Source: Halobellus captivus
GTDB lineage: Archaea; Halobacteriota; Halobacteria; Halobacteriales; Haloferacaceae
Direction of reading: 5' to 3'
DNA length: 64,000 bases
Assembly (NCBI RefSeq): GCF_003697845.1
Contig: NZ_RDQE01000002.1
Coordinates: 124,001 to 188,000 of the forward strand
Positions 1 through 64,000 of the stretch are shown here, piece by piece; the stretch's first letter is position 1; every line of letters begins with the position of its first letter. The position numbers were made by a program, and so were the translations under genes. The notes beneath the pieces are model-generated. The model was given only the letters and a program-made list of their open reading frames with translations, was not told the DNA's origin and ran no database searches.

Positions 1-873
1 AAGCTCGCGTCGTTCGCGGCGGCGGACATGTCCGTCGAGACGGAGGGGATGACCACCCAGGAGCGCGCGCTCTTCGACGACCTCGTCGCGCGGATCCGCG
101 CCAACAAGTCCGAGGTCCTCGCGACGCTGGCCGGCGAGGTGCCGCCCGCGGGAGACGGCGAGACCCCCCCGAACCCCACGGATCAGAGCGAACCGACGGA
201 TCGTTCGACCGCAAGCGACGCCGACGGATCACCGACGGAGGAAGCGGACTCGATCCCCGAATCGGAGATCCCGCCCGCCTCCGACGTTCCGCCCGACTCC
301 GATTCGCCGGAGGCCGATGACCCCGTCTCACGGGCAGCCGAGACCTCCGACGACGCTCTGCCACAGGACCTCGAGGAGGACACATCGCCGGAAGCCGCTC
401 CCGATCCGGACGTGCTCGCGGGAGCGATGGGCGGTGGCTCCACGGAGCCGTCCGACGACGGATCGTCCTCCGATCGGATCGAGCCGACCGACGCGAACGC
501 GTCCACGAGCGACGCCGAACCCGGTACCGCGAGCACCGACGGCGGCCCGACGCCGGTGGACCCGGATCCCGCACCTCCCGGCGCGCCGGGGGTGGACGGT
601 TCGGGTGTCGACGAACCGGGTCCGGTCTCGAACGGACCGGCTCCGTCCGAAGACAACAGATCGGCAGCGACGGAGGAAAGAGAGTCGTCGTCGACGACTG
701 AAACCGACACGCCGACGATCGACCGCGAGACCGTCCGCATCACCCGTGACGTCGGCGAGATATTCGGCGTCGACGAGCGCGAGTACGACCTCGCGAGCGA
801 GGACGTCGTCACGCTCCCCGCCGCGAACGCGGACCCGCTCGTCCAACGGGACGCCGCGGAGCGGATCGACTGA
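1..873 (+). CDS. DNA replication complex GINS protein (5' end outside window)
   Basis: The frame is open from the first base, so the gene begins upstream; an internal ATG at 28 is probably not the start. The visible part begins with a helical segment (KLASFAAADM, then ERALFDDLVARIRANKSEV) that fits the end of the alpha-helical A domain of haloarchaeal GINS. About 180 acidic, low-complexity residues (Asp/Glu/Pro/Ser/Thr) follow. The gene ends in a conserved beta-rich block (TVRITRDVGEIFGVDE, then REYDLASEDVVTLPAANA) matching the small GINS B domain. GINS joins MCM and GAN/Cdc45-like protein in the archaeal replicative helicase. The long acidic linker is common in haloarchaeal GINS. Family recognition is from memory of these motifs. 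Confidence 0.8.
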   Translation, partial: KLASFAAADMSVETEGMTTQERALFDDLVARIRANKSEVLATLAGEVPPAGDGETPPNPTDQSEPTDRSTASDADGSPTEEADSIPESEIPPASDVPPDSDSPEADDPVSRAAETSDDALPQDLEEDTSPEAAPDPDVLAGAMGGGSTEPSDDGSSSDRIEPTDANASTSDAEPGTASTDGGPTPVDPDPAPPGAPGVDGSGVDEPGPVSNGPAPSEDNRSAATEERESSSTTETDTPTIDRETVRITRDVGEIFGVDEREYDLASEDVVTLPAANADPLVQRDAAERID

Positions 874-957
874 GGTCGGGGCGTCGTCGTGTCGACACCA
901 CACCGATTCCCCGGACACCACGTCGACTTTTACGCCGCCATCGGATACCGTTCGACC

Positions 958-1596
958 ATGGACGACGATCGAGCGACGGACGAACGGATCGAGGGGCCGT
1001 CCCCGACCGCCTCCCGCGTCCTCGGTGCGGTCGCGACGCTCGCCGCGCTCGGCGGGATCCTCCTCGCGATACGCCTCGATCCGACGTTCTCGTGGACGAC
1101 CGACGCGCTCTCCGATCTGGGCGTTCGCGACCGGAGCGCCCCGGCGTTCAACGGCGGACTGGTCCTCGGCGGGCTCGCGGGGCTCGGCTACGCCGCCGGG
1201 CTATGGGGACGCGGACAGGCGGACATGCCCGTTCGGCTCCGAGCGATCGTCCTCGCGCTCGCGATGGTCTCGATGGCCGGCGTCGGCGTCTTCGACCTCA
1301 CGCGGCCGCTCCACGGCCCGGCGGCGGTCGGCTTCTACCTCCTGGTCACGGTCGTCTTCGGGATCGACGGGACCGTTCGTCGGAACGTCACGACCGGCCG
1401 GATCGCGCTCGCATTCGTCCCCGTTCACGTGGCCGTCTGGGCCTCGTTCCTCGCGGGATTCTGGCCGGTGATGGGGCTCGCGCTGCCGGAACTCCCGGGC
1501 GCGCTCATGCTCGCCGCGTGGGTGTGGCTCGTCGGCCCGCTACCGGTGATCCGGGCAGGGTCGGTCGACTCCGAGTCCGCGACCGACGAACACTAA
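958..1596 (+). CDS. DUF998-family membrane protein
   Basis: A 212-residue integral membrane protein with about six hydrophobic helices. The order of motifs fits DUF998: a first helix, a loop with the conserved DALSDLG segment (about residues 40-46), then helices separated by short loops, with DLTRPLHGPAA near the middle. The ATG at 958 is preferred over an upstream GTG at 889 because the sequence from 958 begins with a short charged cytoplasmic stretch and then the first helix. The function of the family is unknown. It lies 84 bp after GINS and 23 bp before a beta-CASP nuclease gene, so co-transcription is possible but not shown. Confidence 0.75.
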   Translation: MDDDRATDERIEGPSPTASRVLGAVATLAALGGILLAIRLDPTFSWTTDALSDLGVRDRSAPAFNGGLVLGGLAGLGYAAGLWGRGQADMPVRLRAIVLALAMVSMAGVGVFDLTRPLHGPAAVGFYLLVTVVFGIDGTVRRNVTTGRIALAFVPVHVAVWASFLAGFWPVMGLALPELPGALMLAAWVWLVGPLPVIRAGSVDSESATDEH

Positions 1597-1619
1597 CCCG
1601 GTCGCGGGCTACGGGGGCC

Positions 1620-2870
1620 ATGGAGATCGAGTTCCTCGGCGGGGCCCGCGAAGTCGGCCGGAGCGCGGTCCTCGTCGACGGCTCGCTGCTTCTCGACTAC
1701 GGCATCCTGACCGCCGATCCGCCGCAGTACCCGATCCGTGACCCCGAACCCGACGCGGTCGTGGTCTCGCACGGCCACCTCGACCACGTCGGCGCGGTGC
1801 CGGCGCTGTTGAAAGGTGACCGACGGCCGGCGATCCACTGGACGCCGCCGACCGCGGACCTCGCGCGCGTCCTCGCACGCGATACGCTGAAGCTCCACGG
1901 GAACGGCCCGCTCTGCCCCTTCGGCGAGGAACACGTCGCCCGGATCGGCGAGGTGGAGGAGCGGCACGGCTACGGCGAACCCTTCCCCGTCGCCGGCGGG
2001 ATAGGGAGCGGAGGATACGAGGTGACGCTCCACTCTGCGGGCCACATCCCCGGCTCCGCACACGTCCTCGTCGACGACGGCGACACTCGGCTGTTGTACA
2101 CCGGCGACTTCCACACCGACGACCAGCGGCTGGTGGCGGGCACCACGGCGCGGCCGGACGCCGACGTCGTGATCTGTGAATCGACCTACGCGGACGTGAC
2201 CCACGAGGACCGCGCCGCGGTCGAGGAGGGGTGGGCCGAGCGCGTGCGGACGACGATCTGGGAGGGCGGCACCGTCGTCGCGCCCGCGTTCGCGATCGGG
2301 CGGACACAGGAGCTGCTGCTCGTCGCCGACGCCCACGACCTCGCTCCCTACGTCGACGGGATGGGCAAGGAGGTCACCCGCCTGCTCCAACGGCATCCCG
2401 CGTTCCTCCGCGATCCCGAGGCGCTCCGGCGCGCGACGGGGGCCGCGCGTTTCGTGACGGGCCGGGACGGCCAGCGCGAGCGGATCGCCGCCGACAACGC
2501 CCTGGTCGTCACCACCTCGGGGATGCTCGCCGGCGGCCCGGTCCACTCGTACCTCCCGGAGATCCGGACGAACCCGACGAACGCGGTGACGCTGACGGGG
2601 TATCAGGTCGAAGGGACGCCCGGGCGCGAGCTCCAGGACCACGGCCGGATGGAGATGAACGGTCGCGTTCGGCCCGTGAGCGCGCGGGTGTCCTCACACG
2701 ACTTCTCCGCGCACGTGGACCGCGACGGGCTGGAGTCGTTCCTCGAGTCGTATCGCGGCTCGGAGGTGCTGGTGACCCACGGTGATCGATGCGAATCGTT
2801 CGCCGAAGACCTGCGGGAGGACGGGTTCGAGGCGAGCGCGCCGGCGTTGGGGGAGCGGGTGGAAGTGTAG
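1620..2870 (+). CDS. Metallo-beta-lactamase/beta-CASP family hydrolase (RNA-processing nuclease-like)
   Basis: A 416-residue protein. The ATG at 1620 begins directly with the first beta strand (MEIEFLGGAREVG). The metallo-beta-lactamase signature HGHLDHVG lies at residues 51-58 (H51, H53, D55, H56), followed by HSAGHIPGSAH (third metal ligand) and LLYTGDFHTDD (bridging Asp). A beta-CASP insert follows (VICESTYAD, VAPAFAIGRTQELL), and the C-terminal motif is HDFSAHVDRDGL. Beta-CASP proteins of this kind are endo/exoribonucleases or 3'-end processing factors with two zinc ions. There is no N-terminal KH domain, unlike archaeal CPSF-type proteins. The exact substrate cannot be read from the sequence. 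Confidence 0.88.
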   Translation: MEIEFLGGAREVGRSAVLVDGSLLLDYGILTADPPQYPIRDPEPDAVVVSHGHLDHVGAVPALLKGDRRPAIHWTPPTADLARVLARDTLKLHGNGPLCPFGEEHVARIGEVEERHGYGEPFPVAGGIGSGGYEVTLHSAGHIPGSAHVLVDDGDTRLLYTGDFHTDDQRLVAGTTARPDADVVICESTYADVTHEDRAAVEEGWAERVRTTIWEGGTVVAPAFAIGRTQELLLVADAHDLAPYVDGMGKEVTRLLQRHPAFLRDPEALRRATGAARFVTGRDGQRERIAADNALVVTTSGMLAGGPVHSYLPEIRTNPTNAVTLTGYQVEGTPGRELQDHGRMEMNGRVRPVSARVSSHDFSAHVDRDGLESFLESYRGSEVLVTHGDRCESFAEDLREDGFEASAPALGERVEV

Positions 2871-2874
2871 GCAG

Positions 2875-3858
2875 TTAGTCGTCGGACTCTTCTCCGTCGT
2901 TGCTGGCGTCGACGACCTGTCCGCCCTCGACGACGGCGTTCAACAGGAAATCCTCGTCAACGGTGCCGCCGTATTCGACTCCGTCGCCCGACTTCGGCGA
3001 GGTGTACTTCCCGTTATCCCAGCCGGGGTGAACGTACGTGACTCCCTGGTTCGGGAACTCGATGGCAGCGATCTTCCAGTTGCCCGGAACTCCACTCGCC
3101 GACGGGTTTTGATTGATCTGTGGCCGGACCTTTCTCGACGCGTCGAACTTCAGGTTCCCTTCGAACTCAACTTCGGTCAGGTCGTCAGCCCGCTTGTTCG
3201 GCGGGTTGGGAGCGAGCCACACGTGGGCGGTGACCTCGCCGCCTCCCCGTTCGGTGTTGACTCTCGCGTTTCCGTTGCCGTCGTTGCCAGTGCTGTTACC
3301 CCCGACCGTGCTCTGCGTTCCGACGCCGGCGTTCGCGGCGTCGTTGAACGTGACGCCCGTCACCTCGGGTTCTTCCGGCACGCATACAACCGTGACCGTT
3401 CGATTTAACGAGACGCTGACGTCTCCTCCGCTCCCGTTGACACTCAATTCGAGCGGGACCTCCTTCTCGACGTCACAGTGGAGTGTGACCTCGACCGTGC
3501 TCTCGTTTCCTTTCGGCAGGATCTCGGGCGGGTCGTCAAGCTCGGCGCTCACGTCCGAATCATGAGCCGACACGTCGACGTGGAACTCGGTCAGGTTGAC
3601 GCCGAACTGGTTGCGAAACTCGACGATATCGGTCGGTTCCTTCTCGTCGATCTCTTCACGATCGTCGACGACAGGCTCGTAGCCCAGATAGGCGCTTTCG
3701 TCGTTCGTCACGTTGGCGGCGACTCCGCGGTCGGCCTCCATCGCGGTGAAGCCGGCGGTCCCGAACACCAGCCCGACCGCCGCCGTGAACGCGAGCACGA
3801 TGCTCAGGGTACGGAGGGCGCTCACGCGGGCCGGCGGCGTTCGGGTGCTGGTGCTCAT
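2875..3858 (-). CDS. Secreted surface protein with SipW/TasA-like signal region
   Basis: A 327-residue predicted exported protein. After a charged N-terminus there is one hydrophobic helix ending in GTAGFTAMEADRG (about residues 29-41), the same G-T-x-x-F-T-A layout as the two DUF1102-type proteins downstream at 4902 and 5619. The mature part is beta-rich, rich in Asn, Gly and Thr with several N-x-S/T sites, and has two Cys. The tail is acidic (GEESDD). It starts 6 bp after the DUF7344 regulator gene on the same strand, so the two are almost certainly one operon. No enzyme motif is visible. A structural role at the cell surface is inferred from the signal region and neighbours. Confidence 0.65.
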   Translation of the reverse strand: MSTSTRTPPARVSALRTLSIVLAFTAAVGLVFGTAGFTAMEADRGVAANVTNDESAYLGYEPVVDDREEIDEKEPTDIVEFRNQFGVNLTEFHVDVSAHDSDVSAELDDPPEILPKGNESTVEVTLHCDVEKEVPLELSVNGSGGDVSVSLNRTVTVVCVPEEPEVTGVTFNDAANAGVGTQSTVGGNSTGNDGNGNARVNTERGGGEVTAHVWLAPNPPNKRADDLTEVEFEGNLKFDASRKVRPQINQNPSASGVPGNWKIAAIEFPNQGVTYVHPGWDNGKYTSPKSGDGVEYGGTVDEDFLLNAVVEGGQVVDASNDGEESDD

Positions 3859-3864
3859 TCGTGT

Positions 3865-4449
3865 TCACTCGATCTTTCGCACTTCGGGCGGCTTCTCCGT
3901 GTTGCCGAGGCGGGCGCGTCGGCCGACGACGTGGTGGACCACCGCCGAGACGCCGAAGGTCGTCGCGATGAACACCCCGACGTCGAGCGGGGTGAACACG
4001 CCGAATCCCGGGGTGTTCGTCGCGACCGCGAGCAGCAGCGAGACGGCGACGCTCGCAAGCCCGACGTAGTAGAGGCTCCACGGGATCTCCTTGCTCCCTA
4101 AGGCCTCGATGTAGATGTCGAGGTTCTCGAGCGCCGGCGTGGGCCTGACGCGGTTCTCCTCGTCGACCTCGACGATGTCCTTCTCCTCGAGCTTCGGGAG
4201 GTGGGTTCGCTGGAGCGTGCTGTAGACGTTCCGGCGGTCCTCGTACTCCACCTCTTTCGGATCGACGTCGAGCTCCCACGCGGTGACGTGCGTGGAGAGG
4301 TCCGAGACGTCGAGCGGCTCCTCCGTGCGCTTGAGCGCGTGGATGACGAAGCGCCTGCGGCGGTTGGAGAGCACGTCGAATATCTCGTCCTCGGTCAGTT
4401 TCTCTCCGGTAGCGTTCGATTCGTCCGTCGTGGCGGCAGCGGATAGCAT
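3865..4449 (-). CDS. DUF7344-type HTH domain protein with two membrane helices
   Basis: A 194-residue protein. Residues about 20-110 form a winged-helix domain with the haloarchaeal DUF7344 pattern (IFDVLSNRRRRFVIHALKR, later EDRRNVYSTLQRTHLPKLEE). A short linker leads to two hydrophobic helices (about residues 125-145 and 155-175) and a basic C-terminal tail. The layout suggests a membrane-tethered transcription regulator. It is first in an operon with the secreted protein at 2875-3858 and faces away from the DUF1102 genes, so it may control this surface-protein locus; that is inference. A TATA-like stretch (CCGTATAAAG on the plus strand, near 4530-4542) lies about 80-90 bp upstream. Confidence 0.8.
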   Translation of the reverse strand: MLSAAATTDESNATGEKLTEDEIFDVLSNRRRRFVIHALKRTEEPLDVSDLSTHVTAWELDVDPKEVEYEDRRNVYSTLQRTHLPKLEEKDIVEVDEENRVRPTPALENLDIYIEALGSKEIPWSLYYVGLASVAVSLLLAVATNTPGFGVFTPLDVGVFIATTFGVSAVVHHVVGRRARLGNTEKPPEVRKIE

Positions 4450-4889
4450 GCGTTAGAGACCCTCCCCGCCGGCGATCGGCTCTCCCCCGTCCGATACCGG
4501 CATGTTTCGCTTGTTGTGTGTGAGTGGATACCGTATAAAGTGGTTGGATAGTTTATCTGTTAATGAGTGATATATGATAATAGATGGCGTTCCTCGTTGG
4601 CGATACCGCAGATATCGTCCACGTATAGGGTACACATACCGATCTTCAGGGCCTTCCCAACCGGACCGCTGATCATGCCTGAAGGTTGCTCTACCGAGTG
4701 TCTAACGCTTCAGGCTCGGATCGATGGCGACGACGAGGTGTGCTCACGACGCAACGAGGCGACCTCGGAGATCCAACGAGACGATCCCGTGAACATGTCG
4801 AGGATCTCATAACGAAGTACCACCCTCCCCATGGCCTATCCGAGCACTCCCGGCCCGGACGTCCGGGTTGTGAGGGTGCGTGAACACAG
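4450..4889. other. Divergent intergenic region, AT-rich on the left, with a palindrome on the right
   Basis: This 440-bp gap separates the leftward DUF7344 operon from the rightward DUF1102 genes. Positions about 4500-4600 are AT-rich compared with the genome and hold TATA-like sequences facing left. The right part contains a perfect 14-bp palindrome, annotated separately. Short open frames exist (for example 45 codons from the ATG at about 4676), but none has recognisable coding character, so I do not call a gene. GC content is visibly lower than in neighbouring genes. Confidence 0.6.
4821..4878. promoter_or_regulatory. Inverted-repeat structure upstream of the DUF1102 gene
   Basis: CACCCTC at 4821-4827 and GAGGGTG at 4872-4878 are exact inverted copies. 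Between them lies a perfect 14-bp palindrome, CCCGGACGTCCGGG, at 4854-4867. The structure ends 24 bp before the chosen ATG at 4902, so it could be a regulator binding site or a hairpin in the 5' leader. Function is inferred from position only. Confidence 0.45.
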
Positions 4890-4901
4890 GTGAGATACGA
4901 C

Positions 4902-5588
4902 ATGGAACGACGCAAATTCGTGATCGGACTGGGTGCATTGGCAAGTGGAAGCGCGGCTGCGGTGGGGACGGGTGCGTTCACCGCAGCGGAACTCGAAGAT
5001 CGGAGTGTGGGGGTCACTGTCGCGGACGACAGTCAGGGTCTCGTCGCGCTCGTCGCGGGCGAAAACGATTACGTGAACGAGACGAACGGTGAGCTTGGTA
5101 TCGATCTCTCCAACGGGAGTTACGGTGTGAACCCGAACTCCAAGTACCAGATCGGTGCGATTCCGGATCTCGACGACGAGACGGCACTCGGTGTGGATCC
5201 GTTACACGTCGGTCCCAACGATAGCGACCACGCCTTCCAAGTCCAGAACCAGAGTTCGAGTGAGCAGGCCATCGAGGTCGAGGTGGACATGGACGACTGT
5301 CCCGATGACGCCACAATCTACCTCGTCGGTTACACGAACGACAACGCCAGCGGGGACGGCGAAGAAGCGCTCGTTGAAGGAAAGGTCGCGGAGTCCAACG
5401 ATTGGGAAGGCCTCCTGTCTTTCACGGAGGAAACTAGCGGATCGATCATCGGCAGTGGCGGTGTGATCTACGTCTCGATCCTCGTCGACCGCGACGACAA
5501 GACCACCTCAACGGCCAGCGAGGAGTGGAGCGGGACGATGACTGTTCGGGCCGGCGAGCACGACGACATCTTCGACCCGAACGCGTAA
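4902..5588 (+). CDS. DUF1102/TasA-camelysin-like exported protein, copy 1
   Basis: A 228-residue protein starting MERRKFVIGLGALASG, with a hydrophobic stretch ending in VGTGAFTAAELEDR (about residues 21-34). This resembles both a twin-arginine start and the G-x-G-T-x-A-F pattern of SipW-cognate signal peptides in TasA/camelysin proteins. The mature part is acidic and beta-rich (VGVTVADDSQGLVAL, then FQVQNQSSSEQAIEVEV). ATG 4902 is preferred over an upstream in-frame GTG at 4890 because a GGTGA ribosome-binding-like sequence sits about 8 bases before it. A paralogue follows after 30 bp. Haloarchaeal relatives are usually filed as DUF1102. The filament role is inference from TasA-like proteins. 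Confidence 0.7.
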   Translation: MERRKFVIGLGALASGSAAAVGTGAFTAAELEDRSVGVTVADDSQGLVALVAGENDYVNETNGELGIDLSNGSYGVNPNSKYQIGAIPDLDDETALGVDPLHVGPNDSDHAFQVQNQSSSEQAIEVEVDMDDCPDDATIYLVGYTNDNASGDGEEALVEGKVAESNDWEGLLSFTEETSGSIIGSGGVIYVSILVDRDDKTTSTASEEWSGTMTVRAGEHDDIFDPNA

Positions 5589-5618
5589 TAGAGGTAATCT
5601 AAACAACCTCTCTCCATT

Positions 5619-6254
5619 ATGAATCGAAGACAAATAATCTTGGGTCTGGGTGCCACCGTGAGCGGGATGACCGCTGCTCTCGGAACGGGTGCGTTTACAG
5701 CAGGGGAGCTGAGCGACCGTCAAGCTCGCATCACCGTAACAAACGATGATGCGAGCTTGATCGCCTTGGACCCAAACGACGATCTCCGTGGTGTTCGACT
5801 AGAGAACGGGGAACTCACTATCGATCTCGACGATCCCGGAATAAACGCGAATTCGATCTATCAGTTCGGATACTTCGCAGAAGACGGAGAGGAACTTGAC
5901 GTGGGAAGTAGTACTTTTCCACTGAGGATGGAAGACCCAGTTTCGGGCTCAGGTTTCGGATCGGCTTTCGTTGTTCGAAACCAATCATCAAGCTCGAAGA
6001 AGGTCGAACTCGATTTTACCGTCAATACCGAAGGATCTGACCCGGGGGGAACCACGTTCGTCTATCAGACGCATTCCAAAGACGAGACTGACACACTTGT
6101 CTACCCTGATGATGAAGTTCTTGCCCTCAGTGTAGACGAACTTGGCGTTGGTGAGGAGTTCGGTGTGTCATTTCTTGTCGACACAACAGAAGGAAGCATC
6201 GGGGACCGATTCCGAGCATCCTTCTCGATTACTGCTGGCCCGGCGAGCCAGTAG
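5619..6254 (+). CDS. DUF1102/TasA-camelysin-like exported protein, copy 2
   Basis: A 211-residue paralogue of the preceding gene. It starts MNRRQIILGLGATVSGMTAA and its hydrophobic segment ends in LGTGAFTAGELSDR. The mature region aligns with copy 1: ITVTNDDASLIAL near the N-terminus, then INANSIYQFGYF, and FVVRNQSSSSKKVELDF in the middle. The gene is clearly less GC-rich than its neighbours, with many A/T-ending codons (ATA, AAA, TTG, TTT), which may point to a different origin or recent acquisition. It lies 30 bp after copy 1 on the same strand and is probably co-transcribed. Confidence 0.7.
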   Translation: MNRRQIILGLGATVSGMTAALGTGAFTAGELSDRQARITVTNDDASLIALDPNDDLRGVRLENGELTIDLDDPGINANSIYQFGYFAEDGEELDVGSSTFPLRMEDPVSGSGFGSAFVVRNQSSSSKKVELDFTVNTEGSDPGGTTFVYQTHSKDETDTLVYPDDEVLALSVDELGVGEEFGVSFLVDTTEGSIGDRFRASFSITAGPASQ

Positions 6255-6448
6255 CCTCAGATTTTTGATCTACGTTTGTCTAGCACTCAATCTCAATTTC
6301 ATTGACACGATGGAGGGATCCGGAAACAACCAGAACCCGTTGATCGAAGGAGATCACAGGAATAATCATCGAAATCCGACATCAAGCACTCCTCGATGCG
6401 GCTCGTGCGGTCTATACTTTTGATACCGGGATCCTATTGATCGGACGC

Positions 6449-8188
6449 ATGACGCGAACGCGGGGTTCGGCGACGGTCCTCCTCCTCGTAGCTGCAGCCA
6501 CCCTCGCCCTCATCGTCTCCAGCGGCGCGGTCGTCCTCGACGGCCCCACCGATCCCATCACCGATGAAGTCGCCCTCCAGCCCGGCGACAACCCGTACAC
6601 CTACCTCGACGAGGACGGCGAACTGGTAGTCGACGTCACCGAGGACAACCGGAACCTCGACGCCGGCGGCGTCAACCCGGACGCGTTCGTCGCCGAGGAC
6701 ACCCTGTTCTACGTCGTCTACGACGCCAACGCGACCGCCGAGGTGTGGATCGAACACGACTCGAAGGCGGTGACGTTCGTCGCGAGGGGCGAGCCGATCG
6801 AGAGCGGCGAGGACCCCCTCCTCTTGACCCCCGAGGACGAGGCCGTCCCGGTCGGCGTCGAAGTCGACACCCGGATCGTCGACGCCGTCCCCGGCGACCG
6901 CGTCCTCGACGAGATCTCGGTCCACGCGCGACCCGCCGAGCCGGAGGCGATAACCCAGGACGACGGTGGTGCGGGGACCGATGGCGACGACGGAGGCGAT
7001 GGAGACGGCGGAGACGACGAATCCGGCGACGAGGATGGCGACTCCTCCGGGCCGACCGTCACCGTCGAGTCGCCCGAGCCGACCGCCCGCCAGGTCGAGG
7101 TCTACTCGGTCGCCGTGAACGACGAGACCGAGGTCGACCTCTCGGGCCTCCACGTCGGCGGGCCGTCGGTCCGGCTCGACGGGCTGTCGTTCGTCCGGGA
7201 GGAGCCGGGCGACGTCGAGTTCTCGGTCGAGGGAAGCGCGGACGCGCCGGCGGGGGTCGACCCCGTCGACCGGGCAGGCGTCGACCCGCTCGGCTACTAT
7301 GCGGTCGCCTTCGCGGAGCCCGACCAGCCGATCGAGTCGGCGACCGCGGAGGTGGTCGTCGAGCGCGACCGGCTCGAGGAGGCCGGCGTCGACCCCGCGA
7401 ACCTCGCCGCCTACCACGAGACCGGGGACGGCGACGACTGGAACGCGACGGACCTTCGCGTGACCGGCGAAACCGAGGGGACGGTCCGGCTCGCGATCGA
7501 GTCGGACGGCTTCTCCGCGTTCGCGCTCGGGGTCCGCCGTCCGGCGCTCGACCCGGTCGACGCGGAGATCGCGTCCGAGTCGGTCGCCCCCGGCGAATCC
7601 GTACGTCTCGACGTGACCCTCTCGAACGTCGGCCCGGCCCCCGCCGAGGGCGCGCGGGTCTCGGTCCGGGCGGTCGACGCGACCGACGACGACGCGGCCG
7701 ACGCCGACGATCCCGACCCCGCGGACGCCGAGCGCCTCTCCGTGGACGCCGAGCCGAACGGGACCGTCACGCGGACGCTGACCGTCGAACTCGACGATCC
7801 CGGCGAGTACGACCTCGTCGTCGACGGCGACCGGGTGACCGACCCCGAGGCCGTCGCGTCGCTCGCGGTGCGGGAGCCCGAGCCGGAGCCGACCGATCCG
7901 GACTCCGGTGACGGGGAAGGAGCGGGATCCGGGACGGACGCGGAGCCCGGATCGGGAACGGACTCCGGGTCGGTGCCGACCCCCGGCACCGGTCCCGACA
8001 CGGGGGACGAACCCGGAGACGGCGATACCGAGGAGTCGGTGTCCGGCGACGGCGCGGGCGACGACGCGGAGACCCCGGTCGAGTCGGTGGAACCGAACGG
8101 GTTCGAACCCGAGGACTTCGCCGGCCTCGCGGTGCTCGTGACGATCGTGCTCGCCACGCTGTTCCTGGTTCGGCGCGCCCCGAGGTGA
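6449..8188 (+). CDS. Membrane-anchored surface protein with DUF1102-like, PGF-pre-PGF-like and CARDB-like regions
   Basis: A 579-residue exported protein. The ATG at 6449 (MTRTRGSATVLLL) gives a clean signal/anchor helix; an in-frame TTG lies 12 bases upstream. Residues about 35-170 carry a region like DUF1102 (NPYTYLDEDGELVVDV). An acidic linker follows, then a region at about 200-365 resembling PGF-pre-PGF domains (RLEEAGVDPANLAAYHETG, later SDGFSAFALGV). A CARDB-like beta-sandwich covers about 375-475. A Ser/Gly/Asp/Pro-rich stalk precedes a C-terminal membrane helix ending in RRAPR. It follows the two small DUF1102-type genes and may be their cell-surface anchor or partner; that role is inferred. 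Confidence 0.7.
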   Translation: MTRTRGSATVLLLVAAATLALIVSSGAVVLDGPTDPITDEVALQPGDNPYTYLDEDGELVVDVTEDNRNLDAGGVNPDAFVAEDTLFYVVYDANATAEVWIEHDSKAVTFVARGEPIESGEDPLLLTPEDEAVPVGVEVDTRIVDAVPGDRVLDEISVHARPAEPEAITQDDGGAGTDGDDGGDGDGGDDESGDEDGDSSGPTVTVESPEPTARQVEVYSVAVNDETEVDLSGLHVGGPSVRLDGLSFVREEPGDVEFSVEGSADAPAGVDPVDRAGVDPLGYYAVAFAEPDQPIESATAEVVVERDRLEEAGVDPANLAAYHETGDGDDWNATDLRVTGETEGTVRLAIESDGFSAFALGVRRPALDPVDAEIASESVAPGESVRLDVTLSNVGPAPAEGARVSVRAVDATDDDAADADDPDPADAERLSVDAEPNGTVTRTLTVELDDPGEYDLVVDGDRVTDPEAVASLAVREPEPEPTDPDSGDGEGAGSGTDAEPGSGTDSGSVPTPGTGPDTGDEPGDGDTEESVSGDGAGDDAETPVESVEPNGFEPEDFAGLAVLVTIVLATLFLVRRAPR

Positions 8189-8330
8189 TCGGGTCCCGTG
8201 ACCGAGGCGGACGGATCCTCGTCTCGGCGGACGGCCATCGGATAGAGGGAGTCGTCGGGGAAAGAGGGGTTGGGCAGGGGACGAGAGGAGAGGAAGGAAA
8301 AACGGTGGGGTCCGGGGGTCCGGACTGCGA

Positions 8331-8588
8331 CTACTCCCCGCCGTCGGTGTACGCCCGGTCGGCGAGCACGCGATCGGCCGTCTCGTTCGCCTCGGCGGGG
8401 GTCGGACAGTCGCCGCAGACGACCTCGTCGGCGAGCTCGCCCGCGAGCGCGTAGACCGCGGCCCCGTCGGCGCGGTCGGCGACGCGCTCGAACGTCGGAC
8501 GGTAGCCCGCGGCCGCGCGCTGGCCGATCTCGTCGAGCGAGGCGTCGATGGCGTATTCGAGCTGACGGACCGCTTCCTCGGGTCTCAT
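8331..8588 (-). CDS. Small conserved-looking hypothetical protein
   Basis: An 85-residue acidic protein starting MRPEEAVRQLEYAI. It is predicted mostly helical, with one CxxC pair (VVCGDCPTPAEAN, about residues 57-69). I do not recognise the family. The start at 8588 is chosen over one 15 bases upstream because the intervening MVGTR looks like promoter-side sequence. A spaced CxxC could bind metal only with a partner, since no other cysteines are present. It stands alone between the surface-protein island and the inositol monophosphatase gene. Confidence 0.6.
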   Translation of the reverse strand: MRPEEAVRQLEYAIDASLDEIGQRAAAGYRPTFERVADRADGAAVYALAGELADEVVCGDCPTPAEANETADRVLADRAYTDGGE

Positions 8589-8740
8589 ACGCGTACCAAC
8601 CACGTGGACGCACTTAAATATACTCGGATTCGGAACCGAGTTAATACCGTCGGCCGCGCCGGCCGCGATCGTCCCGAACTCCGGAACGACGGGCGTCTCG
8701 AACCGACGTTTATACGCGTCGGGAGCGACGACCCGGGCCC

Positions 8741-9628
8741 ATGACCGACGGAGACGAGCGCGCGGCCCTGGCCGAGCGGGCCGCGCAGGCGGGTGCCCGC
8801 GTCGCGAGCGACGCCTTCCGGACCGACGTCGCCGTGGAGGCGAAAGGCGAGGACGACGTGGTGACCGAGGCCGACCGGGCCGCCCAGCGGACCACCATCG
8901 AGGCGATCCGCGAGTCGTTCCCGGACGACGCGGTCGTCGGCGAGGAGGAGGACGTCCGCAAGCGCGTGCCCGACGAGGGGCCCGCGTGGGTGATCGACCC
9001 CATCGACGGCACCCACAACTTCGTCCGCGGGATCCGCGTGTGGGGGACCGCGGTTGCGGCCGTCGTCGACGGCGAGCCGGTCGCGGCGGCGACGGTCTGC
9101 CCGGCGCTCGACGACGTCTACACCGCCGACGCCGACGGGGCGTACCGCAACGGCGACCCGCTGTCGGTCAGCGACGTCGACGAGCCCCGGCGGGGCACGG
9201 TCGACCCGACGCTGTGGTGGGATCACGACGCCCGCGAGGAGTACGCCAACGCCTGCGAGGCGATCGTGACCCGGTTCGGCGACATGCGCCGGCTCGGCGC
9301 GGCCCAGGTCGTCCTTCCCACGGTCGCGGCGGGCGGGCTGGAGGGGACGATCTCGAACCTCCGGGCGAACCCCTGGGACTCCGTCGCCGGCGTCTTCATG
9401 GTCCGGCAGGCCGGCGGCCGGGTGACGGACCTCGAGGGGAACCGCTGGCGACACGACTCGGTCGGGCTCGTCGCCTCCAACGGCCGCCTTCACGAGGAGG
9501 TGCTGGCCGCGGCGCGGGCGATCGACGAGAGGGGCGTGGACGTGGACGGGGACGAGGACGGCATCGACGGGAACGATATCGACGGCGGTGACGATATCGA
9601 CGACGTCGACGGCGGCGACGGAAACTGA
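8741..9628 (+). CDS. Inositol monophosphatase family protein
   Basis: A 295-residue sugar/inositol phosphatase-type protein. The family metal-binding motifs are present: GEEE (residues 67-70), DPIDGTHNF (86-94) and the C-terminal NPWDSVAGVFMVRQAGG. Members remove phosphate from inositol phosphates, fructose-1,6-bisphosphate or related sugars using Mg2+; archaeal members are often dual IMPase/FBPase, and the substrate cannot be decided here. The final 30 residues are a Gly/Asp/Ile repeat tail (DIDGGDDIDDVDGGDGN) encoded by near-repeated DNA, unusual for the family. The next gene, hmgA, is convergent, with its stop 14 bp away. Confidence 0.88.
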   Translation: MTDGDERAALAERAAQAGARVASDAFRTDVAVEAKGEDDVVTEADRAAQRTTIEAIRESFPDDAVVGEEEDVRKRVPDEGPAWVIDPIDGTHNFVRGIRVWGTAVAAVVDGEPVAAATVCPALDDVYTADADGAYRNGDPLSVSDVDEPRRGTVDPTLWWDHDAREEYANACEAIVTRFGDMRRLGAAQVVLPTVAAGGLEGTISNLRANPWDSVAGVFMVRQAGGRVTDLEGNRWRHDSVGLVASNGRLHEEVLAAARAIDERGVDVDGDEDGIDGNDIDGGDDIDDVDGGDGN

Positions 9629-9641
9629 GTCGTTCGTCCGG

Positions 9642-10862
9642 CTACCGCCCCAGGTCGGCGTGCGCCGACGCCAGGTGCCTCGACCCGAGCGCGGCGAGAA
9701 GCGAGAGCTCGCCCGCGAGCGCGCCGACCGCGATCGCCTCCGCGAGCGCGTCCGCGTTGCTGCCGGCGGGGTCGCCGCCGCCGCGGATGCCGAGCACGTC
9801 GAGGCCGGCCGCCTGCGTCGGGAGCTTCGTCCCGCCGCCGACCGTGCCGACCTCGAGGCTCGCGATCGACACCGAGACGTAGAGGTCGCCGTCGGCGGTC
9901 GCCTCGGCGGTGGTGATCGCGTTCGACCCCTCGACGACCTGTGCCGCGTCCTGGCCGGTCGCGAGGAACATCGCCGCCACCGCGTTGGCGACGTGGGCGT
10001 TGAATCCGAGCGAGCCGGCCTTCGCCGAGCCGACGTGGTTCTTGCGCGTGTTGATCTCGGCGATCGCCTCCGGCGTCGTGTGGAGCCGCGCCTCGACGAC
10101 CTCGCGGGGGATCTCGACGTCGGCGGTCACCGACCGGCCGCGACCCTCGACCGCGTTGACGGCGGCGGGCTTCTTGTCCGAACAGAGGTTCCCCGAGAGC
10201 GCGACGAGCTCGGCGTCGGTCTCCGCCTCGAGGGTGTCGCAGGCCTCGCCCGTCGCGATGGTGACCATGTTCATCCCCATCGCGTCCTTCGTGTCGAAGC
10301 GGAACCGGAGGTAGACGTTGTTGCCGACGACGTAGGGAGTGACGTCGAGCAGCTCGCCGTGGCTCGTCGTCGACTCGGCGGCCGCCCGCAGCGCCGGCTC
10401 GTTGTCGCGGACCCACTCGACGAGCGCCTCCGCCTCGGCCACGTCGGCCACGCGGAAGACGGGCGCGCGGGTCATCCCGCGCTTCGTGACCCGGGCGGTC
10501 GCGCCGCCCGCCGCGTCGACCACGGAGCAGCCGCGGTTGACCGAGGCGACGAGCGCGCCCTCCGTCGTCGCCATCGGAAGGAAGCGGTCGCCCTCGAACG
10601 CGCCGCCGTCGACGGCCACCGGCCCCGCGACGCCGAGCGGGACCTGGACCCCCCCGATCATGTTGTCGATGTTGGGGTCGGCGGCGGCGGCGTCGAAGGC
10701 GTACTCGCCGACGACGTCGAGGTCGGCTCCGGATCGGTCCGCGACCAGCCGGCGGCGCACCGTCGCGGCCGTCTCGGCGTCGACGTGGTCGTCCAGTTCG
10801 TGGAGCCGCACCTCACCCTCGCGGACGCGCTCGAGGAGGTCCTCGACTGTGGGATCGGTCAT
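9642..10862 (-). CDS. hmgA: 3-hydroxy-3-methylglutaryl-CoA reductase
   Basis: A 406-residue class I HMG-CoA reductase. It makes mevalonate from HMG-CoA using NADPH, the committed step to archaeal isoprenoid ether lipids. Visible motifs: NIDNMIGGVQVPLGVAGP (about 64-81), the catalytic Glu in MATTEGALVASVNRGC (E101), the cofactor motif DAMGMNMVTIATG, the catalytic Lys in NLCSDKKPAAVN, the catalytic Asp in GQDAAQ, and a near C-terminal His in ASAHADLGR (H401). Length matches the haloarchaeal enzyme, which is the target of statin selection markers. It is convergent with the IMPase gene. Confidence 0.97.
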   Translation of the reverse strand: MTDPTVEDLLERVREGEVRLHELDDHVDAETAATVRRRLVADRSGADLDVVGEYAFDAAAADPNIDNMIGGVQVPLGVAGPVAVDGGAFEGDRFLPMATTEGALVASVNRGCSVVDAAGGATARVTKRGMTRAPVFRVADVAEAEALVEWVRDNEPALRAAAESTTSHGELLDVTPYVVGNNVYLRFRFDTKDAMGMNMVTIATGEACDTLEAETDAELVALSGNLCSDKKPAAVNAVEGRGRSVTADVEIPREVVEARLHTTPEAIAEINTRKNHVGSAKAGSLGFNAHVANAVAAMFLATGQDAAQVVEGSNAITTAEATADGDLYVSVSIASLEVGTVGGGTKLPTQAAGLDVLGIRGGGDPAGSNADALAEAIAVGALAGELSLLAALGSRHLASAHADLGR

Positions 10863-10946
10863 GCCCGCGTCTCCTCGCGGGGGGCGCTAATGCGTGTCGG
10901 TTCCGGGGCTCCCGGGGCGGCTGACACGGTCCGGTCGACCGGCGAC

Positions 10947-11420
10947 CTACCCGCGGACGAACTCGGAGAGGCGCTCCCGGAGGCTGTTCGGCCCCAGGGT
11001 GAGGTAGTAGGCGTCGCCGCCGTCCTCGTAGTAGCCGTCGATCCGGCGTTTCACCTCGAAGCCGACGTGTTCGTAGAAGCCGAGCGCGCGCTCGTTCGTG
11101 GTCCGCGCGTGACACGAGACGGACTGGTACTCCTCGGCCACCTCGGCGATCAGCCGTTCGGCGAGCCCGCGTCCTCGATGGTCCGGGTCCACGGCGAGAA
11201 AGAGCACGTAGCCGTCCCGTCGGACCGAGGCGAACGCGATCACCTCGTCGTCCTCGAGTATGAGGTGTGTCGTTGATCGACGGTAGGCGTCGGTGAAGAA
11301 CCCGCGTCGCTGCCGGAGAACGCCGTCGACCCGATGGATCCGCTCCTTGAGTTCCCACGCCTCACGGACGTGTTTGGAATCGCCGGGCGGGTCCGTCCGT
11401 CGCTCCACGTTGACGCTCAC
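10947..11420 (-). CDS. GNAT family N-acetyltransferase
   Basis: A 157-residue single-domain acetyltransferase. The acetyl-CoA pyrophosphate-binding motif is DHRGRGLAERLIAEV (about residues 80-94), preceded by the beta strand VLFLAVDP and followed by the NERALGFYEHVGFEV segment typical of motif B. The start is a GTG. Substrate is unknown; RimI-like protein N-terminal acetylation or small-molecule acetylation are both possible. It lies 84 bp upstream of hmgA on the same strand, so loose co-transcription is possible. Confidence 0.88.
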   Translation of the reverse strand: MSVNVERRTDPPGDSKHVREAWELKERIHRVDGVLRQRRGFFTDAYRRSTTHLILEDDEVIAFASVRRDGYVLFLAVDPDHRGRGLAERLIAEVAEEYQSVSCHARTTNERALGFYEHVGFEVKRRIDGYYEDGGDAYYLTLGPNSLRERLSEFVRG

Positions 11421-11531
11421 TGGGAAAACGTAACACGCCTGTGGAATATAACTCCACCGGCCGCGCGGCGCGCCGCGGTCGTTTCAGTCGGGTGACCGAA
11501 GCGTTTTGACGGGGTCCACCGTCTGTCCGCC

Positions 11532-12398
11532 ATGACCGACGAACCGAGATCCGGTCGCGCACGGCTCCGGGGGGCGTTCCTGACCGGCGTCGCCGTGATC
11601 GTCCCGCTCGTCATCACGCTCGTCGTGCTCACGATCGCGTTCAACGCGGTGTACGACTACCTCGACGCGTTCTCCTCGGCGGTCGTGGTCGTCTCCCCGG
11701 AGTTCGTCCTGCCGGTCGTCGGACGGGTCGGACGCGAGCTGTTGATCGAGCTCGTGACGCCGGTCGTGTTCGTCGCGCTGATCCTCCTCATCGGTCTCGC
11801 CGTCGAGTCCACGCGGTACGGGGAGCTCGCCGTCGACTACGTCGACCTCGCGATGGAGCAGGTCCCCGGGGTCGGCTCCGTCTACGAGGGGTTCAGACAG
11901 ATGAGTGACGCCATGCTGGAGTCCGACGGCGGGAACTTCCGGGAGGTCGTGCTCGTCGAGTTCCCCACCGGGGGCGTGTACACGCTGGCGTTCGTCACGA
12001 GCGAGACGCCGGAGACGGTGGCCGCCCCGGCCGACTCGGCCGACGACGAGGGGATTCGGACCCTCTTCATGCCGATGGCACCCAACCCCGTGATGGGCGG
12101 ACACGTCGTCTTCGTCCCCGAGAGCCGGGTCGTCGAGGTCGACCTGACGGTCGAACAGGGGATCCGCGCGCTGGTGACGAGCGGGGTCGCCCTCGAGGGA
12201 GCGGCCGACGACGTCGGGGGGTTCTCCGACGAGGAGCTCCGCGACCTGTCGGTCCCCGACCGGCTGGACGGGTGGCTTGATCCGTCGTTCGGGGAGACGA
12301 CGGACCGGGGCGACGCGAGCGACGTCGATATGACCGACGACGACGCGACCGACGATGACAACGCGGAAACCGACCCGACCCGAAACGACGGACCGTGA
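11532..12398 (+). CDS. DUF502 family membrane protein
   Basis: A 288-residue protein with two N-terminal membrane helices (about residues 14-38 and 68-92) separated by a short external loop. A soluble domain follows with conserved DUF502 stretches: the VPGVGSVYEGFRQM segment, VVLVEFPTGGVYTLAFVT, and TLFMPMAPNPVMGGHVVFVP. The C-terminal 60 residues are acidic and poorly conserved. Biochemical role is unknown. Its stop overlaps the GTG start of the archease gene by four bases (GTGA), so it is translationally coupled to the archease-rtcB pair. Confidence 0.85.
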   Translation: MTDEPRSGRARLRGAFLTGVAVIVPLVITLVVLTIAFNAVYDYLDAFSSAVVVVSPEFVLPVVGRVGRELLIELVTPVVFVALILLIGLAVESTRYGELAVDYVDLAMEQVPGVGSVYEGFRQMSDAMLESDGGNFREVVLVEFPTGGVYTLAFVTSETPETVAAPADSADDEGIRTLFMPMAPNPVMGGHVVFVPESRVVEVDLTVEQGIRALVTSGVALEGAADDVGGFSDEELRDLSVPDRLDGWLDPSFGETTDRGDASDVDMTDDDATDDDNAETDPTRNDGP

Positions 12399-12847
12399 CG
12401 TACGAACTCCGCGACCACACGGCCGACGTCGCCGTCGAGGCGACCGCGCCGACCCTCTCGGCGCTGTTCGCGGCGGTCGCCGACGGACTGACGGCCGCGA
12501 GCTGTGAGTCGGTCCCCGCCGAGGGCGGCGACCGGTTCGCGATCGAGGAGGCGGCCGAGAGCCGCGAGGCGCTGCTCTTCGACTACCTCGACCGCCTGAT
12601 CTACGAGCGCGACGTGCGGCTCGTCCTCCCCGCGGACCACGAGTGCCGGGTGACCCCGCCCGGAAACGCCGCCGGTTCCGCGTGGCGCGTCGAGGCCGAC
12701 GCTCGCGGCGTCCCGCTCGACGCGGTGAGCGCCCGGGAGATCAAGGCGGTCACGTACTCGGAGATGACGCTCGAACGGCGCGAGGGTGGTGACGATGGCG
12801 ACGGTGGTGACGGCGAGTGGTACGCGTACGTCGTCTTCGACGTCTGA
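12395..12847 (+). CDS. Archease, RtcB RNA ligase cofactor
   Basis: A 150-residue archease. It begins TYELRDHTADVAVEA, containing the conserved DHTAD motif, continues with LFAAVADGL and LLFDYLDRLIYERD, and ends with a beta-strand region (AREIKAVTYSEMTLER). Archease accelerates guanylylation of the RtcB ligase and allows multiple turnovers during tRNA splicing and RNA repair. The GTG start overlaps the upstream stop; rtcB begins 48 bp downstream. An acidic Gly/Asp insert near the C-terminus (GGDDGDGGDGE) is a halophilic feature. Confidence 0.93.
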   Translation: MTYELRDHTADVAVEATAPTLSALFAAVADGLTAASCESVPAEGGDRFAIEEAAESREALLFDYLDRLIYERDVRLVLPADHECRVTPPGNAAGSAWRVEADARGVPLDAVSAREIKAVTYSEMTLERREGGDDGDGGDGEWYAYVVFDV

Positions 12848-12895
12848 AACGCGCCTCTCGTAACGCCCTTCCCCGCCGGCGTCGAAGCCTCGCGT

Positions 12896-14404
12896 ATGAC
12901 TTCACGCGAGTTCGACGGGATCCGGCTTGAGAAGGTGCGAGAGCACGTCTGGGAGATCCCGCGCGAGGGCGAGATGAACGTCCCGGCGCGGGTGCTCGCC
13001 AGCGAGGCGTTGCTCGAGGAGATCGGCGAGGACGACACGCTCCAGCAGCTGCGGAACGCGACGCACCTCCCCGGCATGGTCGAGCCCGCGCTGTGTATGC
13101 CCGACGGCCACCAGGGATACGGCTTCCCGGTCGGGGGCGTCGGCGCGATCGACGCCAGAACCGGCTGTATCTCGCCCGGAGCGATCGGGTACGACATCAA
13201 CTGCGGCGTCAGAATGGTGAACACGACGCTCACCTACGACGACGTCCGCGGCCGCGAGGCGGAGCTCGTCGACGCGCTCTTCGAGGCGATCCCGTCGGGG
13301 CTCGGCGGCGGCGGCGTGATCGACGGCGACGCCGACGCGATCGAGGGCGCGCTCGAACGAGGCGTCGAGTGGGCGATCGAGGAGGGGTACGGGATCGAGA
13401 GCGACCTCGCGCGCTGTGAGGACGAGGGGCGGCGGCCGGACGCCCGCCCCGAGTACGTCTCCCAGAAGGCCAAGGACAGGGGCCGCAACCAGCTGGGTTC
13501 GCTCGGCTCCGGCAACCACTTCCTCGAGGTCCAGCGCGTCACGGACGTGTTCCGCGAGGAGGTCGCGGAGGCGTACGGGCTCTCCGAGGGGCAGGTCGTC
13601 GTCCTGATCCACTGCGGGAGCCGTGGGCTCGGCCACCAGACGTGTAACGACTACCTCCGGCGGATCGAGACCGAACACGCCGACCTCCTCGAGTCGCTGC
13701 CGGACAAGGAGCTCGCGGCCGCGCCGGCGGGCTCGGAGCTCGCGGAGGAGTACTACGGCGCGATGGGCGCGTGCATCAACTTCGCGTGGGTGAACCGACA
13801 GCTGATCACCCACCGGACCCGCGAGGTGTTCGGCGACGTCTTCGACGCCGACCCGCTCGACGACCTCGGGATGGAGCTGCTGTACGACGTGGCCCACAAC
13901 ATCGGGAAGAAGGAGACCCACGAGGTCGCCGTCGACGCCGACGGCCACCCCGCCGTCGGCGACGAGGCCGTCTCCCGCGCCGAACGCGAGCTGTACGTCC
14001 ACCGAAAGGGGGCGACGCGGGCGTTCCCGGCCGGCCGCGAGGAGGTTCCCGAGGCGTACCGCTCGGTCGGCCAGCCCGTGATCATCCCCGGGAGCATGGG
14101 CGCGGGCTCGTACGTGCTCCGCGGCGGAGCGGAATCGATGTCGCTCTCGTTCGGCTCGACCGCCCACGGGGCCGGCCGACTGATGAGCCGGACGCAGGCG
14201 AAACGGGAGTTCCGGGGCGGCGACGTCGCCGACGACCTCGAGAGCGAGCAGGCGATCTACGTGAAGGCCCAGTCGGGCGCGACCGTCGCGGAGGAGGCTC
14301 CCGGCGTGTACAAGGACGTCGACGAGGTGGTCCGCGTCAGCGACGAGCTCGGCATCGGCGACAAGGTCGCCCGGACGTTCCCGGTGTGTAACATCAAGGG
14401 ATAG
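12896..14404 (+). CDS. rtcB: RNA-splicing ligase RtcB
   Basis: A 502-residue RtcB that joins 2',3'-cyclic phosphate and 5'-OH RNA ends with GTP and Mn2+, used for archaeal tRNA intron splicing. Visible motifs: CMPDGHQGYGFPVGGVGA (67-84), metal-binding Cys in DINCGVRM (C103), SLGSGNHFLEVQ, HCGSRGLGHQ, and the PGSMGAGSYVL and STAHGAGR stretches, the latter carrying the guanylylated His. Length is the normal 480-510. No intein is present, although archaeal RtcB often carries one. It follows archease, its protein cofactor. Confidence 0.97.
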   Translation: MTSREFDGIRLEKVREHVWEIPREGEMNVPARVLASEALLEEIGEDDTLQQLRNATHLPGMVEPALCMPDGHQGYGFPVGGVGAIDARTGCISPGAIGYDINCGVRMVNTTLTYDDVRGREAELVDALFEAIPSGLGGGGVIDGDADAIEGALERGVEWAIEEGYGIESDLARCEDEGRRPDARPEYVSQKAKDRGRNQLGSLGSGNHFLEVQRVTDVFREEVAEAYGLSEGQVVVLIHCGSRGLGHQTCNDYLRRIETEHADLLESLPDKELAAAPAGSELAEEYYGAMGACINFAWVNRQLITHRTREVFGDVFDADPLDDLGMELLYDVAHNIGKKETHEVAVDADGHPAVGDEAVSRAERELYVHRKGATRAFPAGREEVPEAYRSVGQPVIIPGSMGAGSYVLRGGAESMSLSFGSTAHGAGRLMSRTQAKREFRGGDVADDLESEQAIYVKAQSGATVAEEAPGVYKDVDEVVRVSDELGIGDKVARTFPVCNIKG

Positions 14405-14412
14405 CCGTTTCC

Positions 14413-15030
14413 TCAGGCTCGCCGGTCCAGCCGTTCCTCGCGCTCGCCGGTTCGGAGCACGTGACAGTCGCGACACCGCGCCTCGTAGGACTCCTCGGCG
14501 CCGACCAGGATCGTCGGGTCGTCGACGTGGGCGGGCTCGCCCTCGATGAGCCGCTGGTTCCTGGTCGCGGGCTCACCGCAGACGGTACAGATCGCCCGGA
14601 GCTTGTCGACGTACTCGGCGGTCGCCATCAACTGCGGCAGCGGCTCGAACGGCTCGCCCCGGAACGTCTGGTCCGTCCCCGAGACGATCACCCTGGAGCC
14701 CCGGTCGGCGAGGACGTTACAGACCTCGACCAGCGCCTCCGAGAAGAAGTTGGCCTCGTCGATCGCGACGACCTCGGCGGCGGAGTCGGCGTCGAGGATC
14801 TCCAGGGGTCCGTCGCCCTCGTTGTCGACGACGGTCGCGTCCCACTGCCGGCCGTTGTGCGTCCCGATCGTGGTCTCGCCGTAGCGGTCGTCGACGGCGG
14901 GCTTGTAGACCGCGACGGACTGGCCGGCGATCTCCGCGCGCCGGAGTCGTCGGAGCAGTTCCTCGGTCTTTCCCGAGAACATCGAGCCGGAGATCACCTC
15001 GACCCACCCTGACTGGGTGATCGCGTGCAT
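14413..15030 (-). CDS. tdk: Thymidine kinase (type II)
   Basis: A 205-residue thymidine kinase that phosphorylates thymidine with ATP in the dTMP salvage pathway. The Walker A motif GSMFSGKT is at residues 15-22, the Walker B-like DEANFF at 91-96, and the structural zinc site uses C148/C151 (AICTVCGEP) and C186/C189 or H190 (EARCRDCHVL). The lasso/substrate loop lies between. Convergent with rtcB, with stops 8 bp apart. The de novo dTMP enzyme thyA is at the right end of this window. Confidence 0.95.
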   Translation of the reverse strand: MHAITQSGWVEVISGSMFSGKTEELLRRLRRAEIAGQSVAVYKPAVDDRYGETTIGTHNGRQWDATVVDNEGDGPLEILDADSAAEVVAIDEANFFSEALVEVCNVLADRGSRVIVSGTDQTFRGEPFEPLPQLMATAEYVDKLRAICTVCGEPATRNQRLIEGEPAHVDDPTILVGAEESYEARCRDCHVLRTGEREERLDRRA

Positions 15031-15116
15031 GCGCTCACCGGGTGGATCCAGCGACTAAACCGTTTCTCTCCGGGCGGAGTATCGCGACCCGACGTCTCGC
15101 GGGGCGCGTCCCGACG

Positions 15117-16175
15117 TCACGCCCGATGGACCGTCTCGCCGCCGATGACGACCCGAGAGACGTCCGCGCTCCCGGCGCGGCGCACGACCGCGCGGACGAC
15201 GTCTCGCGCGCCCGCGAGGTTGTCCGAGTCGCCGTCGAGCACCAGCAGGTCCGCCGGCCGCCCCGGCTCGATGACGCCGCGGTCGATCCCCGCGATCCTC
15301 GCCCCGTTCAGCGTCGCCATCCGGAGCACCTCGCGGGCGGGCAGGTCCGAGAGCTTCGCCGCGAACTCCATCTCGCGGAACATCGACGGCGAGTCGAGCA
15401 TGACGTTGTCGGTGCCGAGCGCGACCGTCGTCCGCTCGGCGAGTTCGCGGATCGGCGGGACGCCGACGTTCGTCACGAGGTTCGACCGCGGGCAGACGAC
15501 GACGGGCGTCCCCCGGTCCGCGAGGCGGTCGAGGTGTAACGGCTCCGCGTGGACCATGTGGACGAGGAAGTCCGGATCCAGGTCCATCGCGGGATTGACG
15601 TCGTCGGCGTCGCGCTCGCCGGCGTGGATCCCGAACAGCTTGCCGGCCTCCCGGGTCGCGGTCCGCACCGCGTCGAAGTCGCCGTCGCGCGCGCCCGACG
15701 CCCCGTAGCCGTCCGCGACCGGGAGCACGTCGGGGTCGTCGCGACCGAACACCACCGCGCGGAGGTCCCGCTCCCCGAACTCGACGCCGTCGCCCGCGAG
15801 CGCGTCGCGGATCGCCCGGACCCCGTCGACGCCTCCCTCGCGGAACTCGAGGAAGGTCCCGGTTCCCGTCGACTCCATGTACCGGAGGGTCCGCGCCATC
15901 GCCGCCACCTTCTCCTCGTGGCTCGCCGCCCGCAGCAGGCGGTGTTTCAGCCCGTCCGGCGGGGCGACCAGATCGTCGAGCGAGAGCCCCGCGCCGGCCT
16001 CCTTGGCGATCGAGTCGCCGATGTGGGTGTGCGCGTTCACGAACGCGGGGAGGATCACGGCGTCGCTCTCCGTCTCTCGCTCCTCGATGTCGGCGATCCC
16101 GCCCCCCTCGACGACGACGCAGCCCTCGACGGGCTCGAAGTCGGGGCCGCGGAGGACAGTCCCCTCGATGTCCAT
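15117..16175 (-). CDS. Amidohydrolase family protein
   Basis: A 352-residue metal-dependent amidohydrolase. The N-terminal small beta domain precedes LPAFVNAHTHIGDS with the HxH metal pair (about residues 48-50). Later ligands are in LFGIHAGE and VHMVHAEP, and the final Asp is in VALGTDNVMLD. The C-terminal GVIEPGRPADLLVLDGD stretch is the usual closing strand of this superfamily. The substrate could be a cytosine/guanine deaminase type or an imidazolone-like ring; the sequence does not decide. It stands alone, on the same strand as the thymidine kinase and HD genes. Confidence 0.88.
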   Translation of the reverse strand: MDIEGTVLRGPDFEPVEGCVVVEGGGIADIEERETESDAVILPAFVNAHTHIGDSIAKEAGAGLSLDDLVAPPDGLKHRLLRAASHEEKVAAMARTLRYMESTGTGTFLEFREGGVDGVRAIRDALAGDGVEFGERDLRAVVFGRDDPDVLPVADGYGASGARDGDFDAVRTATREAGKLFGIHAGERDADDVNPAMDLDPDFLVHMVHAEPLHLDRLADRGTPVVVCPRSNLVTNVGVPPIRELAERTTVALGTDNVMLDSPSMFREMEFAAKLSDLPAREVLRMATLNGARIAGIDRGVIEPGRPADLLVLDGDSDNLAGARDVVRAVVRRAGSADVSRVVIGGETVHRA

Positions 16176-16266
16176 ACGCGGGGGTCTCCGGCCCGAGGGT
16201 AAAACGTACCGGGACGGATCGGCGGAGGGGGTGGCGTGGGATTACCCGACCGTCCCCGGACGTCGG

Positions 16267-17526
16267 TCAGAACTCGTCGAGCGTCGTCGGCATCGCCTTC
16301 CGCACCTCGATCACGAGCGCGTCGGGATCGAGCCCGAGCACGTCCGCGGCCGCCCGGCCGACCCGATCGGTCGCCGAGTCGGGCGCGTACACGCCGAGCC
16401 GCCACTGGTTCCGCTGGGCGACCCGCAGCGCCGAGACGAGCGGCGACTGCCGCTCCAGTCGCCGGACCTCGCCGTTGACCGTCACCCGCGCCGTCGACTC
16501 GCGCATCGAGGGTTCCGGAGGAACGTCGAGTATCACGTCCTCTCGGGCGACGCCGGCCGTCTCGGCGATCTCGCGTTCGAGCGATAGCTCGGCCTCGTGG
16601 TCCGCGTCGTGGACGCGGTCGGGGACGTCGTCGTACTCCGCCCACACCGCCCGCTTGTAGAGGTCGCGTTCGTCGTACCGCCGCGAGAGCTCCGCCGTCG
16701 CCGGACGGTCGCGGATCGCCGCGAGGAAGTCGTGGTCGTCCATCCGTCGGAGCTCGGCCGCGGTCGTCGCCGTGGCGTCGAGCAGGTCGGCTGCCGCCCG
16801 GCGCAACATCGCCTTCGAGATCCGCGCGACGTGGTGGGTGTACACGACCGGGTTCATCAGCGCCCGGGCGAGGAGGAGGCTCTCCGCCGTCTGGACGTTT
16901 CCTTCGTCCAGCACGAGCGTGGGCGAGGAGCCATCGTCCGTCCCGTTTCCACCGATCTCATTCCCCTCGACGAAGGTGAGCTCCCGAACGAACCGCTCGG
17001 TGTCGATGGTTCCGTAGGGGACGCCCGTGTGGTAGGCGTCGCGCACGAGGTAGTCCATGCGGTCGACGTCGAGCTCGCCCGAGACGAGGCCGGCGTACGT
17101 GCCCTCGCCGGCGACGACGTCGGCGACCCGACCGGGGTCGAGGCCGTGATCGCGGAGGACCGCTCCGACCTCGCCGCCGTCGAGCAGCTCCGCGACGTCG
17201 TCGTGGTACTTCCCGGTTCGGCGGTGCGTGAGCGACTCGAGGTTGTGGCTGAACGGGCCGTGTCCGACGTCGTGGAGCATCGCGGCCGCCTCGATCCGGT
17301 CGGCCCGCAGTCCTTCGATTCCGAGGTGATCGAGCGCCTGACGGGCGAGGTGGTAGACGCCGAGGCTGTGTTCGAAGCGGGTGTGGTTCGCGGAGGGGTA
17401 GACGAGCTGGACGGTACCGAGCTGTTTGACGTGTCGCAGCCGCTGGACCGCGGGCGTGTCGAGGAGGGCCGCGCCGACGCCGTCGATCTCGATGTGGTCG
17501 TGGACGGTGTCCTTGACCGTGGTCAT
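16267..17526 (-). CDS. HD-domain phosphohydrolase (dNTPase/SAMHD1-like), paralogue A
   Basis: A 419-residue HD-superfamily hydrolase. Start chosen at the ATG giving MTTVKDTVHDHIEID, aligned exactly with paralogue B. Catalytic motifs: NHTRFEHSLGVYHLAR (H53), LHDVGHGPFSHN (H85, D86) and DRMDYLVRDAYHTGVPYG with the last metal Asp. This order is that of deoxyguanosine triphosphate triphosphohydrolase and SAMHD1-like enzymes. The C-terminal third is variable. A second copy lies at 18067-19260, with a UspA gene between. Substrate is not shown; dNTP hydrolysis is the family-based guess. Confidence 0.88.
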   Translation of the reverse strand: MTTVKDTVHDHIEIDGVGAALLDTPAVQRLRHVKQLGTVQLVYPSANHTRFEHSLGVYHLARQALDHLGIEGLRADRIEAAAMLHDVGHGPFSHNLESLTHRRTGKYHDDVAELLDGGEVGAVLRDHGLDPGRVADVVAGEGTYAGLVSGELDVDRMDYLVRDAYHTGVPYGTIDTERFVRELTFVEGNEIGGNGTDDGSSPTLVLDEGNVQTAESLLLARALMNPVVYTHHVARISKAMLRRAAADLLDATATTAAELRRMDDHDFLAAIRDRPATAELSRRYDERDLYKRAVWAEYDDVPDRVHDADHEAELSLEREIAETAGVAREDVILDVPPEPSMRESTARVTVNGEVRRLERQSPLVSALRVAQRNQWRLGVYAPDSATDRVGRAAADVLGLDPDALVIEVRKAMPTTLDEF

Positions 17527-17626
17527 GCGCGCTCTTCGTCGGGATCGGTTAAAAACGCGGGCGTTCCGAGGGCGGACGTCCCGAGGGTGCCACCGTTTTA
17601 TTACCCCGCCCGATCGACCGCGACGT

Positions 17627-18028
17627 ATGTACGACGTGCTCATCGCCATCGACGACGACGAGGCGCGAGCGACCGCCCAGGCGCGCGCGGTCGCGAACTG
17701 GCCCGGCGCGGACGGCGGGCTGACCGCCCATCTCTGTCACGTGTTCACGGACAACCCGGAAGGGGCGTCGGTCAACCAGCTCGCGTCGGTTCGGCGCGCC
17801 CGGGAGGCCCTGGAGGACGCCGGCGTGGCGGTCGTCCACCACGAGGCGAGCGGGGAGCCCGGCCCGGAGATCGTCGACGCCGCCGACGACGTCGACGCCG
17901 ACGCGATCTGCGTCTCGGGACGGAAGCGCCGGCCGAGCGGCAAGGCCGTCTTCGGAAGCGTCACCCAGGACGTGATCCTCTCCAGCGACGTCCCCGTGTT
18001 CGCGGTCCCGAAGCCGACCACGGAGTAG
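17627..18028 (+). CDS. UspA-family universal stress protein
   Basis: A 133-residue single UspA domain: MYDVLIAIDDDEARAT at the N-terminus, an acidic middle, DADAICVSGRKR, and the nucleotide-binding-type GSVTQDVILSSDVPVFAVP at the end. The glycine pattern G-x(2)-G-x(9)-G(S/T) is only partly kept (SGRKRRPSGKAVFGSVT), so ATP binding is uncertain. The ATG at 17627 gives a normal family length. A TATA-like TTTTATTAC (about 17596-17604) sits just upstream. It lies between the two HD-domain paralogues, on the opposite strand. Confidence 0.88.
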   Translation: MYDVLIAIDDDEARATAQARAVANWPGADGGLTAHLCHVFTDNPEGASVNQLASVRRAREALEDAGVAVVHHEASGEPGPEIVDAADDVDADAICVSGRKRRPSGKAVFGSVTQDVILSSDVPVFAVPKPTTE

Positions 18029-18066
18029 TCGGTCACGTCGCGTTCACGGAGCCGCCGTCCTCCCGC

Positions 18067-19260
18067 TCACCCGGCGATCCGGAGCCCCAACACGTCCCGG
18101 GCGGCCCCGCGGACCGCGTCGACGTGGTCGCCCGGACAGTAGACGCCGAGCCGCCAGCGGCTCCGCTCGGCCGCACGGATGCCGGCGACGAGCTCGGAGG
18201 CGTCCGACAGTCGCTGCGTGATCCCGTCGACGACGACGGCGGATCCGGACTCCTTGAGGCCCGGTCGAGACGGGACGTCGACGACGACGGCCCCGGGGTC
18301 GACGCCGGCCCGTTCCGCGATCTCGCGTTCGGCCGCGAGCTCCGCGTCGTGGTCGGCGTCGACGGTGCCCGCCGGTACCTCGCTCAGGCCGACCCAGACG
18401 GCGCGTTTGTACAGGTCGCGGTGCTCGATCCGCCGGCCGAGGTCCGGGGCGTGTTCGCGGAACGCGACGAGGAGGTCGTGGTCGGCCATCCGACGGAAGG
18501 CCTCGACGTCCGTCCCCGTCCGGTCGAGGTAGCGCTCGCAGGCGCGCTCGAGCATCGCGCCGGCGACCCGGGAGACGTGGTGGCGATAGACGACGGCGTT
18601 CATCAGCGACCGGGCGAGGAGCAGGCTCTCGGCGGTGGCGACGTTCCCCTCGGCGAGGACCAGCTCCGCGTCCGCGGGGTCGTCGCTCCCGTCGCCGAGG
18701 AGCCGGAGCTCGTTCACCAGCCGACCGGTGTCGACGGTGCCGTAGGGGACGCCCGTGTGGTGCGCGTCGCGCACGAGGTAGTCCATGCGGTCGACGTCGA
18801 GCTCGCCCGAGACGAGCGTGCCGACGCCGCCCTCCCCCGCGATCAGTTCGGTCACGCGTACCGGATCGAGGCCGTTGCGCTCGAGGACCTGACAGACCTC
18901 GCGGTCGGCGTCGGTCAGGAGCCACCCGACGTCGTCGTGGTCCCGACCCGTCCGTCGTCGGATGATCCCCTCGGTCTGATGGCCGTAGGGGCCGTGGCCG
19001 GCGTCGTGGAGCAGCGCGGCCGCCCGGACGTGCGCGGCTGTGTCTGGGTCCAGATCGAGCCCGTCGAGCGCTCCCCGGGCGAGGTGGTAGACGCCGAGGC
19101 TGTGTTCGAAGCGGGTGTGGTTCGCGGAGGGATACACGAGACGGACCGTGGACAGCTGTTTGACGTGGCGCAGTCGCTGGAACGCCGGCGTGTCGATCAG
19201 CTCGGTCGCCGCCGGATCCAGCCGGACGTGGCCGTGAACGCTGTCCTTGATCGCGTTCAT
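18067..19260 (-). CDS. HD-domain phosphohydrolase (dNTPase/SAMHD1-like), paralogue B
   Basis: A 397-residue HD hydrolase closely related to paralogue A: the first 66 residues align without gaps and the metal residues fall at the same numbers (H53 in NHTRFEHSLG; H85, D86 in LHDAGHGPYGHQ), with the same DRMDYLVRDAHHTGVPYG motif. The start at MNAIKDSVHGHV fits paralogue A. The stop of the MBF1-like gene lies 7 bp upstream, so the two are an operon. The C-terminal regions differ more than the catalytic core, as expected after an old duplication. Confidence 0.87.
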   Translation of the reverse strand: MNAIKDSVHGHVRLDPAATELIDTPAFQRLRHVKQLSTVRLVYPSANHTRFEHSLGVYHLARGALDGLDLDPDTAAHVRAAALLHDAGHGPYGHQTEGIIRRRTGRDHDDVGWLLTDADREVCQVLERNGLDPVRVTELIAGEGGVGTLVSGELDVDRMDYLVRDAHHTGVPYGTVDTGRLVNELRLLGDGSDDPADAELVLAEGNVATAESLLLARSLMNAVVYRHHVSRVAGAMLERACERYLDRTGTDVEAFRRMADHDLLVAFREHAPDLGRRIEHRDLYKRAVWVGLSEVPAGTVDADHDAELAAEREIAERAGVDPGAVVVDVPSRPGLKESGSAVVVDGITQRLSDASELVAGIRAAERSRWRLGVYCPGDHVDAVRGAARDVLGLRIAG

Positions 19261-19267
19261 CTCGCGC

Positions 19268-19855
19268 TCATTCCTCGACGAGTTCCACGTCGAGCCGCTC
19301 CGCGACCGCGCGGACGACCGAGCCGCCGACGCCCGCCGTCGCCGCCCGCCCGTCCTCGATCGCCAGCAGGTCGTCCTCGTCGACGTCGAGCTCCGCGGCC
19401 AGCTCCTCGACGGTGAGTCCCGCCTCCCGGCGCGCCTCGGTCGCCAAGTCGCCGTAGCCCGAGACGAGGTACGGGAGCCGGTCCGTCTCGTAGTTCGTCC
19501 CCTCCTCCTCCCAGTGGGAGGAGTCGCCGGTCGCCGCGTCGTACATCCTCGCCTGCTTGTTGGCGATCTCCTGTGTACGGCTGCGCGGGCCGTCGGTCCC
19601 GTCCGCGCCGCCGGCGCTTCCCGAGCCGCCGGTACCGCTTCCGCCGCCGGCGCCGCCGGCACTGCCCGAGCCGCCGCCGCCACCGCCGCCGCCCGATCCC
19701 CGCCGAGAATCATCGTGCGGGCGACAGTTCGAGCAGACGAGCAGGCGCGCGCCCGCGACGTTCGCGCGCTGGAGGTTCGTCGTCTCCCGCCCGCAGAGCT
19801 CGCAGGCGCCGCCGTCGTCGTCGCCGCCACCGCCGCCCGTCGAGTACTTCGGCAT
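19268..19855 (-). CDS. MBF1-like transcription regulator (zinc ribbon plus HTH)
   Basis: A 195-residue protein of archaeal multiprotein-bridging-factor type. Residues 18-44 form a zinc ribbon with two CxxC pairs (C18/C21 and C41/C44). Residues about 50-90 are a Gly/Ser/Ala linker of remarkable regularity. The C-terminal domain (about 125-190) is an XRE-type helix-turn-helix: DLATEARREAGLTVEELAAE, then LDVDEDDLLAIEDGRA. MBF1 proteins contact the basal transcription machinery in eukaryotes; archaeal versions associate with ribosomes or transcription. It is 7 bp upstream of the HD-domain paralogue B gene. Confidence 0.88.
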   Translation of the reverse strand: MPKYSTGGGGGDDDGGACELCGRETTNLQRANVAGARLLVCSNCRPHDDSRRGSGGGGGGGGSGSAGGAGGGSGTGGSGSAGGADGTDGPRSRTQEIANKQARMYDAATGDSSHWEEEGTNYETDRLPYLVSGYGDLATEARREAGLTVEELAAELDVDEDDLLAIEDGRAATAGVGGSVVRAVAERLDVELVEE

Positions 19856-19943
19856 ACCTCACGTAGCACCCCCGGCGCGGTAAAAGGTGACGGGCCGGGA
19901 ACCGTCGAACGGTGGAACGGCAGAGCGGCGTCCTCCGACCGCG

Positions 19944-20630
19944 TCACCGCCACCGCTCCAACGCGGCCAGGATCCGGTCACGCCGGAGGTATCCCACCAC
20001 CGAGAAGCCGAACAGTGCCGCCAGGAGTCCGACCGCCAGCGCGAGGTCGCCGTTCGCGAGGCTCGACCCGGAGACGGCGACGACGACGTACGCCGGCGTC
20101 CGTCCGACGACCATGACGGCGACGAGGTTCCGGAGCCTGACGTCGGTCAGCCCGCCCATGAGACAGAGGACGTCGTCCGGCAGGCCGGGGATCAGGAACA
20201 CGAGGAACATGCCCGGAAGTCCGGCCTCGGCGACGAACGCGTCGAACCGCTCCAACGCGTCCGGGCGGACCACCCGCTCGACGAAGGGGCGGCCGTATCG
20301 GCGGGAGAGTCCGAACGCGACGGTGCTCCCGATCACGACCCCGATCAGGCTGTAGACGGTCCCGAGGAACGCCCCGAACAGGTAGCCGCCCGCGAACGCG
20401 ATCACCTGTCCCGGGATCGGTGCCAGAACCACCTGTGCGGCCTGGATCCCGATGAACACGAGCGGTGCGAAGGGACCGTATCCGGCGACGAAAGCCCGGA
20501 ACTCGGGGCCGCTCGCCAGGAACGGGAAGTACTCGCGAACGAGCACGTAGGCGCCGCCGAGGACGACGACGAGGCCGACGGCGACGGCGACGGATCGTCG
20601 ACGGTCCGCGGCCGATCGGAAGATTCCCAT
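19944..20630 (-). CDS. TVP38/TMEM64 (VTT/DedA-like) membrane protein
   Basis: A 228-residue membrane protein with about five to six helices. The VTT-domain core is clear: a re-entrant segment near APIPGQVIAFAGGYLFG, followed by GTVYSLIGVVIGSTVAFGLSR, then FLVFLIPGLPDDVLCLMGG. The ATG at 20630 (MGIFRSAADRRR) is chosen since the open frame before it encodes disordered sequence overlapping the divergent gene's promoter. VTT proteins are implicated in lipid scrambling or transport; the role here is unknown. Divergent from the 2-hydroxyacid dehydrogenase gene, with 126 bp between starts. Confidence 0.87.
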   Translation of the reverse strand: MGIFRSAADRRRSVAVAVGLVVVLGGAYVLVREYFPFLASGPEFRAFVAGYGPFAPLVFIGIQAAQVVLAPIPGQVIAFAGGYLFGAFLGTVYSLIGVVIGSTVAFGLSRRYGRPFVERVVRPDALERFDAFVAEAGLPGMFLVFLIPGLPDDVLCLMGGLTDVRLRNLVAVMVVGRTPAYVVVAVSGSSLANGDLALAVGLLAALFGFSVVGYLRRDRILAALERWR

Positions 20631-20756
20631 GGGTCGTGGTTCGATGGCCGTCGATCCGTCCGGATCGACATCAAACCCCGTCACCGGAGCCGAAGTGATC
20701 CGCCCATCACCGGATCCGGAGCAACCTATTTGTGCCGCCTGCCGGTAGCCGCCGGT

Positions 20757-21749
20757 ATGGTGTCCACCCTCGGCATCCACGAGTCCGTCGAGTTACTGTT
20801 TCCCCCGACCGCCCTGCGTGACGCCCTCGACCCTGCTCACGGCGACTCCGCGGGCGACGGGGACTCGGCAGGCGACGGCGAGTCCACGGGCGACGAGGGC
20901 TCCTCCGAGGTCCGCGTCGTCGGGTCGTCGGCCGAACTCGAGGGCTGTGACGCGCTGGTGACGTTCGCCTACGAGGAGGCGTTCCTGTCGGCGGGGCTCT
21001 CCTGGATCCACTCGGTCCAGGCCGGCGTCGACCGATTCCCGTTCGACGAGCTCGAGGAGCGGGACGTCCGGCTCACCAACAGCACCGGGATCCACGGCGA
21101 CGCGGTGGGCGAGACCGTCCTCGGCTACATGACGTCGTTCGCCCGCCGGCTCCACCGCTACCGCGACCGCGGGCGGGACGGCGAGTGGAAACACCCGGAG
21201 TGGGACGAGCCGTTCACGCTCTCCGGCGAGTCGCTCTGTGTCGTCGGTCTCGGCACGCTCGGGCGAGGGATCGCCGCGCGCGCCGACGCCTGCGCGATGG
21301 ACGTCGTCGGCGTGAGACGGACGCCGACGCCCGTCGACCACGTCGGGGAGGTGTACACGCCCGAGGAGATCGAGAGGGCCGTCGCGGACGCGCGGTTCGT
21401 CGCGGTCGCGACGCCCCTGACCGAGGAGACGCGGGGACTGATCGGCGCCGACGAACTGGCGGCGATGCCCGACGACGCGTACCTGCTGAACGTCTCCCGC
21501 GGCGGCGTCGTCGACGAGGCGGCACTCCTCGCGGAGCTCGAACGCGACCGGCTCGCGGGCGCGGCCCTCGACGTCTTCGAGACGGAGCCGCTGCCGGAGG
21601 ACTCCCCGTTCTGGGAGCTCGACGACGTCATCGTCACGCCGCACGCGGCCGCGACGACGCGGGACTACTACCGGCGGATCGCCGACATCGTCCGCGAGAA
21701 CCGCCGCCGAGCCGTCGCCGGCGAACCGTTCGTGAACCGGGTGGTCTGA
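20757..21749 (+). CDS. D-2-hydroxyacid dehydrogenase
   Basis: A 330-residue NAD(P)-dependent dehydrogenase that interconverts 2-oxoacids and D-2-hydroxyacids. The Rossmann motif is VVGLGTLGRGIA (about residues 161-172). Catalytic residues are in LNVSRGGVVDEAALL (Arg), FETEPLPEDSPFWEL (Glu) and VIVTPHAAATT (His). Residues about 26-48 carry an acidic insert built of near-repeats (DSAGDGDSAGDGESTGDEG), which lies in the first catalytic lobe and probably forms a surface loop. The stop codon is immediately followed by a MITE-like inverted-repeat element. Confidence 0.93.
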   Translation: MVSTLGIHESVELLFPPTALRDALDPAHGDSAGDGDSAGDGESTGDEGSSEVRVVGSSAELEGCDALVTFAYEEAFLSAGLSWIHSVQAGVDRFPFDELEERDVRLTNSTGIHGDAVGETVLGYMTSFARRLHRYRDRGRDGEWKHPEWDEPFTLSGESLCVVGLGTLGRGIAARADACAMDVVGVRRTPTPVDHVGEVYTPEEIERAVADARFVAVATPLTEETRGLIGADELAAMPDDAYLLNVSRGGVVDEAALLAELERDRLAGAALDVFETEPLPEDSPFWELDDVIVTPHAAATTRDYYRRIADIVRENRRRAVAGEPFVNRVV

Positions 21750-21857
21750 TAGTGATTACTGCGAGTCTTTACCGCCGCGACGATCCGTGTCGGTGATGTG
21801 AGCCGCTGAACCGGCGTCTTTCGACACCATCCATGAAACTAGTCGCAGTAATCACTA
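21750..21857. mobile_element. MITE-like element with 15-bp perfect terminal inverted repeats
   Basis: TAGTGATTACTGCGA at 21750-21764 is the exact reverse complement of TCGCAGTAATCACTA at 21843-21857. The 78 bp between them encode nothing recognisable. TGA lies directly outside both ends (21747-21749 and 21858-21860), which can be read as a 3-bp target duplication. The left TGA is also the stop codon of the dehydrogenase gene. Size, termini and missing coding content fit a miniature inverted-repeat transposable element. A terminator or structured RNA is the alternative; neither hairpin arm is followed by a T run. The region from 21861 to 22057 beyond it shows no gene. Confidence 0.55.
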
Positions 21858-22057
21858 TGAGGGGCGGACGGCTCGATCGCGGATCGGGTCGTCCGTCGAA
21901 CTGTCTGCGTCGCCGCCCGCCCGTCGGGGTGGGAGCGCGCCGAGGAGGACCCGTCTCTATCCTCCGGCTACGACTCCCATGGAAGTGAGTACTTCTCGCC
22001 CGATCCCGCCGATGAGCGTGTCGGCGACGGCGTCCCTTCGGAACGCCGACCGCCCCG

Positions 22058-22327
22058 CTAGCCCTGCGGGGTCCAGATCACGGTCACGACCGTGTCGTCC
22101 TCCTCGAGGGTCTCGTGGCGGTATCCACGCTCGTCCAGTCGCGGATAGAGGTGTTGCGGTCGGCGGTCGTTGCGTTGGACCAACGCCACGTCGTCGTCCA
22201 GTTCCGCCAGCCGCTCGAGGGTGTCCTTGAGCGGTCGCGGCGGCGGGAGCTCCCGCGCGTCGAGCGTCTCGTGTTCCCGCCCCTCCGGGACCCCGGCTCG
22301 GTCGAGGAACGCCGTCGTCTCGGGCAT
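22058..22327 (-). CDS. DUF2249 domain protein A
   Basis: An 89-residue protein with the DUF2249 pattern: LDARELPPPRPLKDTLERLA, then DDDVALVQRNDRRPQHLYPR, and a C-terminal beta strand (TVVTVIWTPQG). These small proteins resemble the SirA/TusA-like fold and occur in haloarchaea with cupins and redox or denitrification genes, but no function is proven. It is divergent from a second DUF2249 gene (start 22415), with 87 bp between starts. Confidence 0.83.
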   Translation of the reverse strand: MPETTAFLDRAGVPEGREHETLDARELPPPRPLKDTLERLAELDDDVALVQRNDRRPQHLYPRLDERGYRHETLEEDDTVVTVIWTPQG

Positions 22328-22414
22328 GTCTCAAAGGGGGAGGTCCGTCCACGTACGCCTCCTCCCGAACGGGTTCGGGAGAACCCCTACGCCGACCCCG
22401 TTCCGGTATCCGGT

Positions 22415-22684
22415 ATGTCCGTAGACCAGTTCGACCGGGGCGATCAGTCCGACGCGGGACGACGGCTCGACGTCCGCGAGATCGACGGCGAACCGTTCGG
22501 CGAGATCATGGCCGCCCTCGAGGGCCTCCCCGACGACGGGTCGCTGCTCCTGGTGAACTCCTTCGAGCCGGAGCCGCTGTACGACGTTCTCGAACGCCGC
22601 GGGTTCCGATACGAGACCACGTCCGAGGAGTCGGCGGAGGGCGACGGCTCGACGGTCTGGTACGTCGAGATCGCTCACGCGTGA
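22415..22684 (+). CDS. DUF2249 domain protein B
   Basis: An 89-residue protein related to protein A but diverged: RRLDVREIDGEPFGEIMAAL, then DGSLLLVNSFEPEPLYDVLE, then GFRYETTSEES and a final WYVEIAHA. The ATG at 22415 gives the family length; the frame is open further upstream but lacks coding character there. It begins a rightward set that continues with two cupin genes after a short remnant on the other strand. Role unknown; a sulfur-carrier or redox accessory role is a guess from fold and neighbours. Confidence 0.8.
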   Translation: MSVDQFDRGDQSDAGRRLDVREIDGEPFGEIMAALEGLPDDGSLLLVNSFEPEPLYDVLERRGFRYETTSEESAEGDGSTVWYVEIAHA

Positions 22685-22703
22685 AACGCCGGTCGGCCGG
22701 AGG

Positions 22704-22871
22704 CTACTCCTCGTGCTTCGGGAACTCGGCGACGAACTCGCCGGGTGACTCCTGGCTCACCTCGTAGGCGCGCTCGTCTCGGACGTCGACGCCGACTCGC
22801 ACTTCCCGTACGCCACGGAGCACCGCGACTCGTCCGCCGAGAGGGGTGAGTGACGTGCCCGCGACCGACAT
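22704..22871 (-). pseudogene. Possible remnant of a third DUF2249-like gene
   Basis: On the minus strand a 55-codon frame ends in VGVDVRDERAYEVSQES followed by PGEFVAEFPKHEE. That ending resembles the C-terminus of haloarchaeal DUF2249 proteins (a YEV...P-x-EFVA-x-P-K pattern). The upstream half of the frame does not look like the family and overlaps the start of the plus-strand cupin by 26 bp. The likely reading is a gene whose front part has been lost. A short intact ORF cannot be excluded. Confidence 0.35.
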
Positions 22872-23241
22872 CCACGCCGAGCGACGCTACGACGACGAGC
22901 GGTTCACGACGAGCGGGGTGTTCCGAAGCGACCGGATGAAGGTCGTCTGCGGCTACTTCGAGCCGGGGCAGTTCATCCCGGTTCACGCCCCCGACAGCGA
23001 CGTGGCGGTCACGGTCCGAACCGGGTCGGGGACCGTCCGGGAGGGCGGGACCGATCACCGAGTGGAACCCGGAGACGTGGTCGTCGTGGAGGCGGGGACC
23101 GAACGCGGCGTCAGAGCGGACGACGGCGAGCGTTTCGAGGCGCTCCTCGTCACCGCGCCGCCGCCGACCGACGCGGAACACGGTCCGGTCCGCGAGGGGA
23201 TACGCCGCGGCGAGTTCGACCCGCGCGGAGGCGAAGCGTGA
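22846..23241 (+). CDS. Cupin domain protein
   Basis: A 131-residue single-domain cupin with a GTG start. A first strand set (RMKVVCGYFEPGQFIPVHA) is followed by the cupin core: VTVRTGSGTVREGGTDHRVEPGDVVVVEAGTERG in two pieces. The usual metal site is weak: only one His (HAPDSD) sits at the first motif, so a metal enzyme is doubtful. The C-terminus (HGPVREGIRRGEFDPR) is charged. Its TGA stop overlaps the GTG of the next cupin gene by four bases, so they are translationally coupled. Confidence 0.78.
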   Translation: MSDVPATDIHAERRYDDERFTTSGVFRSDRMKVVCGYFEPGQFIPVHAPDSDVAVTVRTGSGTVREGGTDHRVEPGDVVVVEAGTERGVRADDGERFEALLVTAPPPTDAEHGPVREGIRRGEFDPRGGEA

Positions 23242-23544
23242 CGACCGTCAGGTCGCTCTCGGATCTCGATGGAACGCCGCACGCCGTCGTCTTTCCGGAC
23301 GCCGAACCACGGACGATCCGTCTCACGCTCGACGCGGGCGAGTCGGTCGCGCCACATACCCATCCCGATCGGGAGATCGTGTTCCACGTGACCGACGGAA
23401 CCGTCGAGTTGGACGTCGGCGACGGGACGCACGAGCTGTCCGCCGGCGACGTCGCCCCGGTTCGACGGCGCACGCGAGATCTCGCCGCGTGCGACCGAGT
23501 CGGCGACCGTGCTCGTCGTCCTCGCGAAGCGCTCGGACGGGTGA
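23238..23544 (+). pseudogene. Cupin gene with a single-base frameshift
   Basis: The frame from GTG 23238 encodes a normal cupin for about 73 residues: LDAGESVAPHTHPDREIVFH with a good metal site (HTHPDRE), then TVELDVGDGTHELSAGDVA. It then changes to an Arg-rich nonsense tail. Skipping one C in the run CCCC at 23455-23458 restores a sensible ending, RFDGAREISPRATESATVL then VVLAKRSDG and a TGA at 23542-23544. The gene therefore carries a +1 insertion, either a real inactivating mutation or a sequencing error in a short homopolymer. It is coupled to the preceding cupin. Confidence 0.72.
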
Positions 23545-23589
23545 CTCGCCTCGTCGTCCGGGGTGACTCCCCTGCCGTCCGGGCCGAGT

Positions 23590-24909
23590 CTATCCGTCGC
23601 CCGGGCCGAGGTACCCCCACGCCTGGAGGCGGTCGCCGTCTCCGTTGATCCACCGTTCCCCGATGTCGTCACGGTAGTACATGTTCGGCATGACGATGTC
23701 GTCGATCCGGTCGTACGCCTGCTCCCGCGCGGCCTGCATCGTGTCACCCTTCCCGGTCACGACGATGGGCATTCCGTTACCGCCGGCGACGCGCCACTGC
23801 CCGTCGACCTTCTTCGCGTCTTCGAGATGGATCCCCTCACGACTCTCCGTCTCGAAGACCACCGCTGCGTTCCGGGAGTTCTCGTCGTACGTCTTGTCGT
23901 CGTCGAACGGGAACGGCGGAAGGACGATCCGAATGCCGATCTGGTACCCGTTGTGGACCTCGACGTCGGGCTCGTTGCCGTGTGCGAGGTCGGAGAAGAA
24001 CTCGCCGGTGGACGACTCGATCGACTCCTCCTGCAGCGCGATCGTCGGGTACCCGAACCGCGGCGTGAACTCCAACGGATAGATCCCGTTCTCGTTGACG
24101 ATGCAGTTGATGTCGATGCTTCCCACGTACCCCTCGTCGGCGAGCCAGCCCTCCAGCTTGCCGAACGTCTCCTGAAACAGTTTGTTCTGGGCTGCCCAGA
24201 ACATCGACGTTCCCATCTCACCGGTCTGTGGACCGATGTTTCCGGGGAACAACTTCTTGTGCTCGAAGTTGAAATTGACTTGATCAATGAACTCCTCGCC
24301 GTTGAAGAACCCGCAGATGGCGACCTCGACGCCTTGGACTTTCCGTTGGAGCTGGAACCCCTTCATGCGATGTCCCCACGCCTTCTTGTAGGCGCGGAGG
24401 ACGTCTACGACGTCGCTCCCGTCGTCCTCGTTCCCGACGTAGAGCAGTCGTTTGACGTTCTGAACCTCGCCGAGCGGCTTGATGACGTACGGGGCCGGGT
24501 TCTCCTGGACGTGCTGGATGCCCGCATCGAAGTCGTTGAAGACGTGATGTTCGACGGTGTTGACGCCGTGCTCCTCGAGGACCTCCATCGCGTAGCCGCG
24601 GTCCTCCTCGAGGTGATCGGTGTTCGGCGTACCGCCGACGACGGCCTTCCCCTGCTCGCGGAGTTCCTGTGCGAGTTCGCCCGTCCCAACATCCGATCCC
24701 ACCCAGACGTCGTCGAAAACGATGACGTCGGCCCACTCGACCTCCGCGCGCCAATCATCGGTTTTGGGCACGAAGCCGTCCCCGATCTCCTGGTCGCTTT
24801 CGGCCTCGATGTAGTACTTCACGTCGTGGCCCTCACGGTGGACCTGCCACGCGAGGTCGGTGATCAACGCGGCGTCCGCGGAGACGAACAGGAAACGCTC
24901 GGTGTCCAT
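23590..24909 (-). CDS. PurD-like ATP-grasp protein (phosphoribosylamine-glycine ligase family)
   Basis: A 439-residue protein. The ATG at 24909 begins at the first Rossmann-like strand (MDTERFLFVSADAALITD). The ATP-grasp part includes PYVIKPLGEVQNVKRLLYV (ATP-binding Lys), QRKVQGVEVAICGFFNGEEF, and EHKKLFPGNIGPQTGEMGT, which matches the PurD HK..G.G.TGGMG motif loosely. GSIDINCIVNENGIYPLEFT with a Glu-x-Asn-like metal site follows. It is clearly diverged from purine-pathway PurD, and no purine genes are near, so a different carboxylate-amine ligation is possible. GC content is somewhat lower than the neighbours. Divergent from katG. Confidence 0.78.
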   Translation of the reverse strand: MDTERFLFVSADAALITDLAWQVHREGHDVKYYIEAESDQEIGDGFVPKTDDWRAEVEWADVIVFDDVWVGSDVGTGELAQELREQGKAVVGGTPNTDHLEEDRGYAMEVLEEHGVNTVEHHVFNDFDAGIQHVQENPAPYVIKPLGEVQNVKRLLYVGNEDDGSDVVDVLRAYKKAWGHRMKGFQLQRKVQGVEVAICGFFNGEEFIDQVNFNFEHKKLFPGNIGPQTGEMGTSMFWAAQNKLFQETFGKLEGWLADEGYVGSIDINCIVNENGIYPLEFTPRFGYPTIALQEESIESSTGEFFSDLAHGNEPDVEVHNGYQIGIRIVLPPFPFDDDKTYDENSRNAAVVFETESREGIHLEDAKKVDGQWRVAGGNGMPIVVTGKGDTMQAAREQAYDRIDDIVMPNMYYRDDIGERWINGDGDRLQAWGYLGPGDG

Positions 24910-27377
<2,468 letters not shown>

Positions 27378-27477
27378 GGATCGACCCCCGGAGGAGTCCG
27401 TAGCCTCGAAACGCACTCCTCGGCAACGCCGGCCGATTGACACACCGTTTTCCCCGGATCTCACGATGGACCGGTAG

Positions 27478-28764
27478 ATGTTCGAGCGCCTGGGGTTCGA
27501 TTCTGTTCCGCGTGAGACGGCCCTCGTGGTCGGACTCGTGAGCGGTTCGCACGTCGTGAACCACCTGTACCTCGTGTTGTTCCCGCCGATCCTGGCGACG
27601 CTGGCCGCCGACTTCGACGTGGGGCTGGCCGCGTTGGGGATCGCGATGGGCGTCCAGGCGTTCGTCAACACCGCCTTACAGCTGCCGTACGGCTACCTCT
27701 CGGACAACTACGACCGCGTCATCACCCTCGCGCTCTGTCTCGGGCTCGGCGCGCTCGGCGCGGGGATCCTCGCCGTCGCGCCCACCTTCGAGGTGCTCCT
27801 CGTCGGGCAGGCGGTGCTGGGGGCGGGCATCGCCGGCCACCACCCGTCTCACTTCCCGCTGCTCTCGGACGCCAGCAGTTCCGACCTCCGCGGGAAGGCC
27901 TACAGCGCCCACGGCTTCGCCGGCAACCTCGGCTTCGCCGCCCCGCCCGTGGTCATCCTCGGCGTCACGTCGTTGCCGGGCGCGACCTGGCGACACGCGT
28001 TCGGGCTCATCGCCGTCGTCGGCGCCGTGTACGGCGCGATCGCCTGCTACGTGCTCGCCATCCACGTGAGCGACGAGGTGACGCGGCCGAACCCGGAGGC
28101 CGACGACGCGCGTACGGAGGCCGGTTCCCGTCTCGCCCGCGTCCGCGAGGAGCTCCGCGCGCTCGGCGCGTCGCGACCGATCCTCGGGCTCGGCGTGGTC
28201 GCACTGCTCTCCTCGACGGCGTTCTGGGGCGTCTCCTCGTACCTCGTGGTGTTCTTGGAGAACGGCTACGGCGTCGCCTCCGGGGTCGCGAGCCTCTCGC
28301 TGACGGCGATGTTCATCGCGGGTGCGGCACTGATACTCGCCGGCGGGGTGTTGGCCGACCGGTTCCGACCGGGGACGATCCTCGCGGTCGCCTACCTGCT
28401 CGTCGGCGTCGCCGTCTTCGCGCTGGCGTCCGAGCTCGCCCCGCCGATCGTCGCGGTCGGGATCGGCGTGCTCGCCGGCAGCCTCGGGAGCCTCGGTCTG
28501 CCCGCCAGGGACAAGCTCGCCGACCTGCTGTCGGCGCGGAGCGACATCGGGCGGAACTTCGCGGTCGTGACGATCGGGATCATGATCGGCAACACGGTCG
28601 CGCCGCCGCTCTTCGGTGCGCTCATCGAGTCGAGCGGCTACCGCGCGACGTTCACCCTCGTCGGCGCCTTCGCCGTACTCGCCGCGGTCGCGACGGTCGC
28701 GATCGTCGCCCGCTACCGCGACGGGATCCGGGCCGGACCGGAGGCGGCGGCGACCGCGGAGTGA
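27478..28764 (+). CDS. MFS transporter
   Basis: A 428-residue major facilitator protein with about twelve hydrophobic helices in two halves joined by a charged loop (about residues 200-225, EVTRPNPEADDARTEAG). The first half has LPYGYLSDNYDRVITLAL, the MFS A-like loop, and GAGIAGHHPSHFPLLSDASS, a stretch typical of the Fsr (fosmidomycin-resistance-like) branch. Drug efflux or metabolite export is possible; substrate cannot be deduced. It follows katG by 100 bp on the same strand and converges with the nucleoside-recognition protein gene. Confidence 0.9.
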   Translation: MFERLGFDSVPRETALVVGLVSGSHVVNHLYLVLFPPILATLAADFDVGLAALGIAMGVQAFVNTALQLPYGYLSDNYDRVITLALCLGLGALGAGILAVAPTFEVLLVGQAVLGAGIAGHHPSHFPLLSDASSSDLRGKAYSAHGFAGNLGFAAPPVVILGVTSLPGATWRHAFGLIAVVGAVYGAIACYVLAIHVSDEVTRPNPEADDARTEAGSRLARVREELRALGASRPILGLGVVALLSSTAFWGVSSYLVVFLENGYGVASGVASLSLTAMFIAGAALILAGGVLADRFRPGTILAVAYLLVGVAVFALASELAPPIVAVGIGVLAGSLGSLGLPARDKLADLLSARSDIGRNFAVVTIGIMIGNTVAPPLFGALIESSGYRATFTLVGAFAVLAAVATVAIVARYRDGIRAGPEAAATAE

Positions 28765-28779
28765 TATCGCTCGCTCCTC

Positions 28780-29763
28780 TCACCACGTCGGGACGAGGAG
28801 CAGCGCGACGGAAAGCGAGATGAAGAGGAGCTTCAGCGCCGTGTTGACCGCGATCACCTTCGTGCCGAAGGAGGCGCCCCAGATCCCGTACTGGAACGGG
28901 ATCGAACGCCGGAACGTCGAGACCGCGAACGATAAGATTCCGCCGATGAGCAGGGTCGCGACCGCGGTCCGGGGGGTGAACGTCGTCCCCAGGAGCGGCT
29001 GGATGGCGACCGCCCCGGCGGTCGTGTCGAGAGTGTACACCGCGATCACGGGAACGGCCGCGCTCGGCAGCCCGATCGCCTCCGTGAGCGGCCCCGCGAC
29101 CGCGGTCAGCGACTCCACGTCGTAGGCGGTGACGAACGCGACCACGAGCGTGTACACGACCGCCAGTCGGGGAACGATCCGGCGGAGCGTCGACCACGAC
29201 TTCGCCGCGGCCTCGCGGACGCGCTCGGTGTGGGTCCGGTCGTCCTCGTCGGGCCCGGCGGCGTCGACGTCGGCGAGCGCCGAACGGTCGACGTTCCGCT
29301 CCGAGACGAGGAGTCCGCCGAGGAGCACCCCCGTGACCGTGATAGCGAGCGCGATGCCGGCGCGCGCGGAGACGTAGAGAACGCCCGTGGTCGCTCCGAG
29401 GATCGGGATCAGGACCGGGACGTAGTAGGTGAACACGTGCTGGACGAACCCGAAGAACGTGTTGATGACCACGGCGACGAGCGTCGCGCGGTCGTCGAGC
29501 AGTCCCGATTCACGGTACTCCGCGAGCGTGGCGTACCCGGCGGTGGTCGACGCCGCGGTCGTGAGGATCGCGGTACCGACCTCGTCGGGGAGGTTCGCGG
29601 GACGCGTGAGATATCCGGAAAGCCCGGCCACGTACCGTATCAGCCCGAACGCGACGGCGACGTTGGCGACGAACACGCCGGCGGCGATGAACGCGGAGAT
29701 CCGCGCGAGCCGCGGGAGGACCTCGGCGAACAGCCCGAGGAGCTCGGCGACGACCGGTTGCAC
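28780..29763 (-). CDS. Nucleoside-recognition (gate) domain membrane protein
   Basis: A 327-residue membrane protein with about eight helices and a central charged loop (about 165-190, DAAGPDEDDRTHTERVRE). The gate-domain segments are FGLIRYVAGLSGYLTRP followed by NLPDEVGTAILTTAASTTAGY in the first half, and a related VESLTAVAGPLTEAIGLPSA in the second half. A GTG at 29763 (MQPVVAELLGLF) is preferred as start over a TTG nine codons upstream, since the protein then begins just before its first helix. Spore-maturation A/B-like and nucleoside transport proteins share the domain; substrate unknown. Confidence 0.82.
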   Translation of the reverse strand: MQPVVAELLGLFAEVLPRLARISAFIAAGVFVANVAVAFGLIRYVAGLSGYLTRPANLPDEVGTAILTTAASTTAGYATLAEYRESGLLDDRATLVAVVINTFFGFVQHVFTYYVPVLIPILGATTGVLYVSARAGIALAITVTGVLLGGLLVSERNVDRSALADVDAAGPDEDDRTHTERVREAAAKSWSTLRRIVPRLAVVYTLVVAFVTAYDVESLTAVAGPLTEAIGLPSAAVPVIAVYTLDTTAGAVAIQPLLGTTFTPRTAVATLLIGGILSFAVSTFRRSIPFQYGIWGASFGTKVIAVNTALKLLFISLSVALLLVPTW

Positions 29764-29925
29764 GCGACCCGGTACGCCGCGTGCGGCCAAATGGCCGTCG
29801 GATCGGGAGCGCCGGATCGGAGTCGCCGGCGCCGGATCGAGGTCGACGACGTGGCCGTGGAACCGGGACGACGCGGCGGGCGAGCCACGCGGGGCTTATG
29901 TCCGCCGGGCGTGAACCCCCTCGAG

Positions 29926-30906
29926 ATGGCACCCGCCGAGGACGACATCTCGATCGAGGAGAAGCGCGTGTACGCGGGCTCCGCGGGCCGCACGGACGCC
30001 TACGTCGCGACCGGGACCGGCGTCGTCCGGGTCGCGATCTCCGGCGACAAGGTCGGCGGGTTCGAGCTGGCCGCCCGCGACCCCGCCCGCGACGTGGCGG
30101 TCCTCGCGCGGACGGACGACCCGGACCGCCTCGCGGTCGCGACCGACGACGACCTCCTCGTCGCCCCGATCGACGCCGACCGCGACGGCGTCGACGGCTC
30201 GGCGTTCTCTCCCGTCGGGATCGGGCCCACGGTCGCGGTCGGCGTCCACGACGGCGAGTTCCTCGCGGCCGACGGGGCTGGCGAAGTTCACCGGATCCGA
30301 GTCGGCGGCGACGGTGACGTGGACGCCGAGGACGCCGAGGGCGACGGATCCCCGTCGGAGCCGACCCGGATCGGGAGCGTCGACGATCCGAGGGCAGTCG
30401 ACGGCCCGCTGGTGGCGGCAGCCGACGGGGTTCACCGGGTCATGGGCGGAGGGGCCGCCGGGGGCGCCCCGACCCTCGAACCCGTCGGGCTCGACGACGC
30501 CCGCGACGTCGCCGGCGCGGGGGTCCCGCTGGCGGCGACGCCCGCGGGGCTCTACTGGCTCGGGAACGGCTGGATGTCGGCCAACGAGGGGGATGCGACG
30601 GCGGTCGCGGCCGACGGTGACGGCCACGCCCTCGCGGCCGTCGACGACGAGTTGCTCGTGCGTGACGTCACGGACGTCACGGACGCCGCGGCCGGCATCG
30701 GCTGGGACGCCGACGCGTGGCGCGTGGCCCCCCTCCCGGTCGACGAGCGGCCGGTCGCGCTCGGATACGGCCCGGGGCTCTCCGTCGTCGTCACCGACGC
30801 CGGGACGCTGTGTGTCAACGCGGGCGACGGCTGGCGACACCAGGCCATCGGCGTCCGCGGGGTCGCGGGCGTCGCGCTGGCGGTCGTGGAAGGAACCGGC
30901 GGATAG
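29926..30906 (+). CDS. HVO_0234-type beta-propeller protein
   Basis: A 326-residue acidic protein built of repeated beta-strand blocks (for example VVRVAISGDKVGGFELAARD, RLAVATDDDLLVAPID, AVGVHDGEFLAADGAGEVHR, ALAAVDDELLVRDV). The N-terminus IEEKRVYAGSAGRTDAYVAT is as I remember for the haloarchaea-specific HVO_0234 beta-propeller family. No catalytic residues are evident; a binding or scaffold role is likely. ATG 29926 is chosen because the conserved N-terminus starts just after it. It converges with the M29-like peptidase gene (28 bp between stops). Confidence 0.72.
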   Translation: MAPAEDDISIEEKRVYAGSAGRTDAYVATGTGVVRVAISGDKVGGFELAARDPARDVAVLARTDDPDRLAVATDDDLLVAPIDADRDGVDGSAFSPVGIGPTVAVGVHDGEFLAADGAGEVHRIRVGGDGDVDAEDAEGDGSPSEPTRIGSVDDPRAVDGPLVAAADGVHRVMGGGAAGGAPTLEPVGLDDARDVAGAGVPLAATPAGLYWLGNGWMSANEGDATAVAADGDGHALAAVDDELLVRDVTDVTDAAAGIGWDADAWRVAPLPVDERPVALGYGPGLSVVVTDAGTLCVNAGDGWRHQAIGVRGVAGVALAVVEGTGG

Positions 30907-30933
30907 ATCGGTGAACGGCGGAAGCGGCCCGGT

Positions 30934-31884
30934 TCAGGGGCTCGGTAGCTCGATCTCCTCGCCGTCGGCGTAGACGGTGGGGTCGCGGAGGATCCCATCG
31001 AGGTGGAGCGGGGCGTCGGTCTCGCCGCCGATCCCGGCGTTATCGCCGATGGCGACGTGGACCGTTCCCGCGGCCTTCTCGTCGAGGAGGACGGAGCCGA
31101 CCAGCTCCTCGACGCCGACGTTGGTGCCGATGCCGAGCTCCGCGAGGTTGTAGGCGGCGTCGCCGACCGCCTCGGCGGCCGCCTCGACGTCGGCGCGGAT
31201 CGCGTCGTCCGAGATCGAGGTGACGAGGCCGTCCTCGACCTCGAAGGCGAGCTCGCGGCCGTCCTCGAGCAGCCCGTGGGGCATCATCGTCCCGTCGACG
31301 ACGTAGGTCCCGGTCGCGGTCTCGGGCGCGACGAACACCTCGCCGGCGGGCAGGTTCGAGAAGTCGCCGGGCTCGTGGACCATGCCCGTGTCCGTGAGCC
31401 ACTCGCGGTCGCCGATCCCGAACGTGACGTCGGTCCCCGCCGGCGACGTGACGCGGACCTCCTCGGCGTCGCCGACCGCGTCCAGCACCCGATCGCAGGC
31501 GGCGTCGATGGCGGCGTAGTCCGCGTCGAGCCCGGTTGTGAACACGTCCTCCGTGATCCCCGGGAGCGTCGCGCCGCGCGAGCCGGCCTCGCAGGCGGCC
31601 CCGCGGGCGCGGGTGTGGCTCAGACTCTTCGTCGTCGGCGCACAGAAGACGTCGCTTTCGGCCATCGCGGCCGCGACGGGGGCGGGCGGTTCGGTCCCGT
31701 GCTGCTCGCTCGGCGGATACCGGAGGAGCGTCGCGTCGTCGGTGGCGGCGGTCGCGGCCGCGTACAGCGCCTCGCCGATCGGCGCGCGCTCGTCGTCGGT
31801 GACGACGACGACCGACTCGTCCGCGCCGACGTCCAGACACTGATCGATGGCGGTACGTGCCGCCTCCGCGAGGGGATCGTCCAT
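30934..31884 (-). CDS. Aminopeptidase, M29-like family
   Basis: A 316-residue protein with the late conserved blocks of thermophilic-type (M29) metallo-aminopeptidases: LPAGEVFVAPETATGTYVVDG, LAELGIGTN with a metal Glu nearby, EKAAGTVHVAIGDN, and a C-terminal HLDGILRDPTVYADGE. The N-terminal half (EAARTAIDQCLDV) is the usual alpha/beta domain and is shorter than in bacterial AmpS proteins. ATG 31884 is chosen; an upstream GTG would add only Arg/Asp-rich residues. The enzyme would release N-terminal residues from peptides. A broad substrate range is typical for the family. Confidence 0.82.
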   Translation of the reverse strand: MDDPLAEAARTAIDQCLDVGADESVVVVTDDERAPIGEALYAAATAATDDATLLRYPPSEQHGTEPPAPVAAAMAESDVFCAPTTKSLSHTRARGAACEAGSRGATLPGITEDVFTTGLDADYAAIDAACDRVLDAVGDAEEVRVTSPAGTDVTFGIGDREWLTDTGMVHEPGDFSNLPAGEVFVAPETATGTYVVDGTMMPHGLLEDGRELAFEVEDGLVTSISDDAIRADVEAAAEAVGDAAYNLAELGIGTNVGVEELVGSVLLDEKAAGTVHVAIGDNAGIGGETDAPLHLDGILRDPTVYADGEEIELPSP

Positions 31885-32089
31885 GTCACGCCGTGGGTCG
31901 TCGCGAGCGTTAGTCCTTGTCATCCCGGATCGATTCCGAACGCGGCCGAATATTCTATTATTACTCAGTTACGGAACAAGGTTGTAAGCTCATATCGCTC
32001 CGAATTAACGGAGTCGTTACTCACGGCGTAGTTAATTTCTATAAAAAAACCTCGAAACAATTATAGTGTGCCGTGGCGGACGTAAAGAT
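31885..32089 (+). promoter_or_regulatory. gapB promoter region with a TATA box and a possible sugar-regulator site
   Basis: The gap is AT-rich. TTCTATAAAAAA at 32037-32048 is a good TATA-like box about 40-50 bp before the gapB ATG. Just upstream, TACT-N7-TAGTT at 32018-32033 is close to the TACT-N7/8-GAGTA element known for the haloarchaeal regulator TrmB/GfcR, matching seven of nine fixed bases. A separate inverted repeat, CTCCG-AATTAA-CGGAG, lies at 31998-32013. Placement upstream of the TATA box would fit activation. All regulatory meaning is inferred. Confidence 0.45.
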
Positions 32090-33157
32090 ATGATACGCGT
32101 GGGCGTGAACGGCTACGGGACGATCGGGAAACGCGTCGCGGACGCGGTCGCGACCCAGCCCGACATGGAACTCGTCGGCGTCACGAAGACGAAACCGAAC
32201 TACGAGGCCGAGGCGGCTATCCGCCAAGGATACGACCTCTACGCCGCGATATCGGACCGCGCGGCCGCGTTCGACGACGCCGGCGTCGGGATCGCCGGAA
32301 CCCTCACGGATCTGCTCGACTCCGTCGACGTGATCGTCGACTGTACCCCGTCCGGGATCGGCGCGCGGAACCGCTCGATCTACGCGGCCCGCGACACGCC
32401 CGCGATCTTCCAGGGCGGCGAGGACGCCGACGTGGCCGACGCCTCGTTCAACGCCCGGACGAGCTTCGAGGCGGGTCGCGAGGCCGACTCGCTTCGCGTG
32501 GTCTCGTGTAACACCACGGGGCTCGCCCGCCTCCTCGCGCCGCTGGAGGAGACGTACGGGATCGAGAAGGCCCGGGTCACGCTGGTCCGTCGCGGCGGCG
32601 ACCCGAGCGAGACCGAGCGCGGCCCGATAAACGACGTCGTTCCGGACCCGACGACGGTACCCTCACACCACGGCCCGGACGTGAACACCGTCCTGCCGGG
32701 CGTCGCCGTCGACACGGCCGCGCTGAAGGCCCCGGTGACCACGATGCACACCCACAGCGTCAACGTCACGCTCCGCGAGACGCCGACGACGGAGGCGGTC
32801 CGCGAGCTCCTCGCCGGGGAGTCCCGGATCTTCCAGATCCCCGAGGCGGCCGGCATCGACGGGGCGGGGAAGCTGAAGGAGTACGCGATGGACCGCGGTC
32901 GGCCCCGCGGCGACCTCTGGGAGAACTGCGTCTGGGAGGAGTCGATAAACGTCTCCGGTCGCGACCTGTACCTCTTCGAGAACGTCCACCAGGAGGCGGA
33001 CGTGGTCCCCGAGAACGTCGACGCGATCCGCGCGCTGACCACGGACCTCTCCGCGTCGGAATCGGTGGAGCGCACCGACGAGGCCCTCGGCGTCGGGTTG
33101 GAGAGCCTGCTCTCGACCGGCGACGACGCCCGCGACCCGATCACCGCGGACGACTGA
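32090..33157 (+). CDS. gapB: Type II glyceraldehyde-3-phosphate dehydrogenase (archaeal)
   Basis: A 355-residue phosphorylating GAPDH of the archaeal class II. The NAD(P)-binding motif is [17 protein letters not shown] (residues 4-20). The catalytic Cys is C140 in [13 protein letters not shown]. Other family blocks are [20 protein letters not shown] and [14 protein letters not shown] (substrate binding). In haloarchaea the type II enzyme serves gluconeogenesis while type I serves glycolysis. ATG 32090 is preferred over one 24 bases upstream since it begins the first beta strand. Single gene, own promoter. Confidence 0.95.
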
Positions 33158-33219
33158 TCCGGCCACGGACCGAATCGTCGGCGAGCTCTCGGCTCCCGTA
33201 CCCACGACGCGTTTCCGTT

Positions 33220-33263
33220 CGTTACCGCGAGACGGTTCAACCGTTACCGCGAGATGCTTCAAC
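33220..33263. repeat. Two tandem copies of a 22-bp unit
   Basis: Positions 33220-33241 and 33242-33263 are adjacent copies sharing the core CGTTACCGCGAGA and the end TTCAAC, with two mismatches between. A shorter third trace (GATACCGCGAC) follows. The array overlaps the end of the small leftward ORF at 33237-33458. Confidence 0.65.
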
Positions 33264-33458
33264 CCGATACCGCGACGACTCCCCGTCGGTCGGCGTCGCC
33301 ACGAGGTACGTCCGGCCGCCTCGGCGTTCCAGGTGAACCTCTCCGCCGGCGACCCGGTTCGATCGGATCCGATCCGCGATGCGGTCGGTTCGACACTCCG
33401 TGACGTCCACGCGCGTCGGCGCCGCGTATCGCGGTCGGTCCTCCAGTGACACGCTCAT
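33237..33458 (-). CDS. Small hypothetical protein
   Basis: A 73-residue protein starting MSVSLEDRPRYAAPTRVDV. It contains alternating charged and aliphatic residues that suggest beta strands (GGEVHLERRGGRTYLVATPT) and no cysteine pair. I do not recognise the family. The end of the gene lies within a 22-bp tandem repeat, so the C-terminus (YRVEASRGNG) may have been altered by repeat change. Coding status is probable rather than certain. Confidence 0.5.
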   Translation of the reverse strand: MSVSLEDRPRYAAPTRVDVTECRTDRIADRIRSNRVAGGEVHLERRGGRTYLVATPTDGESSRYRVEASRGNG

Positions 33459-33571
33459 ACTCGTACCGACGACCGGAACGCCCCTATAACCGAGCCAACC
33501 GCGGAGTGAAACTGAAAGTGAAGGACGGAGCCCCGGTGAGGGGCCGAAAAGGCGTACGACGGACGACCCCG

Positions 33572-35095
33572 CTACGCGAACCGCTCGGGCGGTCGACGGT
33601 GTCCCGTCGCCTGTTCGTACGCGTACGCGAGTTCGAGGAGCCGGGGCTCGTCGAACGGACGGCCGAGGAGCTCGAAGCCGACCGGGAGCTCCTCGTTCCC
33701 GTCATCGCCGCTCGCGTCGGCGAATCCGGCGCGCAACACGATCGACGGGAGCCCCGTGTGTGCCGACAGCTCACACCGCATCTCCGAGAAGGGCTGGTGT
33801 TCGGGCATCTCGACGGGAAGCGCCATGGAGGGTGGGTACAACAGCGCGTCGAGGTCGTCCGCAATCAGCCGATTCACCGTCTCCACCCGGATCGTCTCGC
33901 GCCTCGCGAGCGCCCGCTGGTACTCGAGGTCGTCGTCCAGGCCGTCGACGTCCACGTCGAGGATCCCGCCCTCGAGCACGCGCTCCTCGACGCTCGGAGC
34001 CATCGTCCCGCTCTCGGCCAGCTCCCGCAGCGAGTCGACGGGGGTCCCCTCGTGTGCCGCCAGATACGCGTCGTAGTCCCGCTCGAACTCCTTGCCGACG
34101 ACCCGCGCGGAGTCGAGGAACTCCTCGTCCACGACCTCGACGGGGTCGACGAGGGTGGCTCCCGCCGCCTCCAGTTCCGCCATCGCCGATTCGATCGTGG
34201 AGACGACCGCCTCGCCCGTGTCCGCCGCCGGGTTCCCCGGATCCGACACCTCGAAGAGGTCGCGGAGGACCCCGATCCGTGCGCCCTCGAGGCCGTCGGG
34301 ATCGAGGTGTGACGCGTAGCCGTCCTCCGGCACCTCGCCGACGCCGAGCGCCGTGACGGGGTCCTCGGGGTCGTATCCGACCATCGCCTCGAGCGTCCGC
34401 GCCGCGTCGGCGACGGTCCGGGTGATCGGTCCCGCGGTGTCCTGTGTCGCCGAGAGCGGGACGATCCCGGTGCGGCTCACCAGCCCCCGCGTGGGACGTA
34501 CCCCGACGAGGTTCGTGAACGCCGGGGGCGACCGGACCGACGAGCAGGTGTCCGTCCCCGTCCCGACCGCCGCGAGGTTGCTCGCGACCGCCGCGGCGGT
34601 CCCGCCGCTGGAGCCCGACGGCCGGCGGTCGGGCGCGTAGGGGTTCCGCGTCTCGCCGCCGAGCGAGCTCACGGAGTCAACCCCGAAGGAGAGCTCCTGG
34701 AGGTTCGCCTTCGCGAGGATCACCGCGCCCGCCTCCCGGAGCCGCTCGACGACGAACGCGTCGTCGTCGGGACCGAACTCCGCGAAGAGTTCGGAGCCCG
34801 CCGTCGTCGGCATGTCCGCCGTGTCGTGGTTGTCCTTGATGACCGTCGGGATCCCGTGGAGCGGGCCGACCGGTCCGTCGGCCGCGTACCGTTCGTCCAG
34901 CTCGCTGGCGCGTTCGATCGCCTTCCCGTTCACCGTCAGGATCGCGTTGAGCGCGTCCGCGTGTTCCGCGATCCGATCGAGGTAGGTCTCGACCAGTTCC
35001 TCCGCGGTCAGCGCCTCCGCCTCGAACGCCGCGTGTATCTCGCCGACGGTCGCCTCGAGCACGTCGAAGTCGCCGTCGTTCGTTCGGTCGTCCAT
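33572..35095 (-). CDS. Amidase (amidase-signature family)
   Basis: A 507-residue serine amidase. The Ser-cisSer-Lys triad can be placed: K87 in GIPTVIKDNHD, the cis-Ser S162 in RPSGSSGGTAAA and the nucleophile S186 in TDTCSSVRSPPAF. The 24-residue spacing between the two serines fits the family. The nucleophile motif has CSSVR where GGSIR is commonest, a known variant. The ATG at 35095 is the first one that gives a normal start. The enzyme hydrolyses an amide; it is not GatA, as no gat partners are near. Divergent from a peptide ABC transporter. Confidence 0.9.
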   Translation of the reverse strand: MDDRTNDGDFDVLEATVGEIHAAFEAEALTAEELVETYLDRIAEHADALNAILTVNGKAIERASELDERYAADGPVGPLHGIPTVIKDNHDTADMPTTAGSELFAEFGPDDDAFVVERLREAGAVILAKANLQELSFGVDSVSSLGGETRNPYAPDRRPSGSSGGTAAAVASNLAAVGTGTDTCSSVRSPPAFTNLVGVRPTRGLVSRTGIVPLSATQDTAGPITRTVADAARTLEAMVGYDPEDPVTALGVGEVPEDGYASHLDPDGLEGARIGVLRDLFEVSDPGNPAADTGEAVVSTIESAMAELEAAGATLVDPVEVVDEEFLDSARVVGKEFERDYDAYLAAHEGTPVDSLRELAESGTMAPSVEERVLEGGILDVDVDGLDDDLEYQRALARRETIRVETVNRLIADDLDALLYPPSMALPVEMPEHQPFSEMRCELSAHTGLPSIVLRAGFADASGDDGNEELPVGFELLGRPFDEPRLLELAYAYEQATGHRRPPERFA

Positions 35096-35340
35096 CCCCT
35101 GAAGGGGACTGATCGAGTACGGATAGTGTTTTCGCCGGTTTGCCGTCCGATCGCCAGCAGCCACCACACGATCGAGGTTCAAGAACCTCCTCGAGAACGG
35201 GCGTATTCTCTAATGGTATTTTTCTAATATATCTATGTTTAGTATTGGTGTATTATGCCATACCCGAGTTACACTATGACCTACCATTCACCTGTCCATA
35301 GATTTTTGAACTGCTGGCCTGATCATGCGAGTTGTCGACA
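35096..35340. promoter_or_regulatory. Divergent promoter region, amidase / peptide transporter
   Basis: The 245-bp gap has an AT-rich core at about 35205-35260 with several TATA-like stretches (for example CTAATATATC and TAGTATTGGTGTATTATG). They could serve the leftward amidase and the rightward binding-protein gene. I cannot choose a single box for either. No gene is seen here. Confidence 0.45.
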
Positions 35341-37113
35341 ATGACCGAAAACATAGACAGAGCGGATCTGGAGGGGCCGAAGATAGATCGGCGGACGACG
35401 ATGAAACTGCTCGGCGCGTCGGGGATCGCGGCGACCGCCGGCTGTCTCGGGGGAGACGGCGGCGGCGGAGACGACGGGGGTAGCGGTGACGACGGGGGTA
35501 GCGGTGACGACGGAAGCGGGTCGAGCGACGATGACGGAGGGAGTAGCGGCTCCACTGGCGGACGGGTAAGCGCCGGGTGGCTCACGGACGAGATCGAGTT
35601 CCTCGACCCGCACATGGTCGACCTGGGGATCCAGATCGAGATCCACTCGAACCTCTTCAACGGGCTGTTGAAACTCGACGAGGACGTCCAGATCGTCGGG
35701 GACGCGGCGGCTGACTGGTCGCTTCCCGACGAGTCGACGTACGTGTTCGAACTCGAGGAAGGGATCACGTTCCACAACGGGGACACCCTCGACGCCGAGG
35801 CGGTCAAGTGGTCCCTGGAACGGCTGGCCGACATGGACACCTCCCCGCACACCGGAAAGGTATCGAACGTCGACTCCATCGAGGCGGACGGTCTGGAGCT
35901 GACGATCAACCTCACGGAACCGTACGCGCCGTTCGTCTCCTTCATGCTCCGCGGTCCCGGCCGCGCGGGGACCATCGTCCACGAGAGCGCCGCGGACGAC
36001 CCCGACGAGTACGCGAGGATGCCGATCGGCAGCGGTCCGTTCGAGCTCACCGACCGGACCGCCGGCGAGTCGCTCACCCTCGACGCCTACGACGACTACT
36101 GGGAGACCGACGAGGACGGCAACCAACTGCCCTACCTCGACGGGATCGACATCGAGCTGATCCCGGAACCGAGCACGATGTGGTCCGCCCTCCAGGGCGG
36201 CGAGGTCGACTACGCGAACATCCTCACCGGCGAGTTCGCCCAGCAGGCGGAGGGAGCCGGAAACATCACGATCCAGACGGCGAGTTCGGGCGAGTGGACC
36301 GGCATCGCGCCGCTCTGTACGAACCCCGCCGACCACGAGGAAATGGTTCGGTGGATCAGCGGTCTCGGCGAGGACCCGACCGACATGTGGAACGGCGAGG
36401 ACATCCCGACGTCGGACCCGCGCGTTCGAGAGGCGATCTCGCTGGCCATCGATCGGGAGGAGATCGTCGAGCGGGCGTGGTTCGGCTACGCCGCGCCGGC
36501 TCACACGCTGTACAATCCGGCGATCGGCTGGCTCTACGACGCTCTCGGGGGAGACGAGCCCGATCCGGGACTCTACAGCGACCCCGAACGCGCCGAGGAG
36601 CTGCTCGACGAGGCCGGGTATACCGGTGACCCGCGGATCGAAGCCTCGATCCTCGCGCTCCCGGAGGACGAGCGCGAACTCACCGTCGTCCAGGACCAGC
36701 TCAGCGACGTCGGGATCGAGGTCGAACTCGACATCCAACAGCAGTCCTCCTACTGGGACAACACCTACCGGTACGAACAGCTCCTGACCGCGTACGGCGG
36801 TGCGGCCGACGTCGACCCGTGGATGTCGGACTTCAAACAGCTCGGCTATCCGAACGAGGAGACGACCGAGGGTGCGTGGCAACGTTCGCTCTACTTCAAC
36901 GAGGAGTACAGCGAACTGCTCAACGAGGCGAACGCGACGCCGGACCTCGAGGAGCGCGCCGAGGTGTACCAGGACGTCAACGCGAAGTTCGTGGAGGACG
37001 TACCGTTCATCCCCACGGTGTTCCCGCTCAACCCGAAGGCGCTCGGCAGCGGTCTCTCGGGAGTCGGGACCCAGGCGGGACTGAGCAACTTCCACACAGC
37101 CTCGATGGAGTGA
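35341..37113 (+). CDS. ABC transporter substrate-binding lipoprotein, peptide/nickel type (DppA-like)
   Basis: A 590-residue extracytoplasmic family 5 solute-binding protein. It has a Tat-lipoprotein signal: R17-R18 in DRRTTMKLLG and the lipobox ATAGC with C35 as lipidated residue. A Gly/Asp/Ser linker with near-identical repeats (GDDGGSGDDGGSG) tethers the domain. The binding domain runs from about 75, with LDPHMVDLGIQIEIHSNLFN, EEGITFHNGDTLDAEAVKWS and PRVREAISLAIDREEIVERA, all typical of the DppA/OppA family. It is first in an operon with two permeases and two ATPases. Confidence 0.93.
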   Translation: MTENIDRADLEGPKIDRRTTMKLLGASGIAATAGCLGGDGGGGDDGGSGDDGGSGDDGSGSSDDDGGSSGSTGGRVSAGWLTDEIEFLDPHMVDLGIQIEIHSNLFNGLLKLDEDVQIVGDAAADWSLPDESTYVFELEEGITFHNGDTLDAEAVKWSLERLADMDTSPHTGKVSNVDSIEADGLELTINLTEPYAPFVSFMLRGPGRAGTIVHESAADDPDEYARMPIGSGPFELTDRTAGESLTLDAYDDYWETDEDGNQLPYLDGIDIELIPEPSTMWSALQGGEVDYANILTGEFAQQAEGAGNITIQTASSGEWTGIAPLCTNPADHEEMVRWISGLGEDPTDMWNGEDIPTSDPRVREAISLAIDREEIVERAWFGYAAPAHTLYNPAIGWLYDALGGDEPDPGLYSDPERAEELLDEAGYTGDPRIEASILALPEDERELTVVQDQLSDVGIEVELDIQQQSSYWDNTYRYEQLLTAYGGAADVDPWMSDFKQLGYPNEETTEGAWQRSLYFNEEYSELLNEANATPDLEERAEVYQDVNAKFVEDVPFIPTVFPLNPKALGSGLSGVGTQAGLSNFHTASME

Positions 37114-37195
37114 GTAGCGTGCGACACCCGCCGACAGCTCACGTCAGCGTCGTGACTGGGGAGGCCATCGGATCCGATCCGGAGGACGATCACGT

Positions 37196-38155
37196 ATGGG
37201 GTTAAGGGAGTACCTACTCAAGCGGCTGGTTCACTCGGTGTTCGTGATGTTGTTCGTCGTGACGGTGGTGTTCGCCGCCGTCCGCTCGATCCCCGGAGAT
37301 CCGGCGCGGTTGATGCTCGGCGGGGACGTGGACACGGCCACGCTCGAGGCGCTCCGCGCGGAGTTGGGGCTGAATCAACCCCTGTACATCCAGTATTTCC
37401 GCTGGCTCCGCCGTCTCCTGACCGGGGACCTCGGCGAATCGATCCGTACCGGTGAACCCGTCCTCGGGTCGATCGTTCAGGTCGCGGGCCCCACGCTGAG
37501 CATCGCGGCACTCGGCATGGTGATCGCCCTCGTGATCGCCATCCCGACGGGGATCATCAGCGCGGTCAAACGATACGAGATCGAAGACTACCTGTCGACG
37601 ACGATCGCGTTCTTCGGGATCAGCATGCCGGCGTTCTGGATCGGCATCGTTCTCGTCCTCGTGATCGGGGTCAACGTCGAATCCATCCCGACGTTCGGGT
37701 ACACGCCGATAGACGAGGGGATAAGTCCCTGGTTCCGGTCCATACTTCTCCCGTCGTTCGCGGTCGGCTTCCCGTACGGCGGGATCCTGATGCGGATGAT
37801 GCGCTCCTCGATGCTGGAGGTGCTCAACGAGGACTACATGCGGACCGCACGCGCGAAGGGATTGAGCTCCAACCTGGTGCTGTTCAAACACGGGCTGCAG
37901 AACGCGCTGATCCCGGTCGTCACGCTCGCGGGGATCTTCCTCGCCGTCGTGCTCGGCGGCGTGGTCGCCGTCGAGATCGTCTTCGGGATCCGCGGCCTCG
38001 GTCGACTCCTCATCGGGTCGATAAACCGGCGGGACTTCCCGCTGATCCAGGGGACGGTGCTGCTCATCGCGTTCGTGTTCGTGCTCGCGAACATCGTCGT
38101 CGACCTCCTGTATACCATGATAAATCCACGGATCAAATACGGCGGTGGTGACTGA
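37196..38155 (+). CDS. ABC transporter permease, DppB-type
   Basis: A 319-residue inner-membrane permease with six predicted helices. It starts MGLREYLLKRLVHSVFVM and carries the N-terminal periplasmic loop with SIPGDPARLMLGGDV typical of DppB/OppB. The EAA loop contacting the ATPase is the RMMRSSMLEVLNEDYMRTAR segment followed by AKGLSSNLVLFKHGLQNALI. Downstream comes the DppC-type permease after only 2 bp, confirming one transport operon with the binding protein upstream. Confidence 0.94.
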   Translation: MGLREYLLKRLVHSVFVMLFVVTVVFAAVRSIPGDPARLMLGGDVDTATLEALRAELGLNQPLYIQYFRWLRRLLTGDLGESIRTGEPVLGSIVQVAGPTLSIAALGMVIALVIAIPTGIISAVKRYEIEDYLSTTIAFFGISMPAFWIGIVLVLVIGVNVESIPTFGYTPIDEGISPWFRSILLPSFAVGFPYGGILMRMMRSSMLEVLNEDYMRTARAKGLSSNLVLFKHGLQNALIPVVTLAGIFLAVVLGGVVAVEIVFGIRGLGRLLIGSINRRDFPLIQGTVLLIAFVFVLANIVVDLLYTMINPRIKYGGGD

Positions 38156-38157
38156 CC

Positions 38158-39054
38158 GTGTCGAGCCGTTTCGACACCGAGGGCGGCAGGATATTCGGCG
38201 TCCGTACGGACCTCGTCGAACAGTTCGTCAACACGGTTCGACGCGATCTGAAGGCCAAGATCGGGGTGGTCATCGTCACGCTGTTCCTTCTCGCGGCGAT
38301 CTTCGCCCCGGAGTTGGCCCCGTACGATCCCATGGCACAGGACTTCGCGCCGCTCCAGGCTCCGGCGCTGTCGAGTGAAACGCCGCTCGGGACCGACTCG
38401 TTCGGCCGCGACCTGCTCTCACGACTGATGTACGGCGCACGCATCAGCCTCGGAGTCGGGTTAGGTGCGGTCCTCTTTGGGGCGATCACGGGCGTCCTCC
38501 TGGGACTGGTCGCCGGCTTCTACGGCGGCTGGGTCGACGACCTCCTGATGCGGAGCGTCGACGTGATGTGGGCGTTCCCGTGGCTCCTCATCGCCATCAT
38601 GCTCGTCTCGATATTCGGGCAGGGGGTGTGGAACGTCATCATCGCGGTCGGCTTCGCGTACATCGACGACTTCGCACGGATAACCCGTGGAGAAGTCCTC
38701 TCCATCCGTGAGGAGGAGTACATGCTCGCCGCCGAAAGCGTCGGACTCGGCGACCTCGAGATCATCTTCGAGGAGGTGTTTCCGAACACCGTCGCCCCGA
38801 TCATCGTCCAGTTCACGGTGCTCGTGGCCCGCGCCATGCTCGCGGAGGCGACGCTCTCGTTCCTCGGGCTCGGCGTGAAGCCGTCGACGCCGACGTGGGG
38901 GTCACTGCTGGGTCAGGGTCGGGACTTCATCACGCAGGCGTGGTGGATATCGATCCTCCCCGGAGTGCTGATCATGATCACCGTGCTCGGAATAAACCTC
39001 TTCGGCGACGCGTTACGCGACGCCTTCGACGTTCGGGAGGTGGATAGCGAATGA
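38158..39054 (+). CDS. ABC transporter permease, DppC-type
   Basis: A 298-residue permease with a GTG start 2 bp after the DppB-type stop. The N-terminal cytoplasmic segment is followed by a first helix, the [13 protein letters not shown] loop and [20 protein letters not shown], the classic DppC/OppC signature. The EAA loop is [20 protein letters not shown] followed by [20 protein letters not shown]. The TGA stop overlaps the ATG of the first ATPase gene (ATGA). Confidence 0.94.
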
Positions 39055-40289
39055 CAGATCCGCTGTTGGACGTCCGCGGACTCACGACGTCCTTCGAAAC
39101 CGGACAGGGAAGACTCACCGCGGTGGACGACATCACCTTCCAGATCGAGGAGGGCGAAGTGTTCGGCGTCGTCGGCGAGTCCGGGTCGGGAAAGAGCGTC
39201 ACGGCCCTGTCGGTGATGCGACTCCTCGATGACGCGGGGACCGTCGAAGCGGACGAAGTGCGGTTCAAAGGCACCGACCTGCTCTCGGTGAGTGAATCCG
39301 AGATGCGATCGATCCGCGGTGGGGAGATCAGCATGATCTTCCAGGACCCGATGACCAGCCTGAATCCGGTGATGACGATCGGCGAGCAGATCGCCGAGGT
39401 CGTCCGTCACCACGGTGACGTCGGCGAACGCACCGGGTTCTGGAGCGAGATGCGACGGAAGTACGTCACGGGGACCTCCGAAGGGAGCCGGTCCTGGCAG
39501 CGGGCCGTGGAGCTGTTGGAGACGGTCGGAATCCCCGAGCCCGAAAAGCGGGCGACCGAATACCCCCACCAGCTCTCCGGCGGAATGCGTCAGCGCGTCG
39601 TCATCGCGCAGGCGCTCGCGGGGGATCCCTCCCTCATCATCGCCGACGAACCGACCACGGCGCTGGACGTGAGCATCGAGGCACAGATACTCAACGAGAT
39701 CCTCGAGTTGAGCGAGGAGTTCGGCATCTCGGTGCTGCTCATCACCCACGACCTCGGCGTCGTCAGGGAGACCTGTGACCGGGTCGCCGTGATGTACGCC
39801 TCGGAGTTCATGGAGACGGGCCACGTCAACGACATCTTCGAGGACCCGCATCACCCGTACACCGAGGGGCTTCTGGCGAGTATCCCACGGATCGCCGACG
39901 AACGCGAGTGGCTCAGCGTCATCGAGGGGACGGTCCCGGACCTGATCGACAAGCCGTCCGGCTGCCCGTTCCGGGACCGATGTGACTACGCCTTCGAGCT
40001 CTGTGATCGGCCGCTCGTCGAGTACGAGATCGAGGGATCGGCTCTGGAGACCCACACGGTTCGGTGTCACCGGGAGAACGAACACGTCGAGGTCGACGAC
40101 TCGGGTCACGTCGAATCGGTACCCGACGAGGCCGTCGCGGCGCTCGAACGACGGATCGAGGCGGAATCGGCCCGTGACGCGGACGGAGGCGTCTCCCCGA
40201 CGGCCGACGCGAGCGCGCGTGCGGACGGGGGAAGTCGACCGTCTCCCGCTGCGGACGCCGAGAACGGAGGTGATCACGGTGAGTACTGA
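39051..40289 (+). CDS. ABC transporter ATPase, DppD-type
   Basis: A 412-residue ATPase. Walker A is [10 protein letters not shown], the ABC signature LSGGMRQRV, Walker [14 protein letters not shown], and the H-loop ITHDLGVV. The C-terminal oligopeptide-transporter domain has the Cys cluster [14 protein letters not shown]. After it, about 60 residues of acidic low-complexity sequence ([20 protein letters not shown]) extend the protein beyond the usual length. Its end overlaps the start of the next ATPase gene by 11 bp. Confidence 0.94.
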
Positions 40290-41412
40290 CTCTCCCGGGA
40301 CGACCGGAACGACTGCCGAACCGGCCGACGAGGAACCGTTGCTTCGTGCGACGGGGATCGAGAAGTACTTCCAGACGGAGACGGGGCTCTTCGATCGGTT
40401 CTTCGGAGAGCCCACGCACGTCAGGGCGGTCGACGGCGTCGACCTCTCCGTCGGCGAACGGGAGACGCTCGGACTCGTCGGCGAATCGGGATGCGGGAAG
40501 ACGACGCTCGGCCGCGTGCTCTCCCGTCTGTACGACCCGTCGGCCGGAACGCTCGAGTTCGACGGGGACGACATCACGGACTTGAGCGGTGACGCGCTCA
40601 AGCGGCTCAGAAAGCGGGTTCAGGTCATCTTCCAGGACCCCATGTCGTCGCTTAATCCGCGAAAGACCGCCGGCGAGATCGTCGGGAAGCCGCTGGAGGT
40701 CCACGACATCGCGACCGGCCAGGCCAAGCGGGACCGGCTCGTCGAGCTGTTCGACGAGGTGGGACTCCAGGAGTCACACCTCGACCGATATCCGCACGAG
40801 TTCTCCGGCGGGCAGCGTCAGCGGATCGGGATCGCGCGTGCGCTCGCCGTCGAGCCGGACCTGATCGTCGCCGACGAGCCGGTGAGCGCGCTCGACGTGA
40901 GCGTCCAGGCACAGATCATCAACCTGATGAAGCGGCTTCAGGACAAGTACGGGCTCGCGTACGTGTTCATCGCTCACGACCTGAGCGTCGTCAAACACAT
41001 CAGCGACCGCGTGGCGGTGATGTACCTCGGTCGGATCGTCGAACGGGGCAAGAAGAGGGACATCTTCGGCAACCCGCAACACCCGTACACTCGAGCGTTG
41101 CTCCACTCCATTCCACGAGTCGACGGCAAGCGGAAACGCAACGAGTCGCTGCTCGAGGGGAACCCGCCGAGTCCGATCGACCCGCCTTCCGGCTGTCGGT
41201 TCCGAACCCGCTGTCCGGAGTATCTCGGGGACGAGTGTTCCGAGATCGACCCCGAACTGCAGCCCGTTGCCGGCGCGTCCGGAACCGTGGCACCACCCGA
41301 ACGCGTCGAGGCGATCTCCACCGGCGGGGAGTCCTCCCCCGAACACGTCATCGCCTGCCACTGGTTAGGCGAGTCCAGCGAGCGGCGTGCGAGGGAGGAC
41401 CCGATGTCGTAG
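40279..41412 (+). CDS. ABC transporter ATPase, DppF-type
   Basis: A 377-residue ATPase. The GTG at 40279 is chosen because the reading frame before it is a shadow of the preceding gene; from here the protein runs [20 protein letters not shown], then [11 protein letters not shown]. Walker A is [12 protein letters not shown], the signature [15 protein letters not shown], Walker [15 protein letters not shown], and the H-loop [12 protein letters not shown]. The C-terminal Cys motif is [12 protein letters not shown]. It closes the five-gene peptide transporter operon. Together with the divergent amidase this suggests uptake and breakdown of peptides or amides (inference). Confidence 0.94.
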
Positions 41413-41495
41413 GACGCCCCGGGATCGACCCCGAACGCGTCGGATTCGACGACGGTTCGACACGGCCGTCGAGAACGGATCGGCCGTTCCGCCCG

Positions 41496-41795
41496 CTACC
41501 GTCGCAGCCCGGCTTCCTCGTCGTCCTCGACGAACCTGACGGTGAAGTAGTCGTAGCCGCCGTAGGCCGTCTCCAACGCGCCCATCCACCAGTTCCAGCG
41601 TTCGACGAGCGATGACCCGTCGGGAGCGTCCGAGAGGTGTCGGACCACGCCGGGGACGCTCAGCGCGTGGCCGCGGTCGGTCGAGGGTTTCCCGGAGTCC
41701 GCGAGGTCGCTGGCGGCCCGGGCGACCACGCGCCGCTCCGCGGCGGTCCCTCCGAACTCCTCGGCCAACGTCCGCTCCAGCCGCTTGCGGTCCAT
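41496..41795 (-). CDS. Haloarchaeal hypothetical protein
   Basis: A 99-residue acidic protein beginning MDRKRLERTLAEEFGGTAAE, with a helical N-terminal half and the aromatic-rich stretch LVERWNWWMGALETAYGGYD (about 62-81), followed by YFTVRFVEDDEEAGLRR. The strong sequence character suggests a conserved small protein, but I do not recognise its function. It lies between the transporter operon and a membrane protein, on the opposite strand to the operon. Confidence 0.7.
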   Translation of the reverse strand: MDRKRLERTLAEEFGGTAAERRVVARAASDLADSGKPSTDRGHALSVPGVVRHLSDAPDGSSLVERWNWWMGALETAYGGYDYFTVRFVEDDEEAGLRR

Positions 41796-41876
41796 GCGCT
41801 CGAGTAGGGCGTACGGCTATTTGAGTCGTCCGGTGAGGGAGATCCGACGAGGAGATCCGGGTCGATCGACGACGAG

Positions 41877-42926
41877 TCACAGCCGTGCCGCGAGCGCCAG
41901 GAACAGCAGGGTGAACGGCGCGGAGAGCAGCCCCAACGCGACCCCGCCCCCGTCCGCGCCCGCGACGGACATCGCCAGACCGACGACGAGCGAACTGCTC
42001 CCGAGGACCGCCAGGGTGACCCGTTCGGGCACGCTCGCGCGGTCGGGCCCCGGAGAGCGAGCGAGAACGCTCTCGAGTGCGGCCTCGACCTCGTCGGCTC
42101 GCCCGGTCGGGACGAACAACCAGGGCGTCGAGCGGTACCAGGCGTTCCCGCGGTACGCCAACAGGAACAGCGTCGTCCACGGCAGGTCGATCCGGCGGGT
42201 CCGGATCACGGAGTCGAGGTCGTCGCTTCGGCTCCGGTCGTGGGTGTGATACGTCCGCTCGACGACGCGTTCCGCGGGGTCGAGCCGGATCGACGTCCCC
42301 CTCGAGCCGGCCAGCACCGGTAGGAACCAGATCAGCGGGAACAGGTAGGCGAACCCGAGTTCGGCCGGCGAGGGACCCCACACCCAGAGCGCGCCGAACG
42401 GGGCGGCACCCGCGAGCACCCAGCGCGGGCGTATCGACTCCCGCGAGAGCGAGTAGTCGCCGAACGCCGACCGGAGCGTCTCACGGGCCCCCTCGGTCGA
42501 TCTATCGTAGGCTATCAGGAGGTAGAAGAGCGAGAACGGGCCGCCGACGAGAAGCAACAGGGCGAGCACCCACAGATCGCTGCCCCCGGGCGTTCCGCCG
42601 CCGGTCGCCGCGCTCCACGCCGCACCCGCCACGGCGACGGCGACGACCGCGACGATGGCGAAGAGACCGACCGCGACGACGAGCCCTACCCCGAGCGCGA
42701 CCGATCGGAGCCGGTCGTGGCGGACGGGTCCCCACTCGATCGGGTCGTGGATCGGAGCCGCTCCGGGATCCGCTTGCGAGTCCAAGTCGGTCGCCGGTTC
42801 CGCCGGTTCGGTCGTCCCCGCCGACTCGGTCGGATCGGTTCCTTCGGTCGACTCGGTCGACTCCGTCGGCTCGGCCGCCGCTGCCGGCTCGGTCGGTTCG
42901 GCGGCGGAGCCGCTCTCGGAGGGCAT
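41877..42926 (-). CDS. Membrane protein with a low-complexity N-terminus, unknown function
   Basis: A 349-residue protein. Residues 1-60 are Glu/Pro/Thr/Ser repeats (EPTESTESTEGTDPTES), likely disordered. Residues about 75-115 and 125-155 form long hydrophobic helices; further helix pairs follow near 175-215 and at the C-terminus (about 310-349). Between them lies a soluble segment with RTRRIDLPWTTLFLLAYRGN. No family was recognised. It is read in the same direction as the heavy-metal ATPase gene, whose stop is 61 bp upstream. Confidence 0.65.
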   Translation of the reverse strand: MPSESGSAAEPTEPAAAAEPTESTESTEGTDPTESAGTTEPAEPATDLDSQADPGAAPIHDPIEWGPVRHDRLRSVALGVGLVVAVGLFAIVAVVAVAVAGAAWSAATGGGTPGGSDLWVLALLLLVGGPFSLFYLLIAYDRSTEGARETLRSAFGDYSLSRESIRPRWVLAGAAPFGALWVWGPSPAELGFAYLFPLIWFLPVLAGSRGTSIRLDPAERVVERTYHTHDRSRSDDLDSVIRTRRIDLPWTTLFLLAYRGNAWYRSTPWLFVPTGRADEVEAALESVLARSPGPDRASVPERVTLAVLGSSSLVVGLAMSVAGADGGGVALGLLSAPFTLLFLALAARL

Positions 42927-42987
42927 CTCGGATCCCGGTACGCGCGACGCGGGGTTAAAACTGACCGCCGTCGAGGACCCCGTTCGG

Positions 42988-45384
42988 CTACGCCGCGGTC
43001 TCGGCCGGTTCGCTCGCCTGTGGCGGCTCAGCGGGCTCGACGTTTCCGAGCCGAAGCGCGTTGCCGGTGACGCCGAGGCTCATCCCCATGTCGCCGACGA
43101 TCACGGCCATCGCGACGGTGACGTACCCGAAGGGCGCGCCCGCCGCGAGCAGCGCCTTCACGGCGAGCGACGCGCCGATGTTCGTCCGGATCGTCCGCCC
43201 GGCGCGCGCCGAGAGGTCGATCACGTACGGGAGCCGGGTCAGGTCGTCGGCCATGAGCGCCACGTCAGCGGTCTCGAGGGCGGTGTCGGTGCCGGCCGCC
43301 CCCATCGCGATCCCCACGTCCGCGGCCGCCAGCGCGGGAGCGTCGTTGATCCCGTCGCCGACCATGGCGACCCCGCCGTCGCTCTCCGCGGCGATCTCAC
43401 GGACGGCGGCGACCTTCTCGTCCGGCAGGAGCTCCGCACGGACCTCGTCGACGCCGACGGTCTCGCCGATCGTGCGGGCGGTCCGTTCGTTGTCGCCGGT
43501 GAGCATCACGACGCGCTCGATCCCGAGGTCGTGAAGCCGGTCGACGGCCCACGCGGTCTCCGGCCGGACCGCGTCCGCGACCGCGATCACGCCCTCCAGC
43601 CGCTCCTCGGTACCGACCAGCACGACCGTCTTGCCCGCGGCCTGGAGCCGCGGGATCGTCTCGCCGGCCAGGTCGAGGTACTCGCCGTGTTCACAGGGGG
43701 CGGGGTCGTCGAGCCGGTCGGGCTCGTCGCTCTCGTTCGTCTCCGCCGGCCCCTCGAGGGTTCCGCCGTCGGTTCGGACGTGGGCGTGCCCGAGATCGAA
43801 GCCGAGACCCTCGAACAGCGACGGCTTGCCGGCGTAGTGCGTCTCGCCGTCGAGTTCCGCCCGGACCCCTTTCCCGGCGAGCGCCTCGAACCCGGTCACG
43901 TCGCGGTCGGCGGCGTCGCCCTTGATGGAACCCTCCCCGTACGCCACGATCGCCTCCGCGACGGGGTGTTCGCTCCGACGTTCCAGCGCGGTCACGCACG
44001 CGAGCAGGTCGGGGGCGTCGGTCGCGCCGAGCGGGATCACGTCGGTGACCGCGAGCTCGCCGGTCGTGAGCGTTCCCGTCTTGTCGACGGCGACGGCGTC
44101 GACGTCGCCGGTCGCCTCCAGGTGCTCCCCGCCCTTGATCAGGACGCCGTTTCGCGCGGCGGCGGTCACGCCGGAGACGACGCTGACGGGGGTCGAAATG
44201 ACGAACGCGCACGGACACGCGATCACGAGCAGGGTGAGCCCGCGGACGAACCACGTCTCGGCCGGGCCGCCGACGACGAGGGTGCCGAGGACGACCGTCG
44301 CGACCGCCGCGGTCACGACGATCGGCGTGTAGACGCCCGCGAACCGGTCGACGAACCGCTCGGCGCGGGTCTCCTCGCCGTTGGCCGCCTCGACGAGCTC
44401 GACCACCTGCGCGATGGTGGACTCCTCGGCGGGCGCGGTCGCCTCGACCTCCAGGTAGCCCGCCTCGTTGATCGAGCCCGCGTACACCTCGTCGCCCGGC
44501 TCCTTCTCCGCCGGGACCGACTCGCCCGTGATCGGCGACTCGTCGACCGCGCCCGAGCCCTCGCGGACGACCCCGTCGAGGGGGACGCGCTCGCCCGGCC
44601 GGACGGCGAGCCGCTCGCCGACGGCGACCGCCGCGGCCGGCACGGTCCCCTCCTCGCCGTTACGGATCACGACCGCCTCGTCGGGCGACAGCTCCATCAG
44701 CTCGCGCAGCGAGGTGCGCGCGCGGTCGATCGAGAAGCGCTCCAGAAGCTCCGCGGTCGAGAAGAGCACCGCGAGCGTCGCCGCCTCGAACGGGAGATCG
44801 ATGAGCAGGGCCGCGACCACCCCGACCGACATCAGGAGGTCGATGTCCAGGCTCAAACCCCGCAGCGAGTAGTAGCCGTTCCGCAGGATGGGCGGGGCCG
44901 CGACCGCGATCGCGAGCAGGTACGCGATCGACGCGCCGGACAGCTCCCACGGACCGACGAGGCCGACGCCCTCGCCGATCGTCGCGATGGCGGGATTCAC
45001 TCCCGGCAGGAACCACTCGAGGACGAGCCCGACCGCGAGGAACGCGCCGCCGACCGCGGTCGTGATCGCTCGGGGGGTTCGCCACAGGTCGTCGGCGACC
45101 GTGTCGGCGTCCGCGTCGGCGACGTCGTAGCCCGCGCCCTCGACCGCGGAGACGATCGCGTCGACGTCGAGGACCGCCGGATCGTGGGTGACGACGACGA
45201 TCCCGGTGGTCGGCCGCGTGTCGACGGCGAGGACGCCCTCGCGGTCGAGGGCTCCCTCGACCTTCCCCGCGCAGGACGCACAGTCCATGTCGGGGACGGT
45301 CAACCGGAGTTCGGAGCCGTGGGGTTCAGCGGCGTCCGCCGCGGTCCCGTCACCGTCGTCGTTCGTTTCCGCTCGTTCGCTCAT
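42988..45384 (-). CDS. Heavy-metal translocating P-type ATPase (CPC type, probably Zn/Cd/Pb export)
   Basis: A 798-residue P1B-type ATPase. An N-terminal HMA domain has the metal site DMDCASC (C35, C38). The actuator motif is DESPITGES (281-289); the membrane metal site is CPC at 390-392; the phosphorylation motif DKTGTLT is at 434-440, with D434 as the phosphorylated residue. GDGINDAPALAAADVGIAMG is the hinge. CPC followed by AFVISTPVSVVSG resembles ZntA/CadA (Zn, Cd, Pb) more than CopA; export is the usual direction. Single-gene unit; a strong AT-rich promoter region lies upstream (45400-45480). Confidence 0.93.
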   Translation of the reverse strand: MSERAETNDDGDGTAADAAEPHGSELRLTVPDMDCASCAGKVEGALDREGVLAVDTRPTTGIVVVTHDPAVLDVDAIVSAVEGAGYDVADADADTVADDLWRTPRAITTAVGGAFLAVGLVLEWFLPGVNPAIATIGEGVGLVGPWELSGASIAYLLAIAVAAPPILRNGYYSLRGLSLDIDLLMSVGVVAALLIDLPFEAATLAVLFSTAELLERFSIDRARTSLRELMELSPDEAVVIRNGEEGTVPAAAVAVGERLAVRPGERVPLDGVVREGSGAVDESPITGESVPAEKEPGDEVYAGSINEAGYLEVEATAPAEESTIAQVVELVEAANGEETRAERFVDRFAGVYTPIVVTAAVATVVLGTLVVGGPAETWFVRGLTLLVIACPCAFVISTPVSVVSGVTAAARNGVLIKGGEHLEATGDVDAVAVDKTGTLTTGELAVTDVIPLGATDAPDLLACVTALERRSEHPVAEAIVAYGEGSIKGDAADRDVTGFEALAGKGVRAELDGETHYAGKPSLFEGLGFDLGHAHVRTDGGTLEGPAETNESDEPDRLDDPAPCEHGEYLDLAGETIPRLQAAGKTVVLVGTEERLEGVIAVADAVRPETAWAVDRLHDLGIERVVMLTGDNERTARTIGETVGVDEVRAELLPDEKVAAVREIAAESDGGVAMVGDGINDAPALAAADVGIAMGAAGTDTALETADVALMADDLTRLPYVIDLSARAGRTIRTNIGASLAVKALLAAGAPFGYVTVAMAVIVGDMGMSLGVTGNALRLGNVEPAEPPQASEPAETAA

Positions 45385-45531
45385 TGGCGGTGTCTAACCG
45401 ATCCACGGTTATTAATCCATCTGCCATGATCGGCCGTATATTTATAAGTAGTTCATATTTATGTATTTGAATTTAACAACGAACGACTGGACGACGGCGA
45501 GTATTTATCCGCGGGCCGGCTACCGGCGGAC

Positions 45532-45894
45532 ATGACCGACTGGCGCGCCGTCGGCTACGGGTTCGTCGTCATGGTACTCGCCGGGTTGCTGGCGACGTTC
45601 GCACCGGTGATCGGGCACGTGGGCGCGGGGCTGATCGGCGGGTTCGTCGCGGGGTACGTCGCCGGCGGCGGGCTGCTCTCCGGGACCTGGCACGGCCTGC
45701 TCGCCGGCTCCGTGAGCGGGATAGTCGTCACCCTGCTGCTCGCGGCGTTCGGCGGGCTCGTCGGCCTCGCCGGTGGCCCTCTCGGCGGACTGCTCGGCGG
45801 CGCGGGCGTCCTCGTCGTGGGACTCCTCCTCACCCTCCTCTTCGCGATCGACTCGGCGCTCGCGGGCGCGATCGGCGGCGTCCTCGGCGAGTGA
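45532..45894 (+). CDS. DUF5518 membrane protein
   Basis: A 120-residue hydrophobic protein with three to four helices rich in Gly and Ala, starting TDWRAVGYGFVVMVLAG and with HVGAGLIGGFVAGYVAGGG and GTWHGLLAGSVSG, the pattern of haloarchaeal DUF5518. The Gly-rich helix LVGLAGGPLGGLLGGAG is unusual in density. TATTTATC at about 45502-45509 is placed as a TATA box, so the message is probably leaderless or nearly so. Function unknown. Confidence 0.82.
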   Translation: MTDWRAVGYGFVVMVLAGLLATFAPVIGHVGAGLIGGFVAGYVAGGGLLSGTWHGLLAGSVSGIVVTLLLAAFGGLVGLAGGPLGGLLGGAGVLVVGLLLTLLFAIDSALAGAIGGVLGE

Positions 45895-45963
45895 GGCTCG
45901 GGACTCGCGTCCCGAACGAAACTCGCTCTCGATGCTCGCTCCCGGTCGTCACGGGCCAAACAT

Positions 45964-46003
45964 CACGATCGATCACGGCGAGTAACGCTTATATGTGATC
46001 GTG
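45964..46003 (+). promoter_or_regulatory. Promoter with flanking inverted repeats before the DUF5802 gene
   Basis: CTTATATG at 45988-45995 lies about 30 bp before the DUF5802 ATG and is a good TATA box. GATCAC at 45971-45976 and GTGATC at 45995-46000 are inverted copies on either side, and CACGATC (45964) pairs with GATCGTG (45997). A regulator bound to this site could block or recruit the basal factors. Regulation is inferred. Confidence 0.45.
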
Positions 46004-46024
46004 GCAGAGGATAACACGCACAGA

Positions 46025-46369
46025 ATGTTCGAACGCTTCTCCAGCGGGTACTACCTGGGCGAACTGTACGTGGAACCCCACGACGACGACCGGGCCGCGA
46101 TCCAGCGGGCCGACCACGAGCGGGTCAACGAGCAGCTGTACGCGGACGGCGAGGGAGTCGAGCGACTCGACGCGCCCCTCGTGATGAAGCTCGATTCGGG
46201 CCACATCCCGGTCGCCGGCGACGAGGGGATCCCGAGCGGAACGCTCGCCGTCCCGCGCTCGATCGCGGACGACGACCTGCCGTCCAGACGGAACGTCCTG
46301 CTGGCGGACGCCGACCGCGCGGAGAACCTCCTCCGTTGGGAGGGGTGGGAACCGTACGTCGACGCCTGA
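46025..46369 (+). CDS. DUF5802 family protein
   Basis: A 114-residue soluble acidic protein starting MFERFSSGYYLGELYVEPHD, then RVNEQLYADGEGVERLDAPL, VMKLDSGHIPVAGDEGIPSG and a Trp-rich end (RWEGWEPYVDA). This fits the haloarchaea-specific DUF5802. It has no known enzyme motif. ATG 46025 is chosen because the protein start aligns with the family and its TATA box is at 45988; an upstream in-frame start would overlap that box. Confidence 0.83.
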   Translation: MFERFSSGYYLGELYVEPHDDDRAAIQRADHERVNEQLYADGEGVERLDAPLVMKLDSGHIPVAGDEGIPSGTLAVPRSIADDDLPSRRNVLLADADRAENLLRWEGWEPYVDA

Positions 46370-46432
46370 ACCGAGTCCCCCGCCCGAACTCGAGGCCGAC
46401 GCACCTTTGAGGACGGCACGGGACCTCCCTCC

Positions 46433-47347
46433 ATGATCGACCGGCTGCTCGGCCGCGCCGAGTTGAAGGAGCGGATCGAGGAACTCGAAGAGGAGAAGCG
46501 CCACCTCGAGCGACGCACGGAAGCCGAGGAGGAGCGGCGGTCGGACGCGGTCGCGGACCGCCAGCGCGCGGAGGAGCGCGTCAACCGGCTCGAGTCGCGG
46601 ATCGAGTCGCTCGAGGACCGCGTCGAGCGGACCGAAGGCGACGAGGAGACCGTCGAGTTTCGACGCGTGAGCGACGCCTACGGATCCCGCCTCGCCGACG
46701 TTCTCGGCCGGCTCCGGGGGGTCGAGAGCGACGATCCCGAGGGCGTGCTCACCGCGTTCGTCCCCGACGGCACGGTCCCGGAGAGCGTCGGCGAGCACTT
46801 CGGCGACCGCACAGCGCTCGTCCGGCGGGCCGCGCCCGCGGTCGTCGTCGCCGACGACACGGGCGCGGTGAGCGCCGCGCTCTCGGCGCCGATCGAGCCG
46901 GAGCCGTTCGACCGGTGGAGCGACGGCCCCCGGCTCCCGGTCGAGTGGTTCCGCCCCGCCGGCCGCTTCGCGTTCGCGCTGGTCCGGTCGGACACGTTCG
47001 CGCTGGGGGTCTACGAGGGCGACGAGCGGGTCGACTTCGAGGGGTTCACCTCCGACGTGAAGGGCGCCCACTCCAAGGGCGGGTTCTCGCAGGGACGCTT
47101 CGAACGCCGGCGCGACGGACAGATCGACGAACACCTCGAACGCGCCCGCGACGCCCTCGCCGACCTCGGGGACGTCGCTGGCGACGGGACCGTCGACCGG
47201 ACGATCGTCGTCGGCGAGCGGAGCGTGCTCGGGGAGCTTCGGGACCTCGCCGACCAGACGGACGTGACCGACGCGACGGGCAGCCCGGAAGCGGCCCTCG
47301 AGGACGCGTTCCGTGACTTCTGGACCGTTCGGGTCCGTGCGATCTGA
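46433..47347 (+). CDS. Vms1/eRF1-like peptidyl-tRNA hydrolase family protein
   Basis: A 304-residue protein. Residues about 5-70 form a charged coiled coil (ERIEELEEEKRHLERRTEAE). The rest is an eRF1-domain-2-like fold of the Vms1/ANKZF1 group: FALVRSDTFALGVYEGDE, then SDVKGAHSKGGFSQGRFERR, with Q220 in GGFSQ at the place of the catalytic Gln in Vms1. Vms1 releases peptides from stalled 60S subunits during ribosome quality control; archaeal members (VLRF1) are thought to act similarly. It stands alone 63 bp after DUF5802. Confidence 0.8.
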   Translation: MIDRLLGRAELKERIEELEEEKRHLERRTEAEEERRSDAVADRQRAEERVNRLESRIESLEDRVERTEGDEETVEFRRVSDAYGSRLADVLGRLRGVESDDPEGVLTAFVPDGTVPESVGEHFGDRTALVRRAAPAVVVADDTGAVSAALSAPIEPEPFDRWSDGPRLPVEWFRPAGRFAFALVRSDTFALGVYEGDERVDFEGFTSDVKGAHSKGGFSQGRFERRRDGQIDEHLERARDALADLGDVAGDGTVDRTIVVGERSVLGELRDLADQTDVTDATGSPEAALEDAFRDFWTVRVRAI

Positions 47348-47605
47348 TCCGACTCGAACCGTCGTCCGCCGAACCTCCCCTTCGCTCGCCTCGAGCCCCC
47401 GTCCGTCCCGCTCGCCGGGTCCTTCACGGACGCGAGCGAAACCGGAAAAACGTGCCAATAACTATGGTACTTGCCCGCGTAATTCCCCGTGGAGGGACTT
47501 GTCACACGCTCCCTCCCCCTTTCGATCCGAGCGGACGCGCCGCTTCGAGTCGCTTCGACCCCCTTAGAGGGACAGTACTAAACCGGGGACGGACGGTTAT
47601 CGTCC

Positions 47606-49891
47606 ATGCATCGGTTGGGGTCGTCCGGCGTTCGTGCGGTCGTCGTCGCGTTGCTGACCGTCTCGCTTCTCCTCGGCGTCGTCGCCGTCGGCGGGGCTTC
47701 GAGCGTCGACCCCGGCGATCTCTCGTCCCAGAGCGACTCGGCACCCGTCCAGTCTACGGATCCCTCGGCCGTGAGCGGGACCGGGGACGAGTGGACCGTC
47801 ACGACCGGGCCGGCCGGAGCGACCGGGACCGGATCGCTGGCCGGGACGGATGGGTCCGCGGACGTCGACGACGACACGATCCACGTCGAACACGCGCTGT
47901 CCGCGACCGACGAGGCCGGGACCGTCGGGGTCACGACCACGACACGGATCCCCGACTCCGTCGGGGAGCTCGAACTCGACCTCCTGACCGCGAATGACGA
48001 CCCCATCGAGACCGACGGGTTCGAACGCGACGACGACGCGGCGGGTGACGAGGAGGTCTGGGTCTGGGACGGCGAGACCGAGGCCCCGTCGATCACCTAC
48101 CGGATGGACGCGAACGTCTCGGTCGAGGAGTCGGGCCCGCTCGCGACCGGCGGCACCTATCGTTTCGTCGATACGGGCGAGTGGGCCCTCGTCAGGACGC
48201 CACGGCTCAGGATCTCCTACACTGGGACGCAGGTCAGAGTCGACCGCGAGAACGTCGTCGACGGCGAGGGCGTCGCCTCCCAGGCGATGGCGTTCCTCGG
48301 TCCCCACGAGGAGCACGTGCGGGAGGGCGACGAGGCGCGGTACCGCCTGATCGAACCCGAGGCGGCCGACATGGAGGCGACCCCCGAGGCGGTGTTCGAC
48401 GTCTTCGCGGGAGCCGAGCGGAACCTCCGGGTCGGCGCGGTCGACGACGAGGTGTTCGCGGTCGCCGCGCCCACCGGCGACGTGACGTGGGGGGTCCGCG
48501 GGCTCCAGACCGGCGACGCCGACCTGTGGGTTCGCGACGGGGAGCCGGCCGGGACCGCCGACGACGTGTGGACCCACGAGTACGTTCACACCCGTCAGGC
48601 GTACACGACCGATCCGGCGGACCCGAGCGCCCGGTGGTTCACCGAGGCGAGCGCGACCTACTACGCCGCGCTGTTCGCGCTCGACCGCGGCGCGACCGAC
48701 TTCGAGAGCTTCGAACGGACGCTCGCGCGCGGCGAGCGCGACCCGGCCGCCTCCTCGACGCTCGCCGAGCCGGGGACCTGGCGCGCCAACGCCCCCTATA
48801 CCAAGGGGGCGCTCGTCGCCGGCGAGATCGACCGCCGTATCCGCCTCGCCAGCGACGGGCGCGCGTCGCTGGCGACCGTCTTCCGCGAACTCAACGACGA
48901 CGCCGAGCCCGTCACGAACCGCGACTTCCTCGACGCGGTCGAGGCGGCCGCGGGAGCGGGCGGCGACGACGAGGCCGCCGACGAGGTCCGCGCGGCGGCC
49001 GAGCGGCTGACGGCGACGGACGATCCCCCGGAGATGTGGGACCGGGACGCCCATACGGAGGCGTTCGGCGGGACGCCCGCGCAGATCGGGTACGGCCTCG
49101 CCGACGACGGCGTCCGCGCGACCGGCGAGTACCGGAACCGCTCCGTCGACGTCGACCCGGTCCGGCTCGTCGCGGGCGAGACGCTCGCGCTCGGCGTCGA
49201 CGTCTCGAACACCGGCGGCGTCGAGGGGGCCTACGACCTCTCGCTCTCGGTCGGCGGGGAGACGGTCGAAACGCGGAACGGGACCGTCGGCGCGGGCGAG
49301 GCGACGACGGAGCGCTTCGAACACGCCTTCGCGGAGCCCGGCGAGTACACGGTCCGTGTCGGCGGCGAGACGCTCACCGTCGTCGTCTCCGAGCCCGCCG
49401 ACCCGCTGGTTCGCGGGGTCTCCACCGACGTCGACCGGGTGTCCCCCGGTGGATCGGTGACCGTGACCGCGACCGTCGGCAACGACGCGTCGATCCCCGC
49501 CGGGTCGGACCTCGAGTTCCGCGTCGACGGCGAGACGGTCGGCACCGACCCCGTTCGGCTGGACGCCGACGCGGAGACGACGGTCGAGCGCGCGGTACCC
49601 GTCCCCGGGTCGGGAGACGCGGACACCGCGACCGTGAGCGTCGTCGGTCCCGCCGACGAGGCCTCGACGACCGTGGCCATCGACCGCGACGACGGCGATT
49701 CCGGGAGTTCGACCGAGGACGACGTCGATGGTTCGACGGATGGTGACGAGGGATCCGACGGATCTGCGGACGACGGCGGGAGCGCCGCCGACGGCCTCAC
49801 CGACGACGGGATCCCCGGCTTCGGTCCGGTCGTCGCGCTCGTCGCGTTGCTCTCGCTGGTCGGGGTATCGGCACGACGTGGACGGGAGTGA
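47606..49891 (+). CDS. Secreted gluzincin-type metallopeptidase with PGF-CTERM-like anchor
   Basis: A 761-residue exported protein. Residues about 10-32 are a Sec-type signal (VVVALLTVSLLLGVVAVGGA). The zinc motif HEYVH (H324, E325, H328) is followed at exactly 18 residues by the third ligand E347 in WFTEASATYYA, the HExxH-x18-E pattern of M1/M61-like gluzincins. The helical C-terminal part of the peptidase runs to about 490. Two CARDB-like beta-sandwich regions (about 505-590 and 595-690) and an acidic Ser/Gly stalk follow. It ends in GIPGFGPVVALVALL then RRGRE, a PGF-CTERM sorting signal. Substrate unknown. Confidence 0.82.
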   Translation: MHRLGSSGVRAVVVALLTVSLLLGVVAVGGASSVDPGDLSSQSDSAPVQSTDPSAVSGTGDEWTVTTGPAGATGTGSLAGTDGSADVDDDTIHVEHALSATDEAGTVGVTTTTRIPDSVGELELDLLTANDDPIETDGFERDDDAAGDEEVWVWDGETEAPSITYRMDANVSVEESGPLATGGTYRFVDTGEWALVRTPRLRISYTGTQVRVDRENVVDGEGVASQAMAFLGPHEEHVREGDEARYRLIEPEAADMEATPEAVFDVFAGAERNLRVGAVDDEVFAVAAPTGDVTWGVRGLQTGDADLWVRDGEPAGTADDVWTHEYVHTRQAYTTDPADPSARWFTEASATYYAALFALDRGATDFESFERTLARGERDPAASSTLAEPGTWRANAPYTKGALVAGEIDRRIRLASDGRASLATVFRELNDDAEPVTNRDFLDAVEAAAGAGGDDEAADEVRAAAERLTATDDPPEMWDRDAHTEAFGGTPAQIGYGLADDGVRATGEYRNRSVDVDPVRLVAGETLALGVDVSNTGGVEGAYDLSLSVGGETVETRNGTVGAGEATTERFEHAFAEPGEYTVRVGGETLTVVVSEPADPLVRGVSTDVDRVSPGGSVTVTATVGNDASIPAGSDLEFRVDGETVGTDPVRLDADAETTVERAVPVPGSGDADTATVSVVGPADEASTTVAIDRDDGDSGSSTEDDVDGSTDGDEGSDGSADDGGSAADGLTDDGIPGFGPVVALVALLSLVGVSARRGRE

Positions 49892-49990
49892 GCGATCGAC
49901 GCGAACGCGGTTAGTCCACCGTTTTCGGTCGATCCTCGGGGTTTGCTCGATCCTCGCGTCCCGAAGTCACCTCCCGACGGCCTCGGCTAC

Positions 49991-50371
49991 TCAGAACGGC
50001 GCGTCGGGACCCTCGTCGTCCTCGCCGGGGCCGTCGCCGTCCTCGTCCGCCGTCTCCAGCTCGCGCCCCTCCTCCTGCCACGCCTCGATCCCGCCGCGGA
50101 GGCTCTCGACGCGGGCGTTCGCCGTTCCCTCGTAGCTGCCGATCAGCTGGGCGGCCTGCCGGCTCGCGATGCCGTGCGGACAGACCGTCACGATCCGGTC
50201 CGCGCCCTCCAGCTCGGCGACCCGGGTGGTCAACTCGGGAAACGGGATCGACTCGCTGTCCGGAACGTGGCCCCGGCCGAACGCCCGCCCGTCGCGGATG
50301 TCGACGATCCGAACGTCCTCGCCCTCCTCCAGCAGCGCGGCCAGCCCCGCCGGATCGATCTCTCCGTCCAT
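49991..50371 (-). CDS. Rhodanese-like domain protein
   Basis: A 126-residue single rhodanese domain: VRIVDIRDGRAFGRGHVPDS near the N-terminus, and the active-site Cys in VTVCPHGIASRQAAQLIG, followed by LRGGIEAWQEEG. These proteins move sulfur or sense redox state by a persulfide on the Cys. The loop after the Cys (CPHGIAS) is of the single-domain GlpE/PspE-like size. The ATG shares one base with the stop of the cupin gene before it, so the two are translated together. Confidence 0.9.
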   Translation of the reverse strand: MDGEIDPAGLAALLEEGEDVRIVDIRDGRAFGRGHVPDSESIPFPELTTRVAELEGADRIVTVCPHGIASRQAAQLIGSYEGTANARVESLRGGIEAWQEEGRELETADEDGDGPGEDDEGPDAPF

Positions 50372-50697
50372 TACGGGAGCGGGCAGAGGCTCGCCGTGAG
50401 CACGGCGCGCTCGTCGGCGTCGTTTCGGGCCCCGTGGACGTCCCCGCGGGCGTTGTGGACGACCGCCGGCGCGGCGAGGCGTTCGGATTCCCCCTCCCGG
50501 ACCACGGTCGGTTCGCCCTCGAGGACGTGGAAGACGTTCGTCGCGTCCGCGTGTTCGTGGGGGTCGATCTCGCTCCCGGGCGCGAGGACGAACGCCTTCA
50601 CGAGGACGTCGTCGGCGACGACGAGTTCCGCGGTGGCGACCTCCCCCTCGGCGGGGTCGAGGTCGCCGACTGCGTCGGCGTATCTGTCGAGCGTCAT
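50371..50697 (-). CDS. Cupin domain protein
   Basis: A 108-residue cupin. VKAFVLAPGSEIDPHEHADA and TNVFHVLEGEPTVVREGE form cupin motif 1, with the metal ligands HEH; the second motif is APAVVHNARGDVHGARND, with a His. A mononuclear metal site is therefore likely, but the reaction is unknown. It is coupled to the rhodanese gene by a one-base overlap, so a redox or sulfur-related role is possible (inference). Confidence 0.85.
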   Translation of the reverse strand: MTLDRYADAVGDLDPAEGEVATAELVVADDVLVKAFVLAPGSEIDPHEHADATNVFHVLEGEPTVVREGESERLAAPAVVHNARGDVHGARNDADERAVLTASLCPLP

Positions 50698-50761
50698 ACT
50701 AGAGCGGTCGGGCCGCGGGGGTTAAAACGCGTCGTCGGAGGCGAGTCCGCCCCCCGCCCCT

Positions 50762-51715
50762 TCACTCGCGCGCGCCGGGCGGCAGCGGGTCGGCGTGGTC
50801 CGCGACCGCCTTCGCGACGCGGTGGGGGTCCTCGTGGATCACCCAGTGGGTCGCGTCATCGATCGTGAGGAGGCGTCCGTCAGCGCAGTAGTCGACGCTC
50901 TCGCCGGCCAGCCGTTTCTCGAGAAACGGGTCGTCCGCGCCCCAGATCACGAGAGTCGGGACCTCGACGCGGGACGTGGCGGGCTCCGGGCGATCGCGGA
51001 CGATCGCCCGATACCAGTTCACCATCGCCTCGAACGCGCCGTCACGGTTCCACGCCCGGCGGTAGCGCCGGAAGTCGTCCTCGCCGAACGTCCCCGGATC
51101 GCTCGTCTCACGCAGGGTCCGCACGCCGATCCGCCAGTTTCCGGCGCGCGCGACCGCCTCCGGCAGCCGGGGGATCTGGAAGGCGAGCACGTACCAGCTC
51201 TTTCGGCGCTGTCGCCAGGAGTTCCGGAGCGCCCGCTCGAAGACGGTGGGATGCGGGACGTTGACGGCGACGAGCTCCGAGACGCGGTCGGCGTGATGGA
51301 GCGCGAGCCACCAGCCGACCGCGGCACCCCAGTCGTGGCCGGCAACCGCCGTCTCCTCCCGGCCGTAGGCGTCGATCAGCCCCACCACGTCTCGGGCGAG
51401 CTCGTCGATCCGGTAGTCGGCGACTTCGGGCGGCTTCTCCGAGAGGTTGTACCCGCGTTGGTCGGGGACGACGACCCGGTAGCCGGCGTTCGCGAGTGAC
51501 GCGATCGTCTCGTGCCAGCCGTACCAGAACTCCGGGAATCCGTGGAGGAGGACGAGCAGCTTCCCGTCATCGGGACCCGCCTCGACGACGTGGAGGCGGA
51601 CGCCGTTCGTCTCGATCGCCCGTGACGTTCCCGGAACTCCCTCGGGGATCTCGTCGGCCGGGACCTCGACGGGGGGCGTCGCCTCCGTCACGTCGTTTCC
51701 GGTACCGTCGACCAT
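50762..51715 (-). CDS. Alpha/beta hydrolase, epoxide hydrolase-like
   Basis: A 317-residue alpha/beta-fold hydrolase. The oxyanion motif is LVLLHGFPEFWYGWHETI; the nucleophile elbow is VAGHDWGAAVGWW with Asp as nucleophile, typical of epoxide hydrolases and haloalkane dehalogenases rather than esterases. Later acid and base are in LVIWGADDPFLE and DATHWVIHEDP. The cap region (about 165-230) includes SWYVLAFQIPRLPEAVARAG. About 25 acidic N-terminal residues precede the domain. It would open epoxides or cleave halogenated compounds; the substrate is unknown. Confidence 0.9.
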   Translation of the reverse strand: MVDGTGNDVTEATPPVEVPADEIPEGVPGTSRAIETNGVRLHVVEAGPDDGKLLVLLHGFPEFWYGWHETIASLANAGYRVVVPDQRGYNLSEKPPEVADYRIDELARDVVGLIDAYGREETAVAGHDWGAAVGWWLALHHADRVSELVAVNVPHPTVFERALRNSWRQRRKSWYVLAFQIPRLPEAVARAGNWRIGVRTLRETSDPGTFGEDDFRRYRRAWNRDGAFEAMVNWYRAIVRDRPEPATSRVEVPTLVIWGADDPFLEKRLAGESVDYCADGRLLTIDDATHWVIHEDPHRVAKAVADHADPLPPGARE

Positions 51716-51998
51716 ACCGGGCGGTCGGCCCCTGACGACTAATAGCTACGCCGGCGGTTCCGTGGCGTCCGTCGATTCCGACCGACGGTCCCAGCCGATG
51801 GCTCCAGCCGGCAGTCCTGGCCAGCGATCCCGATCCTCGACGTTCGACCGCGGACCTACCGAGCTGAATCGAGGTCAGAGATACCGTCGAAACGCGGTCT
51901 CCGCGGTCGAACGTGTGGCCTCGCCCCGCCGAGCCGGACGAGAGGTAGAAAGCGTCTTATACGTTGATTTCACACGGTATCCTGAGGAGTGTTATCAC
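51716..51998 (+). promoter_or_regulatory. Promoter region of the liv-type operon
   Basis: CTTATA at 51956-51961 is a TATA-like box preceded by GAAAGCG, about 38 bp before the GTG at 51999. That excludes upstream starts in the same frame. The rest of the 283-bp gap holds no recognised gene. Confidence 0.6.
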
Positions 51999-53111
51999 GT
52001 GAATATCTCTGAAACGTACGTCCGATACCGCCGATCCCTCGGCGAGGAACCCCTCGCCATCGGGGTCGTTCTCGTGGCCCTGTGGATGGCCTGGACCCTC
52101 GTGAGCGGGCTCGCGACGGGTGGGATCCGGGTCAGCAGTCTCGCGTCCCTCGTCTGGGACGGCTTGCTTCGGGGGCTGATAATCGGTCTGGCGGGTATCG
52201 GACTCTCGATGACGTACAGCATTCTCAACTTCGCGAACTTCGCACACGGCGATTACCTCACCAGCGGGGCGTTCGCCGGAATGGCCACCAGCTACCTCAT
52301 CGCGGGGATCGGCGAGAACAGCGTCGGCGCGCTGTTGCTCGTCGGGGCGGGCGGATCGGTGTTCGGCGGCGCGATCGGGATCGGCGTCACCACGTCGCCG
52401 GTCGCGGTCGCCCTCGGGGCGATCGTCGCGGGGGCCTCGACGATCGCGCTCGCGCTCGCGATCGACCGGTTCGTGTACAAGCCGATCCGCGACGAGAGCG
52501 GGATCGCGCTCCTGATCACGAGCATCGGCGTCGCGTTCGCGCTCCGGTACCTCATCCAGTTCGTCTTCGGTGCCGGCGTTCGGGGAACCACCGCGGCGGG
52601 ATCCGTCCCGCGGGTGAACGTTCCGGCGCTCGACGGGACCTTCCGGATCACCGCTCACGACGTCTCGCTGATCGTCGTCGCGGGCGGCCTCATGCTCGGC
52701 GTGCACCTGCTCTTACAGCGCACCAAACTCGGGAAGGCGATGCGTGCGATGTCCGACAACGAGGACCTCGCACGGATCACGGGGATCCCGACCGAGCAGG
52801 TCATCCGCACGACGTGGATCGTCGGCGCGGGGCTCACCGGCGTCGCGGGATACATGTTCGTCCTCTGGAAGGGGACGCTCGGGTTCAACGACGGGTGGCT
52901 CCTGTTGCTCTTGGTGTTCGCCGCGGTCATCCTCGGCGGCATCGGATCGATCTACGGGGCGATCGGCGGCGGCATCGTCATCGGGCTGACCGCCTCGGTG
53001 TCCGTGATCTGGATCCCCTCCGAGTTCGGCCGGGCCGCCGCGTTCATGGTGATGATCGTGATCCTACTGTTCAAACCGTCGGGCATCTTCAGCGGGAGGA
53101 CCACGGCATGA
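51999..53111 (+). CDS. livH: Branched-chain amino acid-type ABC permease LivH
   Basis: A 370-residue membrane permease with about eight to nine helices. The GTG at 51999 is the first start after the TATA box at 51956. LGLAGIGLSM-type helix and the ILNFANFAHGDYLTSGAFAG segment are the LivH signature. DRFVYKPIRDESGIALLITS and LGKAMRAMSDNEDLARITG contact the ATPases. The C-terminal helices end in LLFKPSGIFSGRTTA. Its stop overlaps livM (ATGA). Branched-chain amino acids are the family default, but urea and other amides are also transported by relatives. Confidence 0.93.
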   Translation: MNISETYVRYRRSLGEEPLAIGVVLVALWMAWTLVSGLATGGIRVSSLASLVWDGLLRGLIIGLAGIGLSMTYSILNFANFAHGDYLTSGAFAGMATSYLIAGIGENSVGALLLVGAGGSVFGGAIGIGVTTSPVAVALGAIVAGASTIALALAIDRFVYKPIRDESGIALLITSIGVAFALRYLIQFVFGAGVRGTTAAGSVPRVNVPALDGTFRITAHDVSLIVVAGGLMLGVHLLLQRTKLGKAMRAMSDNEDLARITGIPTEQVIRTTWIVGAGLTGVAGYMFVLWKGTLGFNDGWLLLLLVFAAVILGGIGSIYGAIGGGIVIGLTASVSVIWIPSEFGRAAAFMVMIVILLFKPSGIFSGRTTA

Positions 53112-54514
53112 GCGACGAAACTGACGCTGACGCCGTCGACGTCCGCGGGCGGATCGACCGCCTCCTCGACGGCGACGCGACGCTCGTGCTCGCGGTCCTC
53201 GGAGCGATCTACCTGGCGTACGTCCTCGCGGGGGTCGCGTTCGGCTACGGGCTCCGCGGACAGCTGAACTCGATCGCGAACCTCACGTTCTACATCGGCG
53301 TGTTCGGCATGCTCGCGCTGGCGTTGAACCTCCACTGGGGGTACACCGGGCTGTTCAACATCGGCATCGTCGGCTTCATGGGGATCGGCGTCTACGTCAC
53401 GGCGCTCGTCTCGAAGCCGCCGGTCGCACAGGGCGGCGCGGCACAGGTCGGCGGGTTCGGGCTCCCGCTCGGCGTCGGCGTCGTCGCCGGCGTCGTGGTT
53501 GCGGCCCTGTTCGGGCTCCTGGTGGCGCTGCCCGCGCTCCGGCTGCGGGCCGACTACCTCGCCATCGTCACGGTGGCGTTCTCGGAGATCGTCCGGTTCA
53601 CGATGATGTCCCGGACGTTCCAGTCGTACACCGTCCCGGACACGATCGACCTCACGGTCGCGGGCGTCCAGCTGTTCAGCTTCGACCCCGCCGCGGACAC
53701 GGTCGGTCTCGGCGGCGGCGGCGGGCTCATCCTGAACTACCCCGACCCGCTCGAGGCGCTGCTCCGGACGCTGTTCCTCTGGGAGCCGTACCTCGGGTTC
53801 GTCGGGTTCGTCCAGCGAACGCTCATTTCGAACAACCCGAAGCCCGTGATCGACGGGCTGGTCTACGGGCTCCTGCTGCTCGTCGGCGTCGGACTGTTCT
53901 ACCTCCTGCTCTCGCGGGTCGGAAAGTCGCCGTTCGGGCGCGTCCTGAAGGCGATCCGCGAGGACGAGGACGTCGCGAACGCGCTCGGGAAGGACACCGA
54001 CCGCTTCAAGCTCACGGCGTTCGTGCTCGGCTCCGCGCTGATGGGGCTCGGCGGGATCCTGTGGTACTCAAGCCGCGGGAGCATCACGCCGCCCTCGTTC
54101 CGGCCGAACATCACGTTCTTCATCTGGATCGCGCTCATCATCGGCGGCGCGGGCTCGAACACCGGCAGCTTCCTCGGCGGCGCGATCTTCGCCGGGCTGT
54201 TGTACGAGGGTCCACGGTACATGAAGAACCTCATCGAGACCGCGTTCGAGCTCGGCGACGCGCCGGGGAACTTCGGCACCGCGGTCGCGCCGATGGCCTC
54301 GCTCGACCCCGTTCCGTTCGTCCTGTACACGCTCGACAGCGTGAGCCAGCTCCGGCTCGTCATCATGGGCGTGGTGTTGGTCTGGCTGATGCACAACCGC
54401 CCGGAGGGACTGCTCGGCCACCGCAAGGAGACGGCCTCGAGCGTCGACCTCTCGCGACCGGGTGGTAGGGACGCGAACGACGCCGCGGCCGCCGACGGAG
54501 GCGAGAAGCGATGA
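53108..54514 (+). CDS. livM: Branched-chain amino acid-type ABC permease LivM
   Basis: A 468-residue permease, somewhat longer than bacterial LivM. The core motifs are ALALNLHWGYTGLFNIGIVG, ALPALRLRADYLAIVTVAFS and LKAIREDEDVANALGKDTDR (ATPase contact). An external loop of about 70 residues (SFDPAADTVGLGGGGGL) accounts for the extra length. The C-terminus has an acidic tail. Overlaps livH at the start and livG at the end by ATGA, so the four genes are translated as one coupled operon. Confidence 0.93.
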   Translation: MSDETDADAVDVRGRIDRLLDGDATLVLAVLGAIYLAYVLAGVAFGYGLRGQLNSIANLTFYIGVFGMLALALNLHWGYTGLFNIGIVGFMGIGVYVTALVSKPPVAQGGAAQVGGFGLPLGVGVVAGVVVAALFGLLVALPALRLRADYLAIVTVAFSEIVRFTMMSRTFQSYTVPDTIDLTVAGVQLFSFDPAADTVGLGGGGGLILNYPDPLEALLRTLFLWEPYLGFVGFVQRTLISNNPKPVIDGLVYGLLLLVGVGLFYLLLSRVGKSPFGRVLKAIREDEDVANALGKDTDRFKLTAFVLGSALMGLGGILWYSSRGSITPPSFRPNITFFIWIALIIGGAGSNTGSFLGGAIFAGLLYEGPRYMKNLIETAFELGDAPGNFGTAVAPMASLDPVPFVLYTLDSVSQLRLVIMGVVLVWLMHNRPEGLLGHRKETASSVDLSRPGGRDANDAAAADGGEKR

Positions 54515-55521
54515 GCGAGAGCGACGACACCACCGCCGACGGATCGGCGTCGACCGACGAACCGCTCGAGGACACACCGACCGAGAACGGCTCGGAACCG
54601 GTCGAGGACGGATCGCCGTCGGACGTGGGCTCGACGAACGAGAACTCGACCGATGAGAGCCCGGAGACGCCCGCAGGCGACTCGATGACGATCGAAGACG
54701 GCTCGATGACGCCCGAGGGCGGCTCACCGGAGGACGCGGACGTGCCGACCGGATCGACCCCCCTCGAGGTCGAGGGGCTTCGGAAGACGTTCGGCGGCAT
54801 CGTCGCCGTCGACGACGTCAGCTTCGACGTCGAGGCGGGAACGCTGACCGGGCTCATCGGTCCCAACGGGGCCGGCAAGTCGACCACGTTCAACCTCATC
54901 ACCGGCATGCTCGAGCCCGACGCGGGGACGGTCCGGTTCAACGGCGAGGAGATCACCGGGCTCGAACCGCACGAGATCGCGAACCAGGGGCTCGCACGGA
55001 CGTTCCAGATCGCCCGGGAGCTGGAGGAGATGACGGTCCTCGAGAACATGATGCTCGCGCCGAAGGGGCAGATCGGCGAGTCGCTGTGGCGGTCGGTGAT
55101 GCCGATCACTCGCGAGGCGGTGCGCGAACAGGAGACCGAACAGCTCGACCGCGTCTGGGAGGTGCTCGAGTTCTTCGAGATCGACCACCTCGCCGACGAG
55201 TACGCGGGCAACCTCTCCGGCGGCCAGCGGAAGCTGCTCGAGATGGCCCGCGCGCTGTTGACCGACCCCGACATGCTGCTCCTCGACGAGCCGTTCGCCG
55301 GGGTCAACCCCTCCCTGGAGAAGCGCCTTCTCGAACACATCCACGAGCTACGCGAGGAGGGGTACACGTTCCTCATCGTGGAACACGACATGGACCTCAT
55401 CATGAACAACTGCGAGCGGGTCATCGTCATGCACCAGGGCCGCGTCCTGAAGGACGGGACGCCGGCGGAGATCAAGGAGAGCGAGGAGGTCATCGAGGCG
55501 TACCTCGGGGGTGAGGTATGA
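54511..55521 (+). CDS. livG: ABC transporter ATPase LivG with an acidic N-terminal extension
   Basis: A 336-residue ATPase. The ATPase domain starts near residue 85 (LEVEGLRKTFGGIVAVDDVS). Walker A is GPNGAGKSTT, the LivG-specific GLARTFQIARELEEMTV follows, the signature is NLSGGQRKLLEMARALL and Walker B MLLLDEPFAG. Residues 1-84 are an acidic low-complexity extension (SESDDTTADGSASTDEPLED). The ATGA overlap with livM supports the long start; in-frame ATGs near codon 58 and 66 are alternatives. The extension is unusual for a LivG protein. Confidence 0.92.
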   Translation: MSESDDTTADGSASTDEPLEDTPTENGSEPVEDGSPSDVGSTNENSTDESPETPAGDSMTIEDGSMTPEGGSPEDADVPTGSTPLEVEGLRKTFGGIVAVDDVSFDVEAGTLTGLIGPNGAGKSTTFNLITGMLEPDAGTVRFNGEEITGLEPHEIANQGLARTFQIARELEEMTVLENMMLAPKGQIGESLWRSVMPITREAVREQETEQLDRVWEVLEFFEIDHLADEYAGNLSGGQRKLLEMARALLTDPDMLLLDEPFAGVNPSLEKRLLEHIHELREEGYTFLIVEHDMDLIMNNCERVIVMHQGRVLKDGTPAEIKESEEVIEAYLGGEV

Positions 55522-56222
55522 GCCTGCTCGAGGTCCGCGATCTGGACGCCGGCTACGGCGACCTCCAGATCCTCACCGACGTCGATCTCGACGTCGACGA
55601 CGAGGAGTACGTCACGATCGTCGGCCCGAACGGGGCCGGCAAGTCGACCGTGATGAAGTCGGTCTTCGGGCTGACGACCCACATGGGCGGGACGGTGACG
55701 TTCGACGGCGAGGACATCAGCGGGACGAAACCGGAGGACGTCATCCACAAGGGACTCGGATACGTCCCGCAGAACGAGAACGTCTTCGCGGAGCTCAGCG
55801 TCGAGGAGAACCTCGAGATGGGCGCGTACATCCTCGATGAAGTCCCACAGGACGCGCTCGGAACGGTGTACGACCGGTTCCCGATCCTCGAAGAGCGGAA
55901 GGAGCAACGCGCGGGGACCATGAGCGGCGGCCAGCGGCAGATGCTCGCGATGGGGCGCGCGCTGATGCTCGATCCGGAACTCCTGTTGCTCGACGAGCCC
56001 AGCGCGGGACTCGCGCCCGACCTCGTCGACGAGATGTTCGACAAGATAGACGAGATCAACGGGACGGGCACGGCGATCCTGATGGTCGAACAGAACGCCA
56101 AGGAGGCGCTCAGACGCTGTGACCGCGGCTACGTGCTCTCGAACGGTCAGAATCGGTACGAGGACGAGGGAACCGTGCTGTTGAACGACGAGGAGGTTCG
56201 CCGGGAGTTCCTCGGGGGCTAA
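55518..56222 (+). CDS. livF: ABC transporter ATPase LivF
   Basis: A 234-residue ATPase of normal length: LLEVRDLDAGYGDLQILTDV, Walker A GPNGAGKSTV, the LivF-type GLGYVPQNENVFAELSVEEN, signature MSGGQRQMLAMGRALM, Walker B LLLLDEPSAGLAP and EQNAKEALRRCDRGYVL. It pairs with LivG to power transport. It ends the operon; oligo-T tracts follow the stop by 10 bases and again 26 bases later. Confidence 0.95.
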   Translation: MSLLEVRDLDAGYGDLQILTDVDLDVDDEEYVTIVGPNGAGKSTVMKSVFGLTTHMGGTVTFDGEDISGTKPEDVIHKGLGYVPQNENVFAELSVEENLEMGAYILDEVPQDALGTVYDRFPILEERKEQRAGTMSGGQRQMLAMGRALMLDPELLLLDEPSAGLAPDLVDEMFDKIDEINGTGTAILMVEQNAKEALRRCDRGYVLSNGQNRYEDEGTVLLNDEEVRREFLGG

Positions 56223-56225
56223 GCC

Positions 56226-56273
56226 TCCACCTTTTTCTCGTCGGGTTTACTTCCACCTTTTTCTCGTCGGGTT
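56226..56273 (+). terminator. Tandem 26-bp-spaced repeats with T5 tracts after livF
   Basis: A 22-bp sequence containing CCACCTTTTTCTCGTCGGG occurs at 56226-56247 and again at 56252-56273. Each copy contains TTTTT (56232-56236 and 56258-56262). Archaeal termination commonly uses oligo-T tracts, so the two copies are probably tandem terminators for livHMGF. The repeat itself is seen directly; its function is inferred. Confidence 0.5.
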
Positions 56274-56788
56274 CCCTCGCTCACTGCGTTCGCTTCGGGA
56301 ACCGCTCCTCGAAAAACCTGGAGGGAAAAAGCCGACTCCGCCGTCTCCGACGGCTCCGTCGGTGAACCGCTCGCTCGCGCTCGCGGATGCTCACTACAGC
56401 CAAAGCAACGAGCGATCGCCCGAGCGGTGGCGTGCCGGTGAGCGTCCGGCGGGCGCGAACCGCCCGCGAGGGACGTCGCGAACGAAGTGAGCGACGAGGC
56501 TGGGGAGGCGTGAGGTGCGGAGATGTACGGTGCGGGGTGGGGCTTTGCCGGTGTTCACCCCGCCAGCAACGATCCCGGTCTCATCACTCCGACCACCATT
56601 GAAAACCCGTCTTATATGCACACACGCTCGCACGGCCGTATCACCGCCACGATACTGAACACGACGCCACCTCAGACGAGCCCGTCGTCGGTCCACGTTG
56701 ATCCGTCGAGCGGTCGCTCACCCCGTTCGTCGAAGCCGTCGAAAAGATCGGAACTCGAGACCGGAGCGGTCCCCGTCGCTCCCGCCGG
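56274..56788. repeat. Non-coding region between convergent liv genes, with repeat-like sequence
   Basis: No gene is supported here. The left part contains stretches that look like haloarchaeal dispersed intergenic repeats: CCCTCGCTCACTGCGTTCGC, CGCTCGCTCGCGCTCGCGG and, at about 56470-56550, GAACGAAGTGAGCGACGAGG running into GCTGGGGAGGCGTGAGGTGC. I remember similar wording in other haloarchaeal genomes. An isolated TATA-like CTTATATG at 56611-56618 faces right without an obvious gene, so a small RNA is possible but unsupported. Confidence 0.4.
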
Positions 56789-58096
56789 TCAGTTCCCGCT
56801 GGAGAGCGCCTGCTCGATGACGTTGGAGTACGACGACTCGCCGATGTTGAAGCTGATCTGGTCGTACACCTCTCCGTCAAACTCGTCCTCGAACACGCCG
56901 GCGAACCGCTCGGAGAGCTGCTGTCCGTAGTCGTTGTTCACGTACAGCGTCGCGGCGGTCTCCGCCTCGAGCCGCTCGGAGGCGACCTGGGCCATCACCC
57001 GGCCCTGGAGCTGGTCGCTCGGGGCGGTCCGGAAGATGTAGTCGTCGTCCTCGAGGTTCGTCACCGACAGCGCGGTGCTGGACGGCGAACAACCGACGAC
57101 CTCGTTCGGGATCAGCGTCTCCTGACAGACAGGGACGTTCACCCCGGAGGAGGCGGTCCCGCACACCGCCGGGACGCCCGAACTGATCAGCGACTCCGCG
57201 CCGCTGACACCCTGGTCGGGCGAGGTGTTGGTGTCCTCGAACTGGGCGTTGACCGTCAGGTCGAGATCGGAGTCGTTCACCTGCTGGGCCGGCAGCTCGG
57301 CGGCGCGGATCATCGGCTGACCCGTCGACGCCAGGTCGCCGGTTTCGGGCAACAGGATCCCGACGCTCACCTCGCGGCCGAACCCGCCGGGAGACTCGTC
57401 GGCGGAGTTGCCGGCACCGTCGGGGTTCTCGCCCTCGAAGTTCTGCGTCTCGTCCACTGCGACCGAGTCGGCGTCCTGGCCCTGGAACTCCCAGATGGAG
57501 TAGGCCGCGGACGCGGGGTCGCCGTTCTGGTCGAAGTTGACGGCGCTCGACGCGCCCTGGTAGTTGATGTTCTCGCCGTTCGCGGCCGCCTCGACCGCGT
57601 CGAGGAACCCCTCCGGCCCGTACTCGGTCCCGTCGGGGTTCGCGATGCGTCGGAGCTGGTCGCGGATGGCAGTTCCGTCGTTCTCACCCGCGGCGACGTT
57701 CGCGAGGATGAGCGCCGCCGCCGAGTCGTACGACTGCGAGGTGAACACGCCGGGCGACTCGTCGTACGCGTCCTGGAACAGCCCTTCGAACGCCTCCTGG
57801 TTCGGCCCGCCCGCGGCCGGCGCGGTGCCGGTGACGTTGGCCATGTCGTTGCCGACCTGGCCCGGAAGCGCGGGATCCTGAAGCCCGTCCGGGATGAGGA
57901 TCTCCTCCTCCCCGTCGGACGCGCTGTAGTAGTCACGGAAGAGCTGGATGCCGCTCTCCGGGTAGCCGATGACCGTGAGGAGGTCCGGGGCGCCGCTTCC
58001 GCCGCCTCCACCGTTCCCCGAACAGCCGGCGACGCCGACCGCCCCGGCGACACCGATCCCCTTCAGTACGTCACGCCGTCTCTTGTGGTATGACAT
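56789..58096 (-). CDS. livK: Liv-type substrate-binding lipoprotein, circularly permuted
   Basis: A 435-residue binding protein. A Tat/lipobox signal is present: KRRRDVLKGIG, then VGVAGC with C25 lipidated, followed by a Gly/Ser tether. The order of the binding domain is reversed relative to the family. Residues 36-222 are what is normally the C-terminal half (PDLLTVIGYPESGIQLFRD, then SQSYDSAAALILANVAAG, then VNFDQNGDPASAAYSIWEFQ). A new linker (about 223-240) follows, and residues 241-435 are the normal N-terminal half (VSVGILLPETGDLASTGQPM, FRTAPSDQLQGRVMAQVASE, LYVNNDYGQQLSERFAGVFE), ending QALSSGN. It converges with livF and has its own promoter. Confidence 0.88.
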   Translation of the reverse strand: MSYHKRRRDVLKGIGVAGAVGVAGCSGNGGGGGSGAPDLLTVIGYPESGIQLFRDYYSASDGEEEILIPDGLQDPALPGQVGNDMANVTGTAPAAGGPNQEAFEGLFQDAYDESPGVFTSQSYDSAAALILANVAAGENDGTAIRDQLRRIANPDGTEYGPEGFLDAVEAAANGENINYQGASSAVNFDQNGDPASAAYSIWEFQGQDADSVAVDETQNFEGENPDGAGNSADESPGGFGREVSVGILLPETGDLASTGQPMIRAAELPAQQVNDSDLDLTVNAQFEDTNTSPDQGVSGAESLISSGVPAVCGTASSGVNVPVCQETLIPNEVVGCSPSSTALSVTNLEDDDYIFRTAPSDQLQGRVMAQVASERLEAETAATLYVNNDYGQQLSERFAGVFEDEFDGEVYDQISFNIGESSYSNVIEQALSSGN

Positions 58097-58121
58097 ATCC
58101 CCCCATATAGGGTCCTCTTTG

Positions 58122-58157
58122 ATAAGTATATCCCTGTCAATATCCTCAGAGATATTG
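58122..58157 (-). promoter_or_regulatory. livK promoter with an adjacent inverted repeat
   Basis: Read leftward, TATACTTAT (58122-58130) is a TATA-like box 26-34 bp before the ATG at 58096, so the transcript is probably nearly leaderless. Just behind it, CAATATC (58138-58144) and GATATTG (58151-58157) form a 7-bp inverted repeat with a 6-bp spacer. That spacing fits a dimeric regulator contacting the edge of the basal promoter. Binding is inferred. Confidence 0.5.
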
Positions 58158-58290
58158 TCAACTACGTGTGTTTACTGCACACCACCGCCTTCGACTCTCT
58201 CGAATTTCGATCCAACGATAATGATCGGCCGTTGACGTGATCTCCCCCACGAGAACGCCCGCGTAGGGCCGCCGATGGAGAGGCGTTCCC

Positions 58291-58920
58291 TCATCTGTCG
58301 TCCGGACGCTCCGGGTACGACTGACGCGAACCGTGGGACCGGCGTGCGAGGAGTCGCGCGGTCGCCCGCCGGCGGTCGTCGGGGCGTTCCTCGGCCCCCT
58401 CGTCGTAGTGGAGGACGGTCAGCCCGAGGCCCGCCCGCAGCAGTTCGTTCGCTCCGAACCGGTATCGGTCGGTGCTCGGTCCGGAGGGCGTCGGTTCGGC
58501 CGACCGGAGGTGTCCCTCGACGAAGAGGTAGCCACCCTCGACGAGCGATTCGTGGAGCTCCGTGAACCGATCGAGCGTGTGATAGAAACTCACCGTGACC
58601 AGGTCGTAGCGTTCCGTCGGGAACTCGTGCTCCCTGGCGTCGGCGTGAACCGTCTCGATCCGGTCCTCGACCCCGCGCTCCGCCGCCCGCTCTCGAACGA
58701 TCCGAAGCCCCTCCGACGAGGCGTCGAGCGCGTCGACCTCGTAGCCGGCCGCCGCGAGGAACAGCGCGTTCCGCCCGGTTCCGGTCGCCAGATCGAGCGC
58801 CCGACCGTCCGGGATCGACGGCTCGTACGAACGCAGCACCGGCGACGGCTCGGGGTCCCGCGGATACTCGCCCGAGGCGAAGCGCTCGTCCCAGTCGCCC
58901 GTCCCGTCGTGGTCGTCCAT
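58291..58920 (-). CDS. Class I SAM-dependent methyltransferase
   Basis: A 209-residue methyltransferase. The SAM-binding motif I is ALDLATGTGRNALFLAAAGY (about 41-60), motif II is in VDALDASSEGLRIVRERA, then ETVHADAREHEFP, and YDLVTVSFYHTLDRF carries motif IV. The pattern is TehB/UbiE-like; the target is unknown. ATG 58920 (MDDHDGTGDWDERFASGEYP) gives a normal start; further open frame upstream belongs to the opposite gene. Divergent from the CinA C-terminal-domain gene, with 147 bp between starts. Confidence 0.88.
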   Translation of the reverse strand: MDDHDGTGDWDERFASGEYPRDPEPSPVLRSYEPSIPDGRALDLATGTGRNALFLAAAGYEVDALDASSEGLRIVRERAAERGVEDRIETVHADAREHEFPTERYDLVTVSFYHTLDRFTELHESLVEGGYLFVEGHLRSAEPTPSGPSTDRYRFGANELLRAGLGLTVLHYDEGAEERPDDRRRATARLLARRSHGSRQSYPERPDDR

Positions 58921-59067
58921 GGGGTCGGGTTGCCGACCCCGGCGGATAACCTCCTCGACGGTTCCCGTCTCGCCTCCGTGGTTCCGGTCCGCCTCGATGG
59001 TTCCCGTCCCGAACCGAGGCGGGCATCCCCCGGACGTTTCAAGCCCGGCGCGGACGGACCGAACCGT

Positions 59068-59688
59068 ATGACTCACGACCCCGACGTGAACGCCGACCGC
59101 GACCGCTCCGGCGAGGCTGACCGCCCCGGCGAGGCTGACCGCCCCGGCGAGGGTGACCTCCACGGCGACGACGTTCGTTCGCTCGAGGGCCGGCCCGAGG
59201 CGGTGCTCGGCGAGCTGTTGACGGACCGCGACGAGACGCTCGCGACCGCGGAGTCGCTGACGGGCGGGCTCGTCGGGTCGACGGTGACGGACGTCCCGGG
59301 GTCGAGCGCGTACTTCGACCGCGGCTACGTGACCTACGCGTACGACGCCAAACGCGAGGAACTCGGCGTCGCCCGCGAGACGCTCGACGAACACGGCGCG
59401 GTCAGCGGTCCCGTCGCCCGTGAGATGGCCGCCGGTGCCCGCGATCACGCCGACACGACGTGGGCCGTCTCGACCACCGGGATCGCGGGTCCGGGCGGCG
59501 GAACGGCGGAGAAGCCCGTCGGTCTGGTGTACGTCGGGGTGGCCTACGCCGCGCCGTGGGGGACGGAGGAATCGTTCACGCGGAGCGTCCGGGCGGAGTT
59601 CTCCAGCGACCGCGACGCGGTGAAGCGGGCGAGCGTCGACCGCGCGCTCGCGGAACTCGTCCGGGCGATCCGAGAGCTGGAGGGGTGA
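59068..59688 (+). CDS. CinA C-terminal domain protein (PncC-type nicotinamide mononucleotide deamidase)
   Basis: A 206-residue protein. After about 35 residues of acidic repeats the domain begins: AVLGELLTDRDETLATAESL, TGGLVGSTVTDVPGSSAYFD, GYVTYAYDAKREELGV, and STTGIAGPGGGTAEKPVGLV, the PncC/CinA C-terminal signature. Bacterial relatives deamidate NMN to NaMN. The N-terminal extension holds an 18-bp DNA repeat (59110-59158). The matching N-terminal (molybdopterin-binding-like) half of CinA is a separate gene at 61676-62452, so CinA is split here. Confidence 0.9.
   Translation: MTHDPDVNADRDRSGEADRPGEADRPGEGDLHGDDVRSLEGRPEAVLGELLTDRDETLATAESLTGGLVGSTVTDVPGSSAYFDRGYVTYAYDAKREELGVARETLDEHGAVSGPVAREMAAGARDHADTTWAVSTTGIAGPGGGTAEKPVGLVYVGVAYAAPWGTEESFTRSVRAEFSSDRDAVKRASVDRALAELVRAIRELEG
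59110..59158. repeat. 18-bp in-frame tandem repeat in the CinA C-domain gene
   Basis: GGCGAGGCTGACCGCCCC occurs at 59110-59127 and 59128-59145, and a partial third copy follows to 59158. Translated, it gives repeated GEADRP units. The number of units probably varies between strains. Confidence 0.75.
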
Positions 59689-59719
59689 AGTGCTGGAGGA
59701 GCGAAGTCCCGGGCGGCCC

Positions 59720-60610
59720 CTACGCGACGACGACTCCGACGTCCGTCTCCGCGACGTCGACGAGGTTCCCGACCTCGACCGCGTCGCCGACCGCGACGAC
59801 CGCCCCCCATGACTCCTCCGGGACGACCGTGTTCACCATGAGCCGGAAGTCGTGGTCGAACCGGTCGCTCTCGGTCCACGCCGGCAGCGTCTCCCTGCGC
59901 TTCCGGAGGAACGTCTCCCGGAAGCCGTCGATCTCGGTCGCGGTGTCGGGGTGTCGCGACGGGACGACGCATCGCTGACAGGGGTTGACTCCGACGAGGT
60001 CGGCCTCGCCGACCGAGAACCGAACGCCCGTTCCGTGGTCGCCGAACAGTCGGTCCTCGAGGAAGGCCGGGCAGTCGCCGAGCACGACGTTCGGCCTGAA
60101 CCGGCGGCTTGCCTCCGTCGCGTCCGCGATCCCGTCGAACCACGAGGCGACCGCCTCGAGCGTCCCTGCCGATATCACGGTCGGGCCGGGAGCGGCCCGG
60201 TCGTCGGGAAACCCGCCGGCGGGCTCGCGGACGAGGTCGACCTCGTAGCCGAGGTACTCGCCGACCCACCTCGCCAGCGCGTCGCCGTCGTCGGGAAGCG
60301 CGAACGCCCGCTGGCCGGCCGGCGCGTCGCCACTCTCCGGTCGCTCCAGCGTCACCGCCGTCGGCGTCGCGTCCGCCGGACCGGCGAGCTCGTAGCTCGC
60401 CCGTAGCCGATGGATCGCCGGTTCGCTCTTCCCGTTGACGTAGCCGCCGCCCCCGCCGACCGACGCGGCCTCCGGATCGACGCCGGCCTCCACGAACGCG
60501 TACGAGCGGTCGCCCCGGAGCGCGCCGCGCGGACCGAGCTCGGCCCGGTCGACGCGGACCCCGTCCAGCGACTTCAGCGGATACGCGACGAGTTCGTCGA
60601 GACGTGTCAT
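59720..60610 (-). CDS. MOSC domain protein (mARC-like)
   Basis: A 296-residue protein. The N-terminal MOSC beta-barrel domain starts TRLDELVAYPLKSLDGVRVD, with GALRGDRSYAFVE. The C-terminal MOSC part has RRFRPNVVLGDCPAFLEDRL and LVGVNPCQRCVVPSRHPDT. The Cys in NPCQRC is where mARC and YcbX proteins bind molybdenum cofactor. Reduction of N-hydroxylated compounds is the family guess. An acidic/Gly insert (VGGGGGYVNGKSE) interrupts the N-terminal domain. It converges with the CinA C-domain gene (31 bp). Confidence 0.88.
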   Translation of the reverse strand: MTRLDELVAYPLKSLDGVRVDRAELGPRGALRGDRSYAFVEAGVDPEAASVGGGGGYVNGKSEPAIHRLRASYELAGPADATPTAVTLERPESGDAPAGQRAFALPDDGDALARWVGEYLGYEVDLVREPAGGFPDDRAAPGPTVISAGTLEAVASWFDGIADATEASRRFRPNVVLGDCPAFLEDRLFGDHGTGVRFSVGEADLVGVNPCQRCVVPSRHPDTATEIDGFRETFLRKRRETLPAWTESDRFDHDFRLMVNTVVPEESWGAVVAVGDAVEVGNLVDVAETDVGVVVA

Positions 60611-60673
60611 ACGCGTCGTTCGCGGGACGAGGGCAAAAGGATGGTGAGGCGGGACGGGATCGTCGTCGGGGGG

Positions 60674-61495
60674 TTACTCCCCGTCCGCGTCGCCGTCGGT
60701 GCTGTCGGCGTCGTCCGCGTCGCCGTCAGCGGCGTCGTCTTCCGCCGCGTCGTCGGCGGTCTCCTCGTCGTCCGCGGACAGTCCCACGGCCTCGAACGCC
60801 TCGCGCACCTCGCCTTCGGGGACGGTGCGGTACCCGTCCGCCGCCGTCACCGTCGCGACCGCGAGGTCGCCCGGGACGAACTCCTCCTCGTGGGTCGCGA
60901 GCGCGCGAACGCCGAGTTCGATCCCCTCGACGAGCGAGAGTCCCTCCTCCCACTCCTCCTCGAGGACGCTCTGGATCTCCTGTCTCCCGCCGCCGATGAC
61001 GGTCGCCTTCCACTCGTTGGGGGTTCCCGAGGGGTCGGCCGCGAACAGGCGCGGCTCGCCGTCGTCGATGCCGCCGATGAGCAGCGCCGCGCCGTACGGC
61101 CGCGTGCCGCCGCGCTGGGTGTTCTCCTGGATGTGGTCGGTGAGGAACTTGGTCAGCGTTTCGACGCCGACGGGCTCGCCGTACCGGAGGTGGTTGCCCT
61201 GTGCCTGCCGGCGCGCGAGGTCGATGAGCTGTCGCGCGTCCGCGACGTGTCCGGCGCTCGCGGTGCCGAGGTGCTCGTCGAGCTTGTGGAGCTTCTCGAT
61301 GCTCTCGGCCTCCATCAGCGTCGAGCTCGCCCGCGACATCGCGACGAAGACGACGCCGTCGGCCGTCCGGACGCCGACGCTCGGCGCGCCGCGCGAGACC
61401 GCCTCGCGGGCGTACTCGACCTGGTAGATGCGCCCGTCCGGCGAGAACAGCGACGTCCCGCGGTCGTACGCCTGCTGGTCGTTGCCGCCCATCAT
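60674..61495 (-). CDS. Proteasome alpha subunit (alpha-2/PsmC-like)
   Basis: A 273-residue 20S proteasome alpha subunit. It has the N-terminal gate and H0 helix signature YDRGTSLFSPDGRIYQVEYA followed by REAVSRGAP, and GHVADARQLIDLARRQAQGN. Alpha subunits form the outer rings and control entry. The TSLFSPDGRIYQ wording and later segments look more like the second haloarchaeal alpha protein (alpha-2) than alpha-1, but I cannot settle this. The C-terminal 35 residues are an Asp/Ala/Glu tail (DAAEDDAADGDADDADS), a haloarchaeal trait. It starts ATGATG, 2 codons apart. Confidence 0.93.
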   Translation of the reverse strand: MMGGNDQQAYDRGTSLFSPDGRIYQVEYAREAVSRGAPSVGVRTADGVVFVAMSRASSTLMEAESIEKLHKLDEHLGTASAGHVADARQLIDLARRQAQGNHLRYGEPVGVETLTKFLTDHIQENTQRGGTRPYGAALLIGGIDDGEPRLFAADPSGTPNEWKATVIGGGRQEIQSVLEEEWEEGLSLVEGIELGVRALATHEEEFVPGDLAVATVTAADGYRTVPEGEVREAFEAVGLSADDEETADDAAEDDAADGDADDADSTDGDADGE

Positions 61496-61675
61496 CGCTT
61501 CTCACCCGCTCGCGCGGTGACGTGCTCGCTCATTACCCTTTATTACGCCGGACGGTTGAAAAACCCTCCTTAACCGGTACGCGATCGGTTCCGATCCGCG
61601 TCTGCCGCGCTGCCACCCGATCCGCCCGAACCGCTCTCGATGCCGCACGAGTCGTCCGGTTCGTGCGCGTCCTCG

Positions 61676-62452
61676 TCAGTCGTCCGGTTCGTGCGCGTCC
61701 GCATCCCCGTCACCCCAATCGCGCGCGACGGGCGTCTCGCTCGCGTCGACGTTGGCGAGCAGCCAGTCGCCGCCCGCGGAAAGCGCCGACTCGTCCGTCC
61801 CGACGAGCTTCAACCGGTTGTGGCCCGCCTCGCGGTCGGGGTAACAGCCGACCGTGACGTCGAATCGCTCCATCGCCTCCTCGAGCGCGGGGACGATGTT
61901 CGCCTCGGGCTCGACCGTGTAGAGGAACCGCGACCGGCGCTCGCCCGCGAACTCGTCGGCCACGGACTCGAACATCGCCTTCAGCTCCTCCGGGATCCCC
62001 GGGAGGACGTAGACGTTCTCGACCACGCAGCCGGGCGCGAGCCCCGCGTCGTTCAACAGCGGCCGGCTCTCCCCCGGGATCGCGGCCTCCGCGTCGACGT
62101 CGACGTCCAGGTCGCGGTCCGGGATCCGCGTCGCGATCTCCGCCAGCCGCTCCTCGACGTCGGCGCGTGTCAGCTCCGAGACGGCGAGGTCGCGTCCGAA
62201 CGCGTCGGCGACCGCCTCCATCGTCACGTCGTCGGGCGTGCCGCCGATCCCGCCGGTGACGATCACTCGGTCGAAGGCGTCGCCGTAGGTCGCCACGCGA
62301 TCGGCGATCGTCTCGCGGTCGTCGGGCACGGAGAGGATCCGCTCGACCGCGACGCCGCGCTCCGCCAGCCGTCCCGCGAGCCAGTTCGCGTTCGTGTTCA
62401 CCGTGTCGCCGGAGAGCAGCTCGTCGCCGACCGTGATCAACGCGACTTCCAT
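61676..62452 (-). CDS. CinA N-terminal domain / molybdopterin-binding domain protein
   Basis: A 258-residue protein of the CinA N-terminal (MoaB/MogA-like) family. It starts MEVALITVGDELLSGDTVNT, with NANWLAGRLAERGVAVERIL, VIVTGGIGGTPDDVTMEAVA (the GGxGxTxDD motif) and VYVLPGIPEELKAMFESVA. Bacterial full-length CinA is an ADP-ribose pyrophosphatase/NMN deamidase; this domain carries the pyrophosphatase-like part. The ATG at 62452 is chosen because upstream residues (FSPARTRT) look non-coding. The C-terminal half is a separate gene at 59068. Confidence 0.9.
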   Translation of the reverse strand: MEVALITVGDELLSGDTVNTNANWLAGRLAERGVAVERILSVPDDRETIADRVATYGDAFDRVIVTGGIGGTPDDVTMEAVADAFGRDLAVSELTRADVEERLAEIATRIPDRDLDVDVDAEAAIPGESRPLLNDAGLAPGCVVENVYVLPGIPEELKAMFESVADEFAGERRSRFLYTVEPEANIVPALEEAMERFDVTVGCYPDREAGHNRLKLVGTDESALSAGGDWLLANVDASETPVARDWGDGDADAHEPDD

Positions 62453-62540
62453 CGTCCGCGTTCGGGCCGGCGAGAACATAGGCGTTGCCCGTTCCGACGC
62501 GCGGACGCCGCTCGTCTCGACGCTCCCGGTGGTCGGTTCG

Positions 62541-63164
62541 TCACGCCTCGGCCCGCTCGTAGGTGACGAACGCGAGGTCGCCCTCCGTCTCCCGGTCGAC
62601 TTCCTCGAACTCGTCGCGGTCCCACTCCGGGAAGTACGTGTCGCCGTCGGGGGATCCCGGGATCTCCGTCAGGACCATCCGGTTGGCGAGCGGGAGGAAC
62701 GCCTCGTAGACGGTCGCGCCGCCGATCACGTAGACCTCCTCGACGCCGAGGTCGACCGCGACCGTCCGCGCCCGCGCCGCCGCCTCCTCGACGCCGTTCG
62801 CGACGACGACGTTGCCGTCTCCGCGGCCGGCCGCCGGAAGGTCCGACGGTTCGCGGGTCGTCAACACGACGTTGGGCCGGTCCGGAAGGGGCCCCTCGAG
62901 CCGCTCGACGATGCTCTGGTAGGTGACTCGACCGAGGACCACGGGATGGCCCGTCGTCAGCCGCTTGAAATGCGCGAGGTCCGCCGGATAGTGCCACGGC
63001 ATTCCGTCGTCCGATCCGATGACGCCGTTCTCGGCGACGGCCGCGACGAGGACGAACGCCACGTCCTCGGGGTCGACGTCGCGCTCGCTCGCGTCGGCGG
63101 CGTCGGCAGCGTCGGCGGCACCGGCGGCGTCGGCATCTTCGACGGGGGGTCGGGTCCCCGTCAT
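62541..63164 (-). CDS. folA: Dihydrofolate reductase
   Basis: A 207-residue DHFR (haloarchaeal hdr type). About 35 N-terminal residues are an Ala/Asp repeat extension (ADAAGAADAADAADASE) encoded by a triplet-like repeat. The enzyme begins at VAFVLVAAVAENGVIGSDDG, followed by MPWHYPADLAHFKRLTTGHP (substrate and cofactor site), VVLGRVTYQSI and EVYVIGGATVYEAFLP (NADPH site). It regenerates tetrahydrofolate used by thymidylate synthase, whose stop overlaps the start of this gene (TGATG), so the two are translationally coupled. Confidence 0.95.
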   Translation of the reverse strand: MTGTRPPVEDADAAGAADAADAADASERDVDPEDVAFVLVAAVAENGVIGSDDGMPWHYPADLAHFKRLTTGHPVVLGRVTYQSIVERLEGPLPDRPNVVLTTREPSDLPAAGRGDGNVVVANGVEEAAARARTVAVDLGVEEVYVIGGATVYEAFLPLANRMVLTEIPGSPDGDTYFPEWDRDEFEEVDRETEGDLAFVTYERAEA

Positions 63165-64000
63165 CACTCGGCGACCGCGAACGAGATCCCTTCGGCGCAG
63201 TCGTAGTCGACGACCTCGACGTCGCCGTAGGTCAGTTCGTCGAGGGGTACGTCCGCGATCTCGATCCGCGGGCGCTCGCGCGGCTCCCGCGAGAGCTGCT
63301 CGAGGAGGCCGGGCACGTGGTCGTATCCCTCCTCGCCGTCGGCCTCCGCGGGAGCGGTTTCCTCCAGCCAGGCCCTGACGTCGCGATAGTCGTCCTTCCG
63401 CTCGACGTCGGCCAGTCGAGCTTGGAGCGCGGAGAGGCTCTCACCGTACCACTCCCCTCGGTCGCCCTGCCCGCAGTAGACGTGCGCGTCGACGATCGTG
63501 TGGCCGAACTCGCCCACCTCGAACCCCGTCCGTCCCGCGAGCGCGTTCGCGAGCAGCGCGTACGCCGCGACGTTGAACGGGACGCCGAGCGCGATGTCGC
63601 CGGACCGCTGGGTGAGGTGGAGGTTGAGCTTCCCGCCCTGGACGTTGACGACGAAGGTGTAGTGACACGGCGGCAGCGTCGAGGTCGCGGCGTTCGCCGG
63701 GTGCCACGCGTTCACGACCATCCGACGGGAGTCGGGGTTCTCCTCGAGCGTGTCGAGCACGTAGGCGATCTGGTCGAAGGTCCGGCGCGTTCCGCCGTCC
63801 GCGGTCTCCTCGACGGTCACCCACTGGTGGGCGTCGTCGGGCCACGTCTCGCCGGGAAGCCCGTCTCCGTCGGCCGGAATCGGGTACCGCCGCCAGAACC
63901 GGCCGTAGGCGGTGTCGAGGAGGCCGTCCTCGTCGGCCCAGGCGTCCCATATCTTCGTCTCCTCGCGGAGGTTCCGGACGTGCTCCTCGCCCGAGAGGTA
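63164..64000 (-). CDS. thyA: Thymidylate synthase (5' end outside window)
   Basis: The frame is open to the window edge, so the N-terminus lies beyond 64000. The visible 278 residues start YLSGEEHVRNLREETKIWDA and include TAYGRFWRR, the RRMVVNAWHP segment, the catalytic Cys in LPPCHYTFVVN, QRSGDIALGVPFNVAAYALL (dUMP binding) and HVYCGQG in place of the usual HIYxNH. The C-terminus ends in EGISFAVAE. It makes dTMP from dUMP with methylene-tetrahydrofolate. The overlap with DHFR forms a thyA-folA operon. An internal acidic insert (PAEADGEEGYD) is a halophilic feature. Confidence 0.95.
   Translation of the reverse strand, partial: YLSGEEHVRNLREETKIWDAWADEDGLLDTAYGRFWRRYPIPADGDGLPGETWPDDAHQWVTVEETADGGTRRTFDQIAYVLDTLEENPDSRRMVVNAWHPANAATSTLPPCHYTFVVNVQGGKLNLHLTQRSGDIALGVPFNVAAYALLANALAGRTGFEVGEFGHTIVDAHVYCGQGDRGEWYGESLSALQARLADVERKDDYRDVRAWLEETAPAEADGEEGYDHVPGLLEQLSREPRERPRIEIADVPLDELTYGDVEVVDYDCAEGISFAVAE

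Follow-up and report, generated by a model that had tools for sequence, protein, structure and literature searches.

The binding-protein gene and its neighbours

The window, a stretch of 64,000 nucleotides from the haloarchaeon Halobellus captivus, holds a gene for a substrate-binding protein (SBP) at 56789-58096 on the minus strand, which encodes 435 amino acids between an ATG start and a TGA stop and is free of frameshifts. Transporter partner genes adjoin it, with two matches each to BPD_transp_2 and ABC_tran. Convergent with the SBP gene lies a gene for a livF-type ATPase (55518..56222, plus strand; ABC_tran), and on the same strand follow those for a livG-type ATPase (54511..55521; ABC_tran and BCA_ABC_TP_C), a livM-type permease (53108..54514; BPD_transp_2) and a livH-type permease (51762..53111 from the first possible start; BPD_transp_2 at residues 133-435). 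The livH reading frame possibly carries an N-terminal extension of approximately 130 residues; its domain begins at about residue 133, and the true start is probably downstream.

Read from its start on the minus strand, the SBP gene opens with residues 1-35 (57992..58096), which comprise a Tat-type signal (RRRDVLKG; weak Pfam TAT_signal match at 7-24), a lipobox ending in Cys25 (VAGC) and a Gly/Ser spacer. Next stands what is usually the C-terminal half of a Liv-type SBP (residues 36-222, 57431..57991), recognized from the order in canonical relatives and from the second stretch of the Peripla_BP_6 match. It is followed by a linker, ENPDGAGNSADESPGGFG (residues 223-240, 57377..57430), which lies between the matched halves and connects the old C-terminus to the old N-terminus. 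The usual N-terminal half comes last (residues 241-435, 56792..57376), and the new C-terminus in front of the TGA stop codon (56789..56791), ...IEQALSSGN, lies at the loop cut by the permutation.

The Peripla_BP_6 profile (PF13458) matches the protein in two stretches (E 3e-29, 103 bits against a cut-off of 31.7), of which one places profile positions 1-190 of 343 at residues 242-434 and the second covers the other half. Among PDB sequence matches, chain positions 10-199 of 4n0q pair with residues 242-432 and, weakly, positions 309-336 of 3ipc pair with residues 178-205; by structure, residues 241-435 match positions 1-194 of 3ipc. Given that the N-terminal part of the family sits at the C-terminal end of the protein, and given these pairings, the order of the halves is swapped. 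The canonical N-to-C chain order of Liv-type SBPs, as seen in the profile and in canonical relatives that run N then C, is thus absent here, and we therefore file the protein as a permuted variant and not as an ordinary Peripla_BP_6 member. The original prediction had proposed this same arrangement of C-half, linker and N-half, with the halves at residues 36-222 and 241-435 and 18 residues between them. The swap is borne out by the profile order and the PDB pairings, the boundaries hold, and the linker comes to residues 223-240.

An AlphaFold model built from 42 permuted sequences only, without templates, reached a pLDDT of 85.1 and a pTM of 0.84. Its residues 241-435 superpose on residues 1-194 of 3ipc (Z 14.6, 2.1 Å over 192 residues) and also on 4n0q. 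Foldseek and VIA-align, both sequential aligners, cover one half only, and residues 36-222 lie outside their alignments.

Most likely, the protein is the SBP of the adjacent LivHMGF transporter, given that the locus layout (SBP> livF< livG< livM< livH<) is common to permuted and canonical loci and that both halves are conserved. As its ligand one would expect an amino acid or another small solute of that kind. In Haloquadratum walsbyi, five of seven liv clusters have a livJ gene, which may or may not be a permuted one, with above-average expression (PMC5496347). It would be very surprising if the permuted protein had left transport to become a sensor or decoy: its gene is convergent with the livHMGF operon and not inside it, which would fit such a role, but in canonical relatives, too, the gene converges with livFGMH, and no sensor domain is attached to the protein.

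Conservation and gene orders among relatives

Relatives in the same order, for which the original prediction had proposed a search, are found across Halobacteria. A genome scan gave 77 loci in other organisms, most of them collinear with the window SBP from end to end, at 49-96% identity. The genera with a collinear copy include Halorubrum, Halorussus, Haloferax, Halobellus, Haloquadratum, Halostella and Haladaptatus, among others, and copies are present on the complete chromosomes CP040678.1 (Halostella pelagica) and NZ_CP122312.1 (Halospeciosus flavus). A full-length collinear copy (counted as a row with E<1e-100) is present in 109 of 170 genomes of Haloferacaceae, and the window type is frequent in further families of the order as well. 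Values of pN/pS between 0.04 and 0.37 in both halves indicate purifying selection, and the linker is generally looser, with P236 and G237 nearly invariant in the aligned window-type proteins. A lipobox is present in 116 of the 122 distinct window-type proteins sampled.

Although the window comes from a draft genome of 37 contigs, there is a negligible chance that the order reflects misassembly or that the gene is a rearranged relic in decay, given that collinear relatives at these identities in many genera, including complete chromosomes, exclude a misassembly (also at 57400-57450 in the linker, where one had been considered at the outset) and that the absence of stops and the purifying selection in both halves exclude a pseudogene. 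The earlier view of a working gene with intact halves and no frameshift is sustained by the uninterrupted reading frame and the pN/pS values, together with retention across genera, the confident model and the adjacent livHMGF genes.

The chain start of each relative was read by alignment to a doubled reference, and three orders were found. Canonical relatives (for example L075, L150 and L203) have the N-half first and no internal linker, the reverse of the window SBP, but they share its convergent layout and are approximately 47-57% identical to the rotated protein. They are widespread in Halobacteria, and the relatives read outside Halobacteria have the canonical order only. The window-type order (C, linker, N), here CPA, accounts for the majority of the sampled genes. 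In the second permuted order, CPB, the chain runs from about residue 40 of the N-half through the C-half and the linker to the first 40 residues of the N-half (L071:7860-9191, L072:7848-9191 and L076:2017-3387). CPB genes have their own Tat signal and lipobox and are known from metagenome-assembled genomes; an order-wide search found the order in 1 of 392 genomes, in a copy 98% identical to L071. An AlphaFold model of CPB from three sequences reached a pLDDT of 31 and was set aside. Given that the CPB genes have kept the same linker as the window's clade (FEGxNPxGxGxSA..xPGS) and have closed the CPA cut again, they look like the product of a second round of permutation. A further copy, L215, appears to share this order.

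Individual loci show other variations. Two permuted SBP genes stand in tandem in Haladaptatus (L057:8001-10805, L058:6521-9281 and L059:6509-9281); one copy has a lipobox, whereas its partner, with no Cys and little of the spacer, may therefore be a released, soluble form. In Halorubrum G120 (L141:4839-7640) a permuted gene of clade II (see below) is split by approximately 1.4 kb, possibly an insertion element, which separates the first part from the end of the N-half. Two nearly identical permuted copies lie on different scaffolds in Halorussus halobius (L013 and L014).

Number of permutation events

For the SBP trees all chains were first rotated to one order. In these trees the permuted genes form separate groups nested among canonical ones: clade I, which is the window's and is also represented in Haloferax, clade II (for example Halorubrum alkaliphilum, L068), clade III (L129 and L130) and clade IV (L135, L136 and L139). 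Trees of the N-half only and of the C-half only each contain four order changes and return the same permuted groups, which lends no support to a fusion of halves from different paralogues. The LivHMGF tree separates I, II and III+IV, with II adjoining canonical operons; the placement of L170, a deep row of clade I, is not settled in it.

A single clade is rejected both for all permuted SBPs (AU p=5e-5) and for all permuted operons in LivHMGF (AU p about 0), and given that this grouping is defined by gene order, the test is unaffected by post hoc choice. Smaller unions are also rejected, for the SBP (I+II, p=0.0011; II+III+IV, p=0.0014; I+III+IV, p=0.004) as well as for LivHMGF (II+III+IV, p=5.5e-5), with p-values that are somewhat weakened because these unions were picked after the tree had been seen. 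The union of III and IV is compatible with the SBP data (p=0.31); their separation is not enforced, and the count is therefore three at least. Linkers differ between the clades, with NPDGxGPSADSxPGG in I, ELTEEDxxATAEDPVGVD in II and AGDDIPQPEPSGSGSD in IV.

From these sequence comparisons, we infer at least three, and perhaps four, independent CPA permutations (I, II and III+IV), which would have opened the same short loop and closed the old ends with different linkers. CPB probably arose twice inside clade I. Its two lineages (L071/L072 versus L076) are rejected as one clade (p=2.5e-4); L062, the sister of L071, is window-type, so that one CPB gain followed by a reversion could also explain that part of the tree.

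An improbable alternative is that permutation happened only once and was followed by gene conversion from canonical paralogues, with the layout kept, or by many reversions. It would account for every clade being cut in one and the same short loop and for the similar linker lengths, and SBP paralogues do share genomes. However, the N-half, the C-half and LivHMGF give much the same split, the linker sequences differ among the clades, and approximately seven or more exact reversions would be needed when counted on the rooted tree. On such a tree, a single gain with many reversions is the costlier history, though still a conceivable one.

Anchor position and known systems

We consider it highly probable that the window gene, with its circularly permuted chain, encodes a functional, membrane-anchored Type I (Liv-type) SBP for the adjacent LivHMGF, and that such permutation has recurred in its family. 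In this rearrangement the 18-residue linker would have joined the ancestral C- and N-termini, and the chain would have been opened afresh in the loop that runs into the PDxxxVIGYP strand, by a route that probably led from tandem duplication through in-frame fusion to trimming of the outer parts. CPB would have taken a second cut inside clade I, in a loop approximately 40 residues into the N-half. Duplication does occur, as the tandem pairs of permuted genes in Haladaptatus demonstrate. Direct repeats that might mark the rearrangement around the window gene were only short and chance-like; beside permuted genes, no duplication intermediate was found, and no leftover half-gene fragments except for one interrupted gene and the copy L215. 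The permuted protein would still close on an amino acid or a similar solute and deliver it to LivHM.

Canonical Type I topology places the anchored terminus on lobe 1. Across all groups the CPA termini agree to within a few residues, the start falling immediately ahead of PDxxxVIGYP and the end behind the helix ...YSSxIxxAL. By correspondence with residue 194 of 3ipc and by the established Type I topology, this cut should lie in a helix-to-strand loop at the outer rim of lobe 2 and remote from the cleft, and the CPB cut should lie in an equivalent kind of loop in lobe 1. The lipid anchor would then shift from the lobe-1 pole to the lobe-2 pole in CPA and back to lobe 1 in CPB, and the cleft and hinge should stay as in canonical proteins.

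There is close to an even chance that the anatomy is as described and the permutation is selectively neutral, with a long, flexible Gly/Asp spacer letting an outer loop carry the anchor and tandem duplication making permutations common. The spacers are indeed long and of low complexity, permuted genes do stand in tandem in Haladaptatus, and several members of either order, permuted or canonical, have retained it although they have no lipobox Cys. However, three or four hits in the same loop would be more than expected if outer loops were equal, and the linker is partly conserved within clade I. A more doubtful proposal is selection on the anchor: its relocation would alter docking on LivHM, as the original prediction had suggested, or ligand exchange, and this would be why one loop was cut on three or four occasions and a second one on two. 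That one loop was used repeatedly points to a constraint, whereas members without a recognized lipobox in both orders (6 of 122 CPA proteins, one of them a contig-edge fragment, and 7 of 48 canonical ones) speak against the anchor as the whole reason. If selection on the anchor were true, Halobacteria would provide a natural experiment in anchor position.

The known Liv-type SBPs of Type I, cluster B (LivJ/LivK, Atu2422 as 3ipc, and the Brucella protein 4n0q) resemble the window SBP in both halves, in lipoprotein-type export and in the LivHMGF neighbourhood, and its usual N-terminal half (residues 241-435) matches their first-half fold by superposition. They differ in having the canonical order, with the anchored terminus on lobe 1 by known topology, compared with a predicted position on lobe 2 in the window SBP. 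A natural, circularly permuted and tethered Type I SBP has been described in Treponema pallidum, the glucose binder Tp0684/MglB-2 ('Type Ic / cluster Bc'), for which adaptation to tethering was raised as a possible cause of the permutation (PMC4990184). In that protein three N-lobe strands have moved to the C-terminus, the strand order of the C-lobe is unaffected and there is a fourth hinge crossing (PMC4990184). Both proteins are circularly permuted relative to Type I, but, compared by description, the window SBP moves the whole first half (3ipc 1-194) and is cut in the other lobe. Glycine-betaine SBPs (OpuAC versus ProX) form a circular-permutation family with <24% identity between the compared members; they share permutation within SBPs but belong to a different SBP class, and the portion of that source considered here describes no repeated events at one loop (PMC2395249). 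Circular permutation of SBPs is thus already known; in the literature searched, most subscription journals being outside it, we found no report of permuted Liv-type or archaeal SBPs, nor of recurrent permutation at one loop or in one transporter family.

The label 'ABC transporter substrate-binding protein' hides this change of topology in a large share of haloarchaeal genomes. Canonical and permuted relatives at approximately 50% identity occur in the same layout, with replicate events and a second round. With these replicates in a shared layout, the origin of permutations, the preference for one loop and any role of anchor position in ABC import become accessible to study.

Among the canonical SBPs of outgroup archaea, two (L198:2064-3515 and L201:4920-6404) have a C-terminal hydrophobic segment with a basic tail, which suggests a membrane anchor in place of the N-terminal lipid.
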